Source of the DNA: Clostridia bacterium | GTDB lineage: Bacteria; Bacillota; Clostridia; Christensenellales; CAG-138 | DNA: 64,000 bases | Assembly: GCA_017545535.1 (NCBI GenBank) | Contig: JAFWMS010000028.1 | Span: 62,001 to 126,000 of the forward strand | Direction: 5' to 3' | Part shown: positions 1-64,000 of the stretch, one piece after another | How the letters are laid out: each line of letters starts with the position of its first letter | Numbering within the stretch: position 1 is the stretch's first letter | Notes under the pieces: model-generated | What the model was told of the DNA's origin: nothing | What the model saw: the letters and a program-made list of their open reading frames with translations, nothing else | Databases searched by the model: none | Made by a program: the position numbers and the translations under genes

Positions 1-1
1 G

Positions 2-502
2 GGAGTGGTCATCAACCTGCTTAGGTCGGTGCCCTTCATCATCCTGCTGGTGTGGGTCATGCCCGTGACAAGGGCCCTCATGGGCACCACCATCGGTTCG
101 AAGGCGACCCTCTCCCCCCTCACCATCGCGGCGGCGCCCTTCATCGCCCGGATGGTGGAATCCTCCGCCCGGGAGGTGGACCGGGGCGTCATCGAAGCAG
201 CCCTGTCCATGGGCGCATCCCCCAGCCAGGTGCTCCTTCGGGTGATCCTGCCGGAGGCCAAGCCCTCCCTCATCACCGGCGCAGCCATCGCCATCACCAC
301 CATCCTTGGCTATTCGGCCATGGCGGGCATCGTGGGCGGCGGCGGACTCGGGGCCATCGCCATCAACTATGGCTACTATCGGAGCAACAGCCGGATCATG
401 CTCATCATGGTGGTGCTGCTGGTCCTCATCGTTCAGGTATTCCAGGAAGCGGGCAGCCGGATCGCCCACAAGTCAGACAGAAGGGTCCGGGAACAAAACT
501 AA
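2..502 (+). CDS. metI: Methionine ABC transporter permease MetI (5' partial)
   Basis: This is the C-terminal 166 codons of the membrane permease of a D/L-methionine ABC importer; the 5' end lies outside the window. The visible protein is hydrophobic and carries the coupling-loop signature of ABC permeases (EAALSMGASPSQVLLRVILPEA, about residues 65-86), where the ATPase docks. This is followed by the GYSAMAGIVGGGGLGAIAI segment typical of MetI. The metQ start lies 25 bp after the stop, so both belong to one operon; the ATPase gene metN should lie upstream, outside the window. The call rests on family motif plus neighbour. The product acts in the cytoplasmic membrane. Confidence 0.93.
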   Translation, partial: GVVINLLRSVPFIILLVWVMPVTRALMGTTIGSKATLSPLTIAAAPFIARMVESSAREVDRGVIEAALSMGASPSQVLLRVILPEAKPSLITGAAIAITTILGYSAMAGIVGGGGLGAIAINYGYYRSNSRIMLIMVVLLVLIVQVFQEAGSRIAHKSDRRVREQN

Positions 503-527
503 TCTATTATGAAAAGGAGATACATCC

Positions 528-1343
528 ATGAAAAAACTCATCGCCATCATTTTGACCGTCGCTCTCATCCTCTCCTTCACCGCCTGCGGCAAGAAGGCTG
601 CCGATAAGAAAGCCATCAAGGTCGGCGCCAGCATCACCCCCCACGCGGAGATCCTGCGGGAGGCCGCCAAGCTTCTTGAAAAGGAAGGCATCACCCTGGA
701 GGTGGTGGAGTATACCGACTATGTCCAGCCCAACACCGCTGTGGAGGACGGGAGTTTGGACGCCAACTACTTCCAGCACACCCCCTATCTCAACACCTTC
801 AACGCGGAGAACAAGACCCATCTGGTCTCTGTTGGTCTGGTCCACTACGAGCCCTTCGGCATCTATGCCGGCAAAGTGAAGGCCCTCAGTGACCTGCCCG
901 AAGGCGCCAAGATCGGCGTGCCCAACGACGGCAGCAATGAGACCCGTGCCCTGCTCCTTCTGCAGCAGGAGGGCTTGATCAAGCTGAAGGACGGCATCGA
1001 CGCCGCCTCCAACGCCACCAAGCTGGACGTAGTGGAGAACCCCAAGAACATCGAGATCGTGGAGATGGAGGCCGCCCAGATCCCCAAGGCCCTTTCCGAT
1101 CTGGAGTTCGGCGTCATCAACGGCAACTACGCCCTGCAGGCGGGCCTGAACGCGGGCACGGACGCCCTGGCCGTGGAGGACGCCTCCGGCTCCGGCGCCC
1201 AGACCTACGCCAACGTTCTGTGCGTGAAAGAGGGGCATGAGAAGGACGAGGCCATCCTGGCCCTCTTCAAGGCCCTGACCAGCCAGGAAGTCAAGGACTT
1301 CATCAACGCCACCTACCAGGGCGCTGTGGTGCCGATTTTCTAA
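528..1343 (+). CDS. metQ: Methionine-binding lipoprotein MetQ (NlpA family)
   Basis: This 271-residue substrate-binding lipoprotein delivers methionine to the MetNI importer. Residues 1-20 form a lipoprotein signal (basic MKK, hydrophobic core, lipobox FTAC), so Cys20 should be lipidated and the protein held on the outer face of the membrane. The mature part shows NlpA-family motifs: VGASITPHAEIL near residue 31, the YTDYVQPNTA stretch, DANYFQHTPYL, and a late NGNYALQAG segment. Length is normal for the family. AAAAGGAGA about 8 bases before the ATG supports the start. It is the last gene of the operon and is followed by a strong terminator. No S-box riboswitch can be seen because the operon start is outside the window. 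Confidence 0.95.
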   Translation: MKKLIAIILTVALILSFTACGKKAADKKAIKVGASITPHAEILREAAKLLEKEGITLEVVEYTDYVQPNTAVEDGSLDANYFQHTPYLNTFNAENKTHLVSVGLVHYEPFGIYAGKVKALSDLPEGAKIGVPNDGSNETRALLLLQQEGLIKLKDGIDAASNATKLDVVENPKNIEIVEMEAAQIPKALSDLEFGVINGNYALQAGLNAGTDALAVEDASGSGAQTYANVLCVKEGHEKDEAILALFKALTSQEVKDFINATYQGAVVPIF

Positions 1344-1412
1344 GGCGGCCATCAGGCAGCGACGGGGAGCATGCTTCCCGTAGGCGCCAAACAGAAAACA
1401 GGCAAGATCGCT

Positions 1413-1450
1413 AAAAGCCTGATCCGGTCTCGAACCGGATCAGGCTTTTT
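1413..1450. terminator. Bidirectional intrinsic terminator between metQ and the MATE gene
   Basis: A perfect 15-bp inverted repeat (AAAAGCCTGATCCGG and its complement) encloses a 7-base loop. The T-run after the right arm serves metQ; the A-run before the left arm serves the convergent minus-strand MATE gene. Confidence 0.93.
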
Positions 1451-1493
1451 GTTCGAACGATACAAGCTGGGCCCTGCAGATCGAAAGAAAAAA

Positions 1494-2975
1494 TTATTTT
1501 TCCCGCTCCAGGGGCTTGATCTTGTTCCGATACAGCCGGAGCATCAGAACCCCGGCCAGGATCAGGTGGGAGAACTCCGCGATGGGGAAGGCCCACCAGA
1601 CCGCTTCGATCCGATGGGTGAGGGTGGCCATGAGGTAGGCCACGGGGAGCAGGATCACCAGCTGCCTCGCAAGGGACGTGATCATCCCGTAGATGCCCGT
1701 GTCCGTGGCCCCGTAGACCGTGCCCATGGAGATGCCCACGGCCGCGCAGACGAAGCCCCAGGCGATGATGTGGATGGTGGTGACGGTGACGCCGTAGGTG
1801 AAGTCGGAAACGGCGAACAGCTCCATGAGGGTGGGCGCCCCCAGCTCGAAGAGGGCCGTGCCCGCCACCATGAACACCGCGCAGAACAACGTCAGCATCC
1901 CGTAGGCCCGCATGAACCGCTTCTTGTTCCGGGCGCCGTAGTTGTAGCCCAGGATGCTCATGGCCGCGTTGTTGAGGCCGAACACCGGCATGAAGATCAC
2001 GGACTGGAGGCGGAAATAGGTGCCGAAGGCGCTCTTATAGGCGTCCACATAGTTCACGTTGGGGTCAAGATGCTCCATATGGTACTCGCCCAGGCCCTTC
2101 AAAATCCCGTTCATGCCCAGATACATGACCGTGCCCACGGCCTGCATGAGGATGGAGGGCACGCCCACGCTGTAGATGTCCTTCACGGTCTGCTTCCGGA
2201 GCCTGAAGTGCTCTTTCTTCAGCTGCACCTCGCTCTTGGAGCGGGTGAGCATGACCAGGGCCAGGCCCATGGACGCGAACTGGCCCGCCACCGTGGCGAT
2301 GGCCGCGCCGGTGACGCCCATGGCGGGGATGGGTCCCCAGCCCAGGACGAAGACCCGGTCCAAAATGATGTTGGAAAAGGCACCGGTCAATTGCATCATC
2401 ATGGCCACCATGGTCCGCCCCTGGGCGGTCATGATCCGCTCGATGCCCACGGAGAGGAAGATGCCCACGGAGAGGGACAGGCAGATGGTCATATACTCGG
2501 TGCCGAAGAGGCGGACGATGGGGTCGTTGTCCTGCCAGGTCATGAACGCCCGGGAGAGGAACAGCCCGATGCAGCTGAAGAACAGGGAGCTGATCACCAT
2601 GAGCACCAGCCCGTTGCCCGCGGCCCGGTTGGCATCCTCGCCCCGCATTTCGCCGAGACGCCGGGAGATGAGGGAGTTCATGCCCACGGCGGTGCCCACC
2701 GCCACGGAGATCATGAGCATCTGCAGCGGGTTCACCGTGGAGAGGGCGTTCAGGGCCTTGTCGCCGATGGTGCTCTCCGTGCCGGGCACGTAAAGCTCGC
2801 CCAAAATGCCCGTGAGCTGCTCCGGGCTCAGGGTGGAGAGCCGGGACACGAACACGCTGTCCACGATGTTGTACAGCGCCTGCACCAGCATGCTGACGAT
2901 GATGGGCCAGCCCATGCTGAGGAGCAATTTCCCCTCCGGCTCGGTGGCCATTTTGTTCTGTCGAATGTTTTCCAT
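1494..2975 (-). CDS. MATE family efflux transporter
   Basis: This 493-residue integral membrane protein belongs to the multidrug and toxin extrusion family (Na+ or H+ coupled export of cationic drugs or metabolites). It has about 12 hydrophobic segments in two similar halves. The N-half carries SMGWPIIVSMLVQALYNIVDSVFVSR and SRRLGE, both typical of the NorM/DinF-type fold; the C-half has FGLNNAAMSILGYNYGA. An in-frame ATG exists 12 codons upstream (3011), but it lies inside the predicted -35 box. The ATG at 2975 sits exactly where transcription should begin, 7 bases after a TATAAT box, so I prefer it; a further ATG at 2951 also lacks a Shine-Dalgarno site. It converges on metQ and is divergent from the leader-peptide operon. 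The substrate is unknown. Confidence 0.9.
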   Translation of the reverse strand: MENIRQNKMATEPEGKLLLSMGWPIIVSMLVQALYNIVDSVFVSRLSTLSPEQLTGILGELYVPGTESTIGDKALNALSTVNPLQMLMISVAVGTAVGMNSLISRRLGEMRGEDANRAAGNGLVLMVISSLFFSCIGLFLSRAFMTWQDNDPIVRLFGTEYMTICLSLSVGIFLSVGIERIMTAQGRTMVAMMMQLTGAFSNIILDRVFVLGWGPIPAMGVTGAAIATVAGQFASMGLALVMLTRSKSEVQLKKEHFRLRKQTVKDIYSVGVPSILMQAVGTVMYLGMNGILKGLGEYHMEHLDPNVNYVDAYKSAFGTYFRLQSVIFMPVFGLNNAAMSILGYNYGARNKKRFMRAYGMLTLFCAVFMVAGTALFELGAPTLMELFAVSDFTYGVTVTTIHIIAWGFVCAAVGISMGTVYGATDTGIYGMITSLARQLVILLPVAYLMATLTHRIEAVWWAFPIAEFSHLILAGVLMLRLYRNKIKPLEREK

Positions 2976-2982
2976 GGGCCGT

Positions 2983-3011
2983 ATTATATAGGAGGTTTTC
3001 TGCGAGCGCAA
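2983..3011 (-). promoter_or_regulatory. Promoter of the MATE gene, probably giving a leaderless mRNA
   Basis: On the minus strand TTGCGC (3006-3011), a 17-base spacer and TATAAT (2983-2988) form a good sigma-A promoter. Exactly 7 bases separate the -10 box from the ATG at 2975, which places the expected start point on or next to the start codon. No Shine-Dalgarno sequence precedes the ATG. Confidence 0.72.
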
Positions 3012-3063
3012 GCCCTTGTTTTCGGGAAAAAGCGCGCAAGTTCTTTTCTATCCGTTTTTGAGG

Positions 3064-3092
3064 TTGCATGCCGCGGGACATGCATATATAAT
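3064..3092 (+). promoter_or_regulatory. Promoter with palindromic spacer, upstream of the leader peptide operon
   Basis: TTGCAT (3064-3069), a 17-base spacer and TATAAT (3087-3092) form the promoter. The spacer carries a dyad, TGCATG (3065-3070) and CATGCA (3079-3084), around a CCGCGG core, as expected for a repressor or activator site between the -35 and -10 boxes. The CD3324-type protein encoded downstream could be the ligand of this site, which is inference. Confidence 0.65.
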
Positions 3093-3135
3093 ACATATTG
3101 AATCATGCGTAATCTATAGAAAGGAGGCTAAATCA

Positions 3136-3162
3136 ATGATCGTGAGGTTCTTGACGGTCTGA
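3136..3162 (+). CDS. Eight-codon leader peptide MIVRFLTV
   Basis: ATG ATC GTG AGG TTC TTG ACG GTC TGA is preceded by AAAGGAGG at the ideal 7-base distance, a better ribosome site than most genes here have. The stop codon and last sense codon form the 5' arm of an 11-bp hairpin (3157-3167 with 3181-3191). A ribosome finishing or pausing on this ORF would therefore melt the hairpin and change access to the next gene at 3218. This is the layout of translational or transcriptional attenuators for antibiotic-resistance genes. The peptide does not match a stalling motif I know. Coding status is inferred from the ribosome site and geometry. Confidence 0.6.
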   Translation: MIVRFLTV

Positions 3163-3214
3163 GCTTAAATCCGTGAATCCTAAGCTCAGACGGTTCCTGA
3201 TATGTAGGAGGACC
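3153..3214 (+). promoter_or_regulatory. Attenuator-like RNA hairpins before the CD3324-type regulator
   Basis: Hairpin 1 pairs GTCTGAGCTTA (3157-3167) with TAAGCTCAGAC (3181-3191) around a 13-base loop and can extend by a few pairs to 3153/3195. Hairpin 2 pairs GGT-TCCT (3192-3198) with AGGA-ACC (3206-3214, two bases bulged) and covers the AGGAGG ribosome site of the next gene. The extended form of hairpin 1 and hairpin 2 share bases 3192-3195, so they can compete. There is no T-run, so control of translation is more likely than of termination. Confidence 0.55.
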
Positions 3215-3217
3215 AGT

Positions 3218-3517
3218 ATGAGCTATATCAAGGCAGATAAGGTGCTGCCCAAGGAGTTAATCGAAGCTATCCAGCACTATATAGACGGCAAATCCATCTA
3301 TATCCCAAGTAAACAGAAGCAGGCATGGGGGAACGGCACCTCCGCCAAGGCGTACTTTCGGGAACGAAACGAAAGGATATGCGACGCCTACCAAAGCGGA
3401 GCAAGCCGAAGGGAGCTGTCCCTCCGCTTTGCGTTGTCTGAAAAGAGCATCCAGCGCATCCTGCGGGAACAGAACAAACGACACAACGATTTCAACAATG
3501 GGGAGGAAACACCATGA
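3218..3517 (+). CDS. CD3324 family / Mor-like DNA-binding regulator
   Basis: This 99-residue protein resembles the small CD3324-family proteins of Clostridia, which carry a Mor-activator-like helix-turn-helix. Recognisable parts are YIKADKVLPKELIEAIQHYIDG at the N-terminus, the short YIPSK strand near residue 29, and a C-terminal HTH (YQSGASRRELSLRFALSEKSIQRILREQ, about residues 58-86). The start at 3218 is chosen because AGGAGG lies 7 bases before it; an ATG at 3173 lies inside the leader hairpin and has no ribosome site. The stop codon overlaps the next start (ATGA), so it is translationally coupled to the acetyltransferase fusion. It probably regulates this operon, perhaps through the dyad at 3065-3084. 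Confidence 0.8.
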   Translation: MSYIKADKVLPKELIEAIQHYIDGKSIYIPSKQKQAWGNGTSAKAYFRERNERICDAYQSGASRRELSLRFALSEKSIQRILREQNKRHNDFNNGEETP

Positions 3518-5007
3518 ACATACAATTAAGACCTGTGGACGACAGCAACCGGGAGGCGGTCTTGGCCCTGTCTGTCCGGGAGGACCAGCCCTTCGTGGCG
3601 CCCAACGACGTATCCCTGCGGCAGGCGGCGGAAACGAATGAAAAATACCACGGCGTGGCCCGTCCCTTCGGCATCTATGCGGACGAGAAGCTGGTGGGCT
3701 TCTGCATGTTTGTATTTGCGCCGCAGGCGGAGGACGAGGACGATCGCTACTGGCTTTGGCGCTTCATGATCGACCAAAGCGAGCAGGGCAAGGGCTACGG
3801 CCAGGCGGCCCTCGCCGAGATCATCCGCTATTTCAAAAAGAACGGCGCGGACAGGCTCTTCCTCTCCACCGAGCCGGAGAACGAGCGGGGTCTACATATC
3901 TATCACAAGGCCGGCTTTCGGGAGACCGGCATCATCGACGGCGACGAAGCCGTCCTCATGCGGATGCTGAAGGGGCCCAACCGGATCGTCAAGAATTTCT
4001 ATGGCGTGGACGTGGATAAGGCCATGCGGATCAGAGGCAGGAAGGGCTACGGCGTCAGCATCGCCGTTTCGGACAGCGACGGCGATTTGAGCACCTACTG
4101 CGCCGGCAGCGGCCGGTACGGCCAGGATTTCCCGGTGAACCCGGACATGCTCTTCCAGGCGGGCTCCGTCTCTAAGCCCATGTTCGCCCTGACTCTCCTC
4201 AGGTACGCGGACAAGGGGAAGATCGATCTCGACGCGGACATCTCCGGCGTGGTGCCGGAATTCGTGAAGAAGGGCCCGGTGACCTTCGCCGCCCTGCTCT
4301 CTCACACGGCGGGGTATAACGTCCACGGCTTTCCGGGCTATCCGGCCGCCCACGAGCCCCTGTCCCTGGAGGACGTGCTCTCGGGCAAGGGCAACACGCC
4401 CCGGCTCCGGCGCATCCGGCCCTACGGCAAGCAGCACATGTACTCCGGCGGCGGCATCACTCTCGCTGAGCTCGCTTTCACCCGCATCACGGGCACCACC
4501 CTACGGGACGCCTTCCAAAAGGAGGTGGCGGAGCCCCTGGGCCTTCAGCGCACCGGCTTCTTCCAGCCCCTGGACGAGGAACTGGTCGGCAACGCGGCCT
4601 TCGGCTGGCGGCTTGGTGAGAAGGAGGATGCGGCCCACGGCTATCACTACTATCCCGAGCACGCGGCGGCGGGCCTTTGGACCACGCCCACGGAGCTGGT
4701 CAAGGTCGGTATCGCCCTGTCGCGGAGCTATCGCCGGGGTGGCTTCCTGAAAAAGAAGACCGCCCGGCGCATGATGACGCCGATCATGGACGACTACGGG
4801 CTTTGCCTGGACGTCTGGGAGTCGGAAGCCCGAGAGGACAGCGTGGCCGGTCACACCGGAGAAAACTGGGGTTTTTTGACCAGCTGGGTCTTCTCCCGCA
4901 AGAAGGATATCTGCGTGGCCGTGATGTACAACAACGTGACGGCAGCCGCCGATGTGGCCATGGAAAACATCGCCTGTGAGATCTACAAAAACGCAAAGGA
5001 AGAATAG
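3514..5007 (+). CDS. GNAT acetyltransferase fused to a class C beta-lactamase-like serine hydrolase
   Basis: This is a two-domain protein of 497 residues without signal peptide, so it is predicted cytoplasmic. Residues 1-150 form a GNAT N-acetyltransferase of the BltD/SpeG-like kind; the acetyl-CoA loop reads QGKGYGQAAL near residue 91, after WRFMIDQ. Residues 165-490 form a serine hydrolase of the class C beta-lactamase/transpeptidase fold: Ser218-x-x-Lys221 (SVSK), Tyr310 in YSGG (the usual Asn is Gly) and His447-Thr-Gly. Such hydrolases include esterases and peptidases as well as beta-lactamases, so the substrate cannot be read from sequence. The start overlaps the upstream stop by 4 bases. 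Acetylation plus hydrolysis in one chain suggests inactivation of one small molecule, which is inference. Confidence 0.88.
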   Translation: MNIQLRPVDDSNREAVLALSVREDQPFVAPNDVSLRQAAETNEKYHGVARPFGIYADEKLVGFCMFVFAPQAEDEDDRYWLWRFMIDQSEQGKGYGQAALAEIIRYFKKNGADRLFLSTEPENERGLHIYHKAGFRETGIIDGDEAVLMRMLKGPNRIVKNFYGVDVDKAMRIRGRKGYGVSIAVSDSDGDLSTYCAGSGRYGQDFPVNPDMLFQAGSVSKPMFALTLLRYADKGKIDLDADISGVVPEFVKKGPVTFAALLSHTAGYNVHGFPGYPAAHEPLSLEDVLSGKGNTPRLRRIRPYGKQHMYSGGGITLAELAFTRITGTTLRDAFQKEVAEPLGLQRTGFFQPLDEELVGNAAFGWRLGEKEDAAHGYHYYPEHAAAGLWTTPTELVKVGIALSRSYRRGGFLKKKTARRMMTPIMDDYGLCLDVWESEAREDSVAGHTGENWGFLTSWVFSRKKDICVAVMYNNVTAAADVAMENIACEIYKNAKEE

Positions 5008-5014
5008 GGAAAGC

Positions 5015-7171
5015 ATGATCTACGAGCTGAAGGACAGAGCGAAGGCTGCGCCCCTGTTCGCGGGCATGGAGGACTCCATGATCGCCTCCTGCCTGCAGGG
5101 GATGATGGACAGCAAGATATACGTAACCGATCCCGAGCATCCCAAGTCCGCCTTGGCCCACCTCGCCGATTTCGCCTTCCTGGCCGGGGCGCCGGACCGG
5201 GCGCTGGTAGCGGAGGGCAAGCCCCAGGGCTTCGTGGTCATGGTGCCCCCCGACGAAGCCTGGGCGCAGCTCATCGAGGACTGCTTCCCGGGGGTCGAGC
5301 GGTGGACCCGCTACGCCATCAAAAAGGACACGACCTTCGACCGGGAAAACCTGGAACGGCTGGCGGCGTCCCTGCCCGCCGGGTACGAGATGCGCCGGAT
5401 CGACGGGGACCTGTACGACAAATGCCTGGCAGAGCCCCTGTTCACGGACGGGGTGTGCCACTTCGGCTCCAAGGAAACGTATCTTGAACAGGGCCGGGGC
5501 TTCGCCGTGGTGAAGGACGGGGCGCCGGTGTCCATGGCCTCCTCCTACACAGTGTACCGGGAGGGCATCGAGATCGAGATCGACACCCTGGAATCGGAGC
5601 GAAGGAAGGGCCTCGCCACGGCGGTGGGCGCCCGGCTGATCCTATCCTGTCTCGACGACAATCTCTACCCCAGCTGGGATGCGGCCAACATGGATTCGGT
5701 CCGCCTGGCCGAAAAACTGGGGTACGCGTTCAGCCACGAGTACTATTGCTATGGCATTGAGGAGACGAATTCCACAATACATCAGGAGGATACAATGGAT
5801 AAGAAAACTTTGATGGAAAACCTGGCGCAAGCGCTGCAGGAAAAGGATTGCTTCAACGGGGCCTGGCTCTACGCCGAGAAGGGTGAGATCGTATCGAAGG
5901 GCGCTATAGGCTTCCGGGACCCGGGGGACACGCTGCCCATCACGGAGGACACCATCTTTCAGCTGGCCTCCGTCAGCAAGACCTTCACAGGGGCGGCAAC
6001 TTTGCTGGTGGTGCGGCAGGGCAAGCTGAGCCTGGAGGACAGGATCACGAAGTATTTCCCGGAGCTCACGGCCTACGAGGGCGTGACGGTCCGGCATCTT
6101 TTGAACCACACCAGCGGCATCCCCGATTACTTTGACGACGCGGACTGGTTCATCGACCTCTGGAAGAAGGAGCAGCGGGTGCCGGGCAACGACGAGATCC
6201 TGCGCTTCCTCCAAGAAACCAAGGCGAAGCCCTATTTCGCCCCGGGGGAGGGATTGCGATACTCCAACACCGGCTACAACCTGCTGGCCCTGCTGGTGGA
6301 GCGGCTCTCCGGCGTCCCCTATGAAGAATTCCTGCAAAGGAACATCTTCGAGCCCGCCGGCATGACCGCCACCCGCTGCTGCCATATCCGCCGGGACGGC
6401 GTCCCCTTTGAGAACTACGCCCAGGCCACGGTGTTCGAGAACGGCAGATGGGTGGCCGACGTGGACTCCGAGGAGGACGGCGACGTGGTGGCCTTCGACG
6501 GGCTCAATGGCGACGACTACGTGTTCACCAATATCTTCGACATGCTCAAATGGGACCGGGCCCTCCGGGAGGGCAAGGTGCTGACGCTGGAGGAGCAGCA
6601 GCTCGCGTACACCCCCGGCAAGCTGAACAACGGCGAGGACGCCGTGTACGACGCGGAGGACGGCCTGGGCTACGGTTTGGGCTGGGCCGTGGGCCGGGAG
6701 GAGGAGCTGGGGCTGGTGGTCAGCCACAGCGGCGGCATGCCGGGCGTCAGTACCTGGTTCGAGCGCTTCATCGACGCGGACAGGGTCCTGGTGATCCTCA
6801 GCAACCGGGACTACCGGGACGTGAGAGCGTATTTGGGCTACTGGAACGGCATGGAGGCCATCGTCCGGGACAAGGAGCCGGAGCCCATCGTCTCCATCGA
6901 AGACATCGCCGTCAAGGACCCCGACAAATCGAAGTGGGAAAGCTATTGCGGCAAGTACGAGCATCCCGAGGACGCCGATTTCATCGTGGACGAAGTGTTC
7001 CTGAAAGACGGCGAACTTCATGTCAATGCCATCGACGACGATGGGGACGATATGACCTTCCGCCTCTATCCCCTCGGGGAGAACGAGTTCGGCCGCAAGG
7101 GCGGCATGCTGAAGCTGACATTCGGCGAAAACTGCCTGACCATCGATGACAAAACCTGCAAAAAGCTGTAA
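5015..7171 (+). CDS. GNAT (PF12746-like) acetyltransferase fused to a beta-lactamase-fold serine hydrolase
   Basis: This is a 718-residue protein with no signal peptide. Residues 1-250 resemble the GNAT_acetyltr_2 group, ending in WDAANMDSVRLAEKLGY, a typical GNAT beta-strand/helix close. Residues 261-600 are a class C beta-lactamase-fold hydrolase with Ser319-x-x-Lys322 (SVSK), Tyr416-Ser-Asn418 and His571-Ser-Gly573, so all three active-site motifs are intact. Residues 630-718 look like the DUF3471-type tail found on such hydrolases. The acetyltransferase is of a different subfamily from that in the preceding gene, so this is not a simple tandem duplication. An in-frame AGGAGG and ATG sit at the domain junction (5784-5797). 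The start is only 7 bp after the previous stop. Confidence 0.88.
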   Translation: MIYELKDRAKAAPLFAGMEDSMIASCLQGMMDSKIYVTDPEHPKSALAHLADFAFLAGAPDRALVAEGKPQGFVVMVPPDEAWAQLIEDCFPGVERWTRYAIKKDTTFDRENLERLAASLPAGYEMRRIDGDLYDKCLAEPLFTDGVCHFGSKETYLEQGRGFAVVKDGAPVSMASSYTVYREGIEIEIDTLESERRKGLATAVGARLILSCLDDNLYPSWDAANMDSVRLAEKLGYAFSHEYYCYGIEETNSTIHQEDTMDKKTLMENLAQALQEKDCFNGAWLYAEKGEIVSKGAIGFRDPGDTLPITEDTIFQLASVSKTFTGAATLLVVRQGKLSLEDRITKYFPELTAYEGVTVRHLLNHTSGIPDYFDDADWFIDLWKKEQRVPGNDEILRFLQETKAKPYFAPGEGLRYSNTGYNLLALLVERLSGVPYEEFLQRNIFEPAGMTATRCCHIRRDGVPFENYAQATVFENGRWVADVDSEEDGDVVAFDGLNGDDYVFTNIFDMLKWDRALREGKVLTLEEQQLAYTPGKLNNGEDAVYDAEDGLGYGLGWAVGREEELGLVVSHSGGMPGVSTWFERFIDADRVLVILSNRDYRDVRAYLGYWNGMEAIVRDKEPEPIVSIEDIAVKDPDKSKWESYCGKYEHPEDADFIVDEVFLKDGELHVNAIDDDGDDMTFRLYPLGENEFGRKGGMLKLTFGENCLTIDDKTCKKL
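5784..5797 (+). promoter_or_regulatory. Internal ribosome site and in-frame ATG at the fusion junction
   Basis: AGGAGG (5784-5789) lies 5 bases before ATG (5795-5797), which is codon 261 of the fusion and begins MDKKTLMENLAQAL, a natural N-terminus for the hydrolase domain. The site could yield the hydrolase alone as a second product, or be a relic of two separate genes that lost the stop codon between them. Confidence 0.6.
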
Positions 7172-7205
7172 GAGCAATAGAAACCGGAATGGAGAGATCA
7201 ACCAT

Positions 7206-7685
7206 ATGATACATCTTGAAAAGCTTACCTATGAGAACTTTAACGACGTCTTTGAGCTTAGAGTAAAAAAGGCGCAGTACCCCTTTGTGGCGGACAACTG
7301 TTACAGCGTTGCCGAAGCGTACGTGACCATGATCAACGGCGGGCATGTATTTCCTTTCGCCATCTACAACGACAAACGGCTTGTCGGCTTCATCCAGCTC
7401 GCGTACGGCGAGAACGCGGATCAGGACGAGGTAAGCGTCGCAAAGGACAATTACGAGATCTGGCGCTTCATGATCGACAAACGATATCAGGGCCGCGGCT
7501 ACGGCAAAGCCGCACTGAAGCTGGCCCTCGATTTCATCCGAACATGGCCCTGTGGAAAAGCCGAATACTGCTGGATCTCCTACGAACCCGAGAATGAGAC
7601 AGCAAAAAAGCTATACGCCTCCTTCGGCTTCGAGGAAACGGGCGAAATGGACGGAGAAGAAGTCGTGGCGGTGATGAAACTGTGA
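7206..7685 (+). CDS. GNAT family N-acetyltransferase (BltD/SpeG-like)
   Basis: This is a 159-residue single-domain acetyltransferase. Motif A is clear: WRFMIDKRYQGRGYGKAAL, with the Q/RxxGxG/A acetyl-CoA loop at about residues 97-105. It is followed by EPENETAKKLYASFGFEETGE, the closing element of motif B. It is closely similar in pattern to the N-terminal domain of the first fusion protein (both have WRFMID and EPENE), so the two may share ancestry and substrate class. GGAGAG lies about 10 bases before the ATG. The gene follows the second fusion after 34 bp and ends the apparent operon. The substrate is unknown; polyamines or aminated drugs are typical for relatives. Confidence 0.88.
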   Translation: MIHLEKLTYENFNDVFELRVKKAQYPFVADNCYSVAEAYVTMINGGHVFPFAIYNDKRLVGFIQLAYGENADQDEVSVAKDNYEIWRFMIDKRYQGRGYGKAALKLALDFIRTWPCGKAEYCWISYEPENETAKKLYASFGFEETGEMDGEEVVAVMKL

Positions 7686-7702
7686 ACTCCTTTTTCCGGC
7701 GA

Positions 7703-7731
7703 TTGACAGGAGATCGAAGGCGTGGTAGCGT
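7703..7731 (+). promoter_or_regulatory. Possible promoter of the beta-helix gene
   Basis: A consensus TTGACA (7703-7708) is followed after 17 bases by TAGCGT (7726-7731), a poor -10 box. The gene may equally be read through from the cassette upstream, since no terminator separates them. Confidence 0.35.
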
Positions 7732-7760
7732 AAGGCAAAGGTTACAGGAGAATATAGTAT

Positions 7761-9509
7761 ATGAAATGTTTCCATAGAATCAAACCTTTTGCGGCGCTGC
7801 TGACGGGGCTGATGCTGCTGGTGACTCTGGTGGCGGTCCCCGTCACCACGAACGGATACACCATGGCCCCCAAGACCACGCCCGAGCCTGGCGAACAGGC
7901 GGAGGGAGCGGTCATAGAGGTGAAGGACGTGGACGAGCTCCTGGCCGCCATCGGACCGGACGCCAACATTGCGTTGGCTACCGGCGATTACGATCTTTCT
8001 GCCGCCGCCAGCTACGGCAAGGACACGGGGAACCCCTACTGCCGCTGGACGGAAACCTCGGAACAGGGCTATGAGCTGCAGATCGTCAATGTCGACGGCC
8101 TGACCATCCGGGGCACCGGCATGGACGAGACCGCCCTGCTTGCCCGGGATCGGTACGCCTGCGTGCTCTGCTTCGTGGGCTGCCGGGAGCTGACCGTCGC
8201 CCAGCTGACGGCGGGGCACAGCCCGGAACCGGGCTTCTGCGCGGGGGGCGTGCTGCGCCTCGACCATTGCGAACAGGTCACGGTGGAGGGCTGCGGTCTC
8301 TTCGGCTGCGGCACCGTGGGTGTCTGGGCCTCCAGCTGCAACGGGCTCACGGTCAGCGCCAGCCGGATCTACGAGTGCAGCGACAGCGCCGTGAACGCGG
8401 ACAGCTGCCTGAACATACAGGTGCTGGATTCGGAGATCGACCATATCGGCTGGAAGAGCGAGTACATAGCTTCCGGCTTGTTCCAGACCTACGGCGGGGA
8501 CGGGTTCACCGTTTCCGGCTGCCGCATCCACGACAGCATCGCCGATCTGCTGCTGCAGTGCGCCTATACCGGCCATGTGGGATTCGTGTCGAACCAGGTG
8601 GCGTATAACTCCCTGCAAAGCGCCTTCGCTCTCCGGGAGCATTCCGCCACGGTGGACGGCTGCGCCTTTCACGGGAACTATATAAACAGCTGGTACGCCT
8701 ATGACGAGGAAGGGTCCTGCCTGCCTGCCCTGGATCAGGCGGGGCAGGAGCTGACGGAGGAGGCCCTTTCGGCCATGGAGATCCGGCCCATCCAGCTGAC
8801 GGGAACGGAGGAGATCGTCCTTCAGGAACCCACCGAGGTGCCCCTGGGCGGGGAGATCGTCGTGACCACCGTGGACGAGTTTCTATCCGCCATCGGCCCG
8901 GATCGGACCATCGTCCTGAAGGGGAGCAACTTCTCTCTGGCGGACGCGGAGAACTACGGCAGTCTGGATGGCTGGTATTACCGTTGGGAGTATACCTATG
9001 ACGGGCCCCAGCTGGTGATCTACGGCGCGACGAATCTGACGATCCGTTCCGAGGCGGAGGATCCGGCGGCCACCACCCTCACGGCCACGCCCCGGTATGC
9101 CGACGTGATCTGCTTCCAGAGCTGCGAGAACCTGCGCCTCGAGAGGCTGACCCTGGGCCACAGCGAGGGACCCAGCGAATGCTCCGGCGCCGTGCTGAAC
9201 TTTGAAAACTGCAGCAGCGTCCTGTTGAACCGCTGCCGCCTCTACGGCTGCGGCACCATCGGCGTCAATGCCATGACCTGCCGGAACCTTCGGGTGGTGA
9301 GCTGCGAGATCTACGATTGCTCCATCAGCGGGGCGGTGCTGTACACCGTCTCCGACGCGGCTTTCCAGAACTGCGCCATCCACGACGTGCCCAGCCCCAT
9401 GCTGTGCTTCTATGACACCTACGGGGTGGTCTGGAACGGAACGACCCTTTCCGGACCCCACTACGACGTGACGGCCGACGGCGAAGCCATGCCGGTGGAG
9501 CTGGGATAA
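7761..9509 (+). CDS. Secreted right-handed parallel beta-helix protein with two homologous halves
   Basis: This 582-residue exported protein has a signal peptide over about residues 1-28 (basic MKCFHRIK, hydrophobic core), then a short Pro/Thr stretch. Two halves of roughly 250 residues repeat the same plan: VDELLAAIGPD / VDEFLSAIGPD, a YCRW / YYRW segment, LTIRGTG / LTIRSEA, LTAGHS / LTLGHS, then pectate-lyase-like beta-helix coils (GCGTVGV / GCGTIGV, RIYECS / EIYDCS). The coils are unusually cysteine-rich for an exported protein. Relatives are polysaccharide lyases or surface adhesins, but no catalytic residues are evident. AGGAGA lies about 11 bases before the ATG. A strong terminator follows. 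The role is unknown; binding or cleaving a surface glycan is a guess. Confidence 0.75.
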   Translation: MKCFHRIKPFAALLTGLMLLVTLVAVPVTTNGYTMAPKTTPEPGEQAEGAVIEVKDVDELLAAIGPDANIALATGDYDLSAAASYGKDTGNPYCRWTETSEQGYELQIVNVDGLTIRGTGMDETALLARDRYACVLCFVGCRELTVAQLTAGHSPEPGFCAGGVLRLDHCEQVTVEGCGLFGCGTVGVWASSCNGLTVSASRIYECSDSAVNADSCLNIQVLDSEIDHIGWKSEYIASGLFQTYGGDGFTVSGCRIHDSIADLLLQCAYTGHVGFVSNQVAYNSLQSAFALREHSATVDGCAFHGNYINSWYAYDEEGSCLPALDQAGQELTEEALSAMEIRPIQLTGTEEIVLQEPTEVPLGGEIVVTTVDEFLSAIGPDRTIVLKGSNFSLADAENYGSLDGWYYRWEYTYDGPQLVIYGATNLTIRSEAEDPAATTLTATPRYADVICFQSCENLRLERLTLGHSEGPSECSGAVLNFENCSSVLLNRCRLYGCGTIGVNAMTCRNLRVVSCEIYDCSISGAVLYTVSDAAFQNCAIHDVPSPMLCFYDTYGVVWNGTTLSGPHYDVTADGEAMPVELG

Positions 9510-9531
9510 GGTCCGAAACAAAGAACGTATC

Positions 9532-9564
9532 GCCCGATGGGAGCAGCGCCCATCGGGCTTTTTT
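9532..9564 (+). terminator. Intrinsic terminator after the beta-helix gene
   Basis: Arms GCCCGATGGG (9532-9541) and CCCATCGGGC (9549-9558) enclose a short loop and are followed by six T. Confidence 0.92.
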
Positions 9565-9607
9565 CAGGCGGGCAAAGAATATATATTGTCTTTTTTCCCA
9601 TACCCCT

Positions 9608-9635
9608 TTGTTTTTCGCCAAATATACGATATACT
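9608..9635 (+). promoter_or_regulatory. Probable promoter of the GPH transporter operon
   Basis: TTGTTT (9608-9613), a 16-base spacer and TATACT (9630-9635) lie in an AT-rich stretch directly downstream of a terminator, leaving a leader of about 58 bases before the ATG at 9700. Confidence 0.5.
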
Positions 9636-9699
9636 TATTTCTGCCATACAGTGTGCTTTTGCAGGCACGGCGGGCAAATCTCAAAGGGAGTAGATCAAC

Positions 9700-11103
9700 A
9701 TGAAAACAAGACGTCTCACCAAGAAGGAAATGCGGATCTTCGCCGTGGGCCAGCTGGGCTGGTCCATCCTGGGCGGCCTCATCAACGCCTGGCTCGTCAC
9801 CTTCTACCTGCCCACGGAGCAGGACATCGCCAAGGGCGCTAGCTTCTATCTGCCCACGGGCCTCATCATCTTCGGCATTCTGACCGTGCTGGGCCTCATC
9901 TCCTTCATCTGCCGCATCTTCGACGCGGTCACCGATCCCTGGATCGCCTCCCTGTCCGATCGGAGCACCAACCCCAAGGGCCGCCGGATCCCCTTCATGA
10001 AGCGGGCCGCCATACCCTTCGCCCTCATCACCGTGCTGGTGTTCTTCGCCCCGGTGAACGGGGTGAGCGGCGTGAACATCGCCTGGGTCCTGTGCACGCT
10101 GATCCTCTTCTACCTGTTCATGACCATGTACTGCACCCCCTACAACGCCCTCATCTCCGAGTTCGGCAAGACCCAGGAGGACCGCATGTACATCTCCACG
10201 GCCATCTCGCTGACCTTCTTCTTCGGCACGCTGATCGCCTATCTGCCCTTCGTGTTCGCCGGGGTCCTTCAGGGCATGGCCGTGTCCTTCGCCTGGAGCT
10301 ATCGGCTCTGCTTCATCGTGCTGTCGGCGGTGGCCCTTATCTGCATGCTGGTCCCCGTGTTCAAGCTCAACGAGAAGGACTTCGTGGACGCTGTCCCCAG
10401 CGAGAGCAACGCCATCAAGAGCCTTGCCAAGACCTTCCAAAACAAGGACTTCGTGAAGTTCGCCGCCTCCGACATCGCCTACTGGATCGGCCTCACCCTG
10501 TTCCAGACGGGCCTGCCCTTCTTCGTGAAGGTGTCCATGGAGCTGGACGCCTCCTTCGCCATGTATTTCCTGGGCGGCATGACGGTGCTCTCCGCCTGCT
10601 TCTATCCCATCGTGTCCAAGCTGGTCAGTAAGTTCGGCAAGAAGAAGCTGGTCATCACGGGCTTCCTAGGCCTGGCCCTCGCCTACGTGGTCACCGCCCT
10701 CATCGGCGTGATCCCCGGCTTCAAAGGCATCGTTCCCGGCGCGCTGATCGTCATCATCTCCGCGTTCCCCATGGCGCTGCTCGGCATCATCCCCCAGGCC
10801 ATCGTGGCTGACGTAGCGGAGGAGGACGCCATCGTCACCGGCGAGAAGCGGGAGGGCATGTTCTTCGCCGCCCGGACCTTCGCCATGAAGATGGGCCAGA
10901 GCGTGGCCATGCTGGTGTTCACCTCTTTGGCGGTGCTGGGCACCACCCAGGACCTTAAGAGCAACGACCTCACCGCCTCCCCTGTGGGCCTTCGGATCGT
11001 GGCCATCGTGGCCATCTGCTTCTGCGTGCTGGGCGCCGTGATACTGGCGGCCTACGACGAGAAGAAGGTCATGAAGACCATCACCGACAACGCCGAGAAA
11101 TAA
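9700..11103 (+). CDS. MFS transporter, GPH (glycoside-pentoside-hexuronide) type
   Basis: This 467-residue membrane protein with about 12 hydrophobic segments resembles the GPH:cation symporter group of the major facilitator superfamily. Evidence is the RIFDAVTDPWIASLSDR motif after the second helix pair (the conserved D in TDP), NPKGRRIPFM in the loop, and a C-half SDIAYWIGLTLFQTGLPFF. GPH carriers import glycosides or sugar derivatives with Na+ or H+. GGGAGT about 11 bases before the ATG marks the start. The next gene begins 10 bp after the stop, so the carrier and the glycosyltransferase-like protein are very likely co-expressed and act on related compounds. The substrate cannot be inferred. 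Confidence 0.82.
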   Translation: MKTRRLTKKEMRIFAVGQLGWSILGGLINAWLVTFYLPTEQDIAKGASFYLPTGLIIFGILTVLGLISFICRIFDAVTDPWIASLSDRSTNPKGRRIPFMKRAAIPFALITVLVFFAPVNGVSGVNIAWVLCTLILFYLFMTMYCTPYNALISEFGKTQEDRMYISTAISLTFFFGTLIAYLPFVFAGVLQGMAVSFAWSYRLCFIVLSAVALICMLVPVFKLNEKDFVDAVPSESNAIKSLAKTFQNKDFVKFAASDIAYWIGLTLFQTGLPFFVKVSMELDASFAMYFLGGMTVLSACFYPIVSKLVSKFGKKKLVITGFLGLALAYVVTALIGVIPGFKGIVPGALIVIISAFPMALLGIIPQAIVADVAEEDAIVTGEKREGMFFAARTFAMKMGQSVAMLVFTSLAVLGTTQDLKSNDLTASPVGLRIVAIVAICFCVLGAVILAAYDEKKVMKTITDNAEK

Positions 11104-11113
11104 GGAAAAAGCC

Positions 11114-12553
11114 ATGGATAAGAGCAGCGTGATCTTCGGCAACCCCATGGACCCCAAGGTGGTCCAAAAGGCCGAGAAAGCCAAGGCCAAGTTCCTGAAA
11201 AAGTTCGGGGACGACACCGAGAAGGTGTACCACCTGGGCCTCAAACCCATCGACCAGATCCCGGAGCTGGGCATCCAGAATCTGATCCACAGCGATGCGC
11301 CCCTGCAGCTTCCGGAAAACGCCCTGATCGTGGGCAACATCCGCATGGGCTTCGGCCACTACCGGATCGCCATGGCCATCGCCTCCTGCGCCAGGGCCCT
11401 GGGCCGCCAGCCCATCTGGTTCGACCTGGCTTCCTTCGACGCCACCGGGTCCAAGATGATCCGGCATCAGAACGACCTCTACTCCATGGGGTCCAAGCTC
11501 TCCCAGAAGGTGGGCCTGTTCAACAAGCTCTATTGGGAGCCTCTGAACAGCGAGGGCTTCCGGCAAATCACCTACAACGCGGGGGACCAGAAGAACGCGG
11601 AGCTGCTGGTGCCCCTGTTCCGTGACCTCCCCAAGGATGTGCCCTATGTGGGCACCCACGTTTGGCCCAGCCAGGGGGCGGTCCATGCGGGCCTCACCCA
11701 CGTGGTGAACGCCATCCCCGACAACTGGCCCATGGGCCTGCATTTGGCCGAAGGGTCCATCCACGCGGTCCAGACCCCCTTCGCCTATCTCGGGTACAAA
11801 AAGCTCAACGGCATGGCGAAAACGGCTTTGAAGCCCATGCCTGACGGGGACCTGTTCGACGTGGGCCACTATATCGACCATGAGCTGGTGACGAACGTGG
11901 AGCATGACTGCCAAAAGCGCCTGGAGCGGCTCAACAGCGGCGCGCCCGTCCGGTTCCTCATGACCGTGGGCGGCGCCGGCGCCGGCGGGGACCTGTACCT
12001 GGCCATGACGCGGCATCTGCTGCCGTATATCCAGGCGGGGCAGGCGGAGCTGTGGATCAACTTCGGCGATCATCTCACCATGTGGGACGTGTTCCAGAAA
12101 GAGATGCCGGAGCTGAAAAGCATCGTCCGCACCTACTTCGACGACTGGCAGGGCCTGCGCGCCTGGGCCGACACGTTGGACGGGGACAGCCCCGCGGGGA
12201 TCACCGCCTTCTGCCACAAGGACATCTTCGAGGCGGTGTATTCCACCAACCTGCTCATGCGCAAGTGCGACGTGCTGGTGACCAAGCCCTCGGAGCTGGC
12301 CTTCTACCCGGTGCCCAAGCTCATGATGCGGCACATCGGCGGCCACGAGGTCTATGGCGCCGTCCACGCCCAGGAGCTGGGGGATTCCACCTTCGAGTGC
12401 GAGACCGCCCCCGCCCTGGCCGACATGATCGACACCCTCATCCAGGACCCGGCCATCCTCAAGCACATGTGCGACCGGATCGTGACGCTCAAAAACCAGG
12501 GCGTCTACAACGGCGGCTACGAGGTGGTGAAGCTGGCCATCGCCGGCAGATGA
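11114..12553 (+). CDS. GT-B-fold glycosyltransferase-like protein, unassigned family
   Basis: This is a 479-residue soluble protein. Two stretches recall GT28/MGDG-synthase-type glycosyltransferases. One is a glycine-rich N-domain loop, GNIRMGFGHYRIAMAIASCA (residues about 74-92, with G-x-G-H as in processive diacylglycerol glycosyltransferases). The other is a C-domain loop, TKPSELAFYPVPKLMM (from residue 390), in the place of the nucleotide-sugar site TKPGG. The middle linker carries FLMTVGGAGAGGD, a typical start of the second Rossmann domain. It sits 10 bp behind a GPH carrier and before a strong terminator, so the two form a closed operon. I do not know a described family with this exact pattern; donor and acceptor are unknown, and a catalytically dead relative is possible. 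Confidence 0.55.
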   Translation: MDKSSVIFGNPMDPKVVQKAEKAKAKFLKKFGDDTEKVYHLGLKPIDQIPELGIQNLIHSDAPLQLPENALIVGNIRMGFGHYRIAMAIASCARALGRQPIWFDLASFDATGSKMIRHQNDLYSMGSKLSQKVGLFNKLYWEPLNSEGFRQITYNAGDQKNAELLVPLFRDLPKDVPYVGTHVWPSQGAVHAGLTHVVNAIPDNWPMGLHLAEGSIHAVQTPFAYLGYKKLNGMAKTALKPMPDGDLFDVGHYIDHELVTNVEHDCQKRLERLNSGAPVRFLMTVGGAGAGGDLYLAMTRHLLPYIQAGQAELWINFGDHLTMWDVFQKEMPELKSIVRTYFDDWQGLRAWADTLDGDSPAGITAFCHKDIFEAVYSTNLLMRKCDVLVTKPSELAFYPVPKLMMRHIGGHEVYGAVHAQELGDSTFECETAPALADMIDTLIQDPAILKHMCDRIVTLKNQGVYNGGYEVVKLAIAGR

Positions 12554-12583
12554 TCGAGCGCGCCTAAAGATCCAGATATGCAA

Positions 12584-12615
12584 AAAACAGGGATTGTGCA
12601 CACAATCCCTGTTTT
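12584..12615. terminator. Bidirectional terminator between the glycosyltransferase-like gene and msrA
   Basis: A perfect 15-bp inverted repeat (AAAACAGGGATTGTG, 12584-12598, with its complement 12601-12615) with A- and T-runs on both sides serves both convergent genes. Confidence 0.93.
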
Positions 12616-12659
12616 GTCATTCTCCTTCCGAAGATCAGGTCAAAAAGAGACGACCGCCC

Positions 12660-13151
12660 TCAATCCTTCCCAAGATGCAGCATCTTCGCCGGGATGTGGC
12701 AGTAGCCGCCGGGGTTCTTGTCCAGGTACTTTTGGTGGTATTCCTCGGCGGAGAAGAAGTTTTGCAGCGGAAGGAGCTCCACCTGAAGCGGCGCACCCAC
12801 CTTCTTCGCCTCGGCGTCGAAGGCGGCCTGCAGGACGGGCAGCTGGTCAGCCTCGGTGTAGTAGACCCCGGTCCGGTACTGGATGCCCTCGTCGCCCCCC
12901 TGCTTGTTCACGGACAGGGGGTCGACGACCATGAAATACAGGTCCAAAAGCTTTCCCAGGGACAGCTTCCCCTCGTCGTAGTCGATCCTCACGGTCTCGG
13001 CGTGGCCGCTGTCGTGGCACACGTCCTGATAGCTGGGCGCCCGATCGGGGCCGTTGGCGTAACCCACCTCTGTGGCGAGGACGCCCTCGAACTGGTCGAA
13101 AAACTTCTGCATCCCCCAAAAACAGCCGCCGGCAAGATAGATGGTCCTCAT
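12660..13151 (-). CDS. msrA: Peptide-methionine (S)-S-oxide reductase MsrA
   Basis: This 163-residue cytoplasmic repair enzyme reduces the S-epimer of methionine sulfoxide. The catalytic motif GGCFWG places the nucleophile at Cys10; YANG, SYQDVCHDSGHAE and the late EYHQKYLDKNPGGYCH stretch (second cysteine for resolution) are all typical. The start at 13151 follows AAGGAAGGGAG. An upstream in-frame start at 13187 has no ribosome site. The gene lies 43 bp after the AT-rich lipoprotein gene on the same strand, and no separate promoter is obvious between them. It may share the promoter at 14007-14035. Its GC content is that of the host genome, unlike its upstream neighbour. Confidence 0.96.
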   Translation of the reverse strand: MRTIYLAGGCFWGMQKFFDQFEGVLATEVGYANGPDRAPSYQDVCHDSGHAETVRIDYDEGKLSLGKLLDLYFMVVDPLSVNKQGGDEGIQYRTGVYYTEADQLPVLQAAFDAEAKKVGAPLQVELLPLQNFFSAEEYHQKYLDKNPGGYCHIPAKMLHLGKD

Positions 13152-13194
13152 GGTTGCGCTCCCTTCCTTTAAGCTGAAATAAACCATTGTTCCA

Positions 13195-13734
13195 TTAGTT
13201 TATTTGATCAATAAATACTATATGGTTTTCAACATCCGATTGAATAACAATTCTGATTCCAACTTTTTCAAGAATTTCCCTTAATGTTTCGTTATCTAAA
13301 TAGAGTTCTGATGCATGCCAAGAAATATATTTGTTCTCCCCCTCATTATTCTGAAGCAACAGTCCATATGTGTTTCGATCCTCCTGTGTCAACTCTCTAT
13401 CTTCGTTCTTCAACAACAGAACCAAGTCTTCCATCTTTTCTTCGGTAATTAATACTTTATTGCCAAAGTCTATTATTATTTTAATCCCATTTAATTCTAC
13501 GCAAACGGATTGCTGTTTGTTAAATGAAGATTTTGCATACTCTGCGCCTAAAGCTAACATTACTTTTTGTGTGGGGAGTTGAACATGATCCTCCATCATT
13601 GAAAAGTCTTTTATGCCTGTTTTCTTTCCATTTACAATCATCATAGCAGTATGCCCCTTCAAAGGTTTACATCCAATTAATGTTCCGAGAATGACTAGTG
13701 TTATAGCTAAAAAACGAATGATTGCATTTCTCAT
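13195..13734 (-). CDS. AT-rich lipoprotein with copper-amine-oxidase-N-like domain
   Basis: This 179-residue protein has a lipoprotein signal: MRNAIIRF start, hydrophobic core and LIGC lipobox with Cys22. Residues 34-95 (VNGKK ... VQLPTQKVMLALGAEY ... VELNGIKIIIDFGNKV) resemble the domain called Cu_amine_oxidN1, a small cell-surface module common in Clostridia that does not itself bind copper. The rest has no recognised family. Base composition is strikingly AT-rich (about one third GC by eye) against its neighbours, and codon use differs accordingly, which points to acquisition from a low-GC relative. It follows the broken protease gene after 12 bp and precedes msrA. Confidence 0.7.
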   Translation of the reverse strand: MRNAIIRFLAITLVILGTLIGCKPLKGHTAMMIVNGKKTGIKDFSMMEDHVQLPTQKVMLALGAEYAKSSFNKQQSVCVELNGIKIIIDFGNKVLITEEKMEDLVLLLKNEDRELTQEDRNTYGLLLQNNEGENKYISWHASELYLDNETLREILEKVGIRIVIQSDVENHIVFIDQIN

Positions 13735-13746
13735 CGTGATTCTCCT

Positions 13747-14016
13747 CTAATTCCGTTTAATCCTGTAGATGCGTTTCAATTCATAAGAATCAAAAATCGG
13801 ACCATCAGTTGCAAAACCGTGCAAAAATTCATCAAATGATTGTTCCCCTTTTATGCCCCAAGGGTTATTGGTATAAACTATGTTCTTTGTTACATTTACA
13901 CCTGTAATTACCACCAAATGGCTGCTACTTTCTCCAGAATAATATGCATACATAGGGCCATAGCTTTTGAGCCAATTATATAACGAGAAAGCATCTGAAT
14001 AGGGGCAGTATACCAC
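13747..14016 (-). pseudogene. C-terminal fragment of a papain-like (C39-type) cysteine protease
   Basis: Eighty-nine codons encode the His/Asn part of a papain-like protease fold: SSHLVVITGVN (catalytic His region) then YTNNPWG (Asn region) and a C-terminal tail. The cysteine half is missing. Upstream in frame, a stop codon occurs six codons before the apparent GTG, and the sequence there changes abruptly from AT-rich to GC-rich at about 14012. The predicted transcript begins inside the reading frame, leaving no good start codon with a ribosome site. I read this as a decayed gene at the edge of a transferred AT-rich segment. A short functional protein starting at the internal ATG cannot be ruled out. 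Confidence 0.65.
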
Positions 14017-14035
14017 AGCCCGGCCCCGGTTTCAA
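14007..14035 (-). promoter_or_regulatory. Promoter reading into the AT-rich island and msrA
   Basis: On the minus strand TTGAAA (14030-14035), a 17-base spacer and TATACT (14007-14012) make a near-consensus promoter that straddles the composition boundary. It would drive the lipoprotein gene and perhaps msrA. Confidence 0.6.
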
Positions 14036-14055
14036 TCCTCCGCCCCGGCCGCGTC

Positions 14056-14084
14056 TTGCATTTTTTGCCCGTTTCCGGTATCAT
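14056..14084 (+). promoter_or_regulatory. Possible promoter of the BMP/ParB-like gene
   Basis: TTGCAT (14056-14061), a 17-base spacer and TATCAT (14079-14084). It would give a leader of about 120 bases. Confidence 0.42.
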
Positions 14085-14210
14085 AAAAGCTGCGCAAGAA
14101 ACTATCATATCCCATGAAGCATACGCCCATGGCCCCTTGGGTATTGGCAATCCGGGGCCGGCTTTGGTAAGATAGGGCAACCTGAAACAGGATAAGGAAT
14201 CGAACATAAG

Positions 14211-16154
14211 ATGAATTTGATCGTAAGAGAAGAATATCTGGCCGCTCTCAAGGAGGGCCAGCGGGAATACAAGGAACTGACGGCGGCGGGCAAGACCCCC
14301 TACCCGGCGGTGCTGGATGAGCTGCTGCCGAACCTGGGCGGCATGACCGTTCAGGAGCTGCCCTGCCAGGAGATCCCCGTGGACCGCATCGTGGGTACCC
14401 GGACCGCGGGCCGGATCTCCGCCCTGTCGGCGGGATTTTTGCCCCTGCTGAGCGAGGAGACCGAGTTCGCCATGAAATGGATGGCTCTGTGCGAAGCGCA
14501 CCTTTCCGACACCGGCATCCGGGACGCCATCGCCTGCTACGAGTACCTGGGCAGCTTCTACGTCCAGGAGGGAAACAAGCGGGTCAGCGTCCTCAAGCAC
14601 TTCGGGAACACCCGTATCCTCAGCGAGATCCGCCGGGTCATGCCGGAAAAGAGCGACGAGCCCCGCATCCGCGCCTACTATGAGTTCGTGGACTTCCACC
14701 GGGCCACCGGCTCCTACGACATCCAGTTTTCGAAGCCCGGCGAGTACGCCAAGCTCCTGGCCGCCCTGGAAAAAAAGCCGGGGGATATCTGGCCCGAGGA
14801 GGAGCGCCGCCGGTTCGCTTCCCGCTATCACTATTTTCGGGAGGCGTTCATGGCCCTGGGCGGGCAGAAAAAGGATCTTCGGCCCGAGGACGCGCTGCTT
14901 CTCTGGCTTCGGGTCTACCCCTACGAACAGCTGGGGTCCATGACCAAAAAGGAGCTGAAGGACTCCCTCTTGGGCCTGTGGCAGGACGTGCAGGTGACCG
15001 CGGCGGAGGCGGAGACCATCGCCCTCAGGACCGCGCCCCCGGAAGCGGAGGAGAAGAGCCTGCTCACCAAGCTGGTCTCCCCCGCCCCCAAGCGGCTGAA
15101 CGTGGGGATGATCTACCAGCAGGACGAAGAGATCAGCACCTGGACCCGGGGCCACGCCGAGGGCGCCGCCCATCTGGCGGAGGCTCTGGGCGAGCAGGTC
15201 ACGGTCCGGGAGTACCGCCACGCCGACACGCCGGAGCTGGCTGAAAGCCTCCTCGATCAGGCGGTGGAGGAGGGGGCGGAGCTCGTCTTCACCACCACGC
15301 CGCCGCTGCTCGGGCCCACGCTGAAGGCCGCCGTGAAGTGGCCCAAGGTCCGCTTCCTCAACTGCTCCGCCGGGACCAACCTCTCCAGCGTCCGCAGCTA
15401 CTATTGCCGTATCTACGAGGGCAAGTTCATCACCGGCCTCATCGCCGGCGCCATGGCCAAGAACGATCTCATCGGCTACGTGGCCTCTTACCCCATTTTG
15501 GGGGTGCCCGCCTCCATCAACGCCTTCAGTCTGGGCGCCCGAATGACCAACCCCCGGGCCCGGATCCTGCTGGAGTGGAGCTGTATGGAGGGGAACGCGG
15601 TGCAAAAGCTCATCGACCGGGGCGCCCGGGTCATCTCCAACCGGGACGTGCCCGTGCCCAACGCCCACTACATGGGCCTCGGCGAATACGGCACCTATCT
15701 CATCGACGCGGCGGGGCGGCTCTCGCCCCTGGCCTCCCCCTGCTGGATGTGGGGCAAGCTCTACGAGAACCTGGTCCGGGCGGTCCTCTCCGGCAGCTAC
15801 GACCAGAAGAAGGCGCCCGAGGCCATCAACTACTGGTGGGGCATGGACAGCGGGGTCATCGATGTGCAGATGACGGAGCTGGTCCCCGAGGGCATCCGCA
15901 CCCTGGCCGCCTCTCTGATGGACCAGATCAAGGCGGGAACCCTCCTCCCCTTCCGGCGGGAGCTGATCGACCAGGACGGAACGGTGAAAAACGACGGGAG
16001 CCGGGATCTTACGTCCCTGGAGCTGCTGACCATGGACTACCTGTCCGACGCCGTGGAGGGCGCCATCCCCGCCTACGGGGAGCTGCTGCCCATGTCTCGG
16101 GGCCTGGTGCGGGAGTTGGGCCTGCATCGGGAAGATCTGCCGGTGGAGAAGTAA
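14211..16154 (+). CDS. Cytosolic BMP-fold substrate-binding protein with N-terminal ParB-like domain
   Basis: This 647-residue protein has no signal peptide or lipobox. Residues about 310-600 match the BMP/PnrA family of purine-nucleoside-binding proteins: LNVGMIYQ, the ELVFTTTPPLL segment, YYCRIYEGKFITGLIAGAMAK, IGYVASYPI and YWWGMDSGVID. BMP proteins are normally lipoproteins of ABC importers. Residues about 50-135 resemble a ParB/sulfiredoxin-type domain: EIPVDRIVGTRTAGR, then YVQEGNKRVSVLKHFG (Gly121-Asn-Lys-Arg), which parallels the ParB nucleotide-binding loop. A small-molecule sensor fused to a nucleotide-binding or DNA-binding-like module suggests intracellular sensing, which is inference. 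The phosphoesterase gene follows after 4 bp. Confidence 0.75.
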   Translation: MNLIVREEYLAALKEGQREYKELTAAGKTPYPAVLDELLPNLGGMTVQELPCQEIPVDRIVGTRTAGRISALSAGFLPLLSEETEFAMKWMALCEAHLSDTGIRDAIACYEYLGSFYVQEGNKRVSVLKHFGNTRILSEIRRVMPEKSDEPRIRAYYEFVDFHRATGSYDIQFSKPGEYAKLLAALEKKPGDIWPEEERRRFASRYHYFREAFMALGGQKKDLRPEDALLLWLRVYPYEQLGSMTKKELKDSLLGLWQDVQVTAAEAETIALRTAPPEAEEKSLLTKLVSPAPKRLNVGMIYQQDEEISTWTRGHAEGAAHLAEALGEQVTVREYRHADTPELAESLLDQAVEEGAELVFTTTPPLLGPTLKAAVKWPKVRFLNCSAGTNLSSVRSYYCRIYEGKFITGLIAGAMAKNDLIGYVASYPILGVPASINAFSLGARMTNPRARILLEWSCMEGNAVQKLIDRGARVISNRDVPVPNAHYMGLGEYGTYLIDAAGRLSPLASPCWMWGKLYENLVRAVLSGSYDQKKAPEAINYWWGMDSGVIDVQMTELVPEGIRTLAASLMDQIKAGTLLPFRRELIDQDGTVKNDGSRDLTSLELLTMDYLSDAVEGAIPAYGELLPMSRGLVRELGLHREDLPVEK

Positions 16155-16158
16155 CGCG

Positions 16159-16833
16159 ATGCGCATGTTAGCCGTGGCCGACGAAGAGAGCCCCGCCCTC
16201 TGGGACCATTACCAGGAGGGGCGGCTGGACGGGTACGACCTGATCCTCTCCTGCGGGGATCTGAAGGCGGAGTACCTCTCCTTCCTCGTGACCATGGGCC
16301 GGGCGCCGCTCCTCTACGTCCACGGGAACCACGACGAGGGGTACGCCGTCCGGCCGCCGGAAGGCTGCGACTGCATCGACGATCAGCTGGTGGTCTACCG
16401 GGGGGTGCGCATCCTGGGCTTGGGCGGGTGCCTGCGGTATCGGCCCGAATCCCCCTTTCAGTATTCGGAGCGGGAGATGAGCAGGCGGATCCGGCGGCTG
16501 CGCTTCGCTTTGTGGAAGAGCGGCGGTGTGGACGTCGTCGTGACCCACGCGCCGCCCCTGGGCCTTGGGGACGGGGAGGATCTGCCCCACCGTGGGTTTG
16601 CAGCCCTCAAGGGGCTGCTGGACCGGTATAGGCCCATGTATCTCGTCCATGGGCACGTGCATTTGCGGGGGTACCCCCTGCCCGCCCGGGAGATCGTCTA
16701 CGGCGACACCCGGATCGTCAACGCCGGGGAGCGGACCACCTTGGAGGTGCCGGACAGGCCCCACGACGAGGGCCGGCCCTACGAGCTCACCTACGTCACA
16801 CGCCACCGGGAGGCGCGGGATTGGGAGATATAG
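16159..16833 (+). CDS. Metallophosphoesterase (calcineurin-like)
   Basis: This 224-residue enzyme is from the calcineurin-like phosphoesterase superfamily. Metal-site motifs in order: ADEES near residue 8 (the usual DxH is DxE here), SCGDLK, YVHGNHDEG, THAPP and HGHVH. All other ligands are conserved, so it is probably active with two divalent metals. From memory, a Clostridia group of such enzymes starts with DIES, so the replaced histidine is likely a family trait, not a defect. The substrate (phosphodiester, cyclic nucleotide or protein) is unknown. It starts 4 bp after the BMP/ParB-like gene and is surely in the same operon; the pair may act on nucleotide-type signals. Repeat copy A follows its stop codon. 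Confidence 0.88.
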   Translation: MRMLAVADEESPALWDHYQEGRLDGYDLILSCGDLKAEYLSFLVTMGRAPLLYVHGNHDEGYAVRPPEGCDCIDDQLVVYRGVRILGLGGCLRYRPESPFQYSEREMSRRIRRLRFALWKSGGVDVVVTHAPPLGLGDGEDLPHRGFAALKGLLDRYRPMYLVHGHVHLRGYPLPAREIVYGDTRIVNAGERTTLEVPDRPHDEGRPYELTYVTRHREARDWEI

Positions 16834-16837
16834 TTTT

Positions 16838-16986
16838 TTCTTTTTTGTCCCTTTTCTTGAAAGAAAAGGGACAAAAAAGAACTTCACTGAAACAAAAAAG
16901 CTTAAGCGAGTATCCATCAATACCCCCTTAAGCTTTTCTTTTTGCGCCGCTTTTTCTTTTCACCTGAAAAGAAAAAGCGGCAAAAA
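16838..16986. repeat. Structured intergenic repeat, copy A
   Basis: Three stem-loops in about 150 bases: a perfect 21-bp hairpin (16838-16858 with 16861-16881), a central inverted repeat around CTTAAG (AAAAGCTTAAG 16896-16906 with CTTAAGCTTTT 16927-16937), and a perfect 16-bp hairpin starting GCCGCTTTTT (16946-16961 with 16966-16981). It separates two convergent genes and probably terminates both. Related copies lie at 28213, 43657 and 47257. Relative to the last two, this copy is inverted. Confidence 0.85.
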
Positions 16987-16992
16987 ACAAAT

Positions 16993-19900
16993 TTACGCTC
17001 TCTTATCCCGCCGTAACAGATCGTACAGCACGGGCACGATGAACACGGTCATGAGCGTGGCGTAGGTGAGCCCGCCGATGCAGACGATGGCCACGGGCTG
17101 GATGATCTCCGCGCCGGTGCCCATGCTGACGGCCAGGGGCAGCAGCCCCAGGATCGTGGTCAGGGCGGTCATGAGCACGGGCCGGATCCGCATGGTGGCC
17201 GCCTTCACGATGGCCTCCCGCTTGGGGAGCCCCTCCTCCCGGAGCCGGTTGGCGCAATCCACCAGCACGATGCCGTTGTTCACCACGATGCCCACCAGCA
17301 TGATCATGCCCACCATGGCCACGATACTCATATGGAACCCGGTGACCAAAAGACCGATGAACCCGCCCGCGAAGGAAAGAGGCACGGTCAAAATCACGAT
17401 GAAGGGCGACAGCAGGGACTGGAACTGGGCCACCATGATGAGATAGATGATGAGGATGCCCAGCAGCATCATGAAGAACAGATCCTTCATGGCGTCCATG
17501 ATGGTCTCGTTCTCCCCGGCGTACTCCACCTGGCACCCGGCAGGCAGCTCCACGTCCTCCAGCGCCCGCCGCGCCTGGTTGGAGACCAAGGTCACGTTAT
17601 ACCCGTCCGCCACGGTGGCGGAGACGGAGATGTACCGACGCTGCTCCAGCCGGTGGATGGAGGCCAGCGTCTCCGTCTCGGTGACGGTGACCAGCTCCCT
17701 AAGGGGCACCTCCTCCGTGGTCCCGTCCCGCAGGGTGGCGGTGACGGACATCTTCTCCAGCTTCTGCCGGTCCGTTTCCCCGTCGGCGGAGTGGATGGTG
17801 GCGGAAAGGGCGGTGGTGCTGGTGGCGACCTCCGTGGCGGTGACGCTGCTGGTCAGCTCCTGAACGATAGCCATATACACCTGGGCCGTGGTCAGATTGT
17901 GCTCGACGGCCTTCTCCTTATCCACGGTGATGTGCAGGGCGGGCGTGGTCTCCTCGGCGCCGCCGCTCACGTCCTTCAGCCCCTCCACCCCCTTGAGCCG
18001 TTCGGCCACCTTCGTGGCCGCGATCCGAAGATCGTCCAGATCGTTGGAATAGATGTTCATGGTGAAGCCGCCGCTTTGGAACATGGCCCCCATGCTCATG
18101 GTGGACATGCCGGCCACTTCGAAATCGACAAATTTCTTGAAGGGTTCCAGGACCGCCTTGATGTCCCGGGTGGCCTCGATGCTGCTGCGGCCGCTGCTTT
18201 CATCCACCAGGGCATAGATGGTGATCTGGTTGTTGCCGCTGCCGGAAGTGAGGCCGATGACATCGGTGATGCCGCCGCCGATCATGCCGCCTACGTCGGT
18301 GAGGTCCGGCACCTCCTCCATGGCGCAGAGCATCTCGTCCGCCAGGAAACAGCTGTCGGAGAAAGTGAACTCCTCGGGCACGTTCACCGTGACGCTGATC
18401 TGGGTGCCGCCGCTCTCGGGGAAGTACTCGAACCCCTGCTTCAGGGAGTACCAGGCGGACCCGCCCAGCAGCGCCAGCGCCAGCAGGAGCGACAGCCCCC
18501 GATGCCCGATGACGAACCGGACCGTCCACTCGAACCCCCCCATCAGCTTCCGGGCAACGGTGCTCATGGGCCTCACCTGCCGCCGCAGGAGCCCCTGGGC
18601 CATGGCCGGGATCACGGTGAGGGCCACGAGGAGGCTGGCCATGAGGGAATAGGTGATGGTGAGGATCATATCCGTGAACACCTGCCGGGTGAGCCCATGG
18701 ACGAACAGGATGGGCAAGAACACGCAGACGGTGGTCAGCGTGGAGGCGGTGATGGCCCCCATGACCTCCCGGGCCCCCTGGATGGCGGCCTCCCGGGCGT
18801 CCACTCCCTCGGCCCGGAGCCGATAGATGTTCTCGATGACCACGATGGAGTTGTCCACCAGCATGCCGATGCCGATGGCCAGGCCCGCCATGGAGATCAC
18901 GTTCATGGTCACCCCGGAGAAATACATGAGCACCAAAGCGAAGAGCACCGACACGGGGATGGAGATGCCCACGGCCAGGGTGGGCCGGATGTCCAGAAGG
19001 AACAGGAACAGGATCAGGATCGCCAGCGCCCCGCCCAACAGCAGGCTCTGGACCACGGCGGACATGGCCATGTGGATATAGTCCCCCTGGTCCATGAGGG
19101 CCACGAACTTCAACCCGGGATACTGGCTCTCCAGCTCCCGGAACCTTTCGCCGATGTTGTCCGCCACGGTGGCGGTGGCGTAGGCCGCCTGGCGGGTGAA
19201 GGTGAGCAGGACCCCGTTCTCCCCGTTGATGCGGGCGTAGGTGGTCTCGCTGTTGTCCACGATGCGCACGTCGGCTACGTCGCCCAGGCGCACCACGTCG
19301 ATGCCGTCCAGGCCCAGGGACAGGATGGCCATGTTCTCCAGGGCCTCTACCCCGTTCACCCTGTCGCCCACGTTCACGATCCAGCTCACGTCCCCGTCGG
19401 CCACGTATCCGGCGGGCATCTCGAAATTCTGCGCCTGGACCAGCTGAGCCACCAGCTCCTTGGTGAGGATGCCGTGCAGGTCCGCGGCCTCCTTGGCCGC
19501 CGCCAGCTGATCCCTGGCCTGCTGCAGGGCGTTGTCCAGCTCCTGCTGGCCGTTGTCCAGCTCCGCCTCACCGGCCTCGATCTGCTCCCTGCCGGCGTCG
19601 ATCTGCTTCTGGGCGCTGTATATTTGACCGCTGACCGCATCAGTCTGCTTATCCAGTTCGTTGTAGCCGCCCTCCACCTGAACGAGGCCCGCCCTGGCCG
19701 CCGCCAGGTTCTCGTCCAGGGCAGCCAACGCCTCATCCATCTGTCCCAGCTGCTCGATCAGTCCGGGGAGCTGTCCACGGGACAGGCCATTCTGCGCCAG
19801 CTGCTCGTCGATGGCGGCCAACCCCTGCTCCACGCCGGAAAGCTCCGCCTGAGGGATCGCCAAGGCCGCCGCCTTCTCCTCCTCGGTGAGATCCGCGTTG

Positions 19901-20862
19901 CCGTTGATTTCGGCGATGGTGGCTTCCAGCACCACACGGCTCCGCTCCAGCAACTCGATGGACTGCTGCAGCGCCTGCAGCATCCTGAGCCGGGCGGAGG
20001 CGTCCGGCATCTGCTCCACCAGAAGGGCCCGCTGCTCCTCCATCATGGCGATGGCTTGGGTCAGCTCCTCCTTGTTCTTGTCCAGCTCCGCCCGAGCCTC
20101 CGTCAAGCCCACTTTCGCCTGATATCTGCCATACGCGAGGGATTTCTCCCCCTTTTCCAGCTCCGCCCGGGCGTTCTCCAGCTCCGCCCGGCCCTCCACG
20201 ATCTTCTGCTGCCCCTCGTCGATCTTGTCGAAGGCCTCCTGAGCCGCGTCGTCGATGGAGCCGTAGATGGTCTCGTTCAGCCGGTCGATCTTCTCCTTGT
20301 TGAGCTCGATCTCGATCCGCTCCGCGACCAGGCCCGTGGCGTTCACGGAGGCCACGCCGTTGGTCCCCTCCAATGCGGGGATCAGGGTATCGCTGACGAA
20401 GCCGGAGAGCTGGACCGGGTCCATATCTTTATAATGGACCGCCGCCACCACCGTGGGGATCAGGTCCGTGGACAGCTCCAGGAGGGTGGTGGTGCCCACG
20501 GCCTCGGGCCAGTCCCCCTTGAGCTGGGTCACGGACTGCTGGATGTCCAGCATGGCCCGATCCACGTTCACCGTGTCCTCAAAGGTCAGGTAGACCACGG
20601 ACACGTTCTCCGAGGAGACGGAAGATACCTCCTTCAGATCGTCCAATGCCGCCAGGGACTGCTCCAGGGGCTTGGTGACGGTGGTCTCCACCTCCTCCGG
20701 GGCTGCGCCCACGTAGGGGGTGATGAGGACGATGTAGGGGAAGCTCATCTCCGGCAGCAGGTCGGGGGTCATGCGGGTCACAGAGACCGCGCCCAGGACC
20801 AGCACCAGTATGACGGCAACCAAAACGGTGAAGGGCTTTTTTACGCTGTATTTGGGGATCAT
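16993..20862 (-). CDS. RND family efflux pump permease with long coiled-coil insert
   Basis: This 1289-residue inner-membrane pump is of the AcrB/SwrC type. The N-terminus (MIPKYSVKKPFTVLVAV, then DLLPEMSFPYI and GAAPEEVE) and the central TM block (DIRPTLAVGISIPVSVLFALVLMY, GLAIGIGMLVDNSIVVIENIYR with the conserved proton-relay acidic residues) are canonical. The usual family length is about 1030-1070. The extra roughly 220-250 residues fall in the first extracytoplasmic domain (about residues 215-460) and are heptad-like, Glu/Gln/Leu-rich coiled coil (EGRAELENARAELEKGEKSL and so on). No membrane-fusion-protein gene is adjacent, so the insert may take over part of that role in a single-membrane cell, which is inference. 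The start has GGAG eight bases upstream. Confidence 0.9.
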   Translation of the reverse strand: MIPKYSVKKPFTVLVAVILVLVLGAVSVTRMTPDLLPEMSFPYIVLITPYVGAAPEEVETTVTKPLEQSLAALDDLKEVSSVSSENVSVVYLTFEDTVNVDRAMLDIQQSVTQLKGDWPEAVGTTTLLELSTDLIPTVVAAVHYKDMDPVQLSGFVSDTLIPALEGTNGVASVNATGLVAERIEIELNKEKIDRLNETIYGSIDDAAQEAFDKIDEGQQKIVEGRAELENARAELEKGEKSLAYGRYQAKVGLTEARAELDKNKEELTQAIAMMEEQRALLVEQMPDASARLRMLQALQQSIELLERSRVVLEATIAEINGNADLTEEEKAAALAIPQAELSGVEQGLAAIDEQLAQNGLSRGQLPGLIEQLGQMDEALAALDENLAAARAGLVQVEGGYNELDKQTDAVSGQIYSAQKQIDAGREQIEAGEAELDNGQQELDNALQQARDQLAAAKEAADLHGILTKELVAQLVQAQNFEMPAGYVADGDVSWIVNVGDRVNGVEALENMAILSLGLDGIDVVRLGDVADVRIVDNSETTYARINGENGVLLTFTRQAAYATATVADNIGERFRELESQYPGLKFVALMDQGDYIHMAMSAVVQSLLLGGALAILILFLFLLDIRPTLAVGISIPVSVLFALVLMYFSGVTMNVISMAGLAIGIGMLVDNSIVVIENIYRLRAEGVDAREAAIQGAREVMGAITASTLTTVCVFLPILFVHGLTRQVFTDMILTITYSLMASLLVALTVIPAMAQGLLRRQVRPMSTVARKLMGGFEWTVRFVIGHRGLSLLLALALLGGSAWYSLKQGFEYFPESGGTQISVTVNVPEEFTFSDSCFLADEMLCAMEEVPDLTDVGGMIGGGITDVIGLTSGSGNNQITIYALVDESSGRSSIEATRDIKAVLEPFKKFVDFEVAGMSTMSMGAMFQSGGFTMNIYSNDLDDLRIAATKVAERLKGVEGLKDVSGGAEETTPALHITVDKEKAVEHNLTTAQVYMAIVQELTSSVTATEVATSTTALSATIHSADGETDRQKLEKMSVTATLRDGTTEEVPLRELVTVTETETLASIHRLEQRRYISVSATVADGYNVTLVSNQARRALEDVELPAGCQVEYAGENETIMDAMKDLFFMMLLGILIIYLIMVAQFQSLLSPFIVILTVPLSFAGGFIGLLVTGFHMSIVAMVGMIMLVGIVVNNGIVLVDCANRLREEGLPKREAIVKAATMRIRPVLMTALTTILGLLPLAVSMGTGAEIIQPVAIVCIGGLTYATLMTVFIVPVLYDLLRRDKRA

Positions 20863-20978
20863 ATCCTGCTCCGAAATATATGATATGGTATTGTAGCAGA
20901 AACGGCCGAGGATATTGTGACAGGGGTGTGAAAATTATCCCCTGACAGAGGAATATTTCTCTCCAAAAAAGGGGCGGC

Positions 20979-21058
20979 CTTTTTTTCTCTCTCCCTCCCC
21001 CAGGGGAGAAAAAAAAGAGAGAGAGCATCCCCCCTTGGGGGGATATATGCTCTCTCTC
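20979..21058. repeat. Paired hairpins of the TTGTCN element, copy E
   Basis: Within the 508-base gap between the divergent RND and ABC genes, CTTTTTTTCTC (20979-20989) pairs with GAGAAAAAAAAG (21006-21017). GAGAGAGAGCAT (21017-21028) pairs with ATGCTCTCTCTC (21047-21058) around an inner CCCCCC-TT-GGGGGG stem. These immediately precede the hexanucleotide array. Confidence 0.75.
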
Positions 21059-21059
21059 A

Positions 21060-21161
21060 TTGTCCTTGTCCTTGTCATTGTCATTGTCTTTGTCGTTGTC
21101 ATTGTCTTTGTCGTTGTCATTGTCTTTGTCGTTGTCATTGTCTTTGTCGTTGTCCTTGCCT
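21060..21161 (+). repeat. TTGTCN hexanucleotide tandem array
   Basis: Fifteen consecutive TTGTCN units, closed by TTGCCT and a TTGTCC just before it, run without interruption. Inside, an 18-base unit (TTGTCA TTGTCT TTGTCG) is repeated four times perfectly (21078-21149). The array lies in a non-coding gap between divergent genes. A degenerate relative is at 40864-40940. Confidence 0.9.
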
Positions 21162-21167
21162 TAGTTC

Positions 21168-21208
21168 GTTTTGTTACCGTTTGTTACCGTTTGTTCCCGT
21201 TTGTTCCC
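21168..21208 (+). repeat. Ten-base tandem repeat GTTTGTTACC / GTTTGTTCCC
   Basis: Four units (one with an extra T) follow the hexanucleotide array: two ending ACC, two ending CCC. The rest of the gap to 21336 shows no gene. Confidence 0.8.
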
Positions 21209-21333
21209 TTTGGTCCGTTTTTCTCGAAACGATCCGCCCCGCGGGTTCGTTATACAGAGGGAACGCAAACAGCGGTTGAGGGACGGCAGGCGCTAATTCA
21301 ACCGCCCCGCGATGGCGCAACCGCCGGACAGCA

Positions 21334-21342
21334 TGCTATACT
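21334..21342 (+). promoter_or_regulatory. Extended -10 promoter of the ABC transporter
   Basis: TGCTATACT (21334-21342) is an extended -10 box without a good -35 box. The start point would be near 21349, 23 bases before the ATG. Confidence 0.45.
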
Positions 21343-21371
21343 GGGGCAACTTCGATCAAAGGAGGCATCCC

Positions 21372-23096
21372 ATGACCAAAAAAGAGAGCAAAGCCCTGCG
21401 CCGCCCCTTCGTGAAGGAGCTGTTTCGGGGGAACACCTTCAACCTGTCCATGACCGTCCTGGCGTCGCTAATCGGCGCCGCGACCAGCCTCATGATCTCC
21501 TGGCTGCTCAAAGCTATCATTGATTTAATCTCCGGCGAATGCCCCTACACCATGGGGACGCTGCTGATCGTCGTGGCCGTGTCCATCGGGATCATCTCTC
21601 TGGGCTGGGCCCTGGACCACGCCTTTCTGTCCCGGTTTAGGGCGAAGGCCATGCGCCAGTATCGAGCCTACGTGTTCGACCGGCTCCTTGAAAAGGGCAT
21701 CCAGGCCTTCTCCGGCGAGAACTCCTCCCTCTACCTCTCCGCCCTTTCCAACGACGTGAACACCATCGAGCAGGATTTCGTTGGCCGACTGCAGAACGCC
21801 CTGGAGGTGGTGGTCACCTTCCTGGGTGCTTTGGGGCTCATGCTCTGGTATAGCCCCCTGCTGACGCTGATCGCCATCGGCTTTTCCCTGCTCCCCATCC
21901 TGGTGTCCATCGTCCTCGGTGACAAGGCGGCCAAGGCGGAGAAGGCGGTCTCCGACAAGAAAGAGGCCTACACCGGCATGCTCAAGGACGCCCTGACCGG
22001 CTTTGCGGTGATCAAGAGCTTCAAGGCGGAAAACAGCATCGCCCGCCTCCACGGCAGCAGCAACGACGCCGTGGCCCAAGCTTCCGAACAGCGGTCCAAG
22101 GTGACTGTGAACGTGGGCTATGCCTCCAACATCGCCGGGGGCATCCTGCAGATCGGCGTGTTCCTGGTGGCGGCGGCCCTGGCCCTCTCCGGCAAGGGCG
22201 TCACCGCCGGCACCGCCCTCATCTTTGTGCAGCTTTTGAATTACGTCCTCGCCCCCATCCAGAGCCTGCCCACCTTCTACGCCGGTACCAAGTCCGCCTT
22301 CGGGCTCATGGACAAGCTGGCGGAGGCCCTCCATAAGAACGTGCCCGACAAGGGCGAGCATATCGAACCCGAGCTCACCGAAGGGATCGAGCTCAGGGAC
22401 CTGACCTTCGCCTACGAGCCGAAAAAGCCCATCCTCAAGGACGTGGACATGGACCTGAAGGCCGGCGGCTGCTACGCCCTGGTGGGCGGCTCCGGCAGCG
22501 GCAAGTCCACGATCCTGAACCTGCTCATGGCCGCCTACGACACCTACGGAGGCCAGATCCTCTACGACGGCCGGGAGCTCAAGACCATCTCCCCCGGCTC
22601 CCTGTACGATCTCGTGTCCATCATTCAGCAGAACGTGTTCGTCTTCAACAGCACCATCCGGGACAACATCACCCTGTTCTCCGACTTCCCCAAGGCGGAG
22701 GTGGACCGGGCGGTGCGCCTGTCCGGCCTCAGCAAGCTCATCGCCGAGAAGGGCGAGGACTACCTCTGCGGCGAAAACGGCTCCGGCCTCTCCGGCGGCG
22801 AGCGGCAGAGGGTCTCCATCGCCCGGGCCCTGCTCAGGAAGACCCCGGTGCTCTTCGTGGACGAGGCCACCGCCGCCCTGGACGCCGAGACCAGCTTCGA
22901 GATCCTGGACGCCATCTTGAAGCTGGACGGCTACACCCGGATCATGGTCACCCACGATCTCGACGAGAACATCCTGCGCCGGTGCACGGGCCTCTTCACC
23001 CTTAAAAACGGCGCCATCGCGGAGCAGGGCACCTTCGACGAGCTCATGGAGAAGAAGGGCTACTTCTACTCCCTGTTCACCGTGTCTCAGCGATAA
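21372..23096 (+). CDS. ABC transporter, fused permease and ATPase
   Basis: This 574-residue half-transporter of the exporter type works as a dimer. Residues 1-310 hold six membrane segments (LASLIGAATSLMISWLLKAIIDL, then VVVTFLGALGLMLWYSPLLTLI and others). Residues 340-574 form the ATPase: Walker A GGSGSGKST, Q-loop IIQQNVF, signature LSGGERQR, Walker B VLFVDEATAAL and H-loop VTHD. The start at 21372 follows AAAGGAGG; an upstream ATG at 21312 is in the promoter region. The gene stands alone between a promoter and a terminator, whereas many such half-exporters come in pairs, so a homodimer is expected. The substrate (lipid, peptide or drug) cannot be told. Confidence 0.92.
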   Translation: MTKKESKALRRPFVKELFRGNTFNLSMTVLASLIGAATSLMISWLLKAIIDLISGECPYTMGTLLIVVAVSIGIISLGWALDHAFLSRFRAKAMRQYRAYVFDRLLEKGIQAFSGENSSLYLSALSNDVNTIEQDFVGRLQNALEVVVTFLGALGLMLWYSPLLTLIAIGFSLLPILVSIVLGDKAAKAEKAVSDKKEAYTGMLKDALTGFAVIKSFKAENSIARLHGSSNDAVAQASEQRSKVTVNVGYASNIAGGILQIGVFLVAAALALSGKGVTAGTALIFVQLLNYVLAPIQSLPTFYAGTKSAFGLMDKLAEALHKNVPDKGEHIEPELTEGIELRDLTFAYEPKKPILKDVDMDLKAGGCYALVGGSGSGKSTILNLLMAAYDTYGGQILYDGRELKTISPGSLYDLVSIIQQNVFVFNSTIRDNITLFSDFPKAEVDRAVRLSGLSKLIAEKGEDYLCGENGSGLSGGERQRVSIARALLRKTPVLFVDEATAALDAETSFEILDAILKLDGYTRIMVTHDLDENILRRCTGLFTLKNGAIAEQGTFDELMEKKGYFYSLFTVSQR

Positions 23097-23115
23097 AGCC
23101 CACAAGCCACGCAAA

Positions 23116-23145
23116 AACGCCGCCCGAAAAGGCGGCGTTCTTTTT
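23116..23145. terminator. Terminator after the ABC transporter gene
   Basis: AACGCCGCC and GGCGGCGTT arms around CGAAAA, followed by CTTTTT; an A-run on the other side may also stop the convergent DUF1295 operon. Confidence 0.92.
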
Positions 23146-23154
23146 GCGCTTTTG

Positions 23155-23985
23155 TCAGTCCCGATAGACCTTCATGGAGTGGAATTGCTTGGTGAACGGG
23201 AAGAGCAGGGGGACCGTGTCGGAATACTTCTGGTACGCCGGGTCCAGGCCGTAGGTCTTCTCGTGGCGGAGCTCCAGGCGGCTGGCGGAGTTGTACATGA
23301 CGTAGGTGATGAGCACCAGGGCGATGAGGACCATGATCCACTGCTTGCCCCGGACCGCGCCGATGCCGGAAACGGTGACGCCCACCCAGAAGAGGACCTC
23401 AGAGAAGTAGTTGGGGCAGCGGACGATCCTATAGAGGCCCGTGTCGCAGAACCGCTTGGGGTTGATCTTCTTGGCGGCGGACTTCTGCCGATCGGCGGTG
23501 GACTCGCCCAGGATGGCCAGGGCCATGACGGCCACGCCCACCCAGGCCCAGACGTTGTCCTTGGCCTGGTTGATGAAGCGATAGGTCACCGCGGAGGTCT
23601 GGGCGGTGTACATCCACATGGAGTAGGCCCACATGGGGATGGACACGAACACGGGCATGGCCTTGGCGGAGCCGGTCTTCTCCAGGGTCTTTTTGTAGCT
23701 GGCGTTGGTCAGCTCCCGCTTCAGGATATAGCCCCCCAGCCGGTAGCCGTAGATGACGAAGAGGGCGGCCATGATCCCCCGGGCCGGGGTAAGATACCCC
23801 TTGATAAGGCCCAGGATCAACAGGTAAGCGCCGATGCACATGACCGCGAAGCCGTAGCCCACGCTCATGAACCAGACGAACTCCTTGAAGCCCATGCAGC
23901 AGCCGATGGCCGCCACGATGACCACGCCCCACATGAACAGGGGCCAGACCTGACCGATGTATTCGGGAAGCAGCTCGAACATCAT
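23155..23985 (-). CDS. DUF1295 family membrane protein (steroid 5-alpha-reductase-like)
   Basis: This 276-residue integral membrane protein has six or seven hydrophobic segments. The C-terminal third carries the family core: RFCDTGLYRIVRCPNYFSEVLFWVG (G-L-Y-x-x-x-R-x-P-N-Y, NADPH/substrate region) and RLELRHEKTYGLDPAYQKY. The fold groups it with steroid 5-alpha-reductases and isoprenyl methyltransferases, and distant relatives reduce steroid or bile-acid double bonds in gut bacteria. The start at 23985 overlaps the upstream stop (ATGATG), with GGGAGGAAGG before it. It is the last gene of a five-gene TetR-controlled operon of redox proteins. A steroid or lipid substrate is plausible, but this is inference. 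Confidence 0.82.
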   Translation of the reverse strand: MMFELLPEYIGQVWPLFMWGVVIVAAIGCCMGFKEFVWFMSVGYGFAVMCIGAYLLILGLIKGYLTPARGIMAALFVIYGYRLGGYILKRELTNASYKKTLEKTGSAKAMPVFVSIPMWAYSMWMYTAQTSAVTYRFINQAKDNVWAWVGVAVMALAILGESTADRQKSAAKKINPKRFCDTGLYRIVRCPNYFSEVLFWVGVTVSGIGAVRGKQWIMVLIALVLITYVMYNSASRLELRHEKTYGLDPAYQKYSDTVPLLFPFTKQFHSMKVYRD

Positions 23986-24845
23986 TCCTTCCTCCCAAAG
24001 TACTCTTTGATGTACTGGGCGAAGGAGCCCTCGCCGGTCACGTCCTTGCCCACCAGATCGTGGGACAACGTCCACTTGGAGAAGAGGATGATGTCGTGCT
24101 TGCCGGCCTTCTTGATGGCGGGGAGATTGGCGAGGAGCCCGAACATCCAGATGGGGCTATCCTTGATGACCACCGGCTTGCCTGCGGCCCTAAAGCACAT
24201 CTTGGCCATCTCCTCATAGGTGTAGGTCTCCTTGCCGCCCACCTCGTAGAGCTTATTGGTGTCCAGCATGTGGTCATAGATGAACCTGGCGAAGTCCGGG
24301 CAGTCCACCACGTTGGCCTTCACCCCGTGGTAGCCCTTCAAGAGCTGCATCTCCCCCTTGTCCACGTAGGGCTTGAACACCTTGGCGATGTCGTAGAAAT
24401 AGCCCGTGGGCCGGTAGATCACGTAGTCCATATCCCCCTTCTTGAGCTCGCCTTCCAGCATGAACTTGGCGTGGAGCATGGGCACCTTCTCGGCGCCGGG
24501 CTGGTCGCAGGCGATGACGGAGATGTAGTTGAACTTCTTCACGCCCGCCCTCTTGGCCTCGGCGTACAGGTTCAGATTCCCCTTGTAGTCGATGTCGTAG
24601 GCGGTGAACTTGGTGGACGCGCCGGTGAGGCCCATGGTGGTGATGACCACCTCCGCCCCGTCGCAGAGGCCCTTCAGGGTCTCGGGGTTGGTGGCGTCGA
24701 TGGACCGGAAGGTATATTTCCCCTCCAGGCCGTTGTTTTCCTTCTCCTTCAGGTCGGCGGCCACGATTTCGCAGCCCTTCTCCGCCAGCACTTTCAAAAT
24801 CTCGAAGCCCAGGTTGCCGAAGGCTCCAGCCAATACGATCTTCAT
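23982..24845 (-). CDS. NAD(P)-binding NmrA/atypical SDR family protein
   Basis: This is a 287-residue soluble Rossmann protein. The nucleotide loop is VLAGAFGNLGFEIL (GxxGxxG at residues 7-13), with Asp30-Leu-Lys-Glu after strand 2. TTMGLTG follows strand 4, and YISVIACD lies where the extended-SDR active site would be. The usual YxxxK pair is not evident, as in NmrA-like or flavin-reductase-like atypical SDRs. It overlaps the DUF1295 gene by 4 bases and follows the PNPOx-like gene after 36 bp. It may transfer hydride for, or sense the redox state of, the operon's pathway. The substrate is unknown. Confidence 0.82.
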   Translation of the reverse strand: MKIVLAGAFGNLGFEILKVLAEKGCEIVAADLKEKENNGLEGKYTFRSIDATNPETLKGLCDGAEVVITTMGLTGASTKFTAYDIDYKGNLNLYAEAKRAGVKKFNYISVIACDQPGAEKVPMLHAKFMLEGELKKGDMDYVIYRPTGYFYDIAKVFKPYVDKGEMQLLKGYHGVKANVVDCPDFARFIYDHMLDTNKLYEVGGKETYTYEEMAKMCFRAAGKPVVIKDSPIWMFGLLANLPAIKKAGKHDIILFSKWTLSHDLVGKDVTGEGSFAQYIKEYFGRKE

Positions 24846-24881
24846 ACGCTTTTTCCTCCTTGTATGCTCGCTCTTTTAGGT

Positions 24882-25403
24882 TCACCGATCACAAACGACG
24901 ATCTGCCGCACGTCGAAGCCCTGCTTCACGAAGTCCGTGTCGTACATCTCAAACTTGGTGGGCACCACCCGGACCACGGCCACCTCCACCGCGGCGGCCT
25001 TCAGCACGTCGTAGGGGATGCCCTTGAAGGCCAAGAGCTTCTTGAATTCGTCCGAGGTGTTGCTGTAGAACTCCGCCCGGCCCATGACCTGGAGGCCGTG
25101 GGAGTCCTTGGGGTTCCCGTAGTACTCGAAGATGGCCAGGCTCACGTTGCGGTTCTTCTCCAGGCCGATGAACTTGCTGCCGCCCTCGGACACGAACCAG
25201 AAGCAGCCGTCCATGTAGGTGTACTCGATGGGGGTGCAGCGAACGTAGTCGCCGCAGCCCGTGGCGAAGCCGCAGGTGTTGTGCCCCTTGATGAAGCCCT
25301 CGATGTGGGCCCAGGCGGCGTCCCGATCCATGTGCTTGGCGGTCTTCTGCTGCTCGATCCAGAAGTTCTGGAAGTGGTGAAAATCCGGTTCAAATCCGCT
25401 CAT
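24882..25403 (-). CDS. Pyridoxamine 5'-phosphate oxidase-like FMN-binding protein
   Basis: This 173-residue protein has the split beta-barrel of PNPOx-like flavoproteins: the strand pair GFATGCGDYVRCTPIEYTYMDG, then FWFVSEGGSKFIGLEKNRNVSLAIFE (the K-N-R-N-V-S pattern after the FMN phosphate site), then LQVMGRAEFY. Such proteins bind FMN or F420 and reduce small organic substrates or act as heme-utilisation proteins. The stop lies 36 bp before the NmrA-like gene, and the start 4 bp after the flavin-reductase-like gene. Together with that gene it indicates flavin-dependent redox chemistry for the operon. Confidence 0.85.
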   Translation of the reverse strand: MSGFEPDFHHFQNFWIEQQKTAKHMDRDAAWAHIEGFIKGHNTCGFATGCGDYVRCTPIEYTYMDGCFWFVSEGGSKFIGLEKNRNVSLAIFEYYGNPKDSHGLQVMGRAEFYSNTSDEFKKLLAFKGIPYDVLKAAAVEVAVVRVVPTKFEMYDTDFVKQGFDVRQIVVCDR

Positions 25404-25406
25404 GGC

Positions 25407-26342
25407 TTACTTTCCTTTCTCCTTGCTGCGTTTGTCGTTGATGATCTCCATCTCCTTCACGTCGATGAGCTTCACGTTGTTCTCCTCCGCCCACTTGACG
25501 CAGCCCTTGAGGACCGTGGGCAGGAAGACCCGGGGCACCTTCACCAGCTTTTCGAGGGCCGCGTCCGTGAACTGGACGTCGGTCTGAAGCCGGTCGGCGG
25601 CATAGCGCACGCTGGCCACGGTGGTCTGCCGCTGAGGGAGCAGCTCCGGCAGGAGCCGGCGATGCTTGTGGTACCAGAAGTTCTTGGAGTCCCGATAGCC
25701 GTAGTCCACAGGGAGGTGGGGGAAGTCCCATGACTTGACCCCGTTGACGATGGCGTTCCGGTACTGCTCCTTCATGAGGATCTTGTCTATCTTCAGCACG
25801 AAGTGGGCCCCGTAGGGGGTGGTGATGCCGTTGAAGTCGTGGTATTTGTCAAGCTCGTAGTGGTCCATGCCCTCGGGGATGGGGCCGTCGTCCTGGGCGT
25901 TGTCCAGGGTGTCCACCCAGGTGCATTCCACGGCCTGGACCGCCTCGGTGATGACCTGGGGGTAGACGCCCTCCGGATCCTCGGCCTTGCGGAGCCCGTC
26001 CTCCAGATGGAAGCGGAAGTCCTTCATCTTCTCCGCCGGCGTGTCCCCGGGCCAGCCCAGGCGGACCATCTCCTTGAAGGTCTTGCGATCGTCGGGCAGG
26101 AAGTTGATGACGCATTTCTTGTGCTTGATCAGGTTTTGGGCCGTGTTGGAGGAGTTGCGGCACTCCAGCATGAAGGCGTAGAAGGGCTTCCCCGCCACGT
26201 AGAAGGGCGAAAGCAGGGAGTAGGGTCCGCAGGTGGTCTTCCCGTCGTCGGTGAGGGTGCTCACCAGCACCGCCGGCATGGGGTAGAACAGGGACGTTTG
26301 ATAGAAGTTGTCAACGATGCGCAGCTCCTGGAATGTGGACAT
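25407..26342 (-). CDS. Flavin reductase-like domain protein with C-terminal extension
   Basis: This is a 311-residue soluble protein. Residues about 15-190 follow the flavin-reductase-like split barrel: LFYPMPAVLVSTLTDDGKTT, YSLLSPFYVAGKPFYAFML, NSSNTAQNLIKHKKCVINFL (the S-N-T-x-x-N-I pattern of FMN-binding relatives) and the strand near VECTWVDTLD. Residues 200-311 have a different composition (Lys/Arg/Glu-rich; ends VKWAEENNVKLIDVKEMEI) and resemble a small helical extension that I do not recognise. It is the first enzyme gene after the TetR gene (27 bp gap). It probably binds FMN; substrate unknown. Confidence 0.8.
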   Translation of the reverse strand: MSTFQELRIVDNFYQTSLFYPMPAVLVSTLTDDGKTTCGPYSLLSPFYVAGKPFYAFMLECRNSSNTAQNLIKHKKCVINFLPDDRKTFKEMVRLGWPGDTPAEKMKDFRFHLEDGLRKAEDPEGVYPQVITEAVQAVECTWVDTLDNAQDDGPIPEGMDHYELDKYHDFNGITTPYGAHFVLKIDKILMKEQYRNAIVNGVKSWDFPHLPVDYGYRDSKNFWYHKHRRLLPELLPQRQTTVASVRYAADRLQTDVQFTDAALEKLVKVPRVFLPTVLKGCVKWAEENNVKLIDVKEMEIINDKRSKEKGK

Positions 26343-26369
26343 TCGCTTGTTTTCCTCCTTGTTTGCTGT

Positions 26370-26912
26370 TTATGCTTTGCCGGGGCCCATGCCCCTGCGG
26401 ATGAACGAAAGAAAGTCCGCCTCGGCCACCTCGGGATGCTGGCTGGCGGCGATAATGAGCTCCGAAAGCAGCGTCCTCTGCCCCGATGGGAGGACGAGCT
26501 CAAAGCGGTCGAAGAGGGCGGAAAGCTGCCCCTCGATCTGGGAGAGCAGCAGTTTATGTCTTGCCCGGAAGAGGGCTCCGAAGCCCTCTCCCGTGGGGTA
26601 GTTGGCCCAGACGGCTGCATAGGACGCGCTGAAGGAGCGGATGGACCCGTAGAGGCAGAGGATGCCCTCCTCCGGGCTGTCTACAGTGGCGATACGGGCC
26701 GCCGCCTTCTGAAGCTCCGCCTGCCAGTCCTGGGCCATGACGGCCCCCATGAGGCTCTCCTTGTCCCGATAATAGTTGTAGATGGTGCCCACGGCGATGC
26801 CGCAGTCCTCGGCGATGCCCCGGGCAGAAAAAGAGGACAGGTCTCCCCCCAGCAGCCGCTCCCGGGCCGCACGGAGGATCCTGTTCTCCACGTCTTCGAT
26901 GATCTTGGGCAT
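26370..26912 (-). CDS. TetR/AcrR family transcriptional regulator
   Basis: This 180-residue regulator has an N-terminal helix-turn-helix (residues 9-50: ILRAARERLL ... FSARGIAEDCGIAVGTIYNYYRDKESL, the textbook TetR pattern) and a ligand-binding C-domain of normal length. The ATG at 26912 is preferred: AGAGGTG precedes it, while upstream in-frame codons lie in the operator and promoter. It heads the redox operon and is divergent from an MFS gene. An 18-bp palindrome overlapping the -10 box (26926-26943) is the likely operator, so it should repress itself and the four enzyme genes until a ligand, perhaps the operon's substrate, binds. Confidence 0.93.
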   Translation of the reverse strand: MPKIIEDVENRILRAARERLLGGDLSSFSARGIAEDCGIAVGTIYNYYRDKESLMGAVMAQDWQAELQKAAARIATVDSPEEGILCLYGSIRSFSASYAAVWANYPTGEGFGALFRARHKLLLSQIEGQLSALFDRFELVLPSGQRTLLSELIIAASQHPEVAEADFLSFIRRGMGPGKA

Positions 26913-26925
26913 GCCGACACCTCTT

Positions 26926-26943
26926 TTATGAACACATTCATAA
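26926..26943. promoter_or_regulatory. Operator of the TetR-type regulator
   Basis: A perfect palindrome with arms TTATGAA (26926-26932) and TTCATAA (26937-26943) around CACA overlaps the -10 box and start point of the tetR operon promoter, the normal position for a TetR operator. Confidence 0.75.
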
Positions 26944-26968
26944 TAAATCCGGCGGCGGGGTTTGTCAA
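26940..26968 (-). promoter_or_regulatory. Promoter of the TetR-redox operon
   Basis: On the minus strand consensus TTGACA (26963-26968), a 17-base spacer and TATTAT (26940-26945). Confidence 0.82.
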
Positions 26969-26984
26969 GGCATTTCGCCCTTTC

Positions 26985-27014
26985 TTGACAAAGGTCCCCC
27001 GAAAATGGTATGCT
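26985..27014 (+). promoter_or_regulatory. Promoter of the MFS gene
   Basis: TTGACA (26985-26990), an 18-base spacer and TATGCT (27009-27014) with TGG in front (extended -10). Its -35 box faces that of the divergent operon, 16 bases away. Confidence 0.75.
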
Positions 27015-27043
27015 TTTGCTCACATTACGAAAAGGAGCGCTCC

Positions 27044-28204
27044 ATGGCTTCGCTGCTGCTTGCCGTCATCTACCTGGCCTTCATCAGCCTGGGCCTTCCC
27101 GACTCCCTGCTGGGGGCGGGCTGGCCCGTGATGCACGCTTTTCTGGGAGTTCCGCTGTCCTACGGCGGCATCGTGACCATGATCATCTCCTTCGGTACGG
27201 TAACCTCCAGCCTGCTGTCCGAGCGGCTGACCCGGAAGCTGGGGACCCGATACGTGACCCTCCTCTCCGTGCTGTGCATGGTCTTCGCCCTCTTCGGCTT
27301 CTCCTTCGCCACCCGGTTATGGATGCTGTGCCTGCTGGCGATCCCCTACGGCCTGGGCGCGGGGTCCGTCGACGCGGCCCTCAACAACTACGTTGCCCTG
27401 CACTACACATCCCGGCACATGAGCTGGCTCCACTGCTTCTGGGGCGTGGGGGCCATCATCAGCCCCTATGTCATGAGCATGGCGCTCACACGGGCCACCT
27501 GGCAGACGGGATACCGGGCCGTGGGCGGGATCCAACTGTTCATCGCCGCGGTGCTGCTTGTGACCATGCCCCTGTGGCGCGTCCACCAGCCCACAGGCCA
27601 GGCGCAGCCGGGCGGAAAGCTTCTGGGACTCCGAGGAGCATTGAAAATCCGGGGCGTGCCCCAGCTCCTGCTGGGCTTTTGCGGCTACTGCGCCCTGGAA
27701 AGCACCTGCATCCTCTGGACCGCGTCCTATCTCATCGCTGCCCGGGGTGTGAGCCCGGAGCGGGCGGCGGCCTTCGCTTCCCTCTACTTCATCGGCATCA
27801 CCGCGGGCCGGTTCCTGTCGGGTTTCGTCTCCAACCGGCTGGGGGATCGGACCATGATCCGCCTGGGGACGGGAATCCTGTTTTTGGGCGTCGTTTTGCT
27901 GCTCTTCCCCGGCCTCCCCGAGATCGTCGCCCTCGCCGCCTGCGTGATCCTGGGTCTGGGGAGCGCCCCCGTCTACCCCAGCATCATCCACGCCACGCCG
28001 TCCAACTTCGGCCCGGAAAACTCCCAGGCCATCATCGGCGTCCAGATGGCCAGCGCCTACATGGGCTCCACCTTCGCCCCGCCCCTCTTCGGCTTTCTCT
28101 CCCAGCGCCTGGGCCTCCATCTTCTGCCGGTGTACGTGGGGCTTTTCGCCGTGCTGATGATTTGGATGGTGGAGCGCGCGTTTCATTTGGCAAGGAATGA
28201 TTGA
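27044..28204 (+). CDS. MFS transporter (fucose-permease-like)
   Basis: This 386-residue carrier has twelve hydrophobic segments. The N-terminus (YLAFISLGLPDSLLGAGWPVM) matches the FucP/YfkF-like branch of the major facilitator superfamily. SERLTRKLGTRYV is the loop-2/3 signature, and SNRLGDRTMIRLG repeats it in the second half. AAAAGGAGCG precedes the ATG. It is divergent from the TetR-redox operon with interlocking promoters, so TetR may also influence it. It could import the operon's substrate or export its product, which is inference. Repeat copy B begins just after its stop codon. Confidence 0.87.
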   Translation: MASLLLAVIYLAFISLGLPDSLLGAGWPVMHAFLGVPLSYGGIVTMIISFGTVTSSLLSERLTRKLGTRYVTLLSVLCMVFALFGFSFATRLWMLCLLAIPYGLGAGSVDAALNNYVALHYTSRHMSWLHCFWGVGAIISPYVMSMALTRATWQTGYRAVGGIQLFIAAVLLVTMPLWRVHQPTGQAQPGGKLLGLRGALKIRGVPQLLLGFCGYCALESTCILWTASYLIAARGVSPERAAAFASLYFIGITAGRFLSGFVSNRLGDRTMIRLGTGILFLGVVLLLFPGLPEIVALAACVILGLGSAPVYPSIIHATPSNFGPENSQAIIGVQMASAYMGSTFAPPLFGFLSQRLGLHLLPVYVGLFAVLMIWMVERAFHLARND

Positions 28205-28212
28205 AAGCCAAT

Positions 28213-28350
28213 GGCCCTTTTCTTGGTAAGAAAAGGGCCCCAAAAGAACACAAATGGGAAGTATCGTTTGCGCGGTGCTTCCCATTATCATTCTTGAGCT
28301 TCTCTTTTTTGCGCCGCTTTTTTCCTCTTCACCGAAGAGAAAAAAGCGGC
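28213..28350. repeat. Structured intergenic repeat, copy B
   Basis: Hairpin GGCCCTTTTCTT / AAGAAAAGGGCC (28213-28239), central inverted repeat AATGGGAAG (28253-28261) / CTTCCCATT (28278-28286), and hairpin GCCGCTTTTTT...AAAAAAGCGGC (28313-28350, one bulge). Its reverse complement aligns with copy D over nearly its full length, including AATGGGAAG and TTCTTTTGGG. It separates two convergent genes and should terminate both. Confidence 0.85.
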
Positions 28351-28358
28351 AAAAGAAA

Positions 28359-29177
28359 TCACTTATAGCTATGCACCCCCGGCAGCAGCGTGTTCACCCC
28401 GATATAGGTGAAGATCACGCAGACGAAACCCACCACGGCGAAGACGGCAGCGGACTTGCCCTGCCAGCCCCGGCGGATCCTAAGATGCAGGTACACGGCG
28501 TAGACCAGCCAGGTCACCAAGGACCAGGTCTCCTTCGGGTCCCAGGACCAATAGCTGCCCCAGGCCCGCTCCGCCCAGATGGCCCCGGTGACGATGGTCA
28601 GGGTGAGAAAGAGCAGGCCCAGAGACACGCTCCGATAGCTCAGCATGTCCAGCTTCTCCCGGCTGGGGATGTGCTGGTCCAGGAAACCGCTCCCCTTCAT
28701 CCTCTCCCGCAGCAGGAAGATGATCCCCAGCACGAAGGACACGCCGAAGGCCCCGTAGGCGATGATGGCCGTGGACACGTGGAACCCCAGCCAGTTGGAC
28801 TGGAGGGCGGGCATGAGCTCGTGGATCTCCTTGGACTGCATGGCCGCATAGCCGATGATGAGGAAGATCACCGGCGCGGCGAAGGCCCCCAGGAGCGTAA
28901 ATTTGAACCGGAGCACGAAGATCAGGCTCACCAGGCACAGCCCCCAGCTGAAGGCGGAGGCGAACTCATACTGGTTCGTCAGCGGCAGCCGGCCGGCGGC
29001 GACGCCCCGCAGCACGATGGCCGCCGTGTGCAGAACCAGGCCCAGGACCTGGACCCAAAGGGCCACCCTGCCGATGGTCTCCTTCTTCACGGCCACGAAC
29101 AGGAAATAGAGGAGCATGGCCCCGAAATACAGGCCCAGCACCCCGTAAAAGAGCAGGTTTTCCAAGGGCATCGTCAT
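28359..29177 (-). CDS. resC: Cytochrome c biogenesis protein ResC/CcsA (WWD heme handling)
   Basis: This 272-residue membrane protein is one half of the System II cytochrome c synthetase, which brings heme to the outer face and attaches it to apocytochromes. The WWD signature is intact (WAERAWGSYWSWDPKETWSLVTW, about residues 200-222), flanked by membrane segments; conserved histidines appear in LVLHTAAIV, NWLGFHVSTA and the C-terminal GVHSY. Length is near the family minimum (about 8 segments). It follows resB by 3 bp. Presence of this system implies that the organism makes c-type cytochromes, yet none is encoded in the window. Confidence 0.93.
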   Translation of the reverse strand: MTMPLENLLFYGVLGLYFGAMLLYFLFVAVKKETIGRVALWVQVLGLVLHTAAIVLRGVAAGRLPLTNQYEFASAFSWGLCLVSLIFVLRFKFTLLGAFAAPVIFLIIGYAAMQSKEIHELMPALQSNWLGFHVSTAIIAYGAFGVSFVLGIIFLLRERMKGSGFLDQHIPSREKLDMLSYRSVSLGLLFLTLTIVTGAIWAERAWGSYWSWDPKETWSLVTWLVYAVYLHLRIRRGWQGKSAAVFAVVGFVCVIFTYIGVNTLLPGVHSYK

Positions 29178-29180
29178 TTT

Positions 29181-30464
29181 TTATTCTCCTTTCACGGCTC
29201 GATCGAAGGCCTCCCGGAACAGGGCGCCTCCCTTGCGGCTCTGTCCAAACACCGTCCAGGTCCCATCCGCCTGCTCGACGGCCCAGGCCCGCACCGGCAG
29301 CAGATAGAAGGCCAGCAAAAGCCCCAGCATGGTGACAAGGCCCCCCAGGAGGGCCAATCCCTGGAACCGGTCCGCCTTCACCTGCAGGAGGGTGTAGCTC
29401 TGCGGTTCCGAGAAGACGATGGAATAATCGTTCACGGTGATGGGGTCCTCCGCCTCCTGCCAATAGTTCATGCCCACCATCTGGTCCCGATAGGTGATGG
29501 AATAGAGATAGGCCGGGTTGTCCATCCGCCCGGACCGGGTCCTGGGCCCCACCCCGGGCTCCAGATAGAAGTCGGGATAAAAGGCGTTCAAAAAGACCCT
29601 GAGCCCCGGGGCGTCGGCGATCTCGATCCCCTCCCCGGCACAGACGACCTGGGTCTGCAGCGGCGTCCCCGCCTCGTCCACGCTCACCCGGGCGGCGTAC
29701 CCCGTGGAGTTTTGGTAGACCTTGAACCCATAGAGCCTTGCGGGATGGTTCACGGACACGGTGGCGCTCAGACTGTCCGGAACGGTGGTGGACCCCTGCG
29801 GATCGCGAAAGACGGTGACCCCCGCCACGTACTGGGAGACGGTGTCGTCCTCCCGCAGCTGCACCTCAAAATCGTCGATGGTGAGAAAATACCCCGTGTC
29901 CCCGATGGGCTTGGTGTCCCCGGGGACCCCGTAGACGGTCCACTCCCGGTGGGTGAGCTGCCCCAGGGTGAACCCCAGGATCAGCAGCAGGATCCCCAGA
30001 TGGCACACCCAGGGCCCCCACAGCCCCAGCCGGTTCTTTCCGGAGAACAGGGCCCTTCGCCCCTCGCTCTCGCATGCCTTGGGCTTCGGCAGCCGCAGCC
30101 GCTCGAACAGGGGCAGGGGGTCGGCCACCCCCTCCGCGGACCGGTCACAGGGGCCGGCCAGGGCCGCCGCCGGGTCCGCCTCCCGCCGGGTGCGGGCGAT
30201 GAGGGGCTTGAGCCGGGTCAAATTGCACAAAAGCAGATTCCCGCACAGGAAGGCGGTCAGCGTCAAAAACCACCAGCTGTGGAACGCGTCGTCCAGGCCC
30301 GTCCCCAGGATCAGCCGGGCCGCCCCGGCGCCGTAGACCTGCTCGTACCAGGCGGCGCTCTGCCCCTGGGTCACGAAGCTGGCCCCCACGCAGGCGGCCG
30401 CCAGCACCACCAGCAACCCGATGGCGAAGCCCATGGACCCCAGGAATCTCCAAATCTTCTTCAC
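29181..30464 (-). CDS. resB: Cytochrome c biogenesis protein ResB
   Basis: This 427-residue partner of ResC has three N-terminal membrane segments (FLGSMGFAIGLLVVLAAACVGASFV is typical; the second covers SWWFLTLTAFLCGNLLLCN), a large outer domain (about residues 170-370) and a last segment near residue 385. The start is GTG (30464), with GGAAGGGGAG 6-15 bases upstream. It follows prfA by 43 bp without a visible terminator, so transcription may continue from the DUF1385-prmC-prfA genes. The family identity rests on the N-terminal pattern and on adjacency to resC. Confidence 0.9.
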   Translation of the reverse strand: MKKIWRFLGSMGFAIGLLVVLAAACVGASFVTQGQSAAWYEQVYGAGAARLILGTGLDDAFHSWWFLTLTAFLCGNLLLCNLTRLKPLIARTRREADPAAALAGPCDRSAEGVADPLPLFERLRLPKPKACESEGRRALFSGKNRLGLWGPWVCHLGILLLILGFTLGQLTHREWTVYGVPGDTKPIGDTGYFLTIDDFEVQLREDDTVSQYVAGVTVFRDPQGSTTVPDSLSATVSVNHPARLYGFKVYQNSTGYAARVSVDEAGTPLQTQVVCAGEGIEIADAPGLRVFLNAFYPDFYLEPGVGPRTRSGRMDNPAYLYSITYRDQMVGMNYWQEAEDPITVNDYSIVFSEPQSYTLLQVKADRFQGLALLGGLVTMLGLLLAFYLLPVRAWAVEQADGTWTVFGQSRKGGALFREAFDRAVKGE

Positions 30465-30507
30465 GCTTGCTCCCCTTCCCTTGCCGTATCGCGCCGACGA
30501 CGCTTTG

Positions 30508-31575
30508 TCATTCTTCCCCGGACAGCTGCCGCGTCCGCTCCGCCAGGATGAGGGCGTCGATGAGCTCGTCCATGTCCCCGTCCATGACCTGTTCCAGCTT
30601 GTAGAGGGTCAGGTTGATCCGATGGTCCGTGACCCGGTTCTGGGGGAAGTTATAGGTCCGGATCCGCTCGCTCCGATCCCCGGATCCCACCATGCTCTTT
30701 CTCGCGCTGGACACGGCGGCGTCCTGCTTGGACTGGTAGAGGTCGTAGATGCGGGAGCGCAGGACCTGCATGGCCTTGTCCTTGTTCTTATATTGGCTCC
30801 GCTCGTCCTGGCAGGCCACCACGATCCCCGTGGGGATGTGGGTGATGCGGATGGCGGAGGAGGTCTTGTTCACGTGCTGGCCCCCGGCGCCGCTGCTGCG
30901 ATAGGTGTCGATCTGGATGTCGGAGTCCTTGATCTCCACCTGGACCTCGTCCACCTGGGGCATGACCGCCACGGTGGCGGCGCTGGTGTGGATGCGGCCC
31001 TGGCTCTCCGTCTCGGGCACCCGCTGGACCCGATGGACCCCGCTTTCGAACTTCAGCCGGGAATAGGCCCCCCGGCCGGAGACGGTGAGGACCACCTCCT
31101 TGACGCCGCCCATCTCGGTCCGGTTGTCCTCCACGAACTCCATGGCGTACCGGTGCCGCTCGGCGTACCGCTGGTACATCCTGAGCAGGTCCCCGCCGAA
31201 CAGGGAGGCCTCCTCCCCGCCGGTGCCGGCCCGGATCTCCAGGATCACGTCCTTGTCGTCGTTGGGGTCTTTGGGGAGGAGCAGGAGCTTCAGCTCCTCC
31301 GTGAGCTGCTCCTCGGCGGCCTTCAATTCCTCCAGCTCGCTTTGGGTCAGCTCCTTCATGTCCGGCTCCAGATGCTCGTTCAGCATCTCCCGGCAGTCCG
31401 CCTGCTCGGAAAGATTCCGTTCGTACCGGTCGATGACCGCCACGATCTCCTCCAGCTGGACCCGCTCCCGGTTCATCTCCTTCCAGGCGGCCATGTCCCC
31501 CATGGCGTCCGGGGAGGACAGCAGCCGTCCCAGCTCCTCATACCGTGCCTTCAGTTTGTTCAGCTTCTCTCTCAT
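30508..31575 (-). CDS. prfA: Peptide chain release factor 1
   Basis: This 355-residue release factor recognises UAA and UAG and triggers release through the GGQ motif ([17 protein letters not shown], about residues 222-238). The anticodon-mimicking domain has [16 protein letters not shown], characteristic of RF1 and not RF2. Length is normal. The ATG at 31575 overlaps the prmC stop (ATGA), so the two are translationally coupled. This fits their biology, because PrmC methylates the GGQ glutamine of this protein. Confidence 0.97.
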
Positions 31576-32321
31576 ATCCTCTCCACACAGGCGACCCGAT
31601 CCAGGCCCCCCATATCCTTCACGATCCTCGCTCCGGGGAACAGCCCTTGCACCGCCGCCCCCTGGATGTGGCCGATCTCCAGGAGCAGCAACCCTCCGGG
31701 GCGCACATGCTTCCCCCATTCCGCCGCCAGCCGCCGGTAAAAGTCCAACCCGTCCTCGCCCCCATAGAGGGCCAGCGCAGGCTCGAAGGTCAGCTCCCGT
31801 TGACAGCCCGCCAGCTCCGCCCCGGTAAGATAGGGCGGGTTGCAGGCGATGAGGTCATAGGCCCCCGGCACCCGGTCGAACAGGTCGCTTTCAAAAAAGG
31901 CCCCGTCCACGCCGTTCCTTTTCGCATTCCGCTTCGCCAACGCCAACGCCTCCGGCGAAACGTCCGCAAAGTCCACCTTCGCCCCTCCAAGCGTAAAAAG
32001 GCTCACGCCGATGCAACCTGTCCCGCAGCAAAGGTCCAAAACCTTCGCCCCGGGCCGGTTTTTTAGCCAGGAGAGGGCCGTCTCGCACAGGGTCTCCGTG
32101 TCCTGCCGGGGGATCAGGGCTTGGGGCCCCACCGAGAAGGGCAGGCCCATGAACTCCCATTCCCCCAGGATGTACTGCAGGGGCTCGCCGGCAAGCCGCC
32201 GCTGCACAGCCTCCGCGAGCCAGGCTTCGTCCGCGGAAGCTTCCAGCAAAAACTTCGCCTCCAGCTCAGCCTCCTCCCCCGCCGCCGGACGCAGGGCGTC
32301 CCTGAGCTCACGCCGGGTCAT
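31572..32321 (-). CDS. prmC: Release factor glutamine methyltransferase PrmC
   Basis: This 249-residue SAM-dependent enzyme methylates the Gln of the GGQ motif in RF1/RF2. SAM motif [15 protein letters not shown] lies near residues 95-110 and the catalytic NPPY at about 160 (ACNPPYL). The N-terminal helical domain is somewhat short, so the protein is a little under the usual 270-290 residues. The start at 32321 overlaps the DUF1385 gene by 14 bases; an upstream in-frame ATG exists at 32348 but would extend the overlap. It is coupled to prfA downstream. Confidence 0.95.
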
Positions 32322-33285
32322 TCGCTTGTTCCTGTCCCGCCGGGGCAATGGGCTTCTCGCCCACAGTGACCCGGATATCGTGATCCGGCGGGTCCATGGC
32401 CAGGTTGAAGGCCGCCAGAGCCACCTCCACCATGTCCGCCGTAGGCTCGGCGGTGGTGATGTTCTGCAAGGCGAGGCCCGGGGCCCGGACCGCCCGGGCC
32501 AGCCACCCGTCGGAGGCGGCCGCCGCCTTCAACACCTCATAGGCAAGGCCCGCCACCACCGGGATGAACAGGAGCCTGGTGAGCAGCCGGGGCAAGAAGG
32601 AGCGAACCGGGATGCAGGCGAAGAAGAGGATGGACACCATCATGACCAAAAACAGGTAGTTGGTGCCGCACCGGGGATGGAACCGGGTGTATCTCAGGAT
32701 GTTCTCCGGGGTCATCTCCCCCTCCGCCTCGTAGCAGGCGATGGTCTTATGCTCCGCCCCGTGGTACATGAACACCCGGCGGATGTCCTTGATCCGGGAG
32801 ATGGCCAGCATATATCCCAGGAAGATGAGGAGCCGGGTCACCCCCTCCAGCAGGCTCACCACGAAGCCGCTTTCGATGCCGAAAAAGCTCACCACCAGGG
32901 ACGGGAGCACCACGAACAGGCCCACGGCCAGGGCCGCCGCCAGGATCACCGCCACGGTCATGGCCATGTCCCCGGCGGACTTGCCCAGCTTCTTGGAGAG
33001 CCACTTCTCGAACTTGGTGGGCTCCTCGGTCATATCCTCCCCCAGCAGCTCCGCGCTGCGGGTGGTGATCTTCATGCCGCCCACAAGGGCCTCCACGAAG
33101 GCGTAGACCCCCCGGACCACGGGCCAGGTGGGGAAGGTTCCCTTCTTATGCTGGTGCTTGTTTTGATAGTATTCGGTGACGATGGTACCGTCGCTTTGGC
33201 GCACGGCCAGGGCGGTACCGTTCTGGGGGTTCTTCATCATGACCCCCTCCATGACGGCCTGGCCGCCCACGGCGCATCTCTTCAT
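32308..33285 (-). CDS. DUF1385 domain membrane protein
   Basis: This 325-residue protein is of a widespread Firmicutes family that nearly always sits beside prmC and prfA. The N-terminus has GGQAVMEGVMM, the family hallmark; two membrane segment groups follow (MTVAVILAAALAVGLFVVLPSLVV and LFLVMMVSILFFACIPV) with FMYHGAEHKTIACYEAE and TRFHPRCGTNYLF between them. His and Glu residues in AEHKTI and Cys in HPRCGT suggest metal binding. The function is not established. Many genomes have rpmE directly upstream; here an acetyltransferase gene lies there instead. The promoter at 33337-33365 likely serves the whole group. Confidence 0.92.
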   Translation of the reverse strand: MKRCAVGGQAVMEGVMMKNPQNGTALAVRQSDGTIVTEYYQNKHQHKKGTFPTWPVVRGVYAFVEALVGGMKITTRSAELLGEDMTEEPTKFEKWLSKKLGKSAGDMAMTVAVILAAALAVGLFVVLPSLVVSFFGIESGFVVSLLEGVTRLLIFLGYMLAISRIKDIRRVFMYHGAEHKTIACYEAEGEMTPENILRYTRFHPRCGTNYLFLVMMVSILFFACIPVRSFLPRLLTRLLFIPVVAGLAYEVLKAAAASDGWLARAVRAPGLALQNITTAEPTADMVEVALAAFNLAMDPPDHDIRVTVGEKPIAPAGQEQANDPA

Positions 33286-33336
33286 AGGCGCTCCTTCCCC
33301 CCGGCCACGTCCGCCGGGGCATACTAATTTAAAGAT

Positions 33337-33365
33337 ATCATACCATAGGGCATCGCCCGCCGCAA
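33337..33365 (-). promoter_or_regulatory. Promoter of the DUF1385-prmC-prfA genes
   Basis: TTGCGG (33360-33365), a 17-base spacer and TATGAT (33337-33342) with TGG in front on the minus strand, between a terminator and the DUF1385 gene. Confidence 0.7.
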
Positions 33366-33366
33366 G

Positions 33367-33395
33367 AAAAAAAGCGCCCCGCTTGCACGGAGCGC
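33367..33395 (-). terminator. Terminator of the acetyltransferase gene at 33409
   Basis: On the minus strand GCGCTCCG and CGGGGCGC pair (one G-U) around TGCAAG, followed by seven T. Confidence 0.88.
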
Positions 33396-33408
33396 GTGTA
33401 TCATGGGT

Positions 33409-33861
33409 TTACAGGCGAAGCATCAAATTCAGGCAGTCCGGCGCGTCCGGGTCCACGTAGCCGGTGTCCACAAAGCCCGCCCCCGTAAAGAGAGCCAGCG
33501 CCGCGGCGTTCTCCCGATGGACGCAGACCTCCACGTCGTCATACTTTTTCTCCTGTCGCAACAGCTCCAGCAAAAGCCCCAGGGCCGCCGCCCCATAGCC
33601 CCGCCCCTGGAAACGGCCGTCGATCATGAACTGCTGCAGGTCGTAGCAGGCGGGCTCCTCGTCCATATCCTTCACCAGCATCAAGCCTACGATCTCCCCG
33701 TCCTTCTCCGCGGCCAGCACCCGGGCCCGCTGCGCCCGGTACACGTACCCCCGGGCCAGGATGCCCAAGGGACTGTCCAAAAAGCGCTGCTGGTCCTCCC
33801 CCACCTTTAGCTGCCGAACGCGAAAATAGTTCCTTTCGTCGATCTCCACCAGACGGATCAT
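33409..33861 (-). CDS. GNAT family N-acetyltransferase
   Basis: This is a 150-residue single-domain acetyltransferase. Motif A reads LQQFMIDGRFQGRGYGAAAL (acetyl-CoA loop Q-G-R-G-Y-G near residues 83-88), and the closing element is CVHRENAAALALFTGAGFVDTGY. This is the same subfamily pattern (F-M-I-D, Q-G-R/K-G-Y-G) as the acetyltransferase at 7206, typical of polyamine or blasticidin-type acetyltransferases. GGGAGGG precedes the ATG at 33861. It stands alone with its own terminator. The substrate is unknown. Confidence 0.88.
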   Translation of the reverse strand: MIRLVEIDERNYFRVRQLKVGEDQQRFLDSPLGILARGYVYRAQRARVLAAEKDGEIVGLMLVKDMDEEPACYDLQQFMIDGRFQGRGYGAAALGLLLELLRQEKKYDDVEVCVHRENAAALALFTGAGFVDTGYVDPDAPDCLNLMLRL

Positions 33862-33971
33862 AGGCGCCCTCCCTGCCGTTTTTTTCGTTATACCACAGTT
33901 ATCCCCCCGTTTCAAGCCGAAGAAAAAGCGCCGTAGCTTTACAATTTGGGCTGCCAAGAAAGGTGGCAGAA

Positions 33972-34112
33972 GCCGCGTTCTTCGACCCGAAGCTGTACTA
34001 CGTACCGCGAGAGGTCGAAAACGCGGCTAATTTGCGGCGAAAAATAAAAAGAAAGGGCGTTTTTGCGCCCTTTCTTCCTTGATCCTTTCTGAATACATCA
34101 TCTCGCCGCAAA
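33972..34112. other. Nested inverted repeats of unknown role
   Basis: GCCGCGTTCTTCGACC (33972-33987) pairs with GGTCGAAAACGCGGC (34013-34027) with one bulge. Its loop contains GTAC-TAC-GTAC. TTTGCGGCGA (34031-34040) pairs with TCGCCGCAAA (34103-34112) and encloses the terminator hairpin at 34049-34076. No open frame with a ribosome site is present. Confidence 0.6.
34044..34076 (-). terminator. Terminator of the PQQ-propeller gene
   Basis: On the minus strand AAGAAAGGGCG and CGCCCTTTCTT pair around a 6-base loop, followed by TTTTTATTTT (the last T-run pairs partly with the upstream A). Confidence 0.8.
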
Positions 34113-34139
34113 TGATCTGGCGCCTTTATCGGCAGTCCC

Positions 34140-36005
34140 TTATGACAATCTGATGAAGAAGATGGTCTGATCCCCCCGGCTGCCCACCACCAGCATGTTG
34201 CCGAAGAGGGCCGGAGAGGCCTCGAAGTTGCTGCCGTTCTTGGTGGGACTGATCTTGTCCAGCTGCCGGCCTGTGCGGCCGTCGATGAGGAAGATGTCCC
34301 CGCCGCTGTCCGCCTGGATCAGGTATCCATCCCCCTTGCTGTTGTAGAAGATGGCGGGGGACGACCAGGCGTAGTGCTCCATGGGCATGGACCAGGCCGG
34401 CTCCATGGTGTCCTTGTAGAGGGCCACCAGCACTCCTTTGTCCTTGCCGTTATAGCGGGCGAAGGGGACGAACACCAGATCGCTCAGATTGTTCTGCCCC
34501 AGGGCCGCCGTGGCCTGGATGCCGCCGGACACGCCGGAGACCGTCTCCACCGTCAGCTGATACTGGCCCGCGATCTCGCCGGTCATGGCGTTGATCTTGA
34601 AGAAGGGGGTCACACCCTTGTGGGCGGAGTCCTGGGTGAAGTGGAGGGAGGTGCCCACGTAGAGATAGGCTTCCGTCTCCGAGATCACGTCCAGCACCGG
34701 GGAAGCGTTGGTGTCGTCCTTGGTGTCGGCGATCCACTTGATCTGCATGGTGTTGAGATCGATGCACTGGAAGAGGCCGTCGTTGGACGCAAGGTAGATG
34801 AATCCGTTCCAGACGGAGGCGCTGCCCTCGTAGCCCAGCCACTTGTGGGAGGAATCCGCCTTGTCGATCTTGTCGTAGGAGTTGTTGCTGTCGTAGCGGA
34901 GCTTGACGATGTTGGAGGGGTTCACCGTGATGGTGCCGCCTCGGGCGTCGAAGACCGTGTTCAGCTTCATGGTGTACAAAATCCCCGTCTCCGCGGGCCA
35001 GATGAGGGTGTCCGTCTGCTCGTCGATGAGGGGAGCGCTGTCGTAGGCGTTCCAATCCCGCACGGCGAAGGGCTCTTTGCCCTGGACGCCGAACTCGTAC
35101 AGCACATGACCGTCGATGAGGGAGATAATCATGGCCCGGGATTTCTGGTCTTCCTCCTCATATTCGTCGCCGGAGCCCACATAGAGCAGGGGCAGGCCCC
35201 GGGGATCCAGGGAGCCGGTGCCCTTGAAGGGCTTTTTGAAGTTCAGATCGTCCCGGGTCTTCTGCCCGGTCTCCAGATCCAGGAAGTAGATGTGGCCGTC
35301 CTCCGTGGGGTAGATGACCTCTACCAGGTTCGCCTTCTGCTTGGCCCAGTCGTAGAGGTTCATCACCGCCTTCACCTCGTCGGACCACTGGACGATCAAG
35401 GGCTGTCCCGTCCAGCCGCAGCCGGACCAGCTGCCCTTGCCGCTGCGGTTGCCCTTCTTCAGGGAGCCGATGGACACCTTGGCCGCCTGGGTCATCTTGA
35501 ACTCGGTGAGGTTCAGCTCCTCCGCCGCGGACAGGTTCCGGTAGTTGTTGCCCCTGAAGGTGAGCACGCCGGGGACCTGGGCATAGTCGCTGCCGTCAGA
35601 GAAGGAGATCTCCTCCGCCCGGGTGTACCGGCCGGCGTCCACATCCTTTCCGTCCACCTGCAGGTGAGGCACATAGCCATACCGCTCGGGGTTGCTGCTC
35701 TCCACATAGTGGGGCGTGGGCTTGGGCGTGGGCGTGGGAGTTGGCGTGGGGCTGGGGGTAGGCGTGGGACTGGGGGTAGGCGTGGGGGTCTCCTTGGCGA
35801 AGATCTGGAAGATGCTCCCCTTCTTCTGTCCCTCGGTGGTCTGGATGGGTGCGCCGACTTGAGAAGCGGGTGCGCCGGAGAAAAGGGAGACGAGAAGCAG
35901 GATCAGGACCCCCAGGGCCAACACCAGAAGGGCCACCACCAGGAAAAACCTGGGGTGGATGATCAGCCTCCTGCGTTTCTTATGCTTTTTCTTTTTGATT
36001 GCCAT
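34140..36005 (-). CDS. Membrane-anchored PQQ-type beta-propeller protein with Pro-Thr linker
   Basis: This is a 621-residue protein. A Lys/Arg-rich N-terminus (KKKKHKKRRR), then a membrane segment (about residues 20-43) without cleavage site, anchors it with the bulk outside the cell. Residues about 73-98 form a TPTPTPS-type linker. The rest is a WD/PQQ-like propeller: repeating blocks such as VIYPTEDGHIYFLDLETGQ, TLIWPAETGILYTMKLN, IYLASNDGLFQCIDLNTMQIKW and YLIQADSGGDIFLIDGRTGRQLDKI. It probably binds a ligand or partner at the cell surface; no catalytic residues can be named. GGAGGA 7 bases before the ATG at 36005 fixes the start. A distant weak promoter may lie at 36143-36172. Confidence 0.82.
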   Translation of the reverse strand: MAIKKKKHKKRRRLIIHPRFFLVVALLVLALGVLILLLVSLFSGAPASQVGAPIQTTEGQKKGSIFQIFAKETPTPTPSPTPTPSPTPTPTPTPKPTPHYVESSNPERYGYVPHLQVDGKDVDAGRYTRAEEISFSDGSDYAQVPGVLTFRGNNYRNLSAAEELNLTEFKMTQAAKVSIGSLKKGNRSGKGSWSGCGWTGQPLIVQWSDEVKAVMNLYDWAKQKANLVEVIYPTEDGHIYFLDLETGQKTRDDLNFKKPFKGTGSLDPRGLPLLYVGSGDEYEEEDQKSRAMIISLIDGHVLYEFGVQGKEPFAVRDWNAYDSAPLIDEQTDTLIWPAETGILYTMKLNTVFDARGGTITVNPSNIVKLRYDSNNSYDKIDKADSSHKWLGYEGSASVWNGFIYLASNDGLFQCIDLNTMQIKWIADTKDDTNASPVLDVISETEAYLYVGTSLHFTQDSAHKGVTPFFKINAMTGEIAGQYQLTVETVSGVSGGIQATAALGQNNLSDLVFVPFARYNGKDKGVLVALYKDTMEPAWSMPMEHYAWSSPAIFYNSKGDGYLIQADSGGDIFLIDGRTGRQLDKISPTKNGSNFEASPALFGNMLVVGSRGDQTIFFIRLS

Positions 36006-36401
36006 GCATGTTCCTCCTTGTTCCATCCCCTTTATGCACCGCGGATCGGGCCTGATTTTTAGGGGACGCGCATTCTTTTGGGCGGAAAATTTTCCCTGAA
36101 ATCTTGCGATTTTTTCTTTGCAAAGAGGGGTGTGAAAGCCGTATTTTGCGCTTTTCCCACCGATAAGGTCAATATATGGGGACCCAAAACGAATGTTTAT
36201 ACCTTCCCAAATTGACCACTATATGCATTGTAACAAGGGGTTTTGAACAGGGTTTTATGGAATTGTAAACAACATACAGATAAAGTGTGCATATTCTATG
36301 ACCGCATAAATTTACACTTTTTCGCCATAAATATACATCCCCAAAAGATGAACAGGGCGGGGATCGCGCCCCGCCCTTGGATCATGGATGTCGGTTTTTT
36401 C
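36006..36401. other. AT-rich intergenic region, no gene seen
   Basis: The 396 bases between the PQQ-propeller gene and ychF (both minus strand) hold the ychF terminator (36354-36377) and a weak candidate promoter for the propeller gene (TTGACC 36167-36172, 18-base spacer, CAAAAT 36143-36148, minus strand). AAAGTGT and ACACTTT near 36285-36320 form a loose inverted repeat. I see no coding sequence with a ribosome site. Confidence 0.5.
36354..36377 (-). terminator. Terminator of ychF
   Basis: AGGGCGGGG (36354-36362) and CCCCGCCCT (36369-36377) pair; on the minus strand a TTTTGG stretch follows a few bases later. Confidence 0.75.
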
Positions 36402-37490
36402 TTACACGTTGAACCTAAAGACGACCACGTCTCCGTCCCGCATGACGTAGTCCTTGCCCTCGGAACGGATGAGGCCCTTGTCCTTGCAGGCCTGCATGGT
36501 GCCGTTCGAGACCAGGTCGTCGTAGGAGACCACCTCCGCCCGGATGAAGCCCCGCTCGAAGTCCGTGTGGATCTTTCCGGCGGCCTGGGGAGCCTTGGTG
36601 CCCTTCTGGATGGTCCAGGCCCGAACCTCCTTGGGCCCGGCGGTGAGGAAGCTCATGAGGCCCAAGAGATCGTAGCAGGTGGCGATGAGCTTGTCGAGGC
36701 CAGATTCCTCGATGCCCAGCTCCTCCAAATACTCCTGCTTCTCCGCAGGCTCCAGCTCCGCGATCTCCTCCTCGATGCGGGCGCAGATGGTGAGGCAGCC
36801 CGCCCCCTCCTTCTGGGCCACGCCGTAGAGGGCCTTCACATAGGCATTGTCCTCGTTCCCGATGTCGTCCTCGGCGATGTTCGCCACGTAGATCACGGGC
36901 TTGTCCGTGAGCAGGAAACAGCTGTGGATGACCTCCCGCTCCTCCTTGTCCGCGGCAAAGGTCCGGGCGGGCTGGCCGCTCTCCAGATGGTCGTAGAGGC
37001 GCTTTAAGAGCTCCCCCTCCGCCGCCAGCTTCTTGTCGGCCTTGGCCAGGCGAGCGTTCTTGTCGATCCGCTTCTGCAGGGTGTCCATGTCCGCGAAGAT
37101 CAGCTCCAGATTCACGGTCTCCGCGTCCCGGACCGGGTCGATGCTGCCGTCCACGTGGACCACGTTCCCGTCCTCGAAGCAGCGGACCACGTGGACCACC
37201 GCGTCCACCTCCCGGATGTGGGAGAGGAACTTGTTCCCCAGGCCCTCGCCCCGGCTGGCCCCCCGAACCAGGCCCGCGATATCCACGAACTCGATGGTGG
37301 TGGGGGTGTACTTCTCGGGATGATACATCTCCGCCAGCACGTCCAATCGCTTATCCGGCACCGCCACCACGCCCACGTTGGGCTCGATGGTGCAGAAGGG
37401 GTAGTTGGCGGCCTGGGCCCCGGCCTGGGTGATGGCGTTGAAAAGGGTGCTCTTCCCCACGTTGGGGAGGCCGATCACGCCCAGCTTCAT
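36402..37490 (-). CDS. ychF: Ribosome-associated ATPase YchF/OLA1
   Basis: This 362-residue P-loop protein of the Obg family hydrolyses ATP in preference to GTP and binds ribosomes. G1 is GLPNVGKST (residues 7-15), G3 is DIAGLV, and the G4 position reads NIAED in place of NKxD, the reason for ATP preference. The C-terminal TGS-like domain ends [11 protein letters not shown], standard for YchF. Length is normal. It overlaps gltX by 4 bases (ATGA) and is followed by a terminator, so it is the last gene of the glnS-gltX-ychF operon. Confidence 0.96.
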
Positions 37491-38932
37491 GCTAACTTCT
37501 CCCTTCCGGCCCGAAGCCGCTTCATGCTCTCCTCCCGGCCCAGCAAGAGGGCGATCTCGATGGCCCCGCCGGGGGTCACCTGCTTGCCGGCGAGGGCGAT
37601 CCGCACGGGCCAGAGGAGGGTGCCGTTCTTCAACCCCTTTTCCGCCGCCAGGTTCATGAGGGCGTCATGGACCGTATTTTCCGCCCAGTCGGGCAGACTC
37701 TCCAGGAAGGGGATCACCATGCCCAGCACCTCCCGGGCCACCTCCGGGTTGGTCTTGCTCTTCTTGTTGGTGAACAGCTCCGCATCGTAGTCGGGGAGCT
37801 GGGTCAAAAAGTCCACCATGGCGGGGATCTCCCCAAAATACTGGAGCCGCTGCTGCAGGATGCGGCAGAGGATGCTTTCGTCCATATGGCCGATGCCCGC
37901 GGCCGCATAGAAGGGCCGGGCATGGCTGGTGAAGTCCTCCGGGCTCAGGCGGCGGATATACTCGCCGTTCATCCAGTTCAGCTTGTCGTTGTCGAAGATG
38001 GCGGGGGACTTAGAAAGCCCCTCGATGCTGAAGGCCTCCACCAGCTCCGGCAGGGTGAAAAACTCCCTCTCGTCCCCGGGGTTCCAGCCCAGCAAAGCCA
38101 CATAGTTCAAAATGGCCTCCTTGAGATACCCCTTGGCCAAAAAGTCCTCGTAGTAGGCGTCGCCGTAGCGCTTGGAGAGCTTCCGGTGGGCGTCCTTCAT
38201 GATCTGGGAAAGGTGGATGTATACCGGCTTCTCCCAGCCGAAGGCCTCGTACAGGAGGTTGTACTTGGGCGTGCTCGCGAGATACTCGTTGCCCCGCATG
38301 ACATGGGTGATGCCCATGGTGTGGTCGTCGATCACGTTGGCGAAGTTGTAGGTGGGCATGCCGTCGGCCTTGATGAGGATCATGTCCTCCAGGTCGGCGC
38401 AGTTCACCTGGATATGGCCATAGAGCACGTCGTCGAAGGAGGCTTCGCCGGTCTCGGGCACGTTCTGGCGGATCACGTAGGGCTCCCCGGCCTCCACCCG
38501 CTTCTTCGCCTCCTCGTAGGGGATGGAGGCGCAGCGCTTGTCGTACTTCCAGACCTTGCCCTCCTTCTCGGCCTCGGCCTTGCGCTCTTCCAGCTCCTCC
38601 TTGGTGCAGAAGCAGTAGTAGGCCTTGCCCTTCTTCACCAGCTCCTCGGCGTAGGGCAGGTACATGCTCTTTCGCTCGCTCTGGACGTAGGGGCCGAAGT
38701 CGCCGCCGATGTCGGGGCCTTCGTCCCAGTCAAGGCCGATGTCCTTCAAAATCCGGTAGATCACGTCCACGGCCCCCTCCACATAGCGGGCCTGGTCCGT
38801 GTCCTCGATGCGCAGGATGAACACGCCGTCGTTATGCTTGGCCTGCAGGTAGGCGTAGAGGCCCGAGCGCAGGTTCCCCAGGTGCATGAACCCCGTGGGG
38901 CTGGGGGCGAATCTTGTACGAACAGTATCCAT
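37487..38932 (-). CDS. gltX: Glutamate-tRNA ligase
   Basis: This 481-residue class I synthetase charges tRNA-Glu. The HIGH motif reads FAPSPTGFMHLGNLRSG near residues 6-22 and KMSKS reads KLSKRYG (near 243). DEGPDIGGDFGPY and the domain around FCTKEELEERK (Cys-containing insert) are typical of bacterial GluRS. Two starts are possible: ATG 38950, overlapping the glnS stop, and ATG 38932, preceded by GAGGT; the latter also gives the usual short N-terminus. A discriminating GluRS is expected, because the genome also has glnS. Confidence 0.95.
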   Translation of the reverse strand: MDTVRTRFAPSPTGFMHLGNLRSGLYAYLQAKHNDGVFILRIEDTDQARYVEGAVDVIYRILKDIGLDWDEGPDIGGDFGPYVQSERKSMYLPYAEELVKKGKAYYCFCTKEELEERKAEAEKEGKVWKYDKRCASIPYEEAKKRVEAGEPYVIRQNVPETGEASFDDVLYGHIQVNCADLEDMILIKADGMPTYNFANVIDDHTMGITHVMRGNEYLASTPKYNLLYEAFGWEKPVYIHLSQIMKDAHRKLSKRYGDAYYEDFLAKGYLKEAILNYVALLGWNPGDEREFFTLPELVEAFSIEGLSKSPAIFDNDKLNWMNGEYIRRLSPEDFTSHARPFYAAAGIGHMDESILCRILQQRLQYFGEIPAMVDFLTQLPDYDAELFTNKKSKTNPEVAREVLGMVIPFLESLPDWAENTVHDALMNLAAEKGLKNGTLLWPVRIALAGKQVTPGGAIEIALLLGREESMKRLRAGREKLA

Positions 38933-38946
38933 TTCTATTACCTCGA

Positions 38947-40674
38947 TCATTTAGCAGGTTTAAAGGAGTCCTTCAGGCCCACCACCCGGTTGAACACGGG
39001 CTTTTCGGCCGTGGTATCGAGATCCGCGCAGTAGTAGCCCATGCGCAGGAACTGATACCGGGTCCCGGCGGGGGCCTTGGCCGCGGCGGGCTCCACGAAG
39101 CCATGGAGCACCTTCAGACTGTCGGGGTTGATGGTCTTTAGGAAGTCCCGATCCTTGGCGCCGCCCACGTATTCGCCCTCGGCCTCGGCTTCCGCCTCCG
39201 CCTCCGCGTCGTCGGCCCCGGTCTCGGCAAGCAGGGGCTCGTAGTGCCGAAGCTCTGCCGGCACCGCGTCCAGGGTGGAGAGCCAATGGATGGTGCCCTT
39301 CACCTTCCGCTGGCACTCGCCGCTCCTCGTCTCCGGGTCGTAGGTGCAGTGGATCAACGTCACGTCGCCGTTTTCGTCGGTCTCGTAGCCCGTGCAGAGG
39401 ACGATATAGGCCCCCTTCAGGCGCACCTCGCCTTCGGGCTTGAGCCGGAAGAACTTCTTGGGCGGGTCGGGGTCGAAGTCGCTCCGCTCGATGTACAGCT
39501 CCTTGGAGAAGGTGACGGTCCGGGTGCCCGCTTCCTCGCTGCCGGGCAGGTTTTCGAGCTCGATCTCTTCGGTCTTGCCCTCGGGCCAGTTGTCGATGAC
39601 CAGCTTCACGGGCTCCGTCACCGCCATCATCCGATAGGCCGTGGCGTTCAAAAAGTCGCGGACGCAGGCTTCCAACAGGGCCGTCTCCACCACGGAATCG
39701 GCCTTAGCGACGCCGATGCGGCTGAGGAAGTCCCGGATGGCCTCGGCGGGGTAGCCCCTCCGACGCATGGCGCACAGCGTGGGCATCCGCGGATCGTCCC
39801 AGCCGGACACGATCCCCTCCTCCACCAGCATGCGGAGCTTGCGCTTGCTCATGACGGTGTTGGTGAGATTGAGCCGGGCAAACTCGATCTGCCGGGGATT
39901 GGGCCTATTGTCGAACTCGCACTGCTCCACCACCCAGTTGTACAGGGGCCGATGGATCTCATACTCCAGCGAGCACAGGGAGTGGGTCACCCCCTCGATG
40001 GCGTCCTGGATGGGGTGGGCGAAGTCGTACATGGGGTAGATGCACCACTTGTCCCCGGTCTGGTGATGGGGCATGTGGATGATCCGGTACAGGGCCGGGT
40101 CCCGCATGTTGATGTTGGGGGAGGCCATGTCGATCTTGGCCCGGAGGGTCTTCGATCCGTTCTCGAACTCGCCGTTCTTCATGCGCTCGAACAGGTCCAG
40201 GTTCTCCTCCACGGACCGATCCCGCCAGGGGCTGTTCTTCCCGGGCTCCGTAAGGGTGCCCCGGTAGGCCTTCATCTCCTCCTTGGTGAGGTCGTCCACG
40301 TAGGCCACGCCCTTTTTGATGAGCTTCTTGGCGAGCTCGTAACACTGATCAAAATAGGAGGAACCGAAGACCAGCTTGTCCCACTGGAACCCCAGCCAGC
40401 GGATGTCCTGCTCGATGGCGTCCACGTACTCCGTCCCCTCCTTGGTGGGGTTGGTGTCGTCGTAGCGGAGGTTGCAGGTGCCGCCGTACTTCTCCGCCGT
40501 GGAGAAGTCGATGGTCAACGCCTTGGCGTGGCCGATGTGCAGATACCCGTTGGGCTCCGGGGGGAACCGGGTCTTGATCCGCAGCTCCTTGTCCGGGTAC
40601 AGGGCCCGGAATTTTTCAAGATCCTCCTCAACGGCTTCCTCGATGAAGTTTTTGATCTTCGGTGCTTCTTCCAT
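38947..40674 (-). CDS. glnS: Glutamine-tRNA ligase
   Basis: This 575-residue class I synthetase charges tRNA-Gln directly. HIGH motif: [17 protein letters not shown] (residues 37-53); KMSKS-like: [11 protein letters not shown]. The two C-terminal anticodon-binding barrels are present ([15 protein letters not shown], then [19 protein letters not shown]). Near residue 485 there is a short acidic tract ([18 protein letters not shown]), likely a flexible loop. Many Bacillota lack glnS and use GatCAB transamidation, so its presence is a lineage marker; GluRS may still serve both routes. It is the first gene of the operon, with promoter at 40736-40764. Confidence 0.96.
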
Positions 40675-40735
40675 GTGTGTATTTACCTTTCCGTGAATCT
40701 CAAATGCCGGGGCCTTTCACCCCATTGAATAGCAT

Positions 40736-40764
40736 ATTATACACCCTATGCGGCATCTTCGCAA
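40736..40764 (-). promoter_or_regulatory. Promoter of the glnS-gltX-ychF operon
   Basis: On the minus strand TTGCGA (40759-40764), a 17-base spacer and TATAAT (40736-40741), followed by a leader of about 55 bases. No T-box is visible in it. Confidence 0.75.
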
Positions 40765-40795
40765 GCGGTTTTCGTCCCCCGCCAAAGCCCATCCG

Positions 40796-40940
40796 CCCCA
40801 AGGGGGGACCGTTTTTTTCTCTCCCGCCGCCAGGCGCCCTCTCTCGGGAGAGAGAGAAAATATAGTCCTTGTCATTGTGTTTTTCTTTGTCATTGTATTT
40901 TTTTTGTCTTTGTCATTGTCTTTTTCTTTGTCTTCTCTTG
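40796..40940. repeat. TTGTCN element, degenerate copy F
   Basis: The 346-base gap between glnS and the histidine kinase gene contains CCCCAAGGGGGG (40797-40808), a hairpin TTTTCTCTCCCG...CGGGAGAGAGAGAAAA (40815-40860) and an imperfect TTGTCN array (40867-40940: TTGTCA, TTGTGT, TTGTCA, TTGTCT, TTGTCA and so on). The same three parts occur in copy E at 20979-21161. Order and perfection differ. No gene is seen. Confidence 0.65.
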
Positions 40941-40972
40941 AAATCAATGCCGTGGGGATAGATTTCAACATG

Positions 40973-41001
40973 AAAACAGGGAGAGGCAAGCCTCTCCCCT
41001 G
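40973..41001 (-). terminator. Terminator of the two-component operon
   Basis: On the minus strand CAGGGGAGAGG and CCTCTCCCTG pair around CTTG, followed by TTTT. Confidence 0.85.
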
Positions 41002-41020
41002 CGTTTTTCAACTATTCTGT

Positions 41021-42211
41021 CTATTCTCTCGGCAGCAGCACCGTGAAGGCGGTGCCCTCCGCTTCGGAGCTCTCCGCCGAGACGACGCCGCCCATGGCCT
41101 GAACCACGGACTGGACGATAGCGAGGCCCAGCCCGGAGCTGTCGGCGGCGGTGCGGCTCTTGTCCGCCCGGTAGAACCGCTCGAACACGTGAGGCAGGTC
41201 CTCCGGCGGGATATAGGAGCCGGTGTTGCGAACGGTGAGCCGGGCCTTCTTCCCCGCCTTCTCCAGGGACACGGTGATGTCGCTGCCGGCGGCGGCGTAC
41301 TTGCAGGCGTTGTCCAGCAGGCATTCCAGGATGCTCTGGACCTGGGCCCGGTCGCCCCGGACCACCAGATCGGGCTCCACCTGTTCGTCGATGGTGAGCC
41401 CCTTTTCAAAGGCGGTGGCCTCGAAGGCCAAGGCGGTCTCCATGACCATGTCCGAAAGGTCCAATGCCGAGCGCTCGATCTTGGCGGGGTCGTCCTCCAT
41501 GCGGGCCAGGGTCAGCATCTTCTGGACCAGGTCCTTCATCCGCTGGCCGGCGGTCTCGATCCGGTCCAGCTCCGGGGCGTCGCCCCCCGCCTGCTGCTTC
41601 AAAAGCTCGCTGTTGCTTAGGATCACGGTGAGCGGGGTCTTAAGATCGTGGGAAGCGTCGGCCACGAACTGGCGCTGCATGTCCCAGGCCCGGGCCATGG
41701 GGCGCACCGCCCAGCCGGACAAAAGCCAGACCAGCAGCAGCAGCGCCGCCCACACGCCGGCGGCGATGAGGGCCAGGGCCTTTACGGCGGCGGTCACCAG
41801 CCGATCCTCCAAAGCGGTGTCCACCACGGCCACGTAGGTCTTGCCGTTGTGCTTGGCCACGGAGGTGTGGACGCCCTTGTTCTTCAGCTTTTTCCCTGCG
41901 GCGGCCTCTCGGACCAGCTCCTGCTGCTCCTCCTCGGAGAAGTGCTCCAAGGTGGCGCTGCTCTCGTTCTCGATGGCCCCGGTCTCCGGGTCGATGGTGA
42001 GGACCACGGCCCGCTCGAACCGGTTGCCCCGGCCCTCGCCGCCGCCCTTCTCCCCCAGGGCGAACATGAGCGAGCGCTTCATCATCTGGTCCGCGTCGGA
42101 GTAGATCACCTTCCGGGCGCCGAAGTACAAAACGCCGGTAACCAACAGAAGCACCAGCGTGACCACGGCCATGCTGGTGAGGATGAATCGCTTTTTCAGT
42201 TGACGGATCAT
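41021..42211 (-). CDS. Sensor histidine kinase
   Basis: This is a 396-residue membrane kinase. Two membrane segments (about residues 11-30 and 145-168) flank an outer sensor domain of about 115 residues without a recognised fold. The dimerisation/H-box is VADASHDLKTPLTVIL with phosphorylated His188. The ATPase domain has the N-box ECLLDNACKYA, G1 (near LTVRNTGSYIPPEDL), the F-box HVFERFYRADKSR and G2 GLGLAIV. It overlaps the regulator gene by 4 bases (ATGA). No HAMP domain is evident. The signal is unknown. Confidence 0.94.
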   Translation of the reverse strand: MIRQLKKRFILTSMAVVTLVLLLVTGVLYFGARKVIYSDADQMMKRSLMFALGEKGGGEGRGNRFERAVVLTIDPETGAIENESSATLEHFSEEEQQELVREAAAGKKLKNKGVHTSVAKHNGKTYVAVVDTALEDRLVTAAVKALALIAAGVWAALLLLVWLLSGWAVRPMARAWDMQRQFVADASHDLKTPLTVILSNSELLKQQAGGDAPELDRIETAGQRMKDLVQKMLTLARMEDDPAKIERSALDLSDMVMETALAFEATAFEKGLTIDEQVEPDLVVRGDRAQVQSILECLLDNACKYAAAGSDITVSLEKAGKKARLTVRNTGSYIPPEDLPHVFERFYRADKSRTAADSSGLGLAIVQSVVQAMGGVVSAESSEAEGTAFTVLLPRE

Positions 42212-42885
42212 GTGTCGGTCCTTTCCAGGCGATAGCCGAACTTGCGCAGGGTGGCGATCTGGACCGGCGCCTTCAAAAAGGCCAGCTTCTTGCGGAGGAA
42301 GGAGATGTACACCTCCACGTTGTTGTCCTCCGCGTCGCTCTCAAAGCCCCAGACCTTGTTGATGAGGGTGTCCTTGCTGACCACGGCCTCGCCGTTGGAC
42401 ATGAAGATGTGCATGAGGGAGAACTCCTTCTTGCCCAGGCGGACCTTCTTGTCCCCCCAGGACAAATCGCAGGTGGACAGATTCAGCTTCAGATCCCCGA
42501 AGCTGAGCTCGTCCATGACCACCTCCCCCTGCCGCCGGGTCAGGGCCCGGACGCAGGCCAAAAGCTCCGACATCTCGAAGGGCTTGGTCAGATAGTAGTC
42601 CGCGCCGCTGTCCAGGCCACGGACCTTGTCGTCGGTCTCGGTCCGAGCGGTGAGCATGAGGATGGGGGCGGCGATCTTCGCCTTCCTGAGCTCCCGGGCG
42701 ATGGAAAAGCCGTCCTTCATGGGGAGCATGATGTCCAGGACCACCAGGTCGTAGTCCCCAGAAAGGCCCCAGTCCAATCCGGATTCCCCGTCGTTGCAGA
42801 TGTCGCTTTCGAAATGGACGCTCTTGAGCATCTCGCCCAGGGTGCGGGCCAGAGCCTTGTCGTCCTCTACGATCAACGCGCGCAT
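42208..42885 (-). CDS. OmpR/PhoB family response regulator
   Basis: This is a 225-residue two-domain regulator. The receiver has acidic pocket Glu7-Asp8-Asp9, phospho-acceptor Asp51 (VVLDIMLP), Thr in MLTART and Lys in YLTKPF. The C-terminal winged helix shows KEFSLMHIFMSNGEAVVSKDTLINKVWG and NNVEVYISFLRKKL, diagnostic of the OmpR class. The ATG at 42885 is chosen (GAGGGGG upstream); a GTG at 42903 is possible. It is coupled to the kinase gene. Direct repeats upstream of its -10 box (42929-42945) suggest that it activates its own operon. Confidence 0.94.
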   Translation of the reverse strand: MRALIVEDDKALARTLGEMLKSVHFESDICNDGESGLDWGLSGDYDLVVLDIMLPMKDGFSIARELRKAKIAAPILMLTARTETDDKVRGLDSGADYYLTKPFEMSELLACVRALTRRQGEVVMDELSFGDLKLNLSTCDLSWGDKKVRLGKKEFSLMHIFMSNGEAVVSKDTLINKVWGFESDAEDNNVEVYISFLRKKLAFLKAPVQIATLRKFGYRLERTDT

Positions 42886-42913
42886 GAAAGTCTTCCCCCT
42901 CACGTTTTTCTAC

Positions 42914-42945
42914 AGTGTACGCCCCGAACCTGAAAAAAGCCTGAA
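42914..42945 (-). promoter_or_regulatory. Autoregulated promoter with direct repeats in place of a -35 box
   Basis: On the minus strand two TTCAGG copies start 11 bases apart (complements CCTGAA at 42929-42934 and 42940-42945), the spacing of OmpR/PhoB half-sites. They lie just upstream of TACACT (42914-42919) where a -35 box should be. The site lies directly beside the end of the DUF554 gene. Confidence 0.55.
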
Positions 42946-42948
42946 CCT

Positions 42949-43632
42949 TTACAGGAACAGGCAGAATACTATCGGCAAAAAGATGGCGGGCAGCAGGTCC
43001 ATGACCTTGATATGGGTGATCTTCAGCATGTTGAGGCCGATGGGCACCAAAAGGAGGGAGCCCACCGCGCCCATTTCCACCGCCGAGGCGGCGAAGAAGG
43101 AGGCGCTGAAGAGGCCCAGGAGGGTGAAAAGGCCCTGGTACAGGAACACCGCCGCCGCACTCAGGAGCACGCCGCCGCCCATGGCGGAGGCCAGGAGCAT
43201 GGCGGAGATGCCGTCGATAAGGGCCTTGGCAAAGAGGATGGAGTGGTCGCCGGTGAACCCGTCCTGGAGAGCGCCGGTCACCGCCATGGCGCCGGTGCAA
43301 AAGAGGAGGGACGCGCTGACGAACCCGGCGGCGAAGCCTGCCTGTTTGTCGGGGCCCACCAGCTTGCCGCTCAATTTGTCCGCCAGGCGGTGGAAGCCGT
43401 CGTCGATGGAGAGGAGGGCGCCGATGGCCGCGCCCACGGCCAGGGAGAGGATCATGACCAGGGTCTTCTCCCCCTTCAGCGCCCCGGAGAGGCCGATGAG
43501 GATGACGCCCAAGGCCAACGCTTCCATGACCCGGGTATGGAGTTTTTCGGAGATGCCCTTGTGGAGCAGCAAGCCCGCTCCGCCGCCCAGCAGGATGGCG
43601 GCGGCGTTGACGATGGTGCCGAGACCTTTCAT
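42949..43632 (-). CDS. DUF554 family membrane protein
   Basis: This 227-residue protein has seven or so hydrophobic segments, glycine-rich (GTIVNAAAILLGGGAGLL at the N-terminus, the family start; VILIGLSGAL; ALIDGISAMLLASAMGGGVLLSA; IGLNMLKITHIKVMDLLPA near the C-terminus). Members are called possible transport or membrane proteins; function is not established. The ATG at 43632 follows AAAAGG. Its stop lies only 4 bases from the regulator half-site upstream of the two-component genes. Repeat copy C lies between this gene and ileS, so it is probably transcribed separately from ileS. Confidence 0.88.
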   Translation of the reverse strand: MKGLGTIVNAAAILLGGGAGLLLHKGISEKLHTRVMEALALGVILIGLSGALKGEKTLVMILSLAVGAAIGALLSIDDGFHRLADKLSGKLVGPDKQAGFAAGFVSASLLFCTGAMAVTGALQDGFTGDHSILFAKALIDGISAMLLASAMGGGVLLSAAAVFLYQGLFTLLGLFSASFFAASAVEMGAVGSLLLVPIGLNMLKITHIKVMDLLPAIFLPIVFCLFL

Positions 43633-43656
43633 GGGGTACCTTTTGGTTTGTTTTAT

Positions 43657-43810
43657 TTTGCCGCTTTTTCTCTTTCGAAAAAGAGAAAAAGCGGCGGAAA
43701 AAGAGAAACTTAAGAGACAGTATACCTGTTGTGCTTTGTCCAATTTGTCTTCAGTTGCTTCTCTTTTTTCGGTTCCTTTTTTCTCTTCGTGAGAAGAGAA
43801 AAAAGGAACA
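43657..43810. repeat. Structured intergenic repeat, copy C
   Basis: Hairpin CCGCTTTTTCTCTTT / AAAGAGAAAAAGCGG (43661-43675, 43680-43694), then CGGAAAAAGAGAAACTTAAG identical to copy D, a diverged centre, and a perfect 17-bp hairpin (GTTCCTTTTTTCTCTTC, 43772-43788, with 43793-43809). It lies downstream of ileS and upstream of the DUF554 gene. Confidence 0.85.
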
Positions 43811-43828
43811 CAGAAGAAGCTTCCGTCC

Positions 43829-46800
43829 TTATACCTTCTCCACCGACAGCCGTACGGCTTCGCCGTTCACGTCCCAGTCCTTCTCATAGCCGGAGAGGAC
43901 CGCAGAGACGCCGTCGGCCAGGGTGTCGGCGGCGATGTCCGCGGCGTACTTTTCAAAGACGGCCTTCACCTTCTCGCTGCCCTGATAGCCGATGCGGATA
44001 TGGTCCGCCACCTCGAAGCCCGCCTCCTTGCGCATGGTCTGGACTTTGCTGGTGAGCTCGCGAACGAAGCCCAGCTCGATGAGCTCCGGGGTCAGGTTCG
44101 TGTCAAGGACCACGGTCACCTGCCCGTCGGTCTCGGAAACCAGCCCCTCCTTCTTCACGGCGGTGACCAGCACGTCCTCCTCGGTGAGCTCCACGGTCTG
44201 CCCGTTGGCATCGAATGTGTACTTCCCGTACGTCTTGATGGCGTTCACGATCTCGTCGCCGGCCCCGGGCTCCGCCATCTTGTTGCGGATGGCGCCCAAA
44301 AGCTTCCCGTACTTGGGGCCCAGGGTCCTGAGCTGGGGCTTCACGGCGTAGGAGATGAAGCTGGACGCGTCGTCCACGAAACTGACCTCCTTCACGTTCA
44401 GCTCCTCGGCGATGATGGTCCGATACCCCTCGGAAAGGGGCTCGCCCTGAACGTACATGGCGGAAAGGGGCTGCCGGATCTTCATGGCGGCGTTGTTCCG
44501 GGCGGCCCGGCCCAGGGTCACGATGCCCAGCACCTCCTCCATGTTCTTTTCGAGATCCCCGTCGATGAGGCTCTCGTCCGCCACGGGGAAGTCGCACAGA
44601 TGCACGCTGAGGGGCGCGTCCGTTTCCACCCGGCGGACCATGTTCTGATAGATGGACTCGGCCATGAAGGGCACGAAGGGCGCACAGACCAGCGTCAGCT
44701 CCTTGAGCACCGTGTACAGGGTCATGTAGGCCGCTTCCTTGTCTGCGGTCATCTCGCTGCCCCAATACCGGTTCCGGCACCGGCGCACATACCAGTTGGA
44801 CAGCTCGTCCACGAAGGATTGCAGCTCCCGGCCCGCCTCGGTGATCTTGAGGGCCTCCAGGTCCTTGTCCACCGTTTGGATCAGCGTCTGCATCCTGGAC
44901 AGGACCCAGCGATCCATGAAGCTGAGATTCTCCCGCCGGAGGGCGTGCTTCGTGGGATCGAACCCGTCGATGTCCGCGTAGAGGATATAGAAGGCGTAGG
45001 TGTTCCACAGGGTGCCCATGAACTTGCGCTGATACTCGCTGACGGCCTCGCCGGAGAATCGGGAGGGCAGCCAGGGGCTGGATCCCGTGTAGAAATACCA
45101 GCGGACGGCGTCGGCGCCCTGGGCGTTGAGCACGTCGAAGGGGTTCACCACGTTCCCCAGGTGCTTGCTCATCTTCTTGCCGTCCTTGTCGCAGACGAGG
45201 CCCAGCACCACGCAGTTTTTGAAGGGCGCCTCGTCAAAGAGCAGCGTCGCGATGGCCAGCAGGGTATAGAACCAGCCCCGGGTCTGGTCGATGGCCTCGG
45301 AGATGAAATCGGCGGGATACCGGCGCTCGAACTTCTCTTTGTTCTCGAAGGGATAGTGCCACTGGGCGAAGGGCATGGAGCCGGAGTCGAACCAGCAGTC
45401 CATGACCACGCTCTCCCGCTTCATGTGCCCGCCGCACTGGGGGCAGGTCACCGTTACCGCGTCGATGAAGGGCTTGTGCAGCTCGATATCCTCGGGGCAG
45501 TCCGGGCTCATGGCCTTCAGCTCCGCCTTGCTGCCGATCACGTGGACCTTGCCGCAGTCCGGGCAGACCCACACGGGGAAGGGCGTGCCCCAATACCGCT
45601 CCCGGGTCACGGCCCAGTCGATGACGTTCTCCACGAAGTTGCCCATGCGACCGTCCCGGATGGTCTCCGGGATCCAGTTCACGCTCTTGGTGAAGCGGAC
45701 CAGCTTGTCCTTCACCGCGGTCATGCGGATGAACCACTCCTCCCGGGCGTAGTAGATGAGGGGCGTGTCGCAGCGCCAGCAGAAGGGGTAGCTGTGCTCG
45801 AAGGAGGGGGCGGAGAACAGCTTCTCCTGCCGCTTCAGGTCCTCCAAGACGGGCTTGTCCGCGTCCTTCACGAAGAGGCCGTCGAAGGGGGTGCCGCCGC
45901 ACATATGGCCGGAGGTGTTCACGAGCTGGAGGAAGGGCAGGTCGTAAACCTTCCCCACCCGGTTGTCGTCCTCGCCAAAGGCCGGGGCGATGTGGACCAC
46001 GCCGGTGCCCTCGTCCAAGGTCACGTAGCTGTCCGCCACCACCCGGTAGCCCTTCTTGCCGCCGAACCCGGCGCTCATGTCGAAGAGGGGCTCGTATTCC
46101 GTGCCCACCAGGTCCGCGCCGGAGAAGGTCTCCATGATCTCCACGTCCTCGCCCAGCACGTTCTTCACCAGCGCCTCGGCCAGGATATAGACCCCGTCCT
46201 CCCGGCGGGCCTTCACGTACACCTCGTTGGCGTTGACGCAGAGGGCCACGTTGCTGGGCAGCGTCCAGGGGGTGGTGGTCCAGGCCAGGATGCAGGTGCC
46301 GCTGCCGTCCTTCAAATAGAACTTGGCGATGGCGGAGGTCTCCTTCACGTCCTTGTAGCCCTGGGCCACCTCGTGGGAGGAGAGGGCCGTCCCGCAGCGG
46401 GGGCAATAGGGCACGATCTTGTAGCCCTTGTAGAGGAGGCCCTTGTCGTAGATGGTCTTCAGGGCCCACCATTCGGACTCGATATAGTCGTCGTGATAGG
46501 TGACGTAGGGATCGTCCATGTCCATCCAGAAGCCCACCCGGTCGGACATGTCCTCCCACTCGGACTTATACTTCCACACGGACCGCTTGCAACCCTCGAT
46601 GAAGGGCTCCACGCCGTAGGCCTCGATCTGCTCCTTGCCGTCCAGATGGAGCTCCTTCTCCACCTCCAGCTCCACTGGCAGGCCGTGGGTGTCCCAGCCG
46701 GCCTTTCTAAGCACGTCGTACCCCTTCATGGTCCGATACCGGGGGATGATGTCCTTGATGCTCCTGGTCAGCACGTGGCCGATGTGGGGCCGGCCGTTGG

Positions 46801-46948
46801 CCGTGGGCGGGCCGTCGAAAACGGTGTAGGCGGGAGCGCCCTTGCGGAGCTCCACGCTCTTCTCGAACACATGGTTCTCCTTCCAGAAGGTTAGGACCTG
46901 CTTCTCCCGGTCCACAAACTTCAGATCCGTCGATACCTTGTCGTACAT
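43829..46948 (-). CDS. ileS: Isoleucine-tRNA ligase, eukaryotic-like type 2
   Basis: This 1039-residue class I synthetase has HIGH as PHIGH at residues 54-58 (GRPHIGHVLTRSIKDI), an editing domain with TTTPWTLPSN and DEGTGVVHIAPAFGEDD, and KMSKS as KKMSKHLGN near residue 590. The length, the KMSKHLGN variant and the DUF5915-like C-terminal region (LGFVRELTSKVQTMRKEAGFEVADHI) fit the IleS2 type, which is often insensitive to mupirocin. The start at 46948 follows GGAGGAGA. Expression is controlled by the T-box leader upstream. Confidence 0.95.
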   Translation of the reverse strand: MYDKVSTDLKFVDREKQVLTFWKENHVFEKSVELRKGAPAYTVFDGPPTANGRPHIGHVLTRSIKDIIPRYRTMKGYDVLRKAGWDTHGLPVELEVEKELHLDGKEQIEAYGVEPFIEGCKRSVWKYKSEWEDMSDRVGFWMDMDDPYVTYHDDYIESEWWALKTIYDKGLLYKGYKIVPYCPRCGTALSSHEVAQGYKDVKETSAIAKFYLKDGSGTCILAWTTTPWTLPSNVALCVNANEVYVKARREDGVYILAEALVKNVLGEDVEIMETFSGADLVGTEYEPLFDMSAGFGGKKGYRVVADSYVTLDEGTGVVHIAPAFGEDDNRVGKVYDLPFLQLVNTSGHMCGGTPFDGLFVKDADKPVLEDLKRQEKLFSAPSFEHSYPFCWRCDTPLIYYAREEWFIRMTAVKDKLVRFTKSVNWIPETIRDGRMGNFVENVIDWAVTRERYWGTPFPVWVCPDCGKVHVIGSKAELKAMSPDCPEDIELHKPFIDAVTVTCPQCGGHMKRESVVMDCWFDSGSMPFAQWHYPFENKEKFERRYPADFISEAIDQTRGWFYTLLAIATLLFDEAPFKNCVVLGLVCDKDGKKMSKHLGNVVNPFDVLNAQGADAVRWYFYTGSSPWLPSRFSGEAVSEYQRKFMGTLWNTYAFYILYADIDGFDPTKHALRRENLSFMDRWVLSRMQTLIQTVDKDLEALKITEAGRELQSFVDELSNWYVRRCRNRYWGSEMTADKEAAYMTLYTVLKELTLVCAPFVPFMAESIYQNMVRRVETDAPLSVHLCDFPVADESLIDGDLEKNMEEVLGIVTLGRAARNNAAMKIRQPLSAMYVQGEPLSEGYRTIIAEELNVKEVSFVDDASSFISYAVKPQLRTLGPKYGKLLGAIRNKMAEPGAGDEIVNAIKTYGKYTFDANGQTVELTEEDVLVTAVKKEGLVSETDGQVTVVLDTNLTPELIELGFVRELTSKVQTMRKEAGFEVADHIRIGYQGSEKVKAVFEKYAADIAADTLADGVSAVLSGYEKDWDVNGEAVRLSVEKV

Positions 46949-46954
46949 ACTCTC

Positions 46955-47210
46955 CTCCAACTGTTTATTGAAAATAAAAGATCTTCCGCCCCAATACGGG
47001 GCGAAAGACCTGATCTTCCGCGGTACCACCCGCCTTGCGCAGCCATAGACTGCGCCGCTCTGTGCCCCTGTAACGGAGGGCCGCCGGAGGCCGCTACTCG
47101 CTTTTCACGTCCCCGCTCCCGGGTGATCTCGCACATGGGCCCCTTGCCGCCTTACACCGTCCGCGGCTCGCTTGAAGGGGTTGGACCATGGCTACCTGTC
47201 CCGATCCACG
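46955..47210 (-). promoter_or_regulatory. T-box riboswitch of ileS (Ile specifier ATC)
   Basis: The minus-strand leader shows the conserved T-box sequence GGGTGGTACCGCGG (47018-47031), which pairs with the uncharged tRNA acceptor end. A terminator hairpin lies at about 46979-47005 (TCTTTCGCCCC / GGGGCGGAAGA, then TCTTTTATTTT). Stem I contains the likely specifier ATC (47125-47127, in the context GCGAGATCACC), an isoleucine codon. Uncharged tRNA-Ile should favour the antiterminator and raise ileS expression. Confidence 0.92.
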
Positions 47211-47256
47211 TTTGGTAGCAGTATACACGAATGGGGACGATTTGTAAAGGGACGTT

Positions 47257-47400
47257 TTTGCCGCTTTTTCTCTTTAGACAAAGAGAAAAAGCGGCGGAAA
47301 AAGAGAAACTTAAGAAGAATAATGGGAAGTACAGCGTCAGCCATACTTCCCATTTGCGTTTCTTTTGGGTGCCTTTTCTTTTCAAGAAAGGGTGCGAAGC
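47257..47400. repeat. Structured intergenic repeat, copy D
   Basis: Hairpin CCGCTTTTTCTCTTT / AAAGAGAAAAAGCGG (47261-47275, 47280-47294), CGGAAAAAGAGAAACTTAAG, central inverted repeat AATGGGAAGTA (47321-47331) / TACTTCCCATT (47344-47354), and a decayed third hairpin (CCTTTTCTTTTC...AAGAAAGG, about 47372-47391). It fills the gap between the ileS leader and the DUF2812 operon. The bases from 47400 to 47511 show no gene. Confidence 0.85.
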
Positions 47401-47511
47401 CGAGCGCTGCCTGTGGCAGATGCAGCGAGGCGCAGCACGGGCAAAGCAAGGAGAAAGCAAGCGGCAGCGCAGCTTCGACTATGCTTTGCACCCGGTCAAC
47501 GAAGCTTTCAA

Positions 47512-48012
47512 TTATTCGTGGAGCTGGCGCTCCCGCTGGAGCTCGTCCCTCTTGCCCTGGATGCGGCCGTAGGCGTAGGCGAGAAGCCCGGCGCAAAGGA
47601 GGTTGATGCCGCCCAGGCCGTTGTAGCGCAGATTCATAAGCCCGATGCCCAGGTTAAGGATGCCGATGGGCAGCAGGATACGGCCCATGTTGTTGAGCTG
47701 CTCGATCCGGGAGTCAAGATCGCTGTTCAACTCGAAATGCCCCAGCTCGCTTTTGCGGCGGAAGTAGAGCCACTGCATCATATGGCCGATGTACTCCGCG
47801 CCAGTATCCTTCACGAAGGAGATATATGCCTCGTCCGGCTTGCGGCACTCCAGCCGCACCTCGTAGGCGCCGGGGTCCGTCCTCTCAAACCAATAGGTGC
47901 ACCAGCCTATCTGGCACAGCGTCCAGCCCTCGGCCGCCATGCTGTTGAGCCACATGTCCTCCTTTTCGAATTCCCACACCCAGAACCACTTGAATACCTT
48001 TTTCATGTCCAT
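47512..48012 (-). CDS. DUF2812 domain membrane protein
   Basis: This 166-residue protein has an N-terminal DUF2812 region (KVFKWFWVWEFEKEDMWLNSMAAEGWTL, with the E-x-W-L-x-x-M-x-x-x-G motif, then FERTDPGAYEVRLEC) and two membrane segments (about residues 108-150). Proteins of this family are routinely paired with PadR-type regulators in Clostridia; the function is not established, though membrane-stress or antimicrobial-peptide response is often assumed. It is the last gene of the PadR operon, after a 14-bp gap. GGGAGGGAG precedes the ATG. Confidence 0.88.
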   Translation of the reverse strand: MDMKKVFKWFWVWEFEKEDMWLNSMAAEGWTLCQIGWCTYWFERTDPGAYEVRLECRKPDEAYISFVKDTGAEYIGHMMQWLYFRRKSELGHFELNSDLDSRIEQLNNMGRILLPIGILNLGIGLMNLRYNGLGGINLLCAGLLAYAYGRIQGKRDELQRERQLHE

Positions 48013-48026
48013 GCTCCCTCCCTGCT

Positions 48027-48269
48027 TTATGCTTGCGGCTGATCGTCGCCGTCGTCCTTGCTGTCGTTTTTTCTTTTGCGGCTGTCAAAGCTCATCCCGA
48101 GGCACAACCCCAAGCACATGCCGATGGGCATCCACAAGCCCAGATTCTTGGTGGCGGCGCCGATGGCGGTGCCCAGGCCCAAACCGATGGCGAGCCCCAC
48201 AGCCAGACCGGAGCTTTCCTTCTCCTCTTTCTCCGGCTTCTGCAAGTCCTTCTTTTCCTCTTCCATCAT
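48027..48269 (-). CDS. Small glycine-rich membrane protein in PadR operon
   Basis: This is an 80-residue protein with a charged N-terminus (MMEEEKKDLQKPEKEEKESS), then a glycine-zipper-like hydrophobic region (GLAVGLAIGLGLGTAIGAAT and GLWMPIGMCLGLCLGMSF, two short membrane segments) and a charged tail. No family that I can name, but small glycine-rich proteins of this kind are frequent beside PadR genes. Start overlaps the PadR stop (ATGATG), showing translational coupling. Confidence 0.8.
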   Translation of the reverse strand: MMEEEKKDLQKPEKEEKESSGLAVGLAIGLGLGTAIGAATKNLGLWMPIGMCLGLCLGMSFDSRKRKNDSKDDGDDQPQA

Positions 48270-48583
48270 TCCTCGCCTCCCAGCACGCTTTCTCCGTTAT
48301 CCACCAGCTCCTTCAGCCGGTCCAATTCACTCTCCAGGGCCTCTTTTCCCTTGTCTGTCAGGGCGTATTCCTTCCGGCGGCTGTCCTCCGCCCCGGGGAC
48401 CGCCCGTATCCAACCCCTGTCCAGCAGGCCGTTCAATGCCCCATAGAGGGTCCCTGCCGCCAGCTTCACCCGGCCTTGGCTCATCCGCTCCGTCTCCTGC
48501 ATGATGCCGTACCCGTGCCGGGGGGACGCCAGGGACAGCAGGATGTAATACACCGCTTCCGTCAGGGCCGCCTGTCCATTCAT
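48266..48583 (-). CDS. PadR family transcriptional regulator
   Basis: This 105-residue winged-helix repressor is of the small PadR type (PadR-s2). Features: ALTEAVYYILLSLASPRHGYGIMQ at the N-terminus, then LAAGTLYGALNGLLDRGWI (recognition helix region) and RRKEYALTDKGKEALESELDRL (wing and dimerisation helix). It heads the PadR - small membrane protein - DUF2812 operon behind a near-consensus promoter crowded with ATATCG repeats, so it probably represses its own operon until a ligand or membrane-active compound binds. Confidence 0.94.
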   Translation of the reverse strand: MNGQAALTEAVYYILLSLASPRHGYGIMQETERMSQGRVKLAAGTLYGALNGLLDRGWIRAVPGAEDSRRKEYALTDKGKEALESELDRLKELVDNGESVLGGEE

Positions 48584-48608
48584 ACGCTCGCCTCCTTTAT
48601 CGGTCGCC

Positions 48609-48668
48609 GTTATATCGGCTGTCGTTATATCGTGGTTAGAGTATACCGTCTGCCGATATATTTGTCAA
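48609..48668 (-). promoter_or_regulatory. PadR operon promoter with repeated operator half-sites
   Basis: On the minus strand TTGACA (48663-48668), a 17-base spacer and TATACT (48640-48645). GTTATATCG occurs twice on the plus strand 15 bases apart (48609-48617, 48624-48632), and the complementary CGATATA lies in the promoter spacer (48654-48660), which suggests a multi-site operator. Confidence 0.78.
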
Positions 48669-48746
48669 TACCTTTTTTCGAAAAATTTGTGCGCAAACAA
48701 AAAGCTCGCCCAAAGCGGGCGAGCCTTTCAGGTAGGAAGGATCCGG

Positions 48747-50426
48747 TCAGCCATCTTTGCGGCGCAGCCGAAGGATCAGGGCAAGGCCCAGCCCGGCCGC
48801 AACCGCCACAGCCGCGGCCAGCACCGCCAGGCCTACGACATTGACGGCATCGGCCGCCGCGGGGACAGGCGAGGCGGCAGGCTCCGGCGTCCAGGTAGGT
48901 GTAGGTACAGGCGTCGGGCTCGGGATGTCCGTGGCGACCGCCTCCACCACAGGCAGGGCCGGGGTGGGGGTGGGCGTAGGCGTAGGCGTGGGGGTAGGCG
49001 TGGGCGTGGGCGTGGGCGTGGGGGAAGGCGTGGGCGTAGGCGTAGGCTCCGGCGTGGGCACGAACACGAACCCTTCCGGCACCTGTACCTGGTAGATCGC
49101 CCGGATGATGTAGTTCCGCTCCAGGGGCTTTCCGACGACGTCCTCGCTCCAGACGGCGCCATCCGTATGGCCCTCGAACATACCCCGGATCTCCGGCATC
49201 CCCTCCAATATCCCCCGGAAGGGCACCATGATCTCCCGAATGCCCAAAGCATCCTCGAATATGACGGAATACTGGGTGTTTTCCTGCACCGCCGTCTGCA
49301 GATACTTCGGCCAGGCGGTGGAGGGGATGTGATAATTGTCCCAGAATTTCAGCATCCGCTGCTGAGTGGCGGTGTTGTAGTAGACCCCGTCCATGTTGAA
49401 CACCCGGCAGAACTTGGAATAGGTGGCGAAGGGCTTCTTGCAGTAGACCTGTCCTCCCTCGTCGTCGTTGGATTCCGCCACGATATAGCCGTCGCTCTCC
49501 CCGTCCAAATCGTCGTCGTACCGATCGATGATGACCATCTCGTGATGGTTGGGCTTGGTGCGGCCCTGGAGCACGTCCCCCGGCCGTCCCTCGTAGGTGC
49601 CGATCCGATTCTTGTGGAGGCCCCCTACCCCGCCGATGTCGCCGGTCTCGCCCATGACGCCCGTGTTCCGCACGTTCAGGCCCGCCAGCCGGAAGGCGTA
49701 GTGGACGAAGCCGTTGCAGTGTGTGCCCGCCTCATGCTCCGCGGGCTTGGTGCCCCGGATAATGGGATACTGGGTCTTGGGATCGTAGGTGGTGCCCCAG
49801 TCCGGATTCAGATACCAGCCGTACTCTCGCACGGGCCAGGTCCCGTACATAAAGAAGGGGATGCGGATGCCGAACTCCTGAAGCTTGCTGAACTGCACCG
49901 TGACGCCCACCACCACAGCCTCCCGGGTATAGATGCCGGCTTTGGCCACGTTCTCGGCGATGAGCTGATTGAGCTCCTCCACGCTGTAGTTGCAATAGGT
50001 GGGCAGATAGGTGGAGATGGCCTCCTCCGGGAACTTGGTGTTGTCCATGCGGAAGTTGGTGTTGTAGATCCGGGGCATCTGGACGAAGGTGGGGCCATAC
50101 ATGTTCCCCTCCGTGTCCCGGAGCCAAAGATAATACTCCCCGGGAAATTTGGTGGTCCTGAGATAGGTATCCGAATACGCCATCCAGTCATGGTTGTCGG
50201 GATTGGGCTGTTTGTCGATGCTGCCGAAATAGTAGCCGGCCATATGACAATTCTGCTCCTTGATACGGATGTTGAGGATCACACCCAATTCAAAGGACAG
50301 CTCCTCCACCTCCAGCTTCCTCTCGAACGGATCATCGGTGGTTTCCGGCGCGGGAGACTCCGCCGCCGCTCCTGCGGGGATCAGCAGCAGGATCAAGATG
50401 CAAAACAGCACAAACCAACGTTTCAT
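48747..50426 (-). CDS. Surface-anchored NlpC/CHAP-like cell wall hydrolase with Pro-Thr linker
   Basis: This is a 559-residue protein with signal peptide over residues 1-22 (ending AGAAAES). In the middle, [17 protein letters not shown] (catalytic Cys with N-G-F-V-H, about residue 236) and [27 protein letters not shown] (His region, about 285) fit the papain-like NlpC/P60-CHAP hydrolases that cut peptidoglycan or amide bonds. Residues about 440-480 are a pure TPTPTP linker, followed by a C-terminal membrane segment ([23 protein letters not shown]) and basic RLRRKDG tail. It is therefore anchored by its C-terminus, without an LPxTG motif. The start at 50426 has GGAGA upstream. It is divergent from a PIG-L protein of the same layout. 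Confidence 0.78.
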
Positions 50427-50460
50427 GGGCATTCTCCGACAAATCATATAGATAAAAGAT

Positions 50461-50489
50461 AGTGTACCACGTTCCGCCGTCTTTGGCAA
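50461..50489 (-). promoter_or_regulatory. Promoter of the NlpC-like surface protein gene
   Basis: TTGCCA (50484-50489), a 17-base spacer and TACACT (50461-50466) on the minus strand. Confidence 0.65.
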
Positions 50490-50504
50490 CCGAAAAAGGC
50501 CCGC

Positions 50505-50540
50505 TCCTTGCCGCCCGTCCTTGCCGCCCGTCCTTGACGG
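50505..50540 (+). repeat. 13-base tandem repeat running into the PIG-L gene promoter
   Basis: TCCTTGCCGCCCG occurs twice in tandem (50505-50517, 50518-50530), and a third partial unit TCCTTGACGG (50531-50540) supplies the -35 box TTGACG. Confidence 0.8.
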
Positions 50541-50562
50541 GGCAGAAAAATCATGCTATGGT
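50534..50562 (+). promoter_or_regulatory. Promoter of the PIG-L surface protein gene
   Basis: TTGACG (50534-50539), a 17-base spacer and TATGGT (50557-50562) with TGC in front (extended -10). Confidence 0.68.
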
Positions 50563-50592
50563 ACATCAGAAAAGAAAAACGGGGAAGAAAGA

Positions 50593-52080
50593 ATGGGTAA
50601 AAGGGTTCTATGTCTCAACTTGCTGCTGTTGCTCCTGCTGTCGACGGTCCCCTCCGCCCAGGCCGCCGGGGGCAGCGCCATACTCAACGGCCGCTGCACT
50701 CTGGACTGGAAGGGGTTCTGCAACTACCCCAGCCGCCTGACCGACAACAGCTACAAATCCGGGGCTGACCTGAAAAACGGCAGCCACGGCGGTATCTACT
50801 GGACCAGCGACGTGCCCGTGGGCGTGGTCTACTGGGAGTGGATCGTGCCCCCCGATGAGTGCCGCTATACGTTTTACGATCAGGACAAAAACCCCATCAG
50901 CACCAGCGTCCGCTATCGGGAAGGGGACAGAGGCTATCTGATGGTGCCTGAGGGCGCCTATGGGGTGACGCTGGAAGTGGTGAAGGGATACAACGGCGGC
51001 AGCTGCCGTCTCACCGAATGGCATGTCTACGACGCAGCCAGCGTGCCCGAAAACATCCATCTCTGGGAGGTGGCCCCCGACAAGTGCGACATCATGCTGG
51101 TGGTCGCCCATGCCGACGACGAGCTGGTCATGATGGGCGGCATCATCCCCACCTATGCGGCAGAGCGGGGCATGCGGGTCCAAGTGGTCTACTGCTACGT
51201 GCCCGAGCAGGACCGGCACGAGGAGGCCCTGGGTGGCCTTTGGTACAGCGGCATGCGGACGCTGCCCGTATTCTTCGTGATCGAGAACAAGAGCCGGCTC
51301 CGGTTCGCTGAAAAGATCACCCGGGAGATCCGTCGCTTTCAGCCCGAGGTGGTCATCACCCACGACATCATGGGTGAATATGGCCGCACGGAATACAAGG
51401 ACCCGCAGAACACCGGCCACGGCCTGGTGAGCCGCAACTGTCGGGAAGCCGTGGAGGCTGCTGCGAACGCGAAACAGTTTCCCGCCTCCGCAGAGGAATA
51501 CGGCACCTGGCAGGTGAAAAAGCTCTATATACACCTGTACGAGAAGAACCAAGTGGTGATGAATTTCGACACGCCGCTAAGCTTTTTCGGTGGCAAGACC
51601 GCTTTCGAGGTCGCCCAGGGTGCCTATGCCTTCCATAAATCCCAGCGCAGCTACTGGCTGGACGTGCTCAAGTCCAACAAGTTCGACTGCCGCAAATACG
51701 GCCTGTACTTCACCACCGTGGGCGAGGACGTGGAGAAGAACGATTTTTTGGAAAACATTCCGCCCGAATGCCTGTCCGACTACGTTGCCCCAGAGCCTAC
51801 GCCGACCCCTGCGCCCACGGAAGAGCCGACGCCGGAACCCACGGAAGAGCCGACGCCGGAACCCACGGCGGAGCCCACGGTGGAACCGACCGTGGAACCC
51901 ACAGCGGAACCCGCAGAGGCCCCCACCCTGACATCCACGGACGCCCCTGCCGCTCCTGAGGCTTCCCCCGCCGACGAGGGATCAAGCTCCCTTGTCATGA
52001 TCCTTCTGGCCGTCTTCGGTCTTGCCGCCCTGGGTCTTGCCGTCGCACTCGTCGTGGTGCTCAGCAAGCGGAAACGATAA
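50593..52080 (+). CDS. Surface-anchored PIG-L family N-acetylglucosaminyl deacetylase-like protein
   Basis: This is a 495-residue protein. Signal peptide is residues 1-25 (LLLLLLLSTVPSAQA). Residues about 25-150 form an N-terminal beta domain of unknown type. The PIG-L/LmbE zinc deacetylase core starts at MLVVAHADDELVMMGGIIP (A-H-A-D-D-E metal motif, about residues 172-190); THDIMGEYGRTEYKDPQNTGHGLVSR supplies the second motif and the third zinc histidine (H in NTGHGL). A TPEPTEEPTPEP linker (about 400-450) leads to a C-terminal membrane helix and basic tail KRKR. It probably deacetylates a cell-surface or environmental amino-sugar. It is divergent from the NlpC-like gene and shares its anchor layout. 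Confidence 0.88.
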   Translation: MGKRVLCLNLLLLLLLSTVPSAQAAGGSAILNGRCTLDWKGFCNYPSRLTDNSYKSGADLKNGSHGGIYWTSDVPVGVVYWEWIVPPDECRYTFYDQDKNPISTSVRYREGDRGYLMVPEGAYGVTLEVVKGYNGGSCRLTEWHVYDAASVPENIHLWEVAPDKCDIMLVVAHADDELVMMGGIIPTYAAERGMRVQVVYCYVPEQDRHEEALGGLWYSGMRTLPVFFVIENKSRLRFAEKITREIRRFQPEVVITHDIMGEYGRTEYKDPQNTGHGLVSRNCREAVEAAANAKQFPASAEEYGTWQVKKLYIHLYEKNQVVMNFDTPLSFFGGKTAFEVAQGAYAFHKSQRSYWLDVLKSNKFDCRKYGLYFTTVGEDVEKNDFLENIPPECLSDYVAPEPTPTPAPTEEPTPEPTEEPTPEPTAEPTVEPTVEPTAEPAEAPTLTSTDAPAAPEASPADEGSSSLVMILLAVFGLAALGLAVALVVVLSKRKR

Positions 52081-52089
52081 AGAAACACA

Positions 52090-52135
52090 AAAACTCATGC
52101 TTCGCGATTTTCGGTCTGCGAAGCATGAGTTTTGT
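52090..52135. terminator. Terminator after the PIG-L gene
   Basis: A 16-bp perfect stem, AAAACTCATGCTTCGC (52090-52105) with its complement (52118-52133), ends in a short T-run on the plus side. The next 180 bases show no gene. Confidence 0.85.
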
Positions 52136-52318
52136 ATATCGATCGATTGGACCTTTGTTCTGAGAGCTGATGAAAAGCAGACAAGATTGCTGAGGGCTTT
52201 TTCGTTCTGTCGAAGACGAACGCAGGGAAGCGATGCCAGAGCGCATCTTTGACCGGAATGAGCCAAAGGCAGGGAGAAAAAAACCGGCAAGATGTCTTCT
52301 TTTCGTCAGGGATCAGTA

Positions 52319-53200
52319 TTATTCGGCAGATGTCAGCAGCGCGGCCAGCTGATCCACGCCGAACTGCTTGATTATTTCCCAATACATTTCTATCGTATCC
52401 ACAAGGTCCGGATACTGCTCTTTCAGCTCGCTGAAGAACTCTTCGATATTCACATCCTCTCCGTTCTGAACTTTTTTGATCATCTCCTGGATCAGCTCGG
52501 CGATCTCCGTAAACGTCGCGAAGGGATCCTGCTCTTCCTCTATGGTGCCATCCAAATGATATCTCGTGAAGCAGGCTTCACTGGTAATGCCCCTCAGCTC
52601 CACGCGCTTTACAGCATAGTCGCCATCATAGAACTCCCCCTCCTGGCTTTCCTCAAAGACAGCCGGATCGACGTCCACGACGCATCTATAGTCGAACAGG
52701 CCGTTTCGCAGCACGTAGACGATGATCACCTCCTCATTCTCGTCCATCTCTGTTCCCCATTCCCTATCCTCATATCCCGTTTCACGCAGTTCGCCGAGGG
52801 TCTTCCCTATCAGGGCGTCGATCTCCGCCTGCCCCATGGGTTCAGCCGTGAACATCTCGCTGTAGGCGATGGGCAGGGTCTTGATATAGTCGTCTGCCGC
52901 CGCAAAAGCCGCCTCGAGGTGGTCGAGATCAGCTTCCGTGATCGCCGCCTGAAGCTCCCTGGCCTTGTCGTCCATCTCAGCGACAGAGCGATAGTACTTT
53001 CCCTCCGTTTCCGTCACGACGGCATAATAATCCTCCTCGCCGCCGGCGATGGGGTTTTCTCCCGCCGCCGCCAGGGCGTCACCCACCGTGGCAAACAGCG
53101 GCGCCAGCTTCTCCGTTTCTTCCGTCTCTTCCGCCATGGTGCAGAATGGCACAAGCAGCATCAGTACTGCCAGGATCCATGCGATACTCTTTTTCATCAT
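52319..53200 (-). CDS. Secreted protein of unknown function
   Basis: This 293-residue acidic protein has a signal peptide (MMKKSIAWILAVLMLLVPFCTMA, cleavage expected after residue 23). The mature part begins with a Glu-rich stretch and contains GDALAAAGENPIAGGEEDYYAVVTETEGKYYRSVAEMDDKA, and later a predicted helical C-terminus rich in Glu/Ile (EIAELIQEMIKKVQNGEDVNIEEFFSELKEQYPDLV). I do not recognise a family. GGAGGAAGG precedes two adjacent ATG codons, either of which may be used. It follows the mscL terminator and has no partner gene. No promoter is clear. Confidence 0.72.
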   Translation of the reverse strand: MMKKSIAWILAVLMLLVPFCTMAEETEETEKLAPLFATVGDALAAAGENPIAGGEEDYYAVVTETEGKYYRSVAEMDDKARELQAAITEADLDHLEAAFAAADDYIKTLPIAYSEMFTAEPMGQAEIDALIGKTLGELRETGYEDREWGTEMDENEEVIIVYVLRNGLFDYRCVVDVDPAVFEESQEGEFYDGDYAVKRVELRGITSEACFTRYHLDGTIEEEQDPFATFTEIAELIQEMIKKVQNGEDVNIEEFFSELKEQYPDLVDTIEMYWEIIKQFGVDQLAALLTSAE

Positions 53201-53302
53201 GTCCTTCCTCCAGTCGTTTTAGAATGAATAAGGATGATACGACCATCCGCCGTTTCTTCTGCATCCCGTTCGATGCAATGGGGAACGATGCAAAATGAGC
53301 TG

Positions 53303-53338
53303 AAAAACAGCGGAGCGGCCCCTTTCGGACTGCTCCGC
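53303..53338 (-). terminator. Terminator of mscL
   Basis: On the minus strand GCGGAGCAGTCC and GGCCGCTCCGC pair imperfectly around GAAAGG, followed by TGTTTTT. A sister hairpin with the same arm sequence is at 60660-60683. Confidence 0.8.
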
Positions 53339-53395
53339 AATCCCCACAAAACTCCCTATGCAAGTCAGCCGGATACGGCTCTTTTCGTGCTTGCC

Positions 53396-53818
53396 TTATT
53401 TCTTCAGGGCGTCCCGGATCTCGGTGAGAAGCTTCACTTCCTCGGAGGGCTCGGGATCGGGCGCGGGCTCGGGGGCGGGCTCCTCCTTCTTCCGGCGGAG
53501 CTTGTTCAGGCCCCTGACCAGCAGGAAGATCACGATGGCGATGAGCAGGAAGTTGACGATGGCCTGGATGAAGCTGCCATACCGGATGGCGGCCTCCTCG
53601 ATGCCGGCCGCCTCGTCCGCCGCGCGGATGACGTACTTGAGGCTGGTGAAGTCGATGCCGCCGAAGATGGCTCCGATGATGGGCATGAGCAGATCGTTCA
53701 CCAGGGAGGTGACGATGGCGGTGAAGGCGCCGCCGATGATGATGCCCACGGCCATGTCCATCACGTTGCCACGGGTGATGAACTCTTTGAATTCAGCTAC
53801 GATACCTTTTTTCTCCAT
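53396..53818 (-). CDS. mscL: Large-conductance mechanosensitive channel MscL
   Basis: This 140-residue channel forms a pentamer that opens under membrane tension to release solutes in hypo-osmotic shock. TM1 is [26 protein letters not shown] (with the conserved N-x-x-D-x-A-x-G-x-x-x-G), TM2 is [21 protein letters not shown], and the cytoplasmic C-terminal helix follows a charged/Pro-Glu linker ([27 protein letters not shown]). Length is normal. AAGGAG precedes the ATG. It is monocistronic with its own terminator. Confidence 0.97.
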
Positions 53819-53955
53819 TGCTTTATTCTCCTTATTAAGAATATATGATAGTATAGCACAGCCGTTTTGGTTTTTCCATCCCCTTTTCACGTTCATGCCG
53901 GGTTTTCTCCGTGAATTTTGACACAAATATGGCGATCGTGATTCAATTTTGACGA

Positions 53956-53982
53956 TTAGCACTCTCCACTTGACAGTGCTAA
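53956..53982 (+). promoter_or_regulatory. CIRCE operator (HrcA site) of hsp20
   Basis: TTAGCACTC, nine bases, CAGTGCTAA matches the CIRCE consensus except for one base (C in place of G at the start of the second arm). It overlaps the -35 box, so HrcA should block transcription when heat stress is absent. Confidence 0.9.
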
Positions 53983-53997
53983 AAATGTGAGTATACT
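53970..53997 (+). promoter_or_regulatory. Promoter of hsp20
   Basis: TTGACA (53970-53975), a 16-base spacer and TATACT (53992-53997), a near-consensus housekeeping promoter whose -35 box lies inside the CIRCE site; TSS about 54004 with a 76-base leader. Confidence 0.88.
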
Positions 53998-54079
53998 GTG
54001 CATTGTAAGGAAACGAAAGGGGCAAGATAGAAAGGAAAGCCCCCAGGTGACATGGAAAAAGAGAAAGGAAGTGTTTACT

Positions 54080-54517
54080 ATGTTGCCCAGTATTTTCGGA
54101 GAAAACCTGTTGGATGATCTTTGGAACACCAATTTCGACCGCGACTGGTTCAACGCGGACCGGGAGCTTTACGGCAAGCATGCCAAGAACCTGATGAAGA
54201 CCGATGTGCGGGAGAGCGAGCAGGGCTATGAGATGGCCATCGAGCTGCCCGGCTTCCAAAAGGAGGACATCAAGGTGGATCTGAAGGACGGGTATCTGAC
54301 CGTCAGCGCCCAGAAGTCCCTCAACAAGGAAGAGCACGAGGGCAAGAAGATCCTGCGCCAGGAGCGGTACTCCGGTTCCTGCAGCCGCACCTTCTACATT
54401 GGCGACGTGAAGGCCGAGGACGTGAAGGGCAAGTATGACGCCGGCGTCCTGACCCTCGAATTCCCCAAGGAGGATCAGCGGAAGCCGGAGGAGAAGCGGA
54501 CCATCGCCATCGAGTGA
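54080..54517 (+). CDS. Small heat shock protein, Hsp20/alpha-crystallin family
   Basis: This 145-residue ATP-independent holdase chaperone prevents aggregation of unfolding proteins. The alpha-crystallin domain runs from about residue 38 to 130: [52 protein letters not shown] and the late A-G-V-L-T-L-E-F motif ([12 protein letters not shown]). The N-terminal arm ([14 protein letters not shown]) is short. AAAGGAAG precedes the ATG at 54080. It is monocistronic, under a CIRCE site, with a strong terminator, which is a common arrangement for hsp18 genes in Clostridia. Confidence 0.96.
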
Positions 54518-54536
54518 AGATAGCCACTTGAATCGG

Positions 54537-54569
54537 AACGGGCAGCCAACAATGGCTGCCCGTTTTTTT
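54537..54569 (+). terminator. Terminator of hsp20
   Basis: AACGGGCAGCCA and TGGCTGCCCGTT, 12 bp perfect, around ACAA and followed by T7. Confidence 0.94.
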
Positions 54570-54580
54570 ATATGCAGGTC

Positions 54581-54609
54581 TTGTTTTTGATCCAAAACGG
54601 ATATATAAT
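54581..54609 (+). promoter_or_regulatory. Promoter of the SH3-domain protein gene
   Basis: TTGTTT (54581-54586), a 17-base spacer and TATAAT (54604-54609) directly behind the hsp20 terminator. Confidence 0.65.
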
Positions 54610-54646
54610 TTCTACAAGTATTTTGATAAAAGAAAGGAAACAAAAC

Positions 54647-55816
54647 ATGATTACTCGTACTTCTCTCAAAAATGTCCTGGTGTGGGTCCTGGTACTGGCC
54701 CTGATGCTCCCCCTGATCCCCGCCGTCACGCATGCAGACACCTATGGGTTCAGCGAGATGTATGTAAAGACCGACAACGGTAAGAAACTGGCCGTCCGCG
54801 CCCAGCCCAACAAGAAAGCGGAGATCATCGGGTACGCTCAATACGGTCAGCAGGTCGCGGTGGACTGGTCCTATGCCGGCAACGATGGTTGGTCTAAATT
54901 GGTGTGGGGTTCTTTGGGCGATGGCTATGTTCAGACCCGCTACCTGGTAAGTGAAAAACCCGCGCCCTACCAAAAGCCTACTAAGGCGCCCGCTACGCCC
55001 AAGCCCACCACGGATCCCAAGAAGCAGGCTGCTGAGCTCAAAAAGCAACAGGCTGAGCTGGATAAGGAGCTAAAGAGCGAGAAGGAGATCGAGCCTTGCT
55101 ACATCGCCGTTCGTCCCAAGCGGTCTACCAGCACGGTCAACTATCGCGTCGGCCCCTCCACCATCACGTCCAAGATCACCGCATTCCACTCCGGCAAGGA
55201 GCTGATCGCCGTGGGCGAGACCAACAACTGGTGGCGGGCCCGGGATCCTGAGACCGGCAGGATCGGATACATCTTCAAAAGCCTCACGGTCAAGCTGGAC
55301 AAGAAGTTCGTCACCGAAGAAGCGAACGACGGAACGCAGAAGCTGGGCAAGCTGAGCGTCAACGGTGAATTCGAGCTGACCTGCAAGCTGCCTGCGGACT
55401 ACAACATCCAGGTGATCGATATGCGGGGCGAGAGCATCCATGCCGCCATATTGTCCGAGGACATGACCAAGCCCGAGATGTACCTGGACATCGCCTATGA
55501 CGAGCTCTATGGCGAAGTGGATCGGATGAACGATATGTCCGCCGACGACCTGGCCGTTCTGGAGAGTTCCTTTACCTCCATGAACGAGGTGGAGATCACC
55601 TACAAGGAGACCGGCTATGGCACCAAGCTTCTGGTGGCACGGGAGATCGGCTCCGACGAGGATTTCGTGAAGATCCTGTCCGTCTATAAGGGGTACTTCG
55701 TGGAGTTCACCATGACGCCCAACCCCAATACGGCCAGCAAGATTCTGACGGACGATCAGATCCAGGCAGCCATCCAGTTCCTGACGGACATCATATTTGA
55801 GCCCATACAGAAGTAA
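54647..55816 (+). CDS. Secreted protein with two bacterial SH3 domains
   Basis: This is a 389-residue protein. The signal peptide is about residues 1-30 ([21 protein letters not shown]). Two SH3b domains bind or pack against cell wall: residues about 36-90 ([29 protein letters not shown]...[10 protein letters not shown]) and about 145-205 ([26 protein letters not shown]...[10 protein letters not shown]). They are joined by a Pro/Lys linker and a short coiled coil ([23 protein letters not shown]). Residues 215-389 form an alpha/beta domain without recognised family. The ATG at 54647 follows AAAGGAAA. Probably wall-associated. No catalytic domain is seen, so a scaffolding or sensing role is likelier than hydrolysis. 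Confidence 0.8.
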
Positions 55817-55830
55817 ATCAAGCGCACCAC

Positions 55831-55860
55831 AAAAAAAGGCCTCCGCAAGGAGGTCTTTTT
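55831..55860. terminator. Bidirectional terminator between SH3 gene and methyltransferase gene
   Basis: AAAAAGGCCTCC and GGAGGTCTTTTT pair (one G-U) around GCAA; it separates convergent genes. Confidence 0.88.
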
Positions 55861-55876
55861 AGTGCCTGAGTGGATA

Positions 55877-56677
55877 TCAGCGCTTATAGCAGCAGTACAA
55901 AAGGTGGCTGGACATACCCAGCAGCTCCCTGTCCCGGCAGTGGGCCAGATGATAGGCGGAGAAGAGGCGAAAGTCCTCGTCGGTCATATAGAAGTCCGCC
56001 CGATCCTCCGCCAATTCCAGAGGGCCGTCGGTGGATACGGTGGCGATATGGGAAACGGGCTTGTCCGCAAACAAGGCCTCGAATCCCTCCACCGTGAAGC
56101 CGGTGAACCCCTGCTCCGGGAAGTGGCGAACGGTCTTCAAATCCCCCTCGAAGTTTTCTTCCAGGCCCGCGCCCACATGATAGGGCGGCCGCCGCAGATA
56201 GTTGCAGCAAAGGATGGCGTGGACGGACAAAAAGGCCGCCAGGATCGTGCCGCCGGGTTTGGTGACCCGGATGGCCTCGGTCAGCGCCCGGTCCATGTCC
56301 CGCGGATCGAAGAGGTGATACAGGGGACCCAGGCACAGGGTAAGGTCGAAGGAATCGTCCGCAAAGGAGCTCAAATCCAGGGCGTCCCCCTGGAGCGCCG
56401 TGAGCCGGGGCTGGCCCTTGGCCTTCTCCCGCAGGATCTTCACGTTCCCATCCGTCAGCTCCAGGGCCGTCACCCGGTATCCCTCCCGGGCGAGAGCCAA
56501 GGAATAGGTCCCGGTCCCCGCCCCCAGCTCCAAAACGGCGCCGGGGTACGGCGCGTACCGGTCGATGCAGTCCATGGTGGTCAAATACTCCAGCTGCCCG
56601 TGACGGCTTCGGCCAAGGCGGGTCTCCTCCCGCCCGTCTCTGTAGAGGCTGTTGAGTATCTGCGTGCGCTTATCCAT
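55877..56677 (-). CDS. Class I SAM-dependent methyltransferase
   Basis: This is a 266-residue soluble enzyme. SAM motif I is VLELGAGTGTYSLALA (about residues 48-63), motif II is the acidic end of strand 2 (ALELTDGN), motif III is GDALDLSSFADDSFDLTLCLGPLYHL, and a later strand is IRVTKPGGTILAAFL. It belongs to the broad Methyltransf_11/25 group that acts on small molecules; the substrate cannot be predicted. It starts 4 bp after the SPFH gene stop and is the last gene of an operon with it and the phosphodiester glycosidase lipoprotein. Confidence 0.9.
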   Translation of the reverse strand: MDKRTQILNSLYRDGREETRLGRSRHGQLEYLTTMDCIDRYAPYPGAVLELGAGTGTYSLALAREGYRVTALELTDGNVKILREKAKGQPRLTALQGDALDLSSFADDSFDLTLCLGPLYHLFDPRDMDRALTEAIRVTKPGGTILAAFLSVHAILCCNYLRRPPYHVGAGLEENFEGDLKTVRHFPEQGFTGFTVEGFEALFADKPVSHIATVSTDGPLELAEDRADFYMTDEDFRLFSAYHLAHCRDRELLGMSSHLLYCCYKR

Positions 56678-56681
56678 GGCC

Positions 56682-57545
56682 CTATTCCCCGGGCTGATCC
56701 GAAGTCAGGGGGATGTCGATGAGCATGTTGTCCCCACCGGACATGACCGTGGGGAGCTTGCCGTCCCACTTTGCCACCGTCTGGTACTTGATCAAAAGCT
56801 CGGAGATGGACTCGGTGATGATCCGGTTGGACTCGGCGTTAGCTTCCGCCAAAACCTTGATCTCGTTGGCCTCCGCTTCGGCGGCGATGACCCGCTTCTG
56901 GGCCTCGGTGTTGGCGATGACCAGGGCCTGCTCCTGCTCGGTGCGGGTCTTGATCAGATTCTGCTCCGCCACCTGCTTGGCTTCCACGGCGTTGATGTAC
57001 TCCTCGGAGAAGTCCCAGTTGATGATGTTCAGCTCGTTGATGAAGATGCCGTAGTTGTTCAGCTTTTCGTTGAGCCCGTCGTCCAGGAGCATGCTCACCT
57101 CCGCCCGGCTGCTCACCAGCTCCACGGCGGTGTACTTGGCGGTGACCGCCTTCAAGACCTCGTTGACGGCGGGGGTGATGAGGACCTCCTCGAAGTTCAG
57201 CCCCACGTTCTTATAGACGGTCTGGCTGTTCTCCTTGCCTACGTGATAGTTGACGGCCACCACGGTGGTGATGGTCTGCAGATCCTTGCTGAAGGCCTCG
57301 GTGTTCACGTCCAGCTTCACGATCCGGTTGTCCATGACCGCGATCTTCTGGACGAAGGGCACCTTGAAATGAAGGCCCTCCTGAAGGACCGTGTCCTCCA
57401 CCTTGCCGAAGGTGAGGGCCACGCCCGTATGTCCCGCGGGGATCACCACATAGCTGGCGCTGACGAAAACGACGAGGAGGATGACCACCAGGATCAGCCC
57501 CACCAGTTTGAAGGGGGAAAAGTTCCCTGCCTTGTCCTTGAACAT
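56682..57545 (-). CDS. Prohibitin/SPFH-domain membrane protein
   Basis: This 287-residue protein has a single N-terminal membrane segment (LVGLILVVILLVVFVSASYVVIPAGHTGVALTFGKV), then the SPFH/band 7 domain (LHFKVPFVQKIAVMDNRIVKLDV, TTVVAVNYHV, VLITPAVNEVLKAV) and a C-terminal coiled coil (residues about 180-255, Glu/Ala-rich). Such proteins form large rings that organise membrane proteins or proteases. It follows the lipoprotein gene by 3 bp and precedes the methyltransferase by 4 bp. The pattern is nearer to prohibitin than to HflK/C, and no HflB gene is adjacent. Confidence 0.92.
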   Translation of the reverse strand: MFKDKAGNFSPFKLVGLILVVILLVVFVSASYVVIPAGHTGVALTFGKVEDTVLQEGLHFKVPFVQKIAVMDNRIVKLDVNTEAFSKDLQTITTVVAVNYHVGKENSQTVYKNVGLNFEEVLITPAVNEVLKAVTAKYTAVELVSSRAEVSMLLDDGLNEKLNNYGIFINELNIINWDFSEEYINAVEAKQVAEQNLIKTRTEQEQALVIANTEAQKRVIAAEAEANEIKVLAEANAESNRIITESISELLIKYQTVAKWDGKLPTVMSGGDNMLIDIPLTSDQPGE

Positions 57546-57548
57546 GTT

Positions 57549-58631
57549 TTAGTTCTCCTTTCTTGGTTCACAGATATAGATCACGTCCGGAATGCTCCGC
57601 TTGCTCCGGGGCTTGCTCACCCGCTGCCCATCGAAGGCCAAAACGGAGCTGTCCCCCCCGTCCATGTTGTAGGCCGCTTTACAGCCCAGGGACTCCATGA
57701 ACCGGGACAGCTGCTGCAGGTTCATGCCCTTGGAGTACTTGTCCCGGCGGCCCTCCACCACCACGAAGCAGTAATGGCCCGGGGCGTAGTAGCCCAGCAC
57801 CGTCCGGGGGTTGGGCCCGGTCAGGCTGGAGTTGAAGGTTTCCTTGGCGTGGCCCGCCTCGTCCAGCAGGGCGGGGCCGAAGCACCAGGCCTGCCAGGGG
57901 TCCATGGCCAGGATCTGCTCGCTGCTGGTCTTGTTCCCGTCCAGCGTGAGCAAGGTCCCGTCCCGGAGCAGCACGCAGGCGTCGTACCGGGGGTTGTCCA
58001 CCTGCCGGGCCACCTGGCCGTTTTTGACCACGCAGCCGAAGTTCCACTTGCTCACATAATCCCCATTGATCATCAAAAGGGCGTCCTCCCGGGCCATCAA
58101 ATCCAGCACGTCCCCAGGGGCGTTTGCGCTGTCCTGCAGGGTATCCTTGGACCAGGCGGAGCGGAGGCTGGTGATGTCCTCGATGTAGATGTCCGCCACG
58201 AAGCAGACCATGGGCTTGGGGAAGCCCTCGGGGTTCTCTATCCGCTGGATCGTGATGCAAACGTTTTCGCTCACATAGCTCATTTCCGTCTTCACCGGCT
58301 CCCCCGTTTGGAACACATCCGGATGGTCCCCCCCATGGAGGCAGTCCGGGGTGGGCGTGGCCGTGGGCACCGGCGTATCCGTAGGCGTCGGCGTATCCGT
58401 GGGTTCCGGGGTGTCGGTAGGCGCCGTCGTGGGGGCGGGGGTCAGCACGATCTCCACCACCTCAACCGTAGGCGTAGGCGTGGGGACGTCCGTAGGCGCC
58501 GCCGTCTCCGGGGCCGCCGTCTCCGGGGCCTCCGTGGCCGCAGCGGCCGCCTGAGCCGGAGCCTTTTCATTGCACCCCGCCAGCAGCAGAGCGCATATCA
58601 GAAGCATCATCCAAAGCACAACTCGTTTCAT
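57549..58631 (-). CDS. Lipoprotein with phosphodiester glycosidase (NAGPA) domain
   Basis: This is a 360-residue protein. Lipoprotein signal with LLLAGC (Cys20), then an Ala/Glu/Pro-Thr-rich linker (residues about 25-95, TPTDTPVPTATPTP). The catalytic domain is of the NAGPA/phosphodiester alpha-GlcNAcase family: ALLMINGDYVSKW, GPALLDEAGHAK, NPRTVLGYYAPGHYCFVVVEGR and the signature AAYNMDGGDSSVLAFDG near residue 330. The family cleaves sugar-phosphodiesters, for example in teichoic-acid-like or capsular polymers. It sits outside the membrane, first gene of an operon with SPFH and methyltransferase genes. The ATG at 58631 lies exactly at the predicted transcript start; the alternative ATG at 58640 overlaps the -10 box. 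Confidence 0.87.
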   Translation of the reverse strand: MKRVVLWMMLLICALLLAGCNEKAPAQAAAAATEAPETAAPETAAPTDVPTPTPTVEVVEIVLTPAPTTAPTDTPEPTDTPTPTDTPVPTATPTPDCLHGGDHPDVFQTGEPVKTEMSYVSENVCITIQRIENPEGFPKPMVCFVADIYIEDITSLRSAWSKDTLQDSANAPGDVLDLMAREDALLMINGDYVSKWNFGCVVKNGQVARQVDNPRYDACVLLRDGTLLTLDGNKTSSEQILAMDPWQAWCFGPALLDEAGHAKETFNSSLTGPNPRTVLGYYAPGHYCFVVVEGRRDKYSKGMNLQQLSRFMESLGCKAAYNMDGGDSSVLAFDGQRVSKPRSKRSIPDVIYICEPRKEN

Positions 58632-58638
58632 GCCCCCC

Positions 58639-58667
58639 ATTGTACGATATTTCCCCAAAATGCGCAA
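58639..58667 (-). promoter_or_regulatory. Promoter of the phosphodiester glycosidase operon, probably leaderless
   Basis: On the minus strand TTGCGC (58662-58667), a 17-base spacer and TACAAT (58639-58644). Seven bases separate the -10 box from the ATG (58629-58631), so transcription should start at the ATG. The same geometry and the same -35 box are found before the MATE gene at 2983-3011. Confidence 0.7.
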
Positions 58668-58669
58668 CC

Positions 58670-58704
58670 AAAAAAGCCGGAGAAAGATCCCTCTTCCCCC
58701 GACT
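58670..58704 (-). terminator. Terminator of the M13 peptidase gene
   Basis: On the minus strand AGTCGGGGGAAG and CTTTCTCCGGCT form a 12-bp stem with three G-U pairs around AGGGAT, followed by TTTTTT. It lies 3 bases from the -35 box of the next operon. Confidence 0.82.
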
Positions 58705-58720
58705 TTCTGTATGGGATGTT

Positions 58721-60628
58721 TTACCAGATGCTGATGCGCTTGTCCGGCGCGATGTACATCCGGTCCTTTTCGGTGACGCCGAAAGCCTCGTACCACTCCG
58801 GGAAGTTCCGGGGCGCCATGTTGGCCCGCAAAACGGCGGGAGAATGCACGTCGTTGGCCAACAGTAGCTGGATATACTCCTCCTTGGCCTTCTGGCACCA
58901 GACCCGAGCCCAGTTCTTGAAGTAGGCCTTAAAATCCGGATCGGGCAGGGTGTGCACGATCTCCAGAGTCACGCCCATACCGCCGTTGTCGGCGATGTTC
59001 TCGCTGACCGTCAGCTCGCCGCTGACCTTGCCGCCGTGGAATTCGATGCCGTCAAACTGCTCGATCATGCCCTTGGTCAGCTCCTTGAAGGCGGCGAAGT
59101 CCTCCTCCTTCCACCAGTTTTTCAGGTTGCCGTTTTCATCGAAGTTGGCGCCGTTGTTGTCGAAGGCGTGGCTGATCTCGTGGCCGATGACCGCGCCGAT
59201 GCCGCCCAAGTTCTCGCTGGCGCTCTGGCTCAAGGCGTAGAAGGGCTTCTGCAGGATGGCCGCCGGGAAGGTGATGTCGTTGGCGCTGGGGTTGTAGCAG
59301 GCGTTCACCATGTGGCCGGGCATAAGCCACTCCGTCCGGTCCACGGGCTTAAGGGCCCTGCCCAGCTTTTCCCGGCCGCGGATGGCGAAGATGGTTTGCA
59401 TGGCCTCAAAATAGGAAGCATCCTCGTCGAAGACCAGCTTGGACCAGATCTCCTTGATCTCGTCGGGATAGCCCATCTTGATCTCGATGGTGGACAGCTT
59501 CCGGATGGCCTTCGCCTTGGTCTCCTCCGCCAGGAAGGTGTTCCTTTGCATGCGGAGCTTGTAGGTCTCGATGATCTTCCTGACCATCGCCACCACGTCC
59601 GCCTTCGCTTCCTCCCCGAAGTAGGTCCGGCCATAGTAGACGCCCACAGGCTCGGAATAGGCCATGGATGCGGTTTGGTAGGCCTGTTTTTCCAGAGCCG
59701 GATCGGCGGCGACGCCGGTCAGCGCCCGCCGGTAGGTCCGCCCCAGGGCGTAGAGTTCCTCCGAAAGGAAGGCCGTGCTCTTGAGCAGCGTCCGCACGTA
59801 GGTCCAATGGAGGTACAGCGCGAAGGTCTCCGCCGAGAAATATCCGTTCATCTCCCGGATGGCCTTGGGATCGTAGACCACCAGGGTTTCGGGCGCGTCC
59901 TCGCCGTACAGGTCCTTCAGGAGCCCCCGGATGTCGAAGGGGGCCACCTGGGCGGCCACCTCGCCCACGTCCTGGGGATTGTGGCATTTATAGTACTCGG
60001 ACCATTCCAACTGGCTCTTCACCTTTTTGGCCACCAGGGCGTCGAAGGCGACGGCGTCGTCCAGATACTGCTTCTGCTCCCCTTCGGTGAGCGGCGTGAA
60101 CGCCAGTACTTTGGCGGCCATGTCCGTCCAGATGGTCAAAAGCTGCTTGCCCGCCGGGTTGTCCTCAGCGTAGTAGGTGGTATCCGGCAGGATAAGGTCG
60201 GGCCCCAGCACGATGAAGGCGTGCTTTGTGGCGTCCGCCATGTCCTCGGTCACATCCATCTGGATCGGCAGCTCCACGCCCTGGAGCAGCAGCTCGGCGG
60301 CCTGGGCGTTGAGCTGCTCCACGGTCCTGATCCCCTGCAGCTTCTGAAGCAATGGCAGGACAGGGGCTATCCCCTCCCGGTTCCGTCGGTTCACATCCAG
60401 CACCTTTTTATAGAGAGCGATGGCATACTTCATCTCGGGGATGTCGCTGGTCTTCTCCCCCGCCGCAAAGGCGGCGAAGTCCGCCATCATGATCTTTTCC
60501 ACGTCCTGATCAAGATCGGAGAAGCCGCCGGTGGTGGGCCGATCCTCCGGGATCACGGCGGTCTTGAGCCATTCGCCGTTGACCGCTTCGTACAGATCGT
60601 CCTGGATCCTGATTTTCGTTTCGCTCAT
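58721..60628 (-). CDS. pepO: M13 family zinc metallopeptidase (PepO/neprilysin type)
   Basis: This 635-residue endopeptidase has no signal peptide, as in lactococcal PepO, so it should cut oligopeptides in the cytoplasm. Zinc motif: GAVIGHEISHAFDNNGANFDENG (HExxH), with the third ligand Glu in TVSENIADNGG about 60 residues later (E-x-x-x-D). The C-terminus keeps the family pattern (VHSPAVLRANMAPRNFPEWYEAFGV and final IW). The N-terminal helical domain starts IQDDLYEAVNGEWL, typical for M13. Length is normal. It lies between the rubredoxin gene and its own terminator. Confidence 0.95.
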   Translation of the reverse strand: MSETKIRIQDDLYEAVNGEWLKTAVIPEDRPTTGGFSDLDQDVEKIMMADFAAFAAGEKTSDIPEMKYAIALYKKVLDVNRRNREGIAPVLPLLQKLQGIRTVEQLNAQAAELLLQGVELPIQMDVTEDMADATKHAFIVLGPDLILPDTTYYAEDNPAGKQLLTIWTDMAAKVLAFTPLTEGEQKQYLDDAVAFDALVAKKVKSQLEWSEYYKCHNPQDVGEVAAQVAPFDIRGLLKDLYGEDAPETLVVYDPKAIREMNGYFSAETFALYLHWTYVRTLLKSTAFLSEELYALGRTYRRALTGVAADPALEKQAYQTASMAYSEPVGVYYGRTYFGEEAKADVVAMVRKIIETYKLRMQRNTFLAEETKAKAIRKLSTIEIKMGYPDEIKEIWSKLVFDEDASYFEAMQTIFAIRGREKLGRALKPVDRTEWLMPGHMVNACYNPSANDITFPAAILQKPFYALSQSASENLGGIGAVIGHEISHAFDNNGANFDENGNLKNWWKEEDFAAFKELTKGMIEQFDGIEFHGGKVSGELTVSENIADNGGMGVTLEIVHTLPDPDFKAYFKNWARVWCQKAKEEYIQLLLANDVHSPAVLRANMAPRNFPEWYEAFGVTEKDRMYIAPDKRISIW

Positions 60629-60659
60629 TCTTGTTTCCTTTCTGTTGGTTGTATAGAAC

Positions 60660-60683
60660 GGAGCAGCCCGAAAGGACTGCTCC
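60660..60683. terminator. Hairpin between rubredoxin and pepO genes
   Basis: GGAGCAGCCC and GGACTGCTCC pair around GAAA (one mismatch-like G-U). No long T-run follows, so it may be an inefficient terminator or an mRNA-end stabiliser. It is the sister of the mscL terminator at 53303-53338. Confidence 0.5.
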
Positions 60684-60700
60684 GCGCGCGTCGGTTCCGT

Positions 60701-60853
60701 TTATTCCTCAACGAAGGAATCCTTGTCGAGGCCGCAGATGGGGCAGGTCCAATCGGCGGGGACCTCCTCCCAGGGGGTGCCGGGGGCGATGCCGTTGTCG
60801 GGATCACCCACCTCGGGATCGTAGACATAGCCGCAGGGGCAAACGTACTTCAT
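60701..60853 (-). CDS. Rubredoxin with C-x-C first knuckle
   Basis: This is a 50-residue electron carrier with one iron bound by four cysteines. Sequence landmarks: [21 protein letters not shown] with Cys5 and Cys7, then [16 protein letters not shown] with Cys37 and Cys40. In classical rubredoxins the first pair is CxxC; here only one residue separates the cysteines, and the DNA reads TGC CCC TGC without ambiguity. I believe variants of this kind exist in Clostridia, but cannot verify it. AAAGGAGA precedes the ATG. It is the last gene of the flavodiiron - rubrerythrin - desulfoferrodoxin - rubredoxin operon and probably feeds electrons to those enzymes. Confidence 0.93.
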
Positions 60854-60875
60854 AGCTGTATCTCCTTTCGTTTGA

Positions 60876-61250
60876 TTATGCTTTCCACAGACCGTGGAGG
60901 TTGCAATAGGCGTAGACCGCCTCCACCTCGTCCCCTTCGGTGAGGGCGAAGGTGACCTCGGGGGCGCCGTCCACCACCAGGGCCTTGCGCTGGTTGCCGG
61001 CCTTGGTCTGCAGGCTCACCCACTCGATGTGATGGGCCGCGATCATGGGATGGGGCGCGGAGCCCACCTGGACCTTCACCAGGTTCCCCGCCACGGTGTA
61101 GACGGGCACGTGCTTCTCCTGGGCGGCGTCGGTGGTGTTGGGGATAAGGGCCTTCATGGGCTTGCCGCAGCAGACCACGGGCACGCCGGAGGGCTTTACC
61201 ATGGCGATGATGTTGCCGCAGGTCTCACATACATAGAATTTCTGTTCCAT
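60876..61250 (-). CDS. dfx: Desulfoferrodoxin (2Fe superoxide reductase)
   Basis: This 124-residue enzyme reduces superoxide to hydrogen peroxide without making oxygen. The N-terminal desulforedoxin-like centre has Cys8-x-x-Cys11 and Cys27-Cys28. The catalytic centre II ligands are in EKHVPV (His47), APHPM (His67), AHHIEW (His73) and the C-terminal CNLHG (Cys116, His119); Lys46 and Glu45 of EKH assist catalysis. All are present. It sits 12 bp after rubrerythrin and 22 bp before rubredoxin, so product peroxide and electron donor are handled in the same operon. Confidence 0.97.
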
Positions 61251-61262
61251 CGTCTTCTCCTC

Positions 61263-61799
61263 TCAATAGTTGTTGGCGGATACTTCGAAATAGCTCTGGG
61301 GATGGGCGCAGGTGGGGCAGATGTCGGGGGCCTTGGTGCCCACCACGATATGGCCGCAGTTGCGGCACTCCCACACCTTCACCTCGCTCTTCTCAAAGAC
61401 GGCCTTGGTCTCCACGTTCTTGAGCAGGGCCCGATACCGCTCCTCGTGGCGCTTCTCGATGGCGCCCACCAGACGGAACTTCTCGGCGAGCTCGGCAAAG
61501 CCCTCCTCCGCGGCGGTCTTGGCGAAGCCCTCGTACATGTCGGTCCACTCGTAGTTTTCGCCCTCGGCGGCGGCCAGAAGGTTCTCCGCGGTGGAGCCGA
61601 TGCCCTCCAGCTCCTTGAACCACATCTTGGCGTGCTCCTTCTCGTTGTCAGCGGTCATCAAAAACAGGGCGGCGATCTGCTCATACCCTTCCTTCTTCGC
61701 CTTGGAGGCAAAGTAGGTGTACTTGTTCCTGGCCTGGGATTCGCCCGCAAAGGCTGCCTGAAGATTCTTTTCGGTTTGGGTTCCGGCGTATTTGTTCAT
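61263..61799 (-). CDS. rbr: Rubrerythrin
   Basis: This 178-residue diiron peroxidase of anaerobes has a four-helix ferritin-like domain (residues 1-135) with the carboxylate ligands in [30 protein letters not shown] and [11 protein letters not shown]-terminal rubredoxin-like knuckle follows ([10 protein letters not shown] ... [11 protein letters not shown]). It reduces hydrogen peroxide to water with electrons from rubredoxin or NADH oxidoreductase. AAAGGAGA precedes the ATG at 61799. It follows the flavodiiron gene by 20 bp. An extended in-frame region upstream to 61922 lies inside the flavodiiron gene and is not coding here. Confidence 0.97.
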
Positions 61800-61819
61800 A
61801 GCGTCTCCTTTTCTGGTGT

Positions 61820-63610
61820 TCATTGGATGGGTTCGAAATCCGCCGCGCCGTGCTTGCACAGCGGACAAATGAAATCGTCGGGCAAGGTCTCGCCCTCGTA
61901 GACGTAGCCGCAGATCTTGCACACGAAGCCCTTCTTTCCCTCGGTCTGGGGCTGGGGCTTCACGTGGGCGTGGTAGAAGGCGTAGGTCATGGAGGGGGCG
62001 TTGCTGATGACCCGGGCTTCCGTCACGTCGCAGATGAACATGCCGTGGGTGCCGAGGTCGATGTATTGGATCACCTTCAGGGACATGACTGCGTTCACGT
62101 ATTTTCTCAGCATCACGAGGCCGTTGTCGCTCCTGGTCAGGGTCTCCCCGGCGAACTTGTCCGCCGTCCGGCCAGACTGGAAGCCGAAGTTCTCGAACAC
62201 AGAGAAGGGGGCCTCCTCGGAGAGGATGTTCAGGTTCATGACGCCGGTCTGCTCGATCACGTGATGGGAGTAGTTCATCTTATTGATGGTGACGGCGATC
62301 CGGTTAGGCTGGCTGGTGACCTGGGCCACGGTGTTCACGATGAGGCCGTTGTCCTTCTTCCCGTCGTTGGAGGTGACCACGTAGAGGCCGTAGCCGATCT
62401 TGAAGAGGGCGGTCATGTCGTTCTTGTTGGCGGTCTCGGAGGACAGGGCCTGGTAGTTTTTACAGAGCTCAGCGGCGAGAGCGTCGATCTCCTCCTTGTT
62501 GGCTGCGTTCATGGCGGACTTGATGTGGACCGCGGTCTCGGCGAAGGTGAGATTCTTGCAGCCGGAGAGCTTCTCTTTCATCACCTTATAGGCCATGGGG
62601 GCCCAGGAGCCGTTTTCGATGAAGGCCACGGTCCGGTTCTGGAAGTTCCGCTCGGTGAGATGGTCGATGAACTCCCGCATGAAGGGATAGATGTCCGCGT
62701 TATAGGTCGTCGTGGCCAGGACCAGCTTCCCGTAGCGGAAGGCGTCGGCGACGGCCAGGGACATATCGGTCCGAGCCAGGTCGTGGACCACCACCTGGGG
62801 GCACCCCCCTTGACGGAGCTTGTCCGCCAGCAGCTCCACCGCCTTGCGGGTGTGGCCGTAGACGGAGGTGTAGGCGATGACGATGCCCTCGGTCTCCACG
62901 GAATAGGAGGCCCAGGTCTGGTAGAGCTTGATGTAGTGGCCCAGATCCTTGTCGAGGACCGGCCCATGGAGGGGGCAGATGGTGGCGATATCGAGGCCTG
63001 CCGCCTTCTTCAAGAGGTTCATGGCCTGTGCGCCGTATTTGCCCACGATGCCGATGTAATACCGGCGGGCCTCGTCGTCCCAGGGCTCGCTGCGGTCGAG
63101 GGCGCCGAACTTGCCGAAGGCGTCCGCGGAGAAGAGGACCTTGTCCGCAGAATCATAGGTCACCATGACCTCGGGCCAGTGGACCATGGGCGCAAAGACG
63201 AAGGTCAGGGTGTGACGGCCCAGGGCAAGGGTGCCGCCGTTCTCGGCCACCTGGCGCTCCTTCACGAGATCGAGGCCGAAGAAGTTGTCCATCATGGCGA
63301 AGGCTTTCGCCGTGGCCACCACGGTGGCGTTTGGGTAGGTCTTGAGGAAGCTGTCGATGTTGGCGGAGTGGTCCGGCTCCATGTGCTGGACGATGAGATA
63401 GTCAGGCTTGCGGCCACCCAGAGCATTCTCCAAATTGTCCAGCCATTCGTGGGTGAAATGCTGGTCCACGGTGTCCATGACGGCCACCTTCTCGTCCAGA
63501 ATCACATAGGAGTTGTAGCACATGCCGTTGGGGACCTTATACTGGCCCTCGAACAGGTCCACCTTGTGATCGTTTACGCCCACGTACAGGATATCGTTGG
63601 AAATCTTCAT
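61820..63610 (-). CDS. fprA: Four-domain flavodiiron protein (FprA type with flavin reductase and rubredoxin)
   Basis: This 596-residue protein reduces oxygen to water or NO to N2O. Residues 1-245 are a metallo-beta-lactamase-fold diiron domain (HMEPDHSAN ligand motif, [18 protein letters not shown]). Residues 248-390 are flavodoxin (FMN loop [22 protein letters not shown]). Residues about 398-545 are a flavin-reductase-like domain ([33 protein letters not shown]). Residues 550-596 are a rubredoxin module ([18 protein letters not shown], normal CxxC). Having both reductase and rubredoxin on board lets the enzyme work with NAD(P)H directly. The ATG at 63610 follows AAGGGG; a GTG two codons upstream is less likely. 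It is first in the oxygen-defence operon. Confidence 0.95.
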
Positions 63611-63640
63611 AGTCACGCCCCTTCTTGATTTGTCGCCCTT

Positions 63641-63670
63641 ATTATACTATACTCACAGGGGAAAAGGCAA
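63641..63670 (-). promoter_or_regulatory. Promoter of the oxygen-defence operon
   Basis: On the minus strand TTGCCT (63665-63670), an 18-base spacer and TATAAT (63641-63646), followed by a leader of about 25 bases. No PerR-box-like palindrome is evident. Confidence 0.68.
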
Positions 63671-63745
63671 CAGAAACATTCGCGAGGGGACAGAACCCGC
63701 GGAGCTTTACACCAGGGAAATCGGGGTTCGCAGAGGTGTATGACG

Positions 63746-64000
63746 ATGAAGAAAACGATAGAAGAACTGCTTCAATGCCCATATTGGATCGTCGACATAT
63801 TGCCGTCGCAAGTGGCTAAAGACAGTCCCGGACAATACTTTGCTGTGGAAAAGTATTTCCTGCACAGCAACCGGATGGCAGAGATAAAGCAAAAACATAT
63901 CGATCTGATTCTGAAGCTGAACTGCTACAGGGACATATCCATGGGCGATGAGCCTGTCATCAATCCCATGCCGGAGCATATTGCCGGAGAGATGAAAAAC
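63746..64000 (+). CDS. Unknown protein (3' partial)
   Basis: Eighty-five codons are visible and the frame is open to the window end. The sequence starts MKKTIEELLQCPYWIVDILP and continues with QYFAVEKYFLHS and ILKLNCYRDISMGDEP. I cannot name a family; the look is of a soluble alpha/beta protein without signal peptide. AGAGGT lies 8 bases before the ATG at 63746; an ATG two codons earlier is too close to the ribosome site. GC content is lower than in neighbouring genes. It is divergent from the oxygen-defence operon, with a 135-base gap in which I see no clear plus-strand promoter. Confidence 0.65.
   Translation, partial: MKKTIEELLQCPYWIVDILPSQVAKDSPGQYFAVEKYFLHSNRMAEIKQKHIDLILKLNCYRDISMGDEPVINPMPEHIAGEMKN

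Follow-up and report, generated by a model that had tools for sequence, protein, structure and literature searches.

Within the window, the 64,000-nucleotide stretch of Clostridia DNA analysed here, a sequence check placed all elements of the cassette on the + strand as first described: a promoter, a leader ORF, a hairpin and four ORFs. The promoter comprises GAGGTTG (3060-3066) and a TATAAT -10 element (3087-3092) separated by 20 nt. The window -35 is a poor match to consensus; motif and spacing are kept in relatives, with GAGGTTG-N20-TANNNT fixed in all 12 of the leader-A loci in which it could be located, compared with a null of 0.3% of random stretches. A promoter scan of the + strand gave no second consensus promoter. 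Behind the leader ORF lies the gene for a 99-aa CD3324 family protein with a Mor-like helix-turn-helix (3218-3517), followed by G1BL (3514-5007; 497 aa), a GNAT domain (residues 1-150) fused to an S12 serine hydrolase (PF00583 and PF00144), G2BL (5015-7171; 718 aa), a PF12746 GNAT in frame with an S12 hydrolase (PF00144) and a C-terminal domain, and GN3 (7206-7685; 159 aa), a free GNAT acetyltransferase (PF00583). CD3324 and G1BL share an ATGA overlap, while gaps of 7 nt and 34 nt separate G1BL from G2BL and G2BL from GN3. The initial annotation, which described one strand, one promoter, tight spacing, an 8-codon leader, a hairpin, a CD3324/Mor gene and three GNATs, was accurate on each of these features.

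Conserved motifs and mosaic structure of the encoded proteins

The CD3324 protein scores 100.1 bits against NF040785 (curated cut-off 65), which places it in this family, and with 26 bits also passes the PF08765 cut-off. In the literature library searched, CD3324 gave two hits, both unrelated, with no published function for NF040785 and no described leader or hairpin ahead of these genes. The three GNAT domains pass the Pfam cut-off and carry motif A (Q/RxxGxG/A) as QGKGYG, RRKGLA and QGRGYG. Both hydrolases belong to the S12 family, with PF00144 scores of 131.7 and 207.8 bits (cut-off 27) together with the SxxK and Tyr motifs. As initially annotated, SxxK is intact in both and neither has a signal peptide. 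The initial view of these proteins as cytoplasmic enzymes is supported, with conserved catalytic motifs: in 79 G1BL homologues, S218, K221, Y310, H447/G449 and the GNAT residues Q91/G94/G96 are all 100% conserved.

The hydrolases resemble the R61-type DD-peptidase, D-amino acid amidase and alkaline D-peptidase, and share with these S12 enzymes, and with ClbP and AmpC, the fold family, SxxK and the Tyr motif. They differ in lacking a signal peptide, in their fusion to GNAT domains and in their third motif, which is HxG (HTG or HSG) rather than the beta-lactamase KTG. Because of this third motif, beta-lactam hydrolysis is unlikely; against the NCBIfam class C model (bla_class_C) the two score 30 and 66.5 bits, below its cut-off of 415. 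Among solved structures, the first GNAT is closest to spermine/spermidine acetyltransferases (2fl4, 9dsb), and the nearest NCBIfam model to GN3 is the spermidine acetyltransferase PaiA; both GNATs are similar to this group in sequence, yet fall far under the equivalog cut-off (36 vs 250 bits). No NCBIfam resistance model scored above its cut-off in the cassette, and the set matched no PADLOC anti-phage model, the sole hit, in the first GNAT region, being weak at 19.8 bits. Searches for carriage on plasmids and phages returned single-domain matches only, at <60% identity. An AlphaFold model of G1BL had a mean pLDDT of 66, which is too low to support searching by fold.

The second fusion has a different history from the first. 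Its frame is real, at 739 codons, and contains on the + strand a haplotype breakpoint (5755-5795) detected with blastn: the best match switches from locus L004 to locus L039, with matching pieces ending at 5754/5755 and restarting at 5792. The breakpoint holds an internal Shine-Dalgarno sequence, AGGAGG (5784-5789), and an ATG (5795) that is the native start of a separate BL2 gene in relatives; GN3 is 100% identical in L039. Parts of G2BL occur in 41/103 family genomes and are joined only in the window's genome. Thus, of the two GNAT-hydrolase fusions initially reported, G1BL stands, whereas G2BL is a chimera private to this genome and not a conserved fusion. An apparent independent fusion in genome G715 (807-codon frame) was rejected, as stop codons separate the genes.

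It is possible, although we lean against it, that the second fusion and its mosaic, as opposed to the whole cassette, were produced by assembly errors in a metagenome-assembled genome. Genome G000 is in 43 contigs, the change of best match falls within 5755-5792, and the fusion is seen in none of the other genomes among the 41 carriers; against this, the junction is in frame, both flanks are syntenic with relatives and loci of this kind often have their modules in shuffled order.

Leader modules upstream of CD3324 and G1BL

The leader ORF ATGATCGTGAGGTTCTTGACGGTCTGA (Shine-Dalgarno and ORF; ORF at 3136-3162, + strand) encodes MIVRFLTV* in 8 codons behind the Shine-Dalgarno sequence AAAGGAGG, and its stop codon lies within the 5' arm of a hairpin. 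As in ermC-type systems, this ORF lies upstream of the regulated gene, and it is kept in relatives, most of which encode MIVRFL[TA]V or M[TKR][RK][RK][YN]V.A[QR] with changed codons. Fifteen loci from several genera share this leader and hairpin; CD3324 accompanies them in 14, and a relic of it in the remaining one. Judged from these sequences, the recurrence is beyond chance. A search for the leader A pattern outside the order gave 5/391 genomes of the class, and the four non-window loci, which have no adjacent CD3324, were attributed to chance. CD3324 and its leader are also found without these enzymes, and because the leader stays ahead of CD3324 even among different neighbours, the comparison assigns it to CD3324 rather than to the enzymes.

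The order CD3324, GNAT-hydrolase, GNAT-hydrolase, initially regarded as a unit, is not preserved: relatives are shuffled, the second fusion is unique and CD3324 lies directly ahead of G1BL in 8 of ~80 loci, with L015 retaining a relic. Conservation in relatives had been set beforehand as the check that could refute the proposal; the gene order did not survive it, and the leader principle did. Leader-type control is conserved, though the element itself is exchanged. The G1BL gene stands behind three unrelated leader-ORF modules, namely A (with CD3324) and B and C (with terminators), which account for 7, 31 and 4 rows of the G1BL tree, respectively. Module type changes 25 times on this tree, module A alone requiring 7 changes for its 7 rows. 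Starting 18 nt ahead of the G1BL start, the B locus L008 and the A locus L016 share 96.6% identity. In 36/79 G1BL genes no A, B or C module lies directly upstream, and in many of these an array gene precedes.

Module B has 37 distinct leaders, and in nearly all of them the stop lies 9 or 12-13 nt ahead of the first stem. In two genera, B variants lie ahead of accessory RsgA ribosomal GTPases, and all of these genomes carry a housekeeping RsgA in addition. T-box control of B was considered, since GTGGGAACCGC resembles the T-box motif, and was rejected with no RF00230 match at the Rfam gathering threshold; in the L006 attenuator B there was no RF00230 match up to E=10. Thermodynamic antiterminators in B and C were also rejected, as equilibrium folding gave the terminator p=1.00 at nearly all ribosome positions and no clear switch.

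Given that relatives have repeatedly swapped switch A for two other tiny-gene switches, selection appears to act on the sensing of ribosome trouble. One enzyme gene behind three unrelated, mutually replacing leader-ORF elements at the same site amounts to a natural experiment, suggesting that it is this input which is conserved and not the element. A real switch might instead sense metabolic state through the supply of polyamines, amino acids or aminoacyl-tRNA, with enzymes that acetylate polyamines and hydrolyse D-peptides or amides as normal metabolites. The similarity of the first GNAT and, below cut-off, GN3 to polyamine acetyltransferases would fit this, as would the D-peptidase- and amidase-like, HxG-bearing hydrolases. 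We nevertheless consider it unlikely: the B and C leader peptides are widely divergent, which fits general ribosome trouble better than a single codon or ligand, the leaders contain no run of any single amino-acid codon, Rfam gave no T-box or riboswitch match, and B also controls accessory RsgA.

Less likely again is that the leader controls CD3324 alone, the acetyltransferase-hydrolase genes being passengers downstream of a portable promoter-leader-CD3324 module. This module does precede CD3324 with other neighbours in L119, L120, L121, L124, L147 and L152, and has repeatedly moved into and out of the locus. However, CD3324 recurs ahead of G1BL as counted above though it is present in just 23/297 genomes, the two genes overlap at ATGA, and the replacements B and C are again leader-ORF elements, which passenger genes would not predict.

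Predicted RNA switch upstream of CD3324

The hairpin 2:3 (+ strand) is formed by a 5' arm, GTCTGAGCTTA (3157-3167), and a 3' arm, TAAGCTCAGAC (3181-3191), with a predicted p=0.99 in naked RNA. Its arms are nearly invariant and its loop is 13-19 nt in relatives. Within 3195-3211, folding gives a short hairpin in which TCCT (3195-3198) pairs with AGGA and covers the CD3324 Shine-Dalgarno sequence AGGAGG (3206-3211); this site is more closed than in most linker shuffles (fraction as closed 0.10 in the window, 0.00-0.18 in relatives). Segment 4, ATGAGCT (3218-3224), contains the CD3324 start codons and is complementary to segment 3 (AGCTCA). Non-window leaders also have a segment 1 (GCTCAG or GCTCGG) able to pair 1:2, which is missing from the window type, where folding has the leader pair with the Shine-Dalgarno region in its place.

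Folding with a ribosome placed at successive codons predicts an ermC-like switch in 13/13 leaders, in which pairings 2:3 and 3:4 are mutually exclusive and the latter masks the regulated start. With a ribosome stalled early, hairpin 2:3 is predicted to stay and the CD3324 start to be open; with the ribosome at the leader end, segment 3 is free to pair with the start codon. In the window, 3:4 pairing has p=0.99-1.00 with the ribosome at codons 4-8, and opening the start costs 2.3-2.6 kcal/mol at codons 1-3 vs 9.4 at the stop. This swing of 7.1 kcal/mol was equalled in 0/100 shuffles; across seven leaders the swing was 4.5-8.1 kcal/mol, with 0/100 inter-region shuffles as large for each. These predictions support the initial proposal of a leader peptide whose alternative hairpins can make expression depend on where the ribosome stands.

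Codon choice is consistent with this pairing. Ser2 of CD3324 is AGC and Tyr3 is TAT in 14/14, and alternative Ser2 codons bring the swing down to a mean of 0.4-2.7. Where the pairing segments have changed, in L064, L119 and L124, pairing is preserved through G-U. Within the subfamily there is no double-sided covariation in the arms of hairpin 2:3, because these hardly vary. Across CD3324 subfamilies, L122, L125 and L118 have 6-8 bp of their own 3:4 pairing; we do not claim compensatory change here, since the swap control was only fair, with own pairing better than that to 30-79% of other starts, and the pattern fails in other subfamilies. That the inverted repeat TCTGAGCTTA/TAAGCTCAGA is instead a DNA operator for CD3324 auto-regulation, with an incidental RNA fold, is very improbable despite the Mor-like helix-turn-helix, the nearly invariant arms and the specificity of the repeat for CD3324 genes, as half-site spacing varies from 13 to 19 nt rather than in whole helix turns, arm changes are one-sided, keeping RNA pairing by G-U while breaking the DNA dyad, and segment 3 also matches start codons with an invariant synonymous choice.

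Proposed mechanism and related systems

These data allow us to propose, with doubt and belief about evenly balanced and on in silico grounds, a translation-stress-induced enzyme cassette behind a leader switch. The mRNA would begin with the 8-codon leader, followed by segments that pair either 2:3 or 3:4. When the leader is read to its end, the ribosome would cover segment 2, segment 3 would pair with the CD3324 start and CD3324 would be off; a stall in the first codons would allow 2:3 to form and leave the start open. CD3324, probably a Mor-like DNA-binding activator, would then be made, and translation would continue into G1BL via the ATGA overlap. The GNAT and S12 domains may acetylate and hydrolyse a small amide or amine compound in the cytoplasm, most likely one that hinders translation. 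The analysis established the genes and their motifs, the conservation of the leader, the predicted RNA switch and the exchange of control modules. From these we infer a switch that works in cells, with stalling as its signal and CD3324 as activator, as well as its inducer and substrate, including the 'one family of small molecules' and the 'translation inhibitor' of the initial annotation.

More tentatively, the locus might belong to a new, inducible translation-stress response of gut and rumen Clostridia, in which interchangeable leader modules (at least three unrelated, one with the CD3324 activator), shuffled acetyltransferase/S12-hydrolase genes and accessory RsgA would together inactivate or tolerate one class of ribosome-targeting compound via acetylation and amide hydrolysis. 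If confirmed, the GNAT-S12 fusions, an uncharacterised enzyme family, would be placed in a stress or drug response of animal gut bacteria, the orphan CD3324 family would gain a function-linked context, and the leader sequence could be used directly for inducer screening.

Leader ORFs that sense the ribosome are known from a limited number of resistance genes; behind module A, the analysis found none of the known resistance genes. Like the erm leaders (ermC, ermB, ermD; PMC5118997, PMC8298421), the window has a short leader ORF and predicted alternative pairing, such that a stall would open downstream initiation. The erm leaders control an rRNA methylase, in contrast to the Mor-like regulator and acetyltransferase/hydrolase genes here, where segment 3 is predicted to cover the very start codon. 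Several relatives' leaders carry at codons 2-4 the R/K-X-R/K motif of ketolide/macrolide arrest, which the window leader lacks. In E. coli, the toiL uORF of topAI-yjhQ senses many ribosome-targeting antibiotics, as stalls at different codons alter pairing around the downstream initiation region (PMC12121999). A similar change is predicted here, although genes and sequence are unrelated and the operon under toiL control is a toxin-antitoxin one, with Rho termination. Listeria HflXr has been shown to confer lincomycin and erythromycin resistance (PMC6310831). It differs from the case of module B in being an HflX rather than an RsgA and in its RLR leader; in both, a ribosomal GTPase with a housekeeping counterpart is present as an accessory copy behind a small-ORF attenuator.

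Leader, hairpin and CD3324

The elements that the initial annotation had placed on one strand are all found in the sequence. These are, on the forward strand, a leader ORF encoding MIVRFLTV* (3136-3162), a hairpin (3157-3191) and four genes assigned by domain match: a member of the Mor-like HTH family CD3324 (NF040785; 3218-3517), the GNAT-S12 hydrolase fusion G1BL (3514-5007), a second GNAT-S12 frame, G2BL (5015-7171), and a free GNAT, GN3 (7206-7685), separated by -4, 7 and 34 nt. In the promoter, the -10 is TATAAT at 3087 and the -35 is poor relative to consensus. GAGGTTG lies exactly 20 nt 5' of the -10 in 12 of 12 leader-A loci with a located promoter, as compared with 0.3% of random stretches. 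An Rfam search of the cassette region returned no family match. Directly 3' of the cassette (7761-9509) lies a gene for a probable secreted right-handed beta-helix protein with two similar halves; a beta-helix protein gene occupies the corresponding place in L039 and L004 as well.

Leader, hairpin and CD3324, together termed element A, occur in the window and seven relatives' G1BL loci (L003, L016, L024, L036, L038, L064, L077), while L015 holds a relic from which most of CD3324 is deleted. The same unit precedes other genes at six loci (L119, L120, L121, L124, L147, L152). The leader had been expected to be conserved, and it does recur in relatives; on this distribution it belongs to CD3324, also where other genes follow. 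Most leaders keep the pattern MIVRFL[TA]V or M[TKR][RK][RK][YN]V.A[QR] with differing codons, the exceptions being MRRKYGMAQEI and MLKYPLAQ. Arm changes in the hairpin affect one side only, with pairing retained through G-U, and loop length ranges over 13-19 nt; both features favour an RNA hairpin over a rigid DNA operator. No double-sided covariation was found in the arms, because these hardly vary.

In other CD3324 subfamilies this position is occupied by different leader ORFs and different hairpins. One (L092, L114, L144, L111, L112) carries a leader ..LHA.P......CME*, clearest in the first three, with nested hairpins CTCCATGCA/TGCATGGAG and GCCAGC/GCTGGC, another leader-hairpin design before CD3324. 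A second conserved hairpin, CATAGCCGG..GACTGA..CAGTCCCGGCTATG, lies shortly 5' of G1BL and after CD3324 in L016, L024, L036, L064 and L015 and is absent from the window. In L113, L115, L116 and L119 the CD3324 domain is N-terminal in longer proteins (~236-250 aa).

A predicted leader-dependent switch

The best-supported reading of the cassette is that ribosomes stalling early on the leader would open CD3324 and, by coupling, G1BL, whose enzymes would then modify and hydrolyse a small molecule. We imposed ribosome footprints as unpaired stretches and computed the accessibility of the start codon. With codons 1-3 of the window leader in the P site, the hairpin (segments 2:3) is predicted to form with p 0.97-1.00 and the CD3324 start to cost 2.3-2.6 kcal/mol to open. 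From codon 4 onward, segment 3 is instead predicted to pair with ATGAGCT of the CD3324 start (segment 4; p 0.99-1.00), and the opening cost reaches 9.4 kcal/mol once the stop codon occupies the A site. In 13 of 13 leaders, 3:4 pairing is predicted (p 0.83-1.00) when the ribosome has reached the stop. For most nine-codon leaders the CD3324 start is predicted to be most open with the P site at about codons 3-6. The swing was matched by 0 of 100 leader-to-SD shuffles in each of seven leaders. The Ser2 codon AGC is invariant (14/14), and its replacement by synonymous codons reduces the predicted swing on average. The switch before CD3324 is thus a prediction from folding.

Several nine-codon leaders carry R/K-X-R/K at codons 2-4, the motif of macrolide- and ketolide-dependent ribosome arrest (PMC8298421); it is not in the window's own leader. 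Pairing between the window leader and the SD region is also predicted, a feature suggested for toiL too (PMC12121999). Control of this type is already known from erm, toiL and HflXr. The literature searched contained no system with this enzyme set, as the initial annotation had claimed, nor the CD3324 link, the start-codon-masking variant or the exchange of three leader modules.

Exchange of leader-ORF elements

Two further leader-ORF elements occur 5' of G1BL. Element B, at the same position in 31 of 79 genes, comprises a leader of 6-16 codons (37 distinct leaders), a stem, nearly always 9 or 12-13 nt from the leader stop, and a nearly invariant terminator. Element C (four of 79; L005, L039, L065, L056) has a leader of ~20 codons, MGNN...TxY..MTSVRA*, whose 3' end GATGACCTC pairs with the SD of the same leader (GAGGTCATC/GATGACCTC), and then a terminator. 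All three elements are missing directly upstream in 36 of the 79. These loci, all from metagenome assemblies, show 25 changes of element type on the G1BL tree. To explain the seven A rows takes seven changes, of which strong branch support makes six unavoidable. Sequence from 18 nt 5' of the start onward is 96.6% identical between L016, with element A, and L008, with B; L003 (A) and L005 (C) match on either side of an interval in which the control element was replaced. The best argument for selection of ribosome-coupled control is this swapping of unrelated leader-ORF elements at one site.

Scanned with a covariance model of B, the order gave hits in 7 of 248 genomes and the family in 16 of 103, mostly 5' of G1BL. 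Two variants, from different families, precede an accessory RsgA-type ribosomal GTPase (TIGR00157, 168 and 182 bits, cut-off 100): L188 (~1460-2830, forward strand; MTVFYEVIEP*) and L199 (~1470-2700, reverse strand; MLVREVVAG*). Each of these genomes has a further RsgA of housekeeping length, the only kind in three comparison genomes. Antibiotic resistance is conferred by HflXr, an accessory ribosomal GTPase whose gene follows a small-ORF attenuator (PMC6310831); its logic is close to that of B-RsgA, but its sequence is not. Between leader and RsgA gene, L188 has two successive terminator-like hairpins with T runs (~1590-1700). In L195, L196 and L198 (~1450-2900), the gene behind B, whose leader is MIQIAFA[EG]*, encodes either a tandem two-domain GNAT (292 aa) or a different S12 hydrolase.

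Enzymes and the second fusion

One scan of the genome collection gave 80 G1BL loci at 71-91% identity, nearly all on contigs of Clostridia genomes assembled from rumen or gut metagenomes. Across 79 aligned proteins, S218 and K221 of SxxK, Tyr310, His447/Gly449 and the acetyl-CoA motif residues Q91, G94 and G96 are 100% conserved, so selection maintains both domains as enzymes. HxG stands in place of KTG as the third hydrolase motif, and the best-matching proteins of solved structure include DD-peptidases, D-amino acid amidase and alkaline D-peptidase; these features point to amide or peptide hydrolysis as more likely than beta-lactam resistance. Given the leader controls and the RsgA association, the chances that the small molecule is a translation inhibitor seem about evenly balanced. 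The main rival is a role in polyamine or peptide metabolism; polyamine acetyltransferases resemble the first GNAT and GN3 at low identity.

The second fusion is present as a frame at 5015-7171. Its parts, G2 and BL2, occur in 41 of 103 genomes of the family and are joined only in the window's, being elsewhere separate genes on the same strand; in the candidate second case, G715, stop codons separate them. Across the junction the best nucleotide match passes from L004 (89.7%, to 5754) to L039 (96.7%, from 5792). G2 terminates unfused in L002 and L004, BL2 has its own start in L039, and the BL2 SD (5784-5789) and ATG (5795) persist inside the window's frame. Because the fusion is private, the match switches at the junction and the BL2 start signals are retained, G2BL is a chimera formed either by recent recombination, possibly with separate BL2 still produced, or by assembly. 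Gene order, proposed as a conserved unit, is shuffled in relatives, with strand constant. A C-terminal domain of ~100 aa (BL2 residues ~345-460; window ~6830-7171) is common to free G2 proteins, BL2 proteins and one G1BL branch (long forms L040, L059), suggesting domain shuffling among the array genes.

Follow-up and report, generated by a model that had tools for sequence, protein, structure and literature searches.

A probable ribosome-mediated translational attenuator preceding CD3324-family regulator genes in Bacillota

Results and Discussion

The leader of a CD3324-family regulator gene in a Clostridia bacterium is probably a ribosome-mediated translational attenuator of a resistance regulator, similar to those of erm genes and toiL. 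We analyzed a 64,000-nt stretch of contig JAFWMS010000028.1 (hereafter the window), in which both structure prediction and comparison indicated mutually exclusive pairings in this leader. A single arm, segment 3, pairs either with an arm at the stop codon of a short upstream open reading frame (uORF; 2:3 pairing) or with the ribosome site and start codon of the regulator (3:4 pairing). Relatives of the leader occur before CD3324-family genes in many Bacillota, with several unrelated stem sequences.

The regulator and its operon

The regulator gene (3218-3517, + strand, as are all leader and operon features below) encodes a CD3324-family HTH (Mor-like) protein, which scored 100.1 bits against NF040785 (cut-off 65) and weakly resembles transcription activators of the Mor type (Pfam Mor PF08765, scored at 26.4 bits with a cut-off of 24.9). 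Its end is overlapped by a gene for a GNAT acetyltransferase + serine beta-lactamase-like fusion (3514-5007). A GNAT + beta-lactamase-like fusion (5015-7171) is the probable third operon gene and a GNAT acetyltransferase (7206-7685) the probable last one; the two tandem fusions of this operon differ from each other. No homologue of the CD3324 protein of the window was found in phage records. A full-text search of the open literature yielded no paper describing the CD3324 family (the matches were nematode papers, taken as unrelated), and only passing mentions of DUF1062, a frequent CD3324 neighbor.

A probable promoter, read by eye, spans 3064-3092 (TTGCAT 3064-3069, a 17-nt spacer, and TATAAT 3087-3092); a pattern scan for intrinsic terminators and sigma-70 promoters gave no match and did not score it. 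At its -35 position lies the motif GAGGTTG (3060-3066), and GAGGTTG, AGGTTG, or GAGGTGG was observed at the equivalent place in most relatives with a window-type or MGY-type stem; roughly 20 nt upstream of it, additional elements are partly conserved. The CD3324 protein is a candidate to bind this motif, and it may control its own gene. A MATE-type efflux gene is transcribed in the opposite direction from the same intergenic region (2969-3064), and the spacer of the efflux-gene promoter holds GAAAACCTC on the minus strand; the efflux gene may share the CD3324 regulator.

Anatomy of the leader

The Shine-Dalgarno sequence of the uORF, AAAGGAGG (3120-3127), is located 8 nt before the ATG at 3136 and is kept in relatives. 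The uORF (3136-3162; ATG ATC GTG AGG TTC TTG ACG GTC TGA) has eight codons and encodes MIVRFLTV, and the same or related peptides are found in relatives. Its stop TGA (3160-3162) lies inside the left arm of hairpin 1, which is formed by segment 2, GTCTGAGCTTA (3157-3167), and segment 3, TAAGCTCAGAC (3181-3191), with 11 perfect pairs and a 13-nt loop. A second hairpin, GGTTCCT (3192-3198) with AGGAGGACC (3206-3214) and a bulged GG, covers the Shine-Dalgarno sequence of the regulator.

The initial annotation had located the uORF and both hairpins correctly to the base, and its proposal that an extended first hairpin competes with the second also held. The competition is larger than it described: AGCTCA (3183-3188) in the right arm is complementary to segment 4, TGAGCT (3219-3224), across the regulator start codon, and this pairing lengthens the second hairpin, giving a stem that sequesters the start region. 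Folding of 3171-3230 alone produced exactly this long stem. When 3136-3170 was blocked, a check that had been suggested with the original proposal, hairpin 1 gave way in the prediction to a fold with the start region sequestered.

A further arm, segment 1, is strong in relatives (GCTCAG/CTGAGC) but nearly lost in the window. Here the sequence offers a weak candidate, AGGTTC (3145-3150), that could pair with GAGCTT (3161-3166); it was not picked as the best window stem in the pairing scan.

The fold of the whole leader was only mildly stable in comparison with shuffles (z = -1.6), so energy alone is unconvincing. Searching for 11-bp perfect inverted repeats with a 6-30-nt loop returned 53 overlapping matches at about a dozen places in the window, against 0-1 in block-shuffled copies. 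Hairpin 1 is therefore unusual by itself but not unique, and the weight rests on its placement and conservation.

Leaders inside the genus

Three other congeneric species encode MIVRFLTV or MIVRFLAV and share the stem, Shine-Dalgarno hairpin, and start seen in the window. In a fourth species (G008), the uORF encodes MRKRYVTAQ and its stop TAG directly precedes the same stem. The sequences ACGGCTCAGTAGTCTGAGC of G008 and ACGGTCTGAGC of the window differ by 8 nt (CTCAGTAG), and with these 8 nt the window lacks the arm GCTCAG found in relatives; the difference was read by hand, because the MAFFT alignment of the subgroup leaders misplaces uORF codons. In two species (L007 and L008), the leader is gone, as is all or most of the regulator, and the GNAT gene now lies immediately behind the promoter; a remnant of the regulator 3' end remains in L007.

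The stem pattern TCTGRGCTTAN{6,26}TAAGCTCAGA was searched in sets of 396 and 103 genomes. Each positive genome held it at one place, upstream of a CD3324 gene, with G063 (L149) as the sole exception, while the reversed pattern, used as a control, gave 0 matches in the same sets. In G063, MTRKYVNAQ and the stem directly precede a DUF1062-like gene, and DUF1062-family genes follow CD3324 elsewhere. This genome, which is 84% complete, gave no CD3324 match, implying that the leader can persist without the regulator.

Leaders outside the genus

Genomes were sampled at the levels of family, order, class, and phylum; CD3324 genes were collected from them and the regions upstream of these genes were read. 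In the class, 69 of 391 sampled genomes had CD3324 matches, 59 of which were above the family cut-off. Downstream genes include those for GNAT, DUF1062, RNHCP, ABC-F, RsgA, EF-G-binding (FusB type), Erm-like, and APH proteins, and a FusB/FusC gene adjoins a CD3324 gene on a Pseudalkalibacillus plasmid.

The order uORF, stop, hairpin, and ribosome site precedes at least 39 CD3324 genes, with 32 distinct peptides. The shared plan comprises a short uORF, a stop at or inside a hairpin, and a hairpin arm able to re-pair with the start region. Absence of the small ORF from homologous operons, or stems broken without compensation, had been named in advance as evidence against attenuation. We found that homologous leaders keep an 8-11-codon uORF and the stem, and that distant leaders with other stem sequences form the same alternative pairings. 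About seven CD3324 genes of one lineage showed no uORF and hairpin of this kind in their upstream regions, and other CD3324 genes carry leaders of other architectures.

The stem sequences fall into groups: TCTGAGCTTA occurs with the gene start ATGAGCTAT, GATGGCTATGTG with ATGGGCTAT, and in the AGCAAAGGCTAT group AGCA and ATG[AG]GCTAT flank the gene start. The stem groups thus track the gene-start sequence, meaning that segment 2 resembles segment 4 and that segment 3 can pair with either. Segment 1, located in the last uORF codons, pairs with segment 2 in most leaders, with compensating changes (GGCTCAG/CTGAGCT, GCATAGC/GCTATGT, TCATAGC/GCTATGA, GTTGCG/CGCAAC, TTTTTGCA/TGCAAAAA, and GCATGC/GCATGC). 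This covariation comes from other subgroups, because the stem hardly varies within the TCTGAGCTTA subgroup.

Predicted direction of the switch

We folded each leader with a ribosome placed at every uORF codon and read out the cost of opening the start region; the leading edge of the ribosome was set 15 nt downstream of the first P-site base. As controls, the region between the uORF and the ribosome site was shuffled. Over 30 leaders, moving the ribosome from the uORF end to codons 3-6 lowered the opening cost by a mean of 6.4 kcal/mol (shuffles, 0.4), and 29 leaders exceeded the mean of their own shuffles; since the leaders are kin, test statistics overstate their independence and P values are not to be taken literally. 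Relative to a leader without a ribosome, an early ribosome lowered the cost by 3.1 kcal/mol across leaders (shuffles, 0.5). Two leaders (L068 and L092) showed little effect.

The early versus uORF-end difference in the window leader was 6.8 kcal/mol, a value reached by 0 of 40 shuffles. By ribosome position, its opening cost was 3.8 to 6.4 kcal/mol at codons 1-3, 9.9 at codon 4, and 12.5 to 14.0 at codons 5-8; without a ribosome it was 5.3 to 7.6, depending on the amount of 5' sequence folded. These values describe equilibrium folding with an assumed ribosome footprint, and shifting the assumed edge by 2 nt moved the switch boundary by about one codon.

The model predicts that early stalling corresponds to the ON state and uORF completion to the OFF state, a direction that the initial annotation had left undecided. 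In the genus of the window, the absence of a ribosome is also predicted to be ON, not OFF, because segment 1 is missing (8 bases). The geometry of ribosome-mediated attenuation, recognized earlier in the window alone, is thus supported by both the comparison of leaders and the in-silico folding. New relative to that earlier reading are the base pairing at the start codon, the segment 1 arm of relatives, the motif in the peptides, and how widely the family occurs.

Leader peptides and the probable trigger

The motif [K/R]-[Y/F]-[V/I/L/G] was present in eight of the 32 distinct peptides, against 0.9 expected when residues were permuted within peptides. It spans different stem groups (MKRYVIFA, MRKYVMYA, MTRKYVNAQ, and MIVRFLTV) and is enriched at the codons where the predicted fold opens. 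Synonymous changes were observed in the uORFs, namely GTT, GTA, and GTG for V6, and CTT/CTG and CCT/CCG in MLNPIVMVA. Starts of the form M[K/R]x[K/R] occurred in seven of 32 peptides (1.3 expected). They resemble the +X+ macrolide/ketolide arrest motif of ErmDL (PMC8298421), which MIVRFLTV of the window does not contain; with 7/32 peptides fitting, we do not claim strict macrolide +X+ as a common trigger.

From the arrest-like peptide motifs and the resistance and ribosome-protection genes in the neighborhood, we infer that ribosome-targeting drugs are the trigger. Amino-acid starvation sensing is unlikely in the stem subgroup of the window, where the basic position is either Arg or Lys, with mixed codons and no one-codon run.

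Proposed mechanism and alternatives

A ribosome reaching the uORF stop would cover segment 2, whereupon segment 3 would pair with the regulator ribosome site and start codon (3:4), and no regulator would be made. A stall at the first codons (P-site codons 1-3 in the window, at most 4) would instead permit the 2:3 pairing and free the start region. In the genus of the window, a ribosome that does not load would have the same outcome. The stall would probably be caused by a ribosome-targeting antibiotic acting at the nascent [K/R]-[Y/F]-[V/L] motif, here R4-F5-L6, and the probable output would be the regulator and the co-transcribed GNAT/beta-lactamase-like genes. Termination at the uORF stop followed by reinitiation at the regulator is unlikely, as the two are 55 nt apart.

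The same RNA switch could respond to ribosome loading or to the general translation rate, and not to a drug stall at a peptide motif. Such a signal would suit the genus of the window, where the segment 1 arm is gone and the predicted fold is equally open whether the ribosome is absent or at an early codon, and it would accommodate the non-uniformity of the peptides across relatives. However, most relatives keep segment 1, and in the folding of the leaders an early stall differed from absence well beyond the shuffles; the enrichment of the peptide motif at the codons where the fold opens also points to a stall. We regard this alternative as possible but rather unlikely.

Alternatively, the inverted repeat might be a DNA operator for the CD3324 protein, with an incidental uORF. 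The stem is almost invariant in its subgroup, the neighboring gene encodes a small HTH protein, and autoregulation is common. An operator is nevertheless improbable in light of the arm spacing, which ranges between 13 and about 20 nt with no sign of a helical step, and of the overlap between the repeat and the uORF stop; the counterparts of the repeat in other subgroups change together with the start-codon region and the uORF end, and G063 keeps the repeat and uORF although its genome, 84% complete, gave no CD3324 match. Stable 5' hairpins can also protect mRNA, and an eight-codon uORF with a Shine-Dalgarno sequence could arise by chance. A role for the hairpin as an mRNA stabilizer, transcription pause, or terminator beside such a chance uORF is nonetheless highly implausible, given that neither a terminator hairpin nor a U-tract was found in 3100-3218 and that dozens of leaders repeat the frame of the uORF and features of its peptide while differing at synonymous positions.

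Relation to known attenuators

A search of the window against Rfam at a relaxed threshold gave one chance match, on the other strand only, and 20 related loci matched only unrelated T-box, FMN, and fluoride elements. The leader thus lies outside the curated families and is a new family of a known attenuator kind. Like the CD3324 leaders, erm-type attenuators (ermC, ermD/ErmDL) have a short leader peptide, and their four-segment refolding, which frees a downstream ribosome site, resembles the one predicted here. Their 1:2, 2:3, and 3:4 logic is matched by most CD3324 leaders of this plan, with segment 1 nearly lost in the genus of the window; their early, drug-dependent stall would have its counterpart in the stall proposed here. 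They differ in that erm leaders control a methyltransferase and CD3324 leaders a regulator gene, and the two share no common sequence. In actinobacteria, a uORF attenuator lies upstream of whiB7, which encodes a transcription factor controlling ribosome-drug resistance genes. The placement before a regulator is alike, whereas whiB7 employs transcription attenuation and belongs to an unrelated protein family.

The toiL uORF, which belongs to topAI of E. coli, senses several drug classes, and ribosomes stalled on it uncover a ribosome site that is otherwise occluded (PMC12121999). The repressive toiL hairpin includes the uORF, whereas in the window a separate arm is predicted to pair alternately with the end of the uORF and with the start codon. 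The cplR leader of Clostridioides difficile is antibiotic-inducible, with the very short uORF MRI and a sequestered Shine-Dalgarno sequence (PMC10201436); cplR also has an intrinsic terminator, its direct product is an ABC-F protein, and no sequence similarity to the window was noted.

CD3324 proteins occur commonly in Clostridia as well as in other Bacillota, often beside antibiotic-resistance-like and ribosome-protection genes, and a leader that apparently senses the translation state gives them a likely job. Tentatively, and with appreciable doubt, these leaders might form a large class of attenuators, as yet undescribed, that sense drugs through a nascent-peptide arrest motif, [K/R]-[Y/F]-[V/I/L], likewise undescribed, with CD3324 proteins as whiB7-like regulators of ribosome-drug defence across Bacillota; the 8-base loss of segment 1 in the genus of the window would then have converted a switch specific for stalls into one set to ON in every case where ribosomes leave the uORF unfinished. 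The leaders offer a natural series of arrest-peptide candidates and rewired four-segment switches.

Other leaders before CD3324 genes

We observed a second leader type (GGCTCC...GCAAAGACTG) before MKY-type CD3324 genes, in which one arm could pair with either of two downstream arms (L053, L054, L057, L061, L064, L082, L139, and L180); some of these genes are followed by FusB-type, Vat-like, or ABC-F genes. A third type has one or two tandem terminator-like hairpins (CACGAT..ATCGTG TTTT; CCGTGG..CCACGG TTTT) before the CD3324 gene (L063, L067, L073, L076, L081, L109, L111, L113, L114, L116, L117, L129, L133, and L138), an arrangement that likely reflects transcription attenuation. At L120, L122, L125, L130, and L131, the uORFs end in QVIST* (MNSIQVIST, MKKTQVIST, and MKKIQVIST) or KVV[NS]Y* (MIEKIKVVNY and MIRILKVVSY), which are conserved peptide ends of still further leader classes.

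Follow-up and report, generated by a model that had tools for sequence, protein, structure and literature searches.

Dispersed intergenic repeats in the genome of a Clostridia bacterium carry, beside each of their two outer hairpins, a box that mirrors that hairpin's purine arm, and on the pyrimidine strand the box just 5' of the hairpin is, base by base, the exact third strand for a parallel triple helix of T.A-T and C+.G-C triads. This exact third-strand identity is kept. As box and arm co-vary over copies, orthologous sites and genera, the box appears to be maintained as a third strand, or at least because something reads it in the same way, and triplex-type selection on box and hairpin is highly probable. 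The best reading of the sequence comparisons is an A/T-rich, pyrimidine-motif PIT-like pair that would act at transcript 3' ends; given triplex-type selection, such a role in RNA is slightly favoured. We regard as evenly poised the whole proposal that two potential intrastrand-triplex motifs, inverted relative to one another on either side of a central hairpin, make up a dispersed element that would work as a two-way module for transcript 3' ends.

Layout and folding of the four copies

The four copies of the family (A to D) were all found where the initial annotation had placed them in the window, that is, in the whole 64-kb stretch of DNA that was analysed. They have a common layout of two outer hairpins (H1 and H2), a box on the inner side of each and a central inverted repeat, one strand reading hairpin, purine box, centre, pyrimidine box, hairpin; A and B are opposite in direction to C and D, and AATGGGAAGTA stands in the centre of B and D. 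The features are as follows.

Copy A, 16847-16981, - strand: element of about 135-150 nt
16847..16872, no strand: outer hairpin H2, a perfect inverted repeat
16875..16882, + strand: purine box AAAAGAAC, mirroring the H2 arm; pyrimidine third strand on the - strand
16898..16935, no strand: central inverted repeat (inverted repeat and folding)
16933..16943, + strand: pyrimidine box CTTTTCTTTTT, third strand for H1, equal to the parallel complement of the H1 arm GAAAAGAAAAA
16946..16981, no strand: outer hairpin H1 (inverted repeat and folding)
Copy B, 28213-28350, - strand: element of about 135-150 nt
28213..28239, no strand: outer hairpin H2 (inverted repeat)
28242..28249, + strand: purine box AAAAGAAC, mirroring the H2 arm
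28253..28286, no strand: central inverted repeat, AATGGGAAGTA... (folding)
28299..28310, + strand: pyrimidine box CTTCTCTTTTTT, third strand for H1 (parallel match to the arm)
28313..28350, no strand: outer hairpin H1, one base bulged (inverted repeat and folding)
Copy C, 43660-43809, + strand: element of about 135-150 nt
43660..43695, no strand: outer hairpin H1 (inverted repeat and folding)
43698..43709, + strand: purine box AAAAAGAGAAAC, mirroring the H1 arm
43758..43770, + strand: pyrimidine box CTTCTCTTTTTTC, third strand for the second hairpin (13-nt match, L008)
43772..43809, no strand: second outer hairpin, of the long H1 kind (inverted repeat and folding)
Copy D, 47260-47395, + strand: element of about 135-150 nt
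47260..47295, no strand: outer hairpin H1 (inverted repeat and folding)
47298..47309, + strand: purine box AAAAAGAGAAAC, mirroring the H1 arm
47321..47354, no strand: central inverted repeat (folding), terminator-like on the - strand
47359..47367, + strand: pyrimidine box TTTCTTTT(G) for H2, agreeing with the intact H2 of relatives at the same site
47369..47395, no strand: hybrid H2 hairpin, its 3' side supplied by a second repeat of about 105 nt
47390..47493, no strand: this second repeat, inside H2 of copy D and outside the family (repeat comparison)

The order of parts, the inversion of A and B relative to C and D and the centre common to two copies had been described correctly in the initial annotation, which had also given all copies the same type of second hairpin; copy C departs from this, its second hairpin being longer and of the H1 kind, not of the CCCTTTTCTT kind, as does the hybrid H2 of copy D. 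The elements have a G+C content of 35-45%, compared with about 54-64% in the window. For copies A-D on both strands, folding was far below that of shuffled sequences in 8/8 folds (z -5.9 to -13.0), with 0 of 200 shuffles folding as well as the real strand, in keeping with the earlier suggestion of selection on structure. Rfam gave 0 matches in the window at gathering score.

A candidate third strand beside each hairpin

The mirror relation reads in H1 as AAAGAGAAAAA-GCGGCGG-AAAAAGAGAAA, GAAAAGAAAAA...AAAAAGAAAAG and GAAGAGAAAAAA...AAAAAAGAGAAG, and in H2 as AAGAAA(A)(A)...(A)(A)AAAGAA, and it explains the conserved box, for which the initial annotation had no account. Mirror repeats are the product of neither slippage nor template switching, both of which give direct or inverted repeats. 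Among 394 unique purine-arm hairpins, matches of at least 10 nt numbered 91 under the triplex rule and 2 under a direct-repeat control, and a second extraction of 533 asymmetric hairpins gave 101 and 4, respectively; short T/C runs being almost self-symmetric, rule and control are closer at 7-9 nt (233 vs 160 at 7 nt). A direct-repeat origin of the box was rejected on the failure of this control.

Both hairpin types follow the rule individually. The T-run of the box equals the A-run of the arm in 115 of 127 H2-type hairpins, against a shuffle mean of 44.2 and a highest value of 61 in 2000 shuffles; most of the 12 unequal hairpins had been read from the boxless side, the real exceptions being copy A and one hairpin in L107. 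The exception in copy A involves a linker change from CC to AA, and its orthologue in genome G005, where the same box AAAAGAAC comes after an intact CCC linker, is 4/4 (box run/arm run). For H1 hairpins the side of the box was picked by the longer pyrimidine run, not by the match, and 4 of 126 undecided cases were dropped; the first 10 predicted third-strand bases were present in the hairpin's own box in 114 of 122, compared with a mean of 38.8 after swapping and 57 in the highest of 500 shuffles. Sorted by type, 112/122 H1 boxes fall on the diagonal. Seven of the 8 misses were judged to be on the wrong side, and one (L189) is a real exception.

Searches of 103 genomes of the bacterial family with four fixed patterns returned 44 cases of box3/arm3, 4 of box3/arm4, 0 of box4/arm3 and 258 of box4/arm4 (Fisher p 6e-49, not to be taken literally, as the copies are related and the counts of box-arm matches are not independent), and the backward-read pattern was found 0 times in all 103 genomes of each search. 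Other genera obey the rule with their own letters, over 17 asymmetric nt in G019 (L072) and 10 nt in G025, and matches that follow the rule also occur in G026, G036, G061 and G063. Similarly, box and hairpin switch together at orthologous sites; for example, L014 is 3/3 and L118 5/5, L021 4/4 and L175 3/3, L011 3/3 and L061/L062 4/4, and L028 4/4 where L173 is 3/3 and L178 5/5; the exception in these comparisons is L179, at 3/4. Watson-Crick pairing between the two boxes was also considered as the reason for their presence and rejected, since own and swapped pairs gave -5.27 and -5.22 kcal/mol (21 copies), with no copy specificity.

Copy number and spread across genomes

All four copies of the initial annotation are real, and the family is much larger than four: the organism's genome of 2.5 Mb has about 65 strong members. 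A search of this genome with copy D gave 81 matches, many of them both strands of one hairpin, and a covariance model (A2) built from 24 full copies gave 144 at E<=1, both strands counted; taking one per overlap at 75 bits or more left 65 strong places, 64 of which were read for gene context. The initial annotation had proposed such a model for this and related genomes as a check, with a lack of further copies and of covariation as what would speak against the family; both further copies and covariation were found, and the model matched at E<=0.01 in 26 of 61 genomes (49 candidates scored per genome). Within the genus, every one of the 12 genomes had at least 38 matches, and the remaining genomes 0 to 25. 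The exact H2 pattern is rare further off, in 3 of 398 genomes of the phylum, including that of the organism itself. An exact H2-type box and hairpin is also present in a Nanoarchaeia metagenome assembly (L253:1675-1709). Many "solo" motifs, or half-elements, are pairs whose partner went undetected.

The nearest paralogue of the 63 own copies compared has a median identity of 73% and a maximum of 87%. None of the 63 has a paralogue at 90% identity or above, and recent transposition is unsupported for that reason. Judged from these sequences, the family is old and maintained, with exchange between copies, and not the outcome of a recent burst; recombination between copies, and not current transposition, would account for their spread and for their swapping at sites. 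The open-access literature searched (bacterial triple helices, REP-like repeats and RNA triple helices) contained no description of the family, and a search with the hairpin letters gave no hit.

Place at gene ends and history of the sites

Copies A and B lie between convergent genes, and copy C between the 3' end of the IleRS gene and the start of a DUF554 gene. Copy D has the 3' end of a DUF2812 gene on one side and, on the other, a promoter-like site that precedes IleRS. These places bear out the earlier statement that all lie at gene 3' ends and two between convergent genes. Across the genome, 30 of the 64 elements are convergent, 28 tandem and 4 divergent, with 2 having one side unassigned, and most are no more than about 20 nt from a stop codon; gene context was taken from our own codon-score gene caller, and 2/64 places were flagged within predicted genes. 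For comparison, the intergenic gaps of at least 100 bp on contig 4, the elements themselves included, are 13 convergent, 41 tandem and 11 divergent.

Some elements have the same sequence in genomes G000 and G005, in flanks of 91-97% identity (C4:165318; L002), and other sites hold a different family member (C4:130886, copy C). At the IleRS-DUF554 site, G009 and G011 have half-elements, and G006 and G008 have no element at all; in these two empty sites no clean junction is visible and no target-site duplication can be defined. At L187 (G004) two elements stand in tandem, the second beginning within the first one's H2, as an insertion or a recombination at that point would leave them. Beyond H2, many copies have a loose GCTTTCAAT-N4-TTCC stretch, and a GCTTtcAAT-like core lies outside H2 in 23/63 own copies, in some cases close to the stop codon of the adjacent gene.

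Comparison with known repeats

REP/BIME elements are paired inverted hairpins found at gene 3' ends and not between divergent genes, and they are tied to RAYT Y1 transposases. The present family likewise consists of inverted palindromes at gene 3' ends; we know of no third-strand box in REP/BIME. The Y1 transposase family PF01797 is present here in only 2/12 genomes of the genus, the organism's own not being one of them. A RAYT mobiliser was thus rejected for this genome, PF01797 being the only transposase family searched, and the absence of a transposase reported in the initial annotation holds to that extent, for IS200-type Y1.

MITEs are short, dispersed, intergenic elements without genes, and in all of these respects the family resembles them. 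It differs in that the H1 and H2 ends are not matching terminal inverted repeats in most copies (copy C, with two long ends, being the exception), in having no recent copies, none of the pairs being 90% identical or more, and in the lack of a defined target duplication; together with the absence of Y1 transposase from 10/12 genomes, this speaks against a recently active MITE as a form of the MITE-like nature suggested earlier.

The closest known kind is that of the E. coli PIT/BoxC/TM-ECO intrastrand triplex motifs, as presented in PMC4666352. Both have a hairpin and a third block able to form a one-strand triplex, and both are intergenic and dispersed (PMC4666352). From the coordinates in Table 1 of that source, the inverted pairs in E. 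coli would have their third blocks inside in 4/5 cases, as here, and each would join two different types. The E. coli motif is G/C-rich, of the purine motif (class II), with the self-symmetric arm GGGAGAGGG (PMC4666352), and for that reason mirror and direct repeats cannot be told apart there. In contrast, the present family has A/T-rich asymmetric arms that favour the pyrimidine motif (class IV), and it has a central hairpin; it is located at gene 3' ends, whereas the E. coli motifs are more often upstream of ORFs (PMC4666352).

The three blocks of a PIT motif, two hairpin arms and a block equal to the third strand, stand here on one strand, and these are commoner than chance, judging by the controls, the swaps and the 0 count of the backward pattern. 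Within the ITxF limits (stems of 6-15 nt, both spacers 1-6 nt) the stems fit, but the spacer between box and arm, at about 7 nt or more, is outside, because a G/C lower stem of 5-7 bp (GCGGCGG in H1) separates them; H1 fits the wider limit of 0-10 nt of Hoyne et al., as quoted in PMC4666352.

Proposed mode of action and alternatives

The position at gene ends and the two-way symmetry suggest a role at transcript 3' ends. The triplex would form on a single strand, be it unwound DNA or nascent RNA; the following hairpin would take up the pyrimidine box in its major groove, and T/U.A-T/U triads with isolated C+.G-C triads would make this hairpin very stable; C+ requires protonation, which is a point against the proposal. 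As the ends are inverted, transcripts from either side would meet box-then-hairpin last, the central hairpin with its T-rich box may assist termination, and the triple-helix hairpin may stop read-through or 3' exonucleases. The arms, rich in T.A-T with isolated C, suit the pyrimidine motif; unlike the purine motif, it forms in RNA too (PMC4666352). The same source reports an absence of terminator activity for the E. coli PIT elements, which counts against a 3'-end reading.

The main alternative is a triplex at the level of DNA, in which DNA unwound by replication or supercoiling would adopt H-DNA or an intrastrand triplex, with stalled forks or insulated gene ends as the effect and no part for RNA. 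An RNA-only role would predict decay of the end that is transcribed hairpin-first, and equal upkeep at tandem sites counts against it: in sense RNA the box-arm match of H1 is 0.931 for box-first (n 15) and 0.942 for hairpin-first ends (n 10), and that of H2 is 0.762 (n 14) and 0.716 (n 10), both ends being equally intact regardless of gene direction. Wobble pairs (13 distinct G.T/T.G, 6 of the 13 from one stem lineage, against 5 A.C/C.A) give no clear strand preference. Known PIT motifs form triplexes as DNA in vitro and have been linked with local rearrangement (PMC4666352), and swaps, half-elements and deletions are seen at the sites here as well. However, the strong bias toward stop codons and convergent genes counts against a purely DNA-level role, some copies are conserved better, not less well, than their flanks, and the T.A-T composition fits RNA equally. 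With both ends kept equally and the wobble pairs undecisive as to strand, we give a DNA-level role some probability, if a minor one.

A non-autonomous mobile element, whose enzyme would need matching box and hairpin ends and whose insertions after stop codons would be those that selection tolerates, is quite improbable. The dispersed copies with inverted hairpin ends, the empty post-IleRS sites in G006 and G008 and the tandem or nested copy at L187 would be expected of it. IS200/IS605 elements, in addition, have short guide sequences that co-vary with their partners. The identity of copies between species at several sites, together with the lack of near-identical paralogues, of a Y1 transposase in most of the genus and of a definable target-site duplication, argues the other way.

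That these are ordinary T/A-rich terminator hairpins, whose box-arm likeness reflects low complexity, is hardly credible and already largely refuted: the hairpins are T/A rich, the copies lie at gene ends and the centre of D is called as terminator-like, but the direct-repeat control and the swaps fail, the whole-genome counts (44/4/0/258, and 0 for the backward pattern in 103 genomes) do not fit, and the outer hairpins have no T-run after them. Specifically, the outer hairpins of copies A-D do not follow the intrinsic-terminator rule (a G/C hairpin, then an immediate T-run) in either direction, and in a terminator scan of 43600-47600 the only call within family copies was the centre of copy D, on the - strand, with none within 43660-43809. 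The suggestion of mobile terminators in the initial annotation is thus supported in position only, the outer hairpins having no T-run after them and copy C no terminator-like call.

Neighbouring repeats and the IleRS start

The second repeat of about 105 nt (GGGTGCRAAGC...TTTTGCMC) is G/C-richer and lies within or at the arm of a family hairpin in 12/12 distinct copies (47390-47493 in the window; L100, L135, L011, L169, L105, L215, L148, L122, L137, L194 and L150), a biased sample, the loci having been collected in the study of the main family; the repeat resembles an element with hairpins as its target. At the copy B site of G005 (L144) another repeat, an array of tiny hairpins, occupies the place of the own-genome copy, and such arrays, here and in L075, are spaced by AAATCAT, or by ATTTAGCTATT in G026. 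At 46979-47030 (- strand), the GTG at 47029 that is listed as the IleRS start lies inside a motif (GGTGGTACCGCGG), clear in relatives, which we take to be T-box-like, beside a terminator-like hairpin at 47011-46979; Rfam called no T-box in the window at gathering score. The true IleRS start is probably downstream of this GTG.

Implications

In MALAT1/ENE, a U.A-U triple helix places a U-rich third strand in the major groove near the RNA 3' end. These systems differ from the present family in being eukaryotic and viral, with another topology and an A-rich partner at the end of the RNA, and no bacterial counterpart was found in the open-access literature searched. More tentatively, RNA triple helices might serve this Clostridia lineage as a two-way device for gene ends in general, a bacterial analogue of MALAT1/ENE 3' ends; each transcript entering a site would then end with a U-rich strand docked on a hairpin, and the three-strand co-variation over hundreds of copies would be the record of selection.

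Whether natural bacterial intrastrand triplex repeats have any function has been open since they were first described, and as those of E. coli are nearly invariant and symmetric, evolution cannot be used as a witness there. Here, the arms are asymmetric and variable and the third strand varies along with them, which provides comparative evidence of selection on third-strand identity. Moreover, the natural matched and mismatched variants at orthologous gene ends make up a test set for effects on termination, mRNA decay and genome stability.
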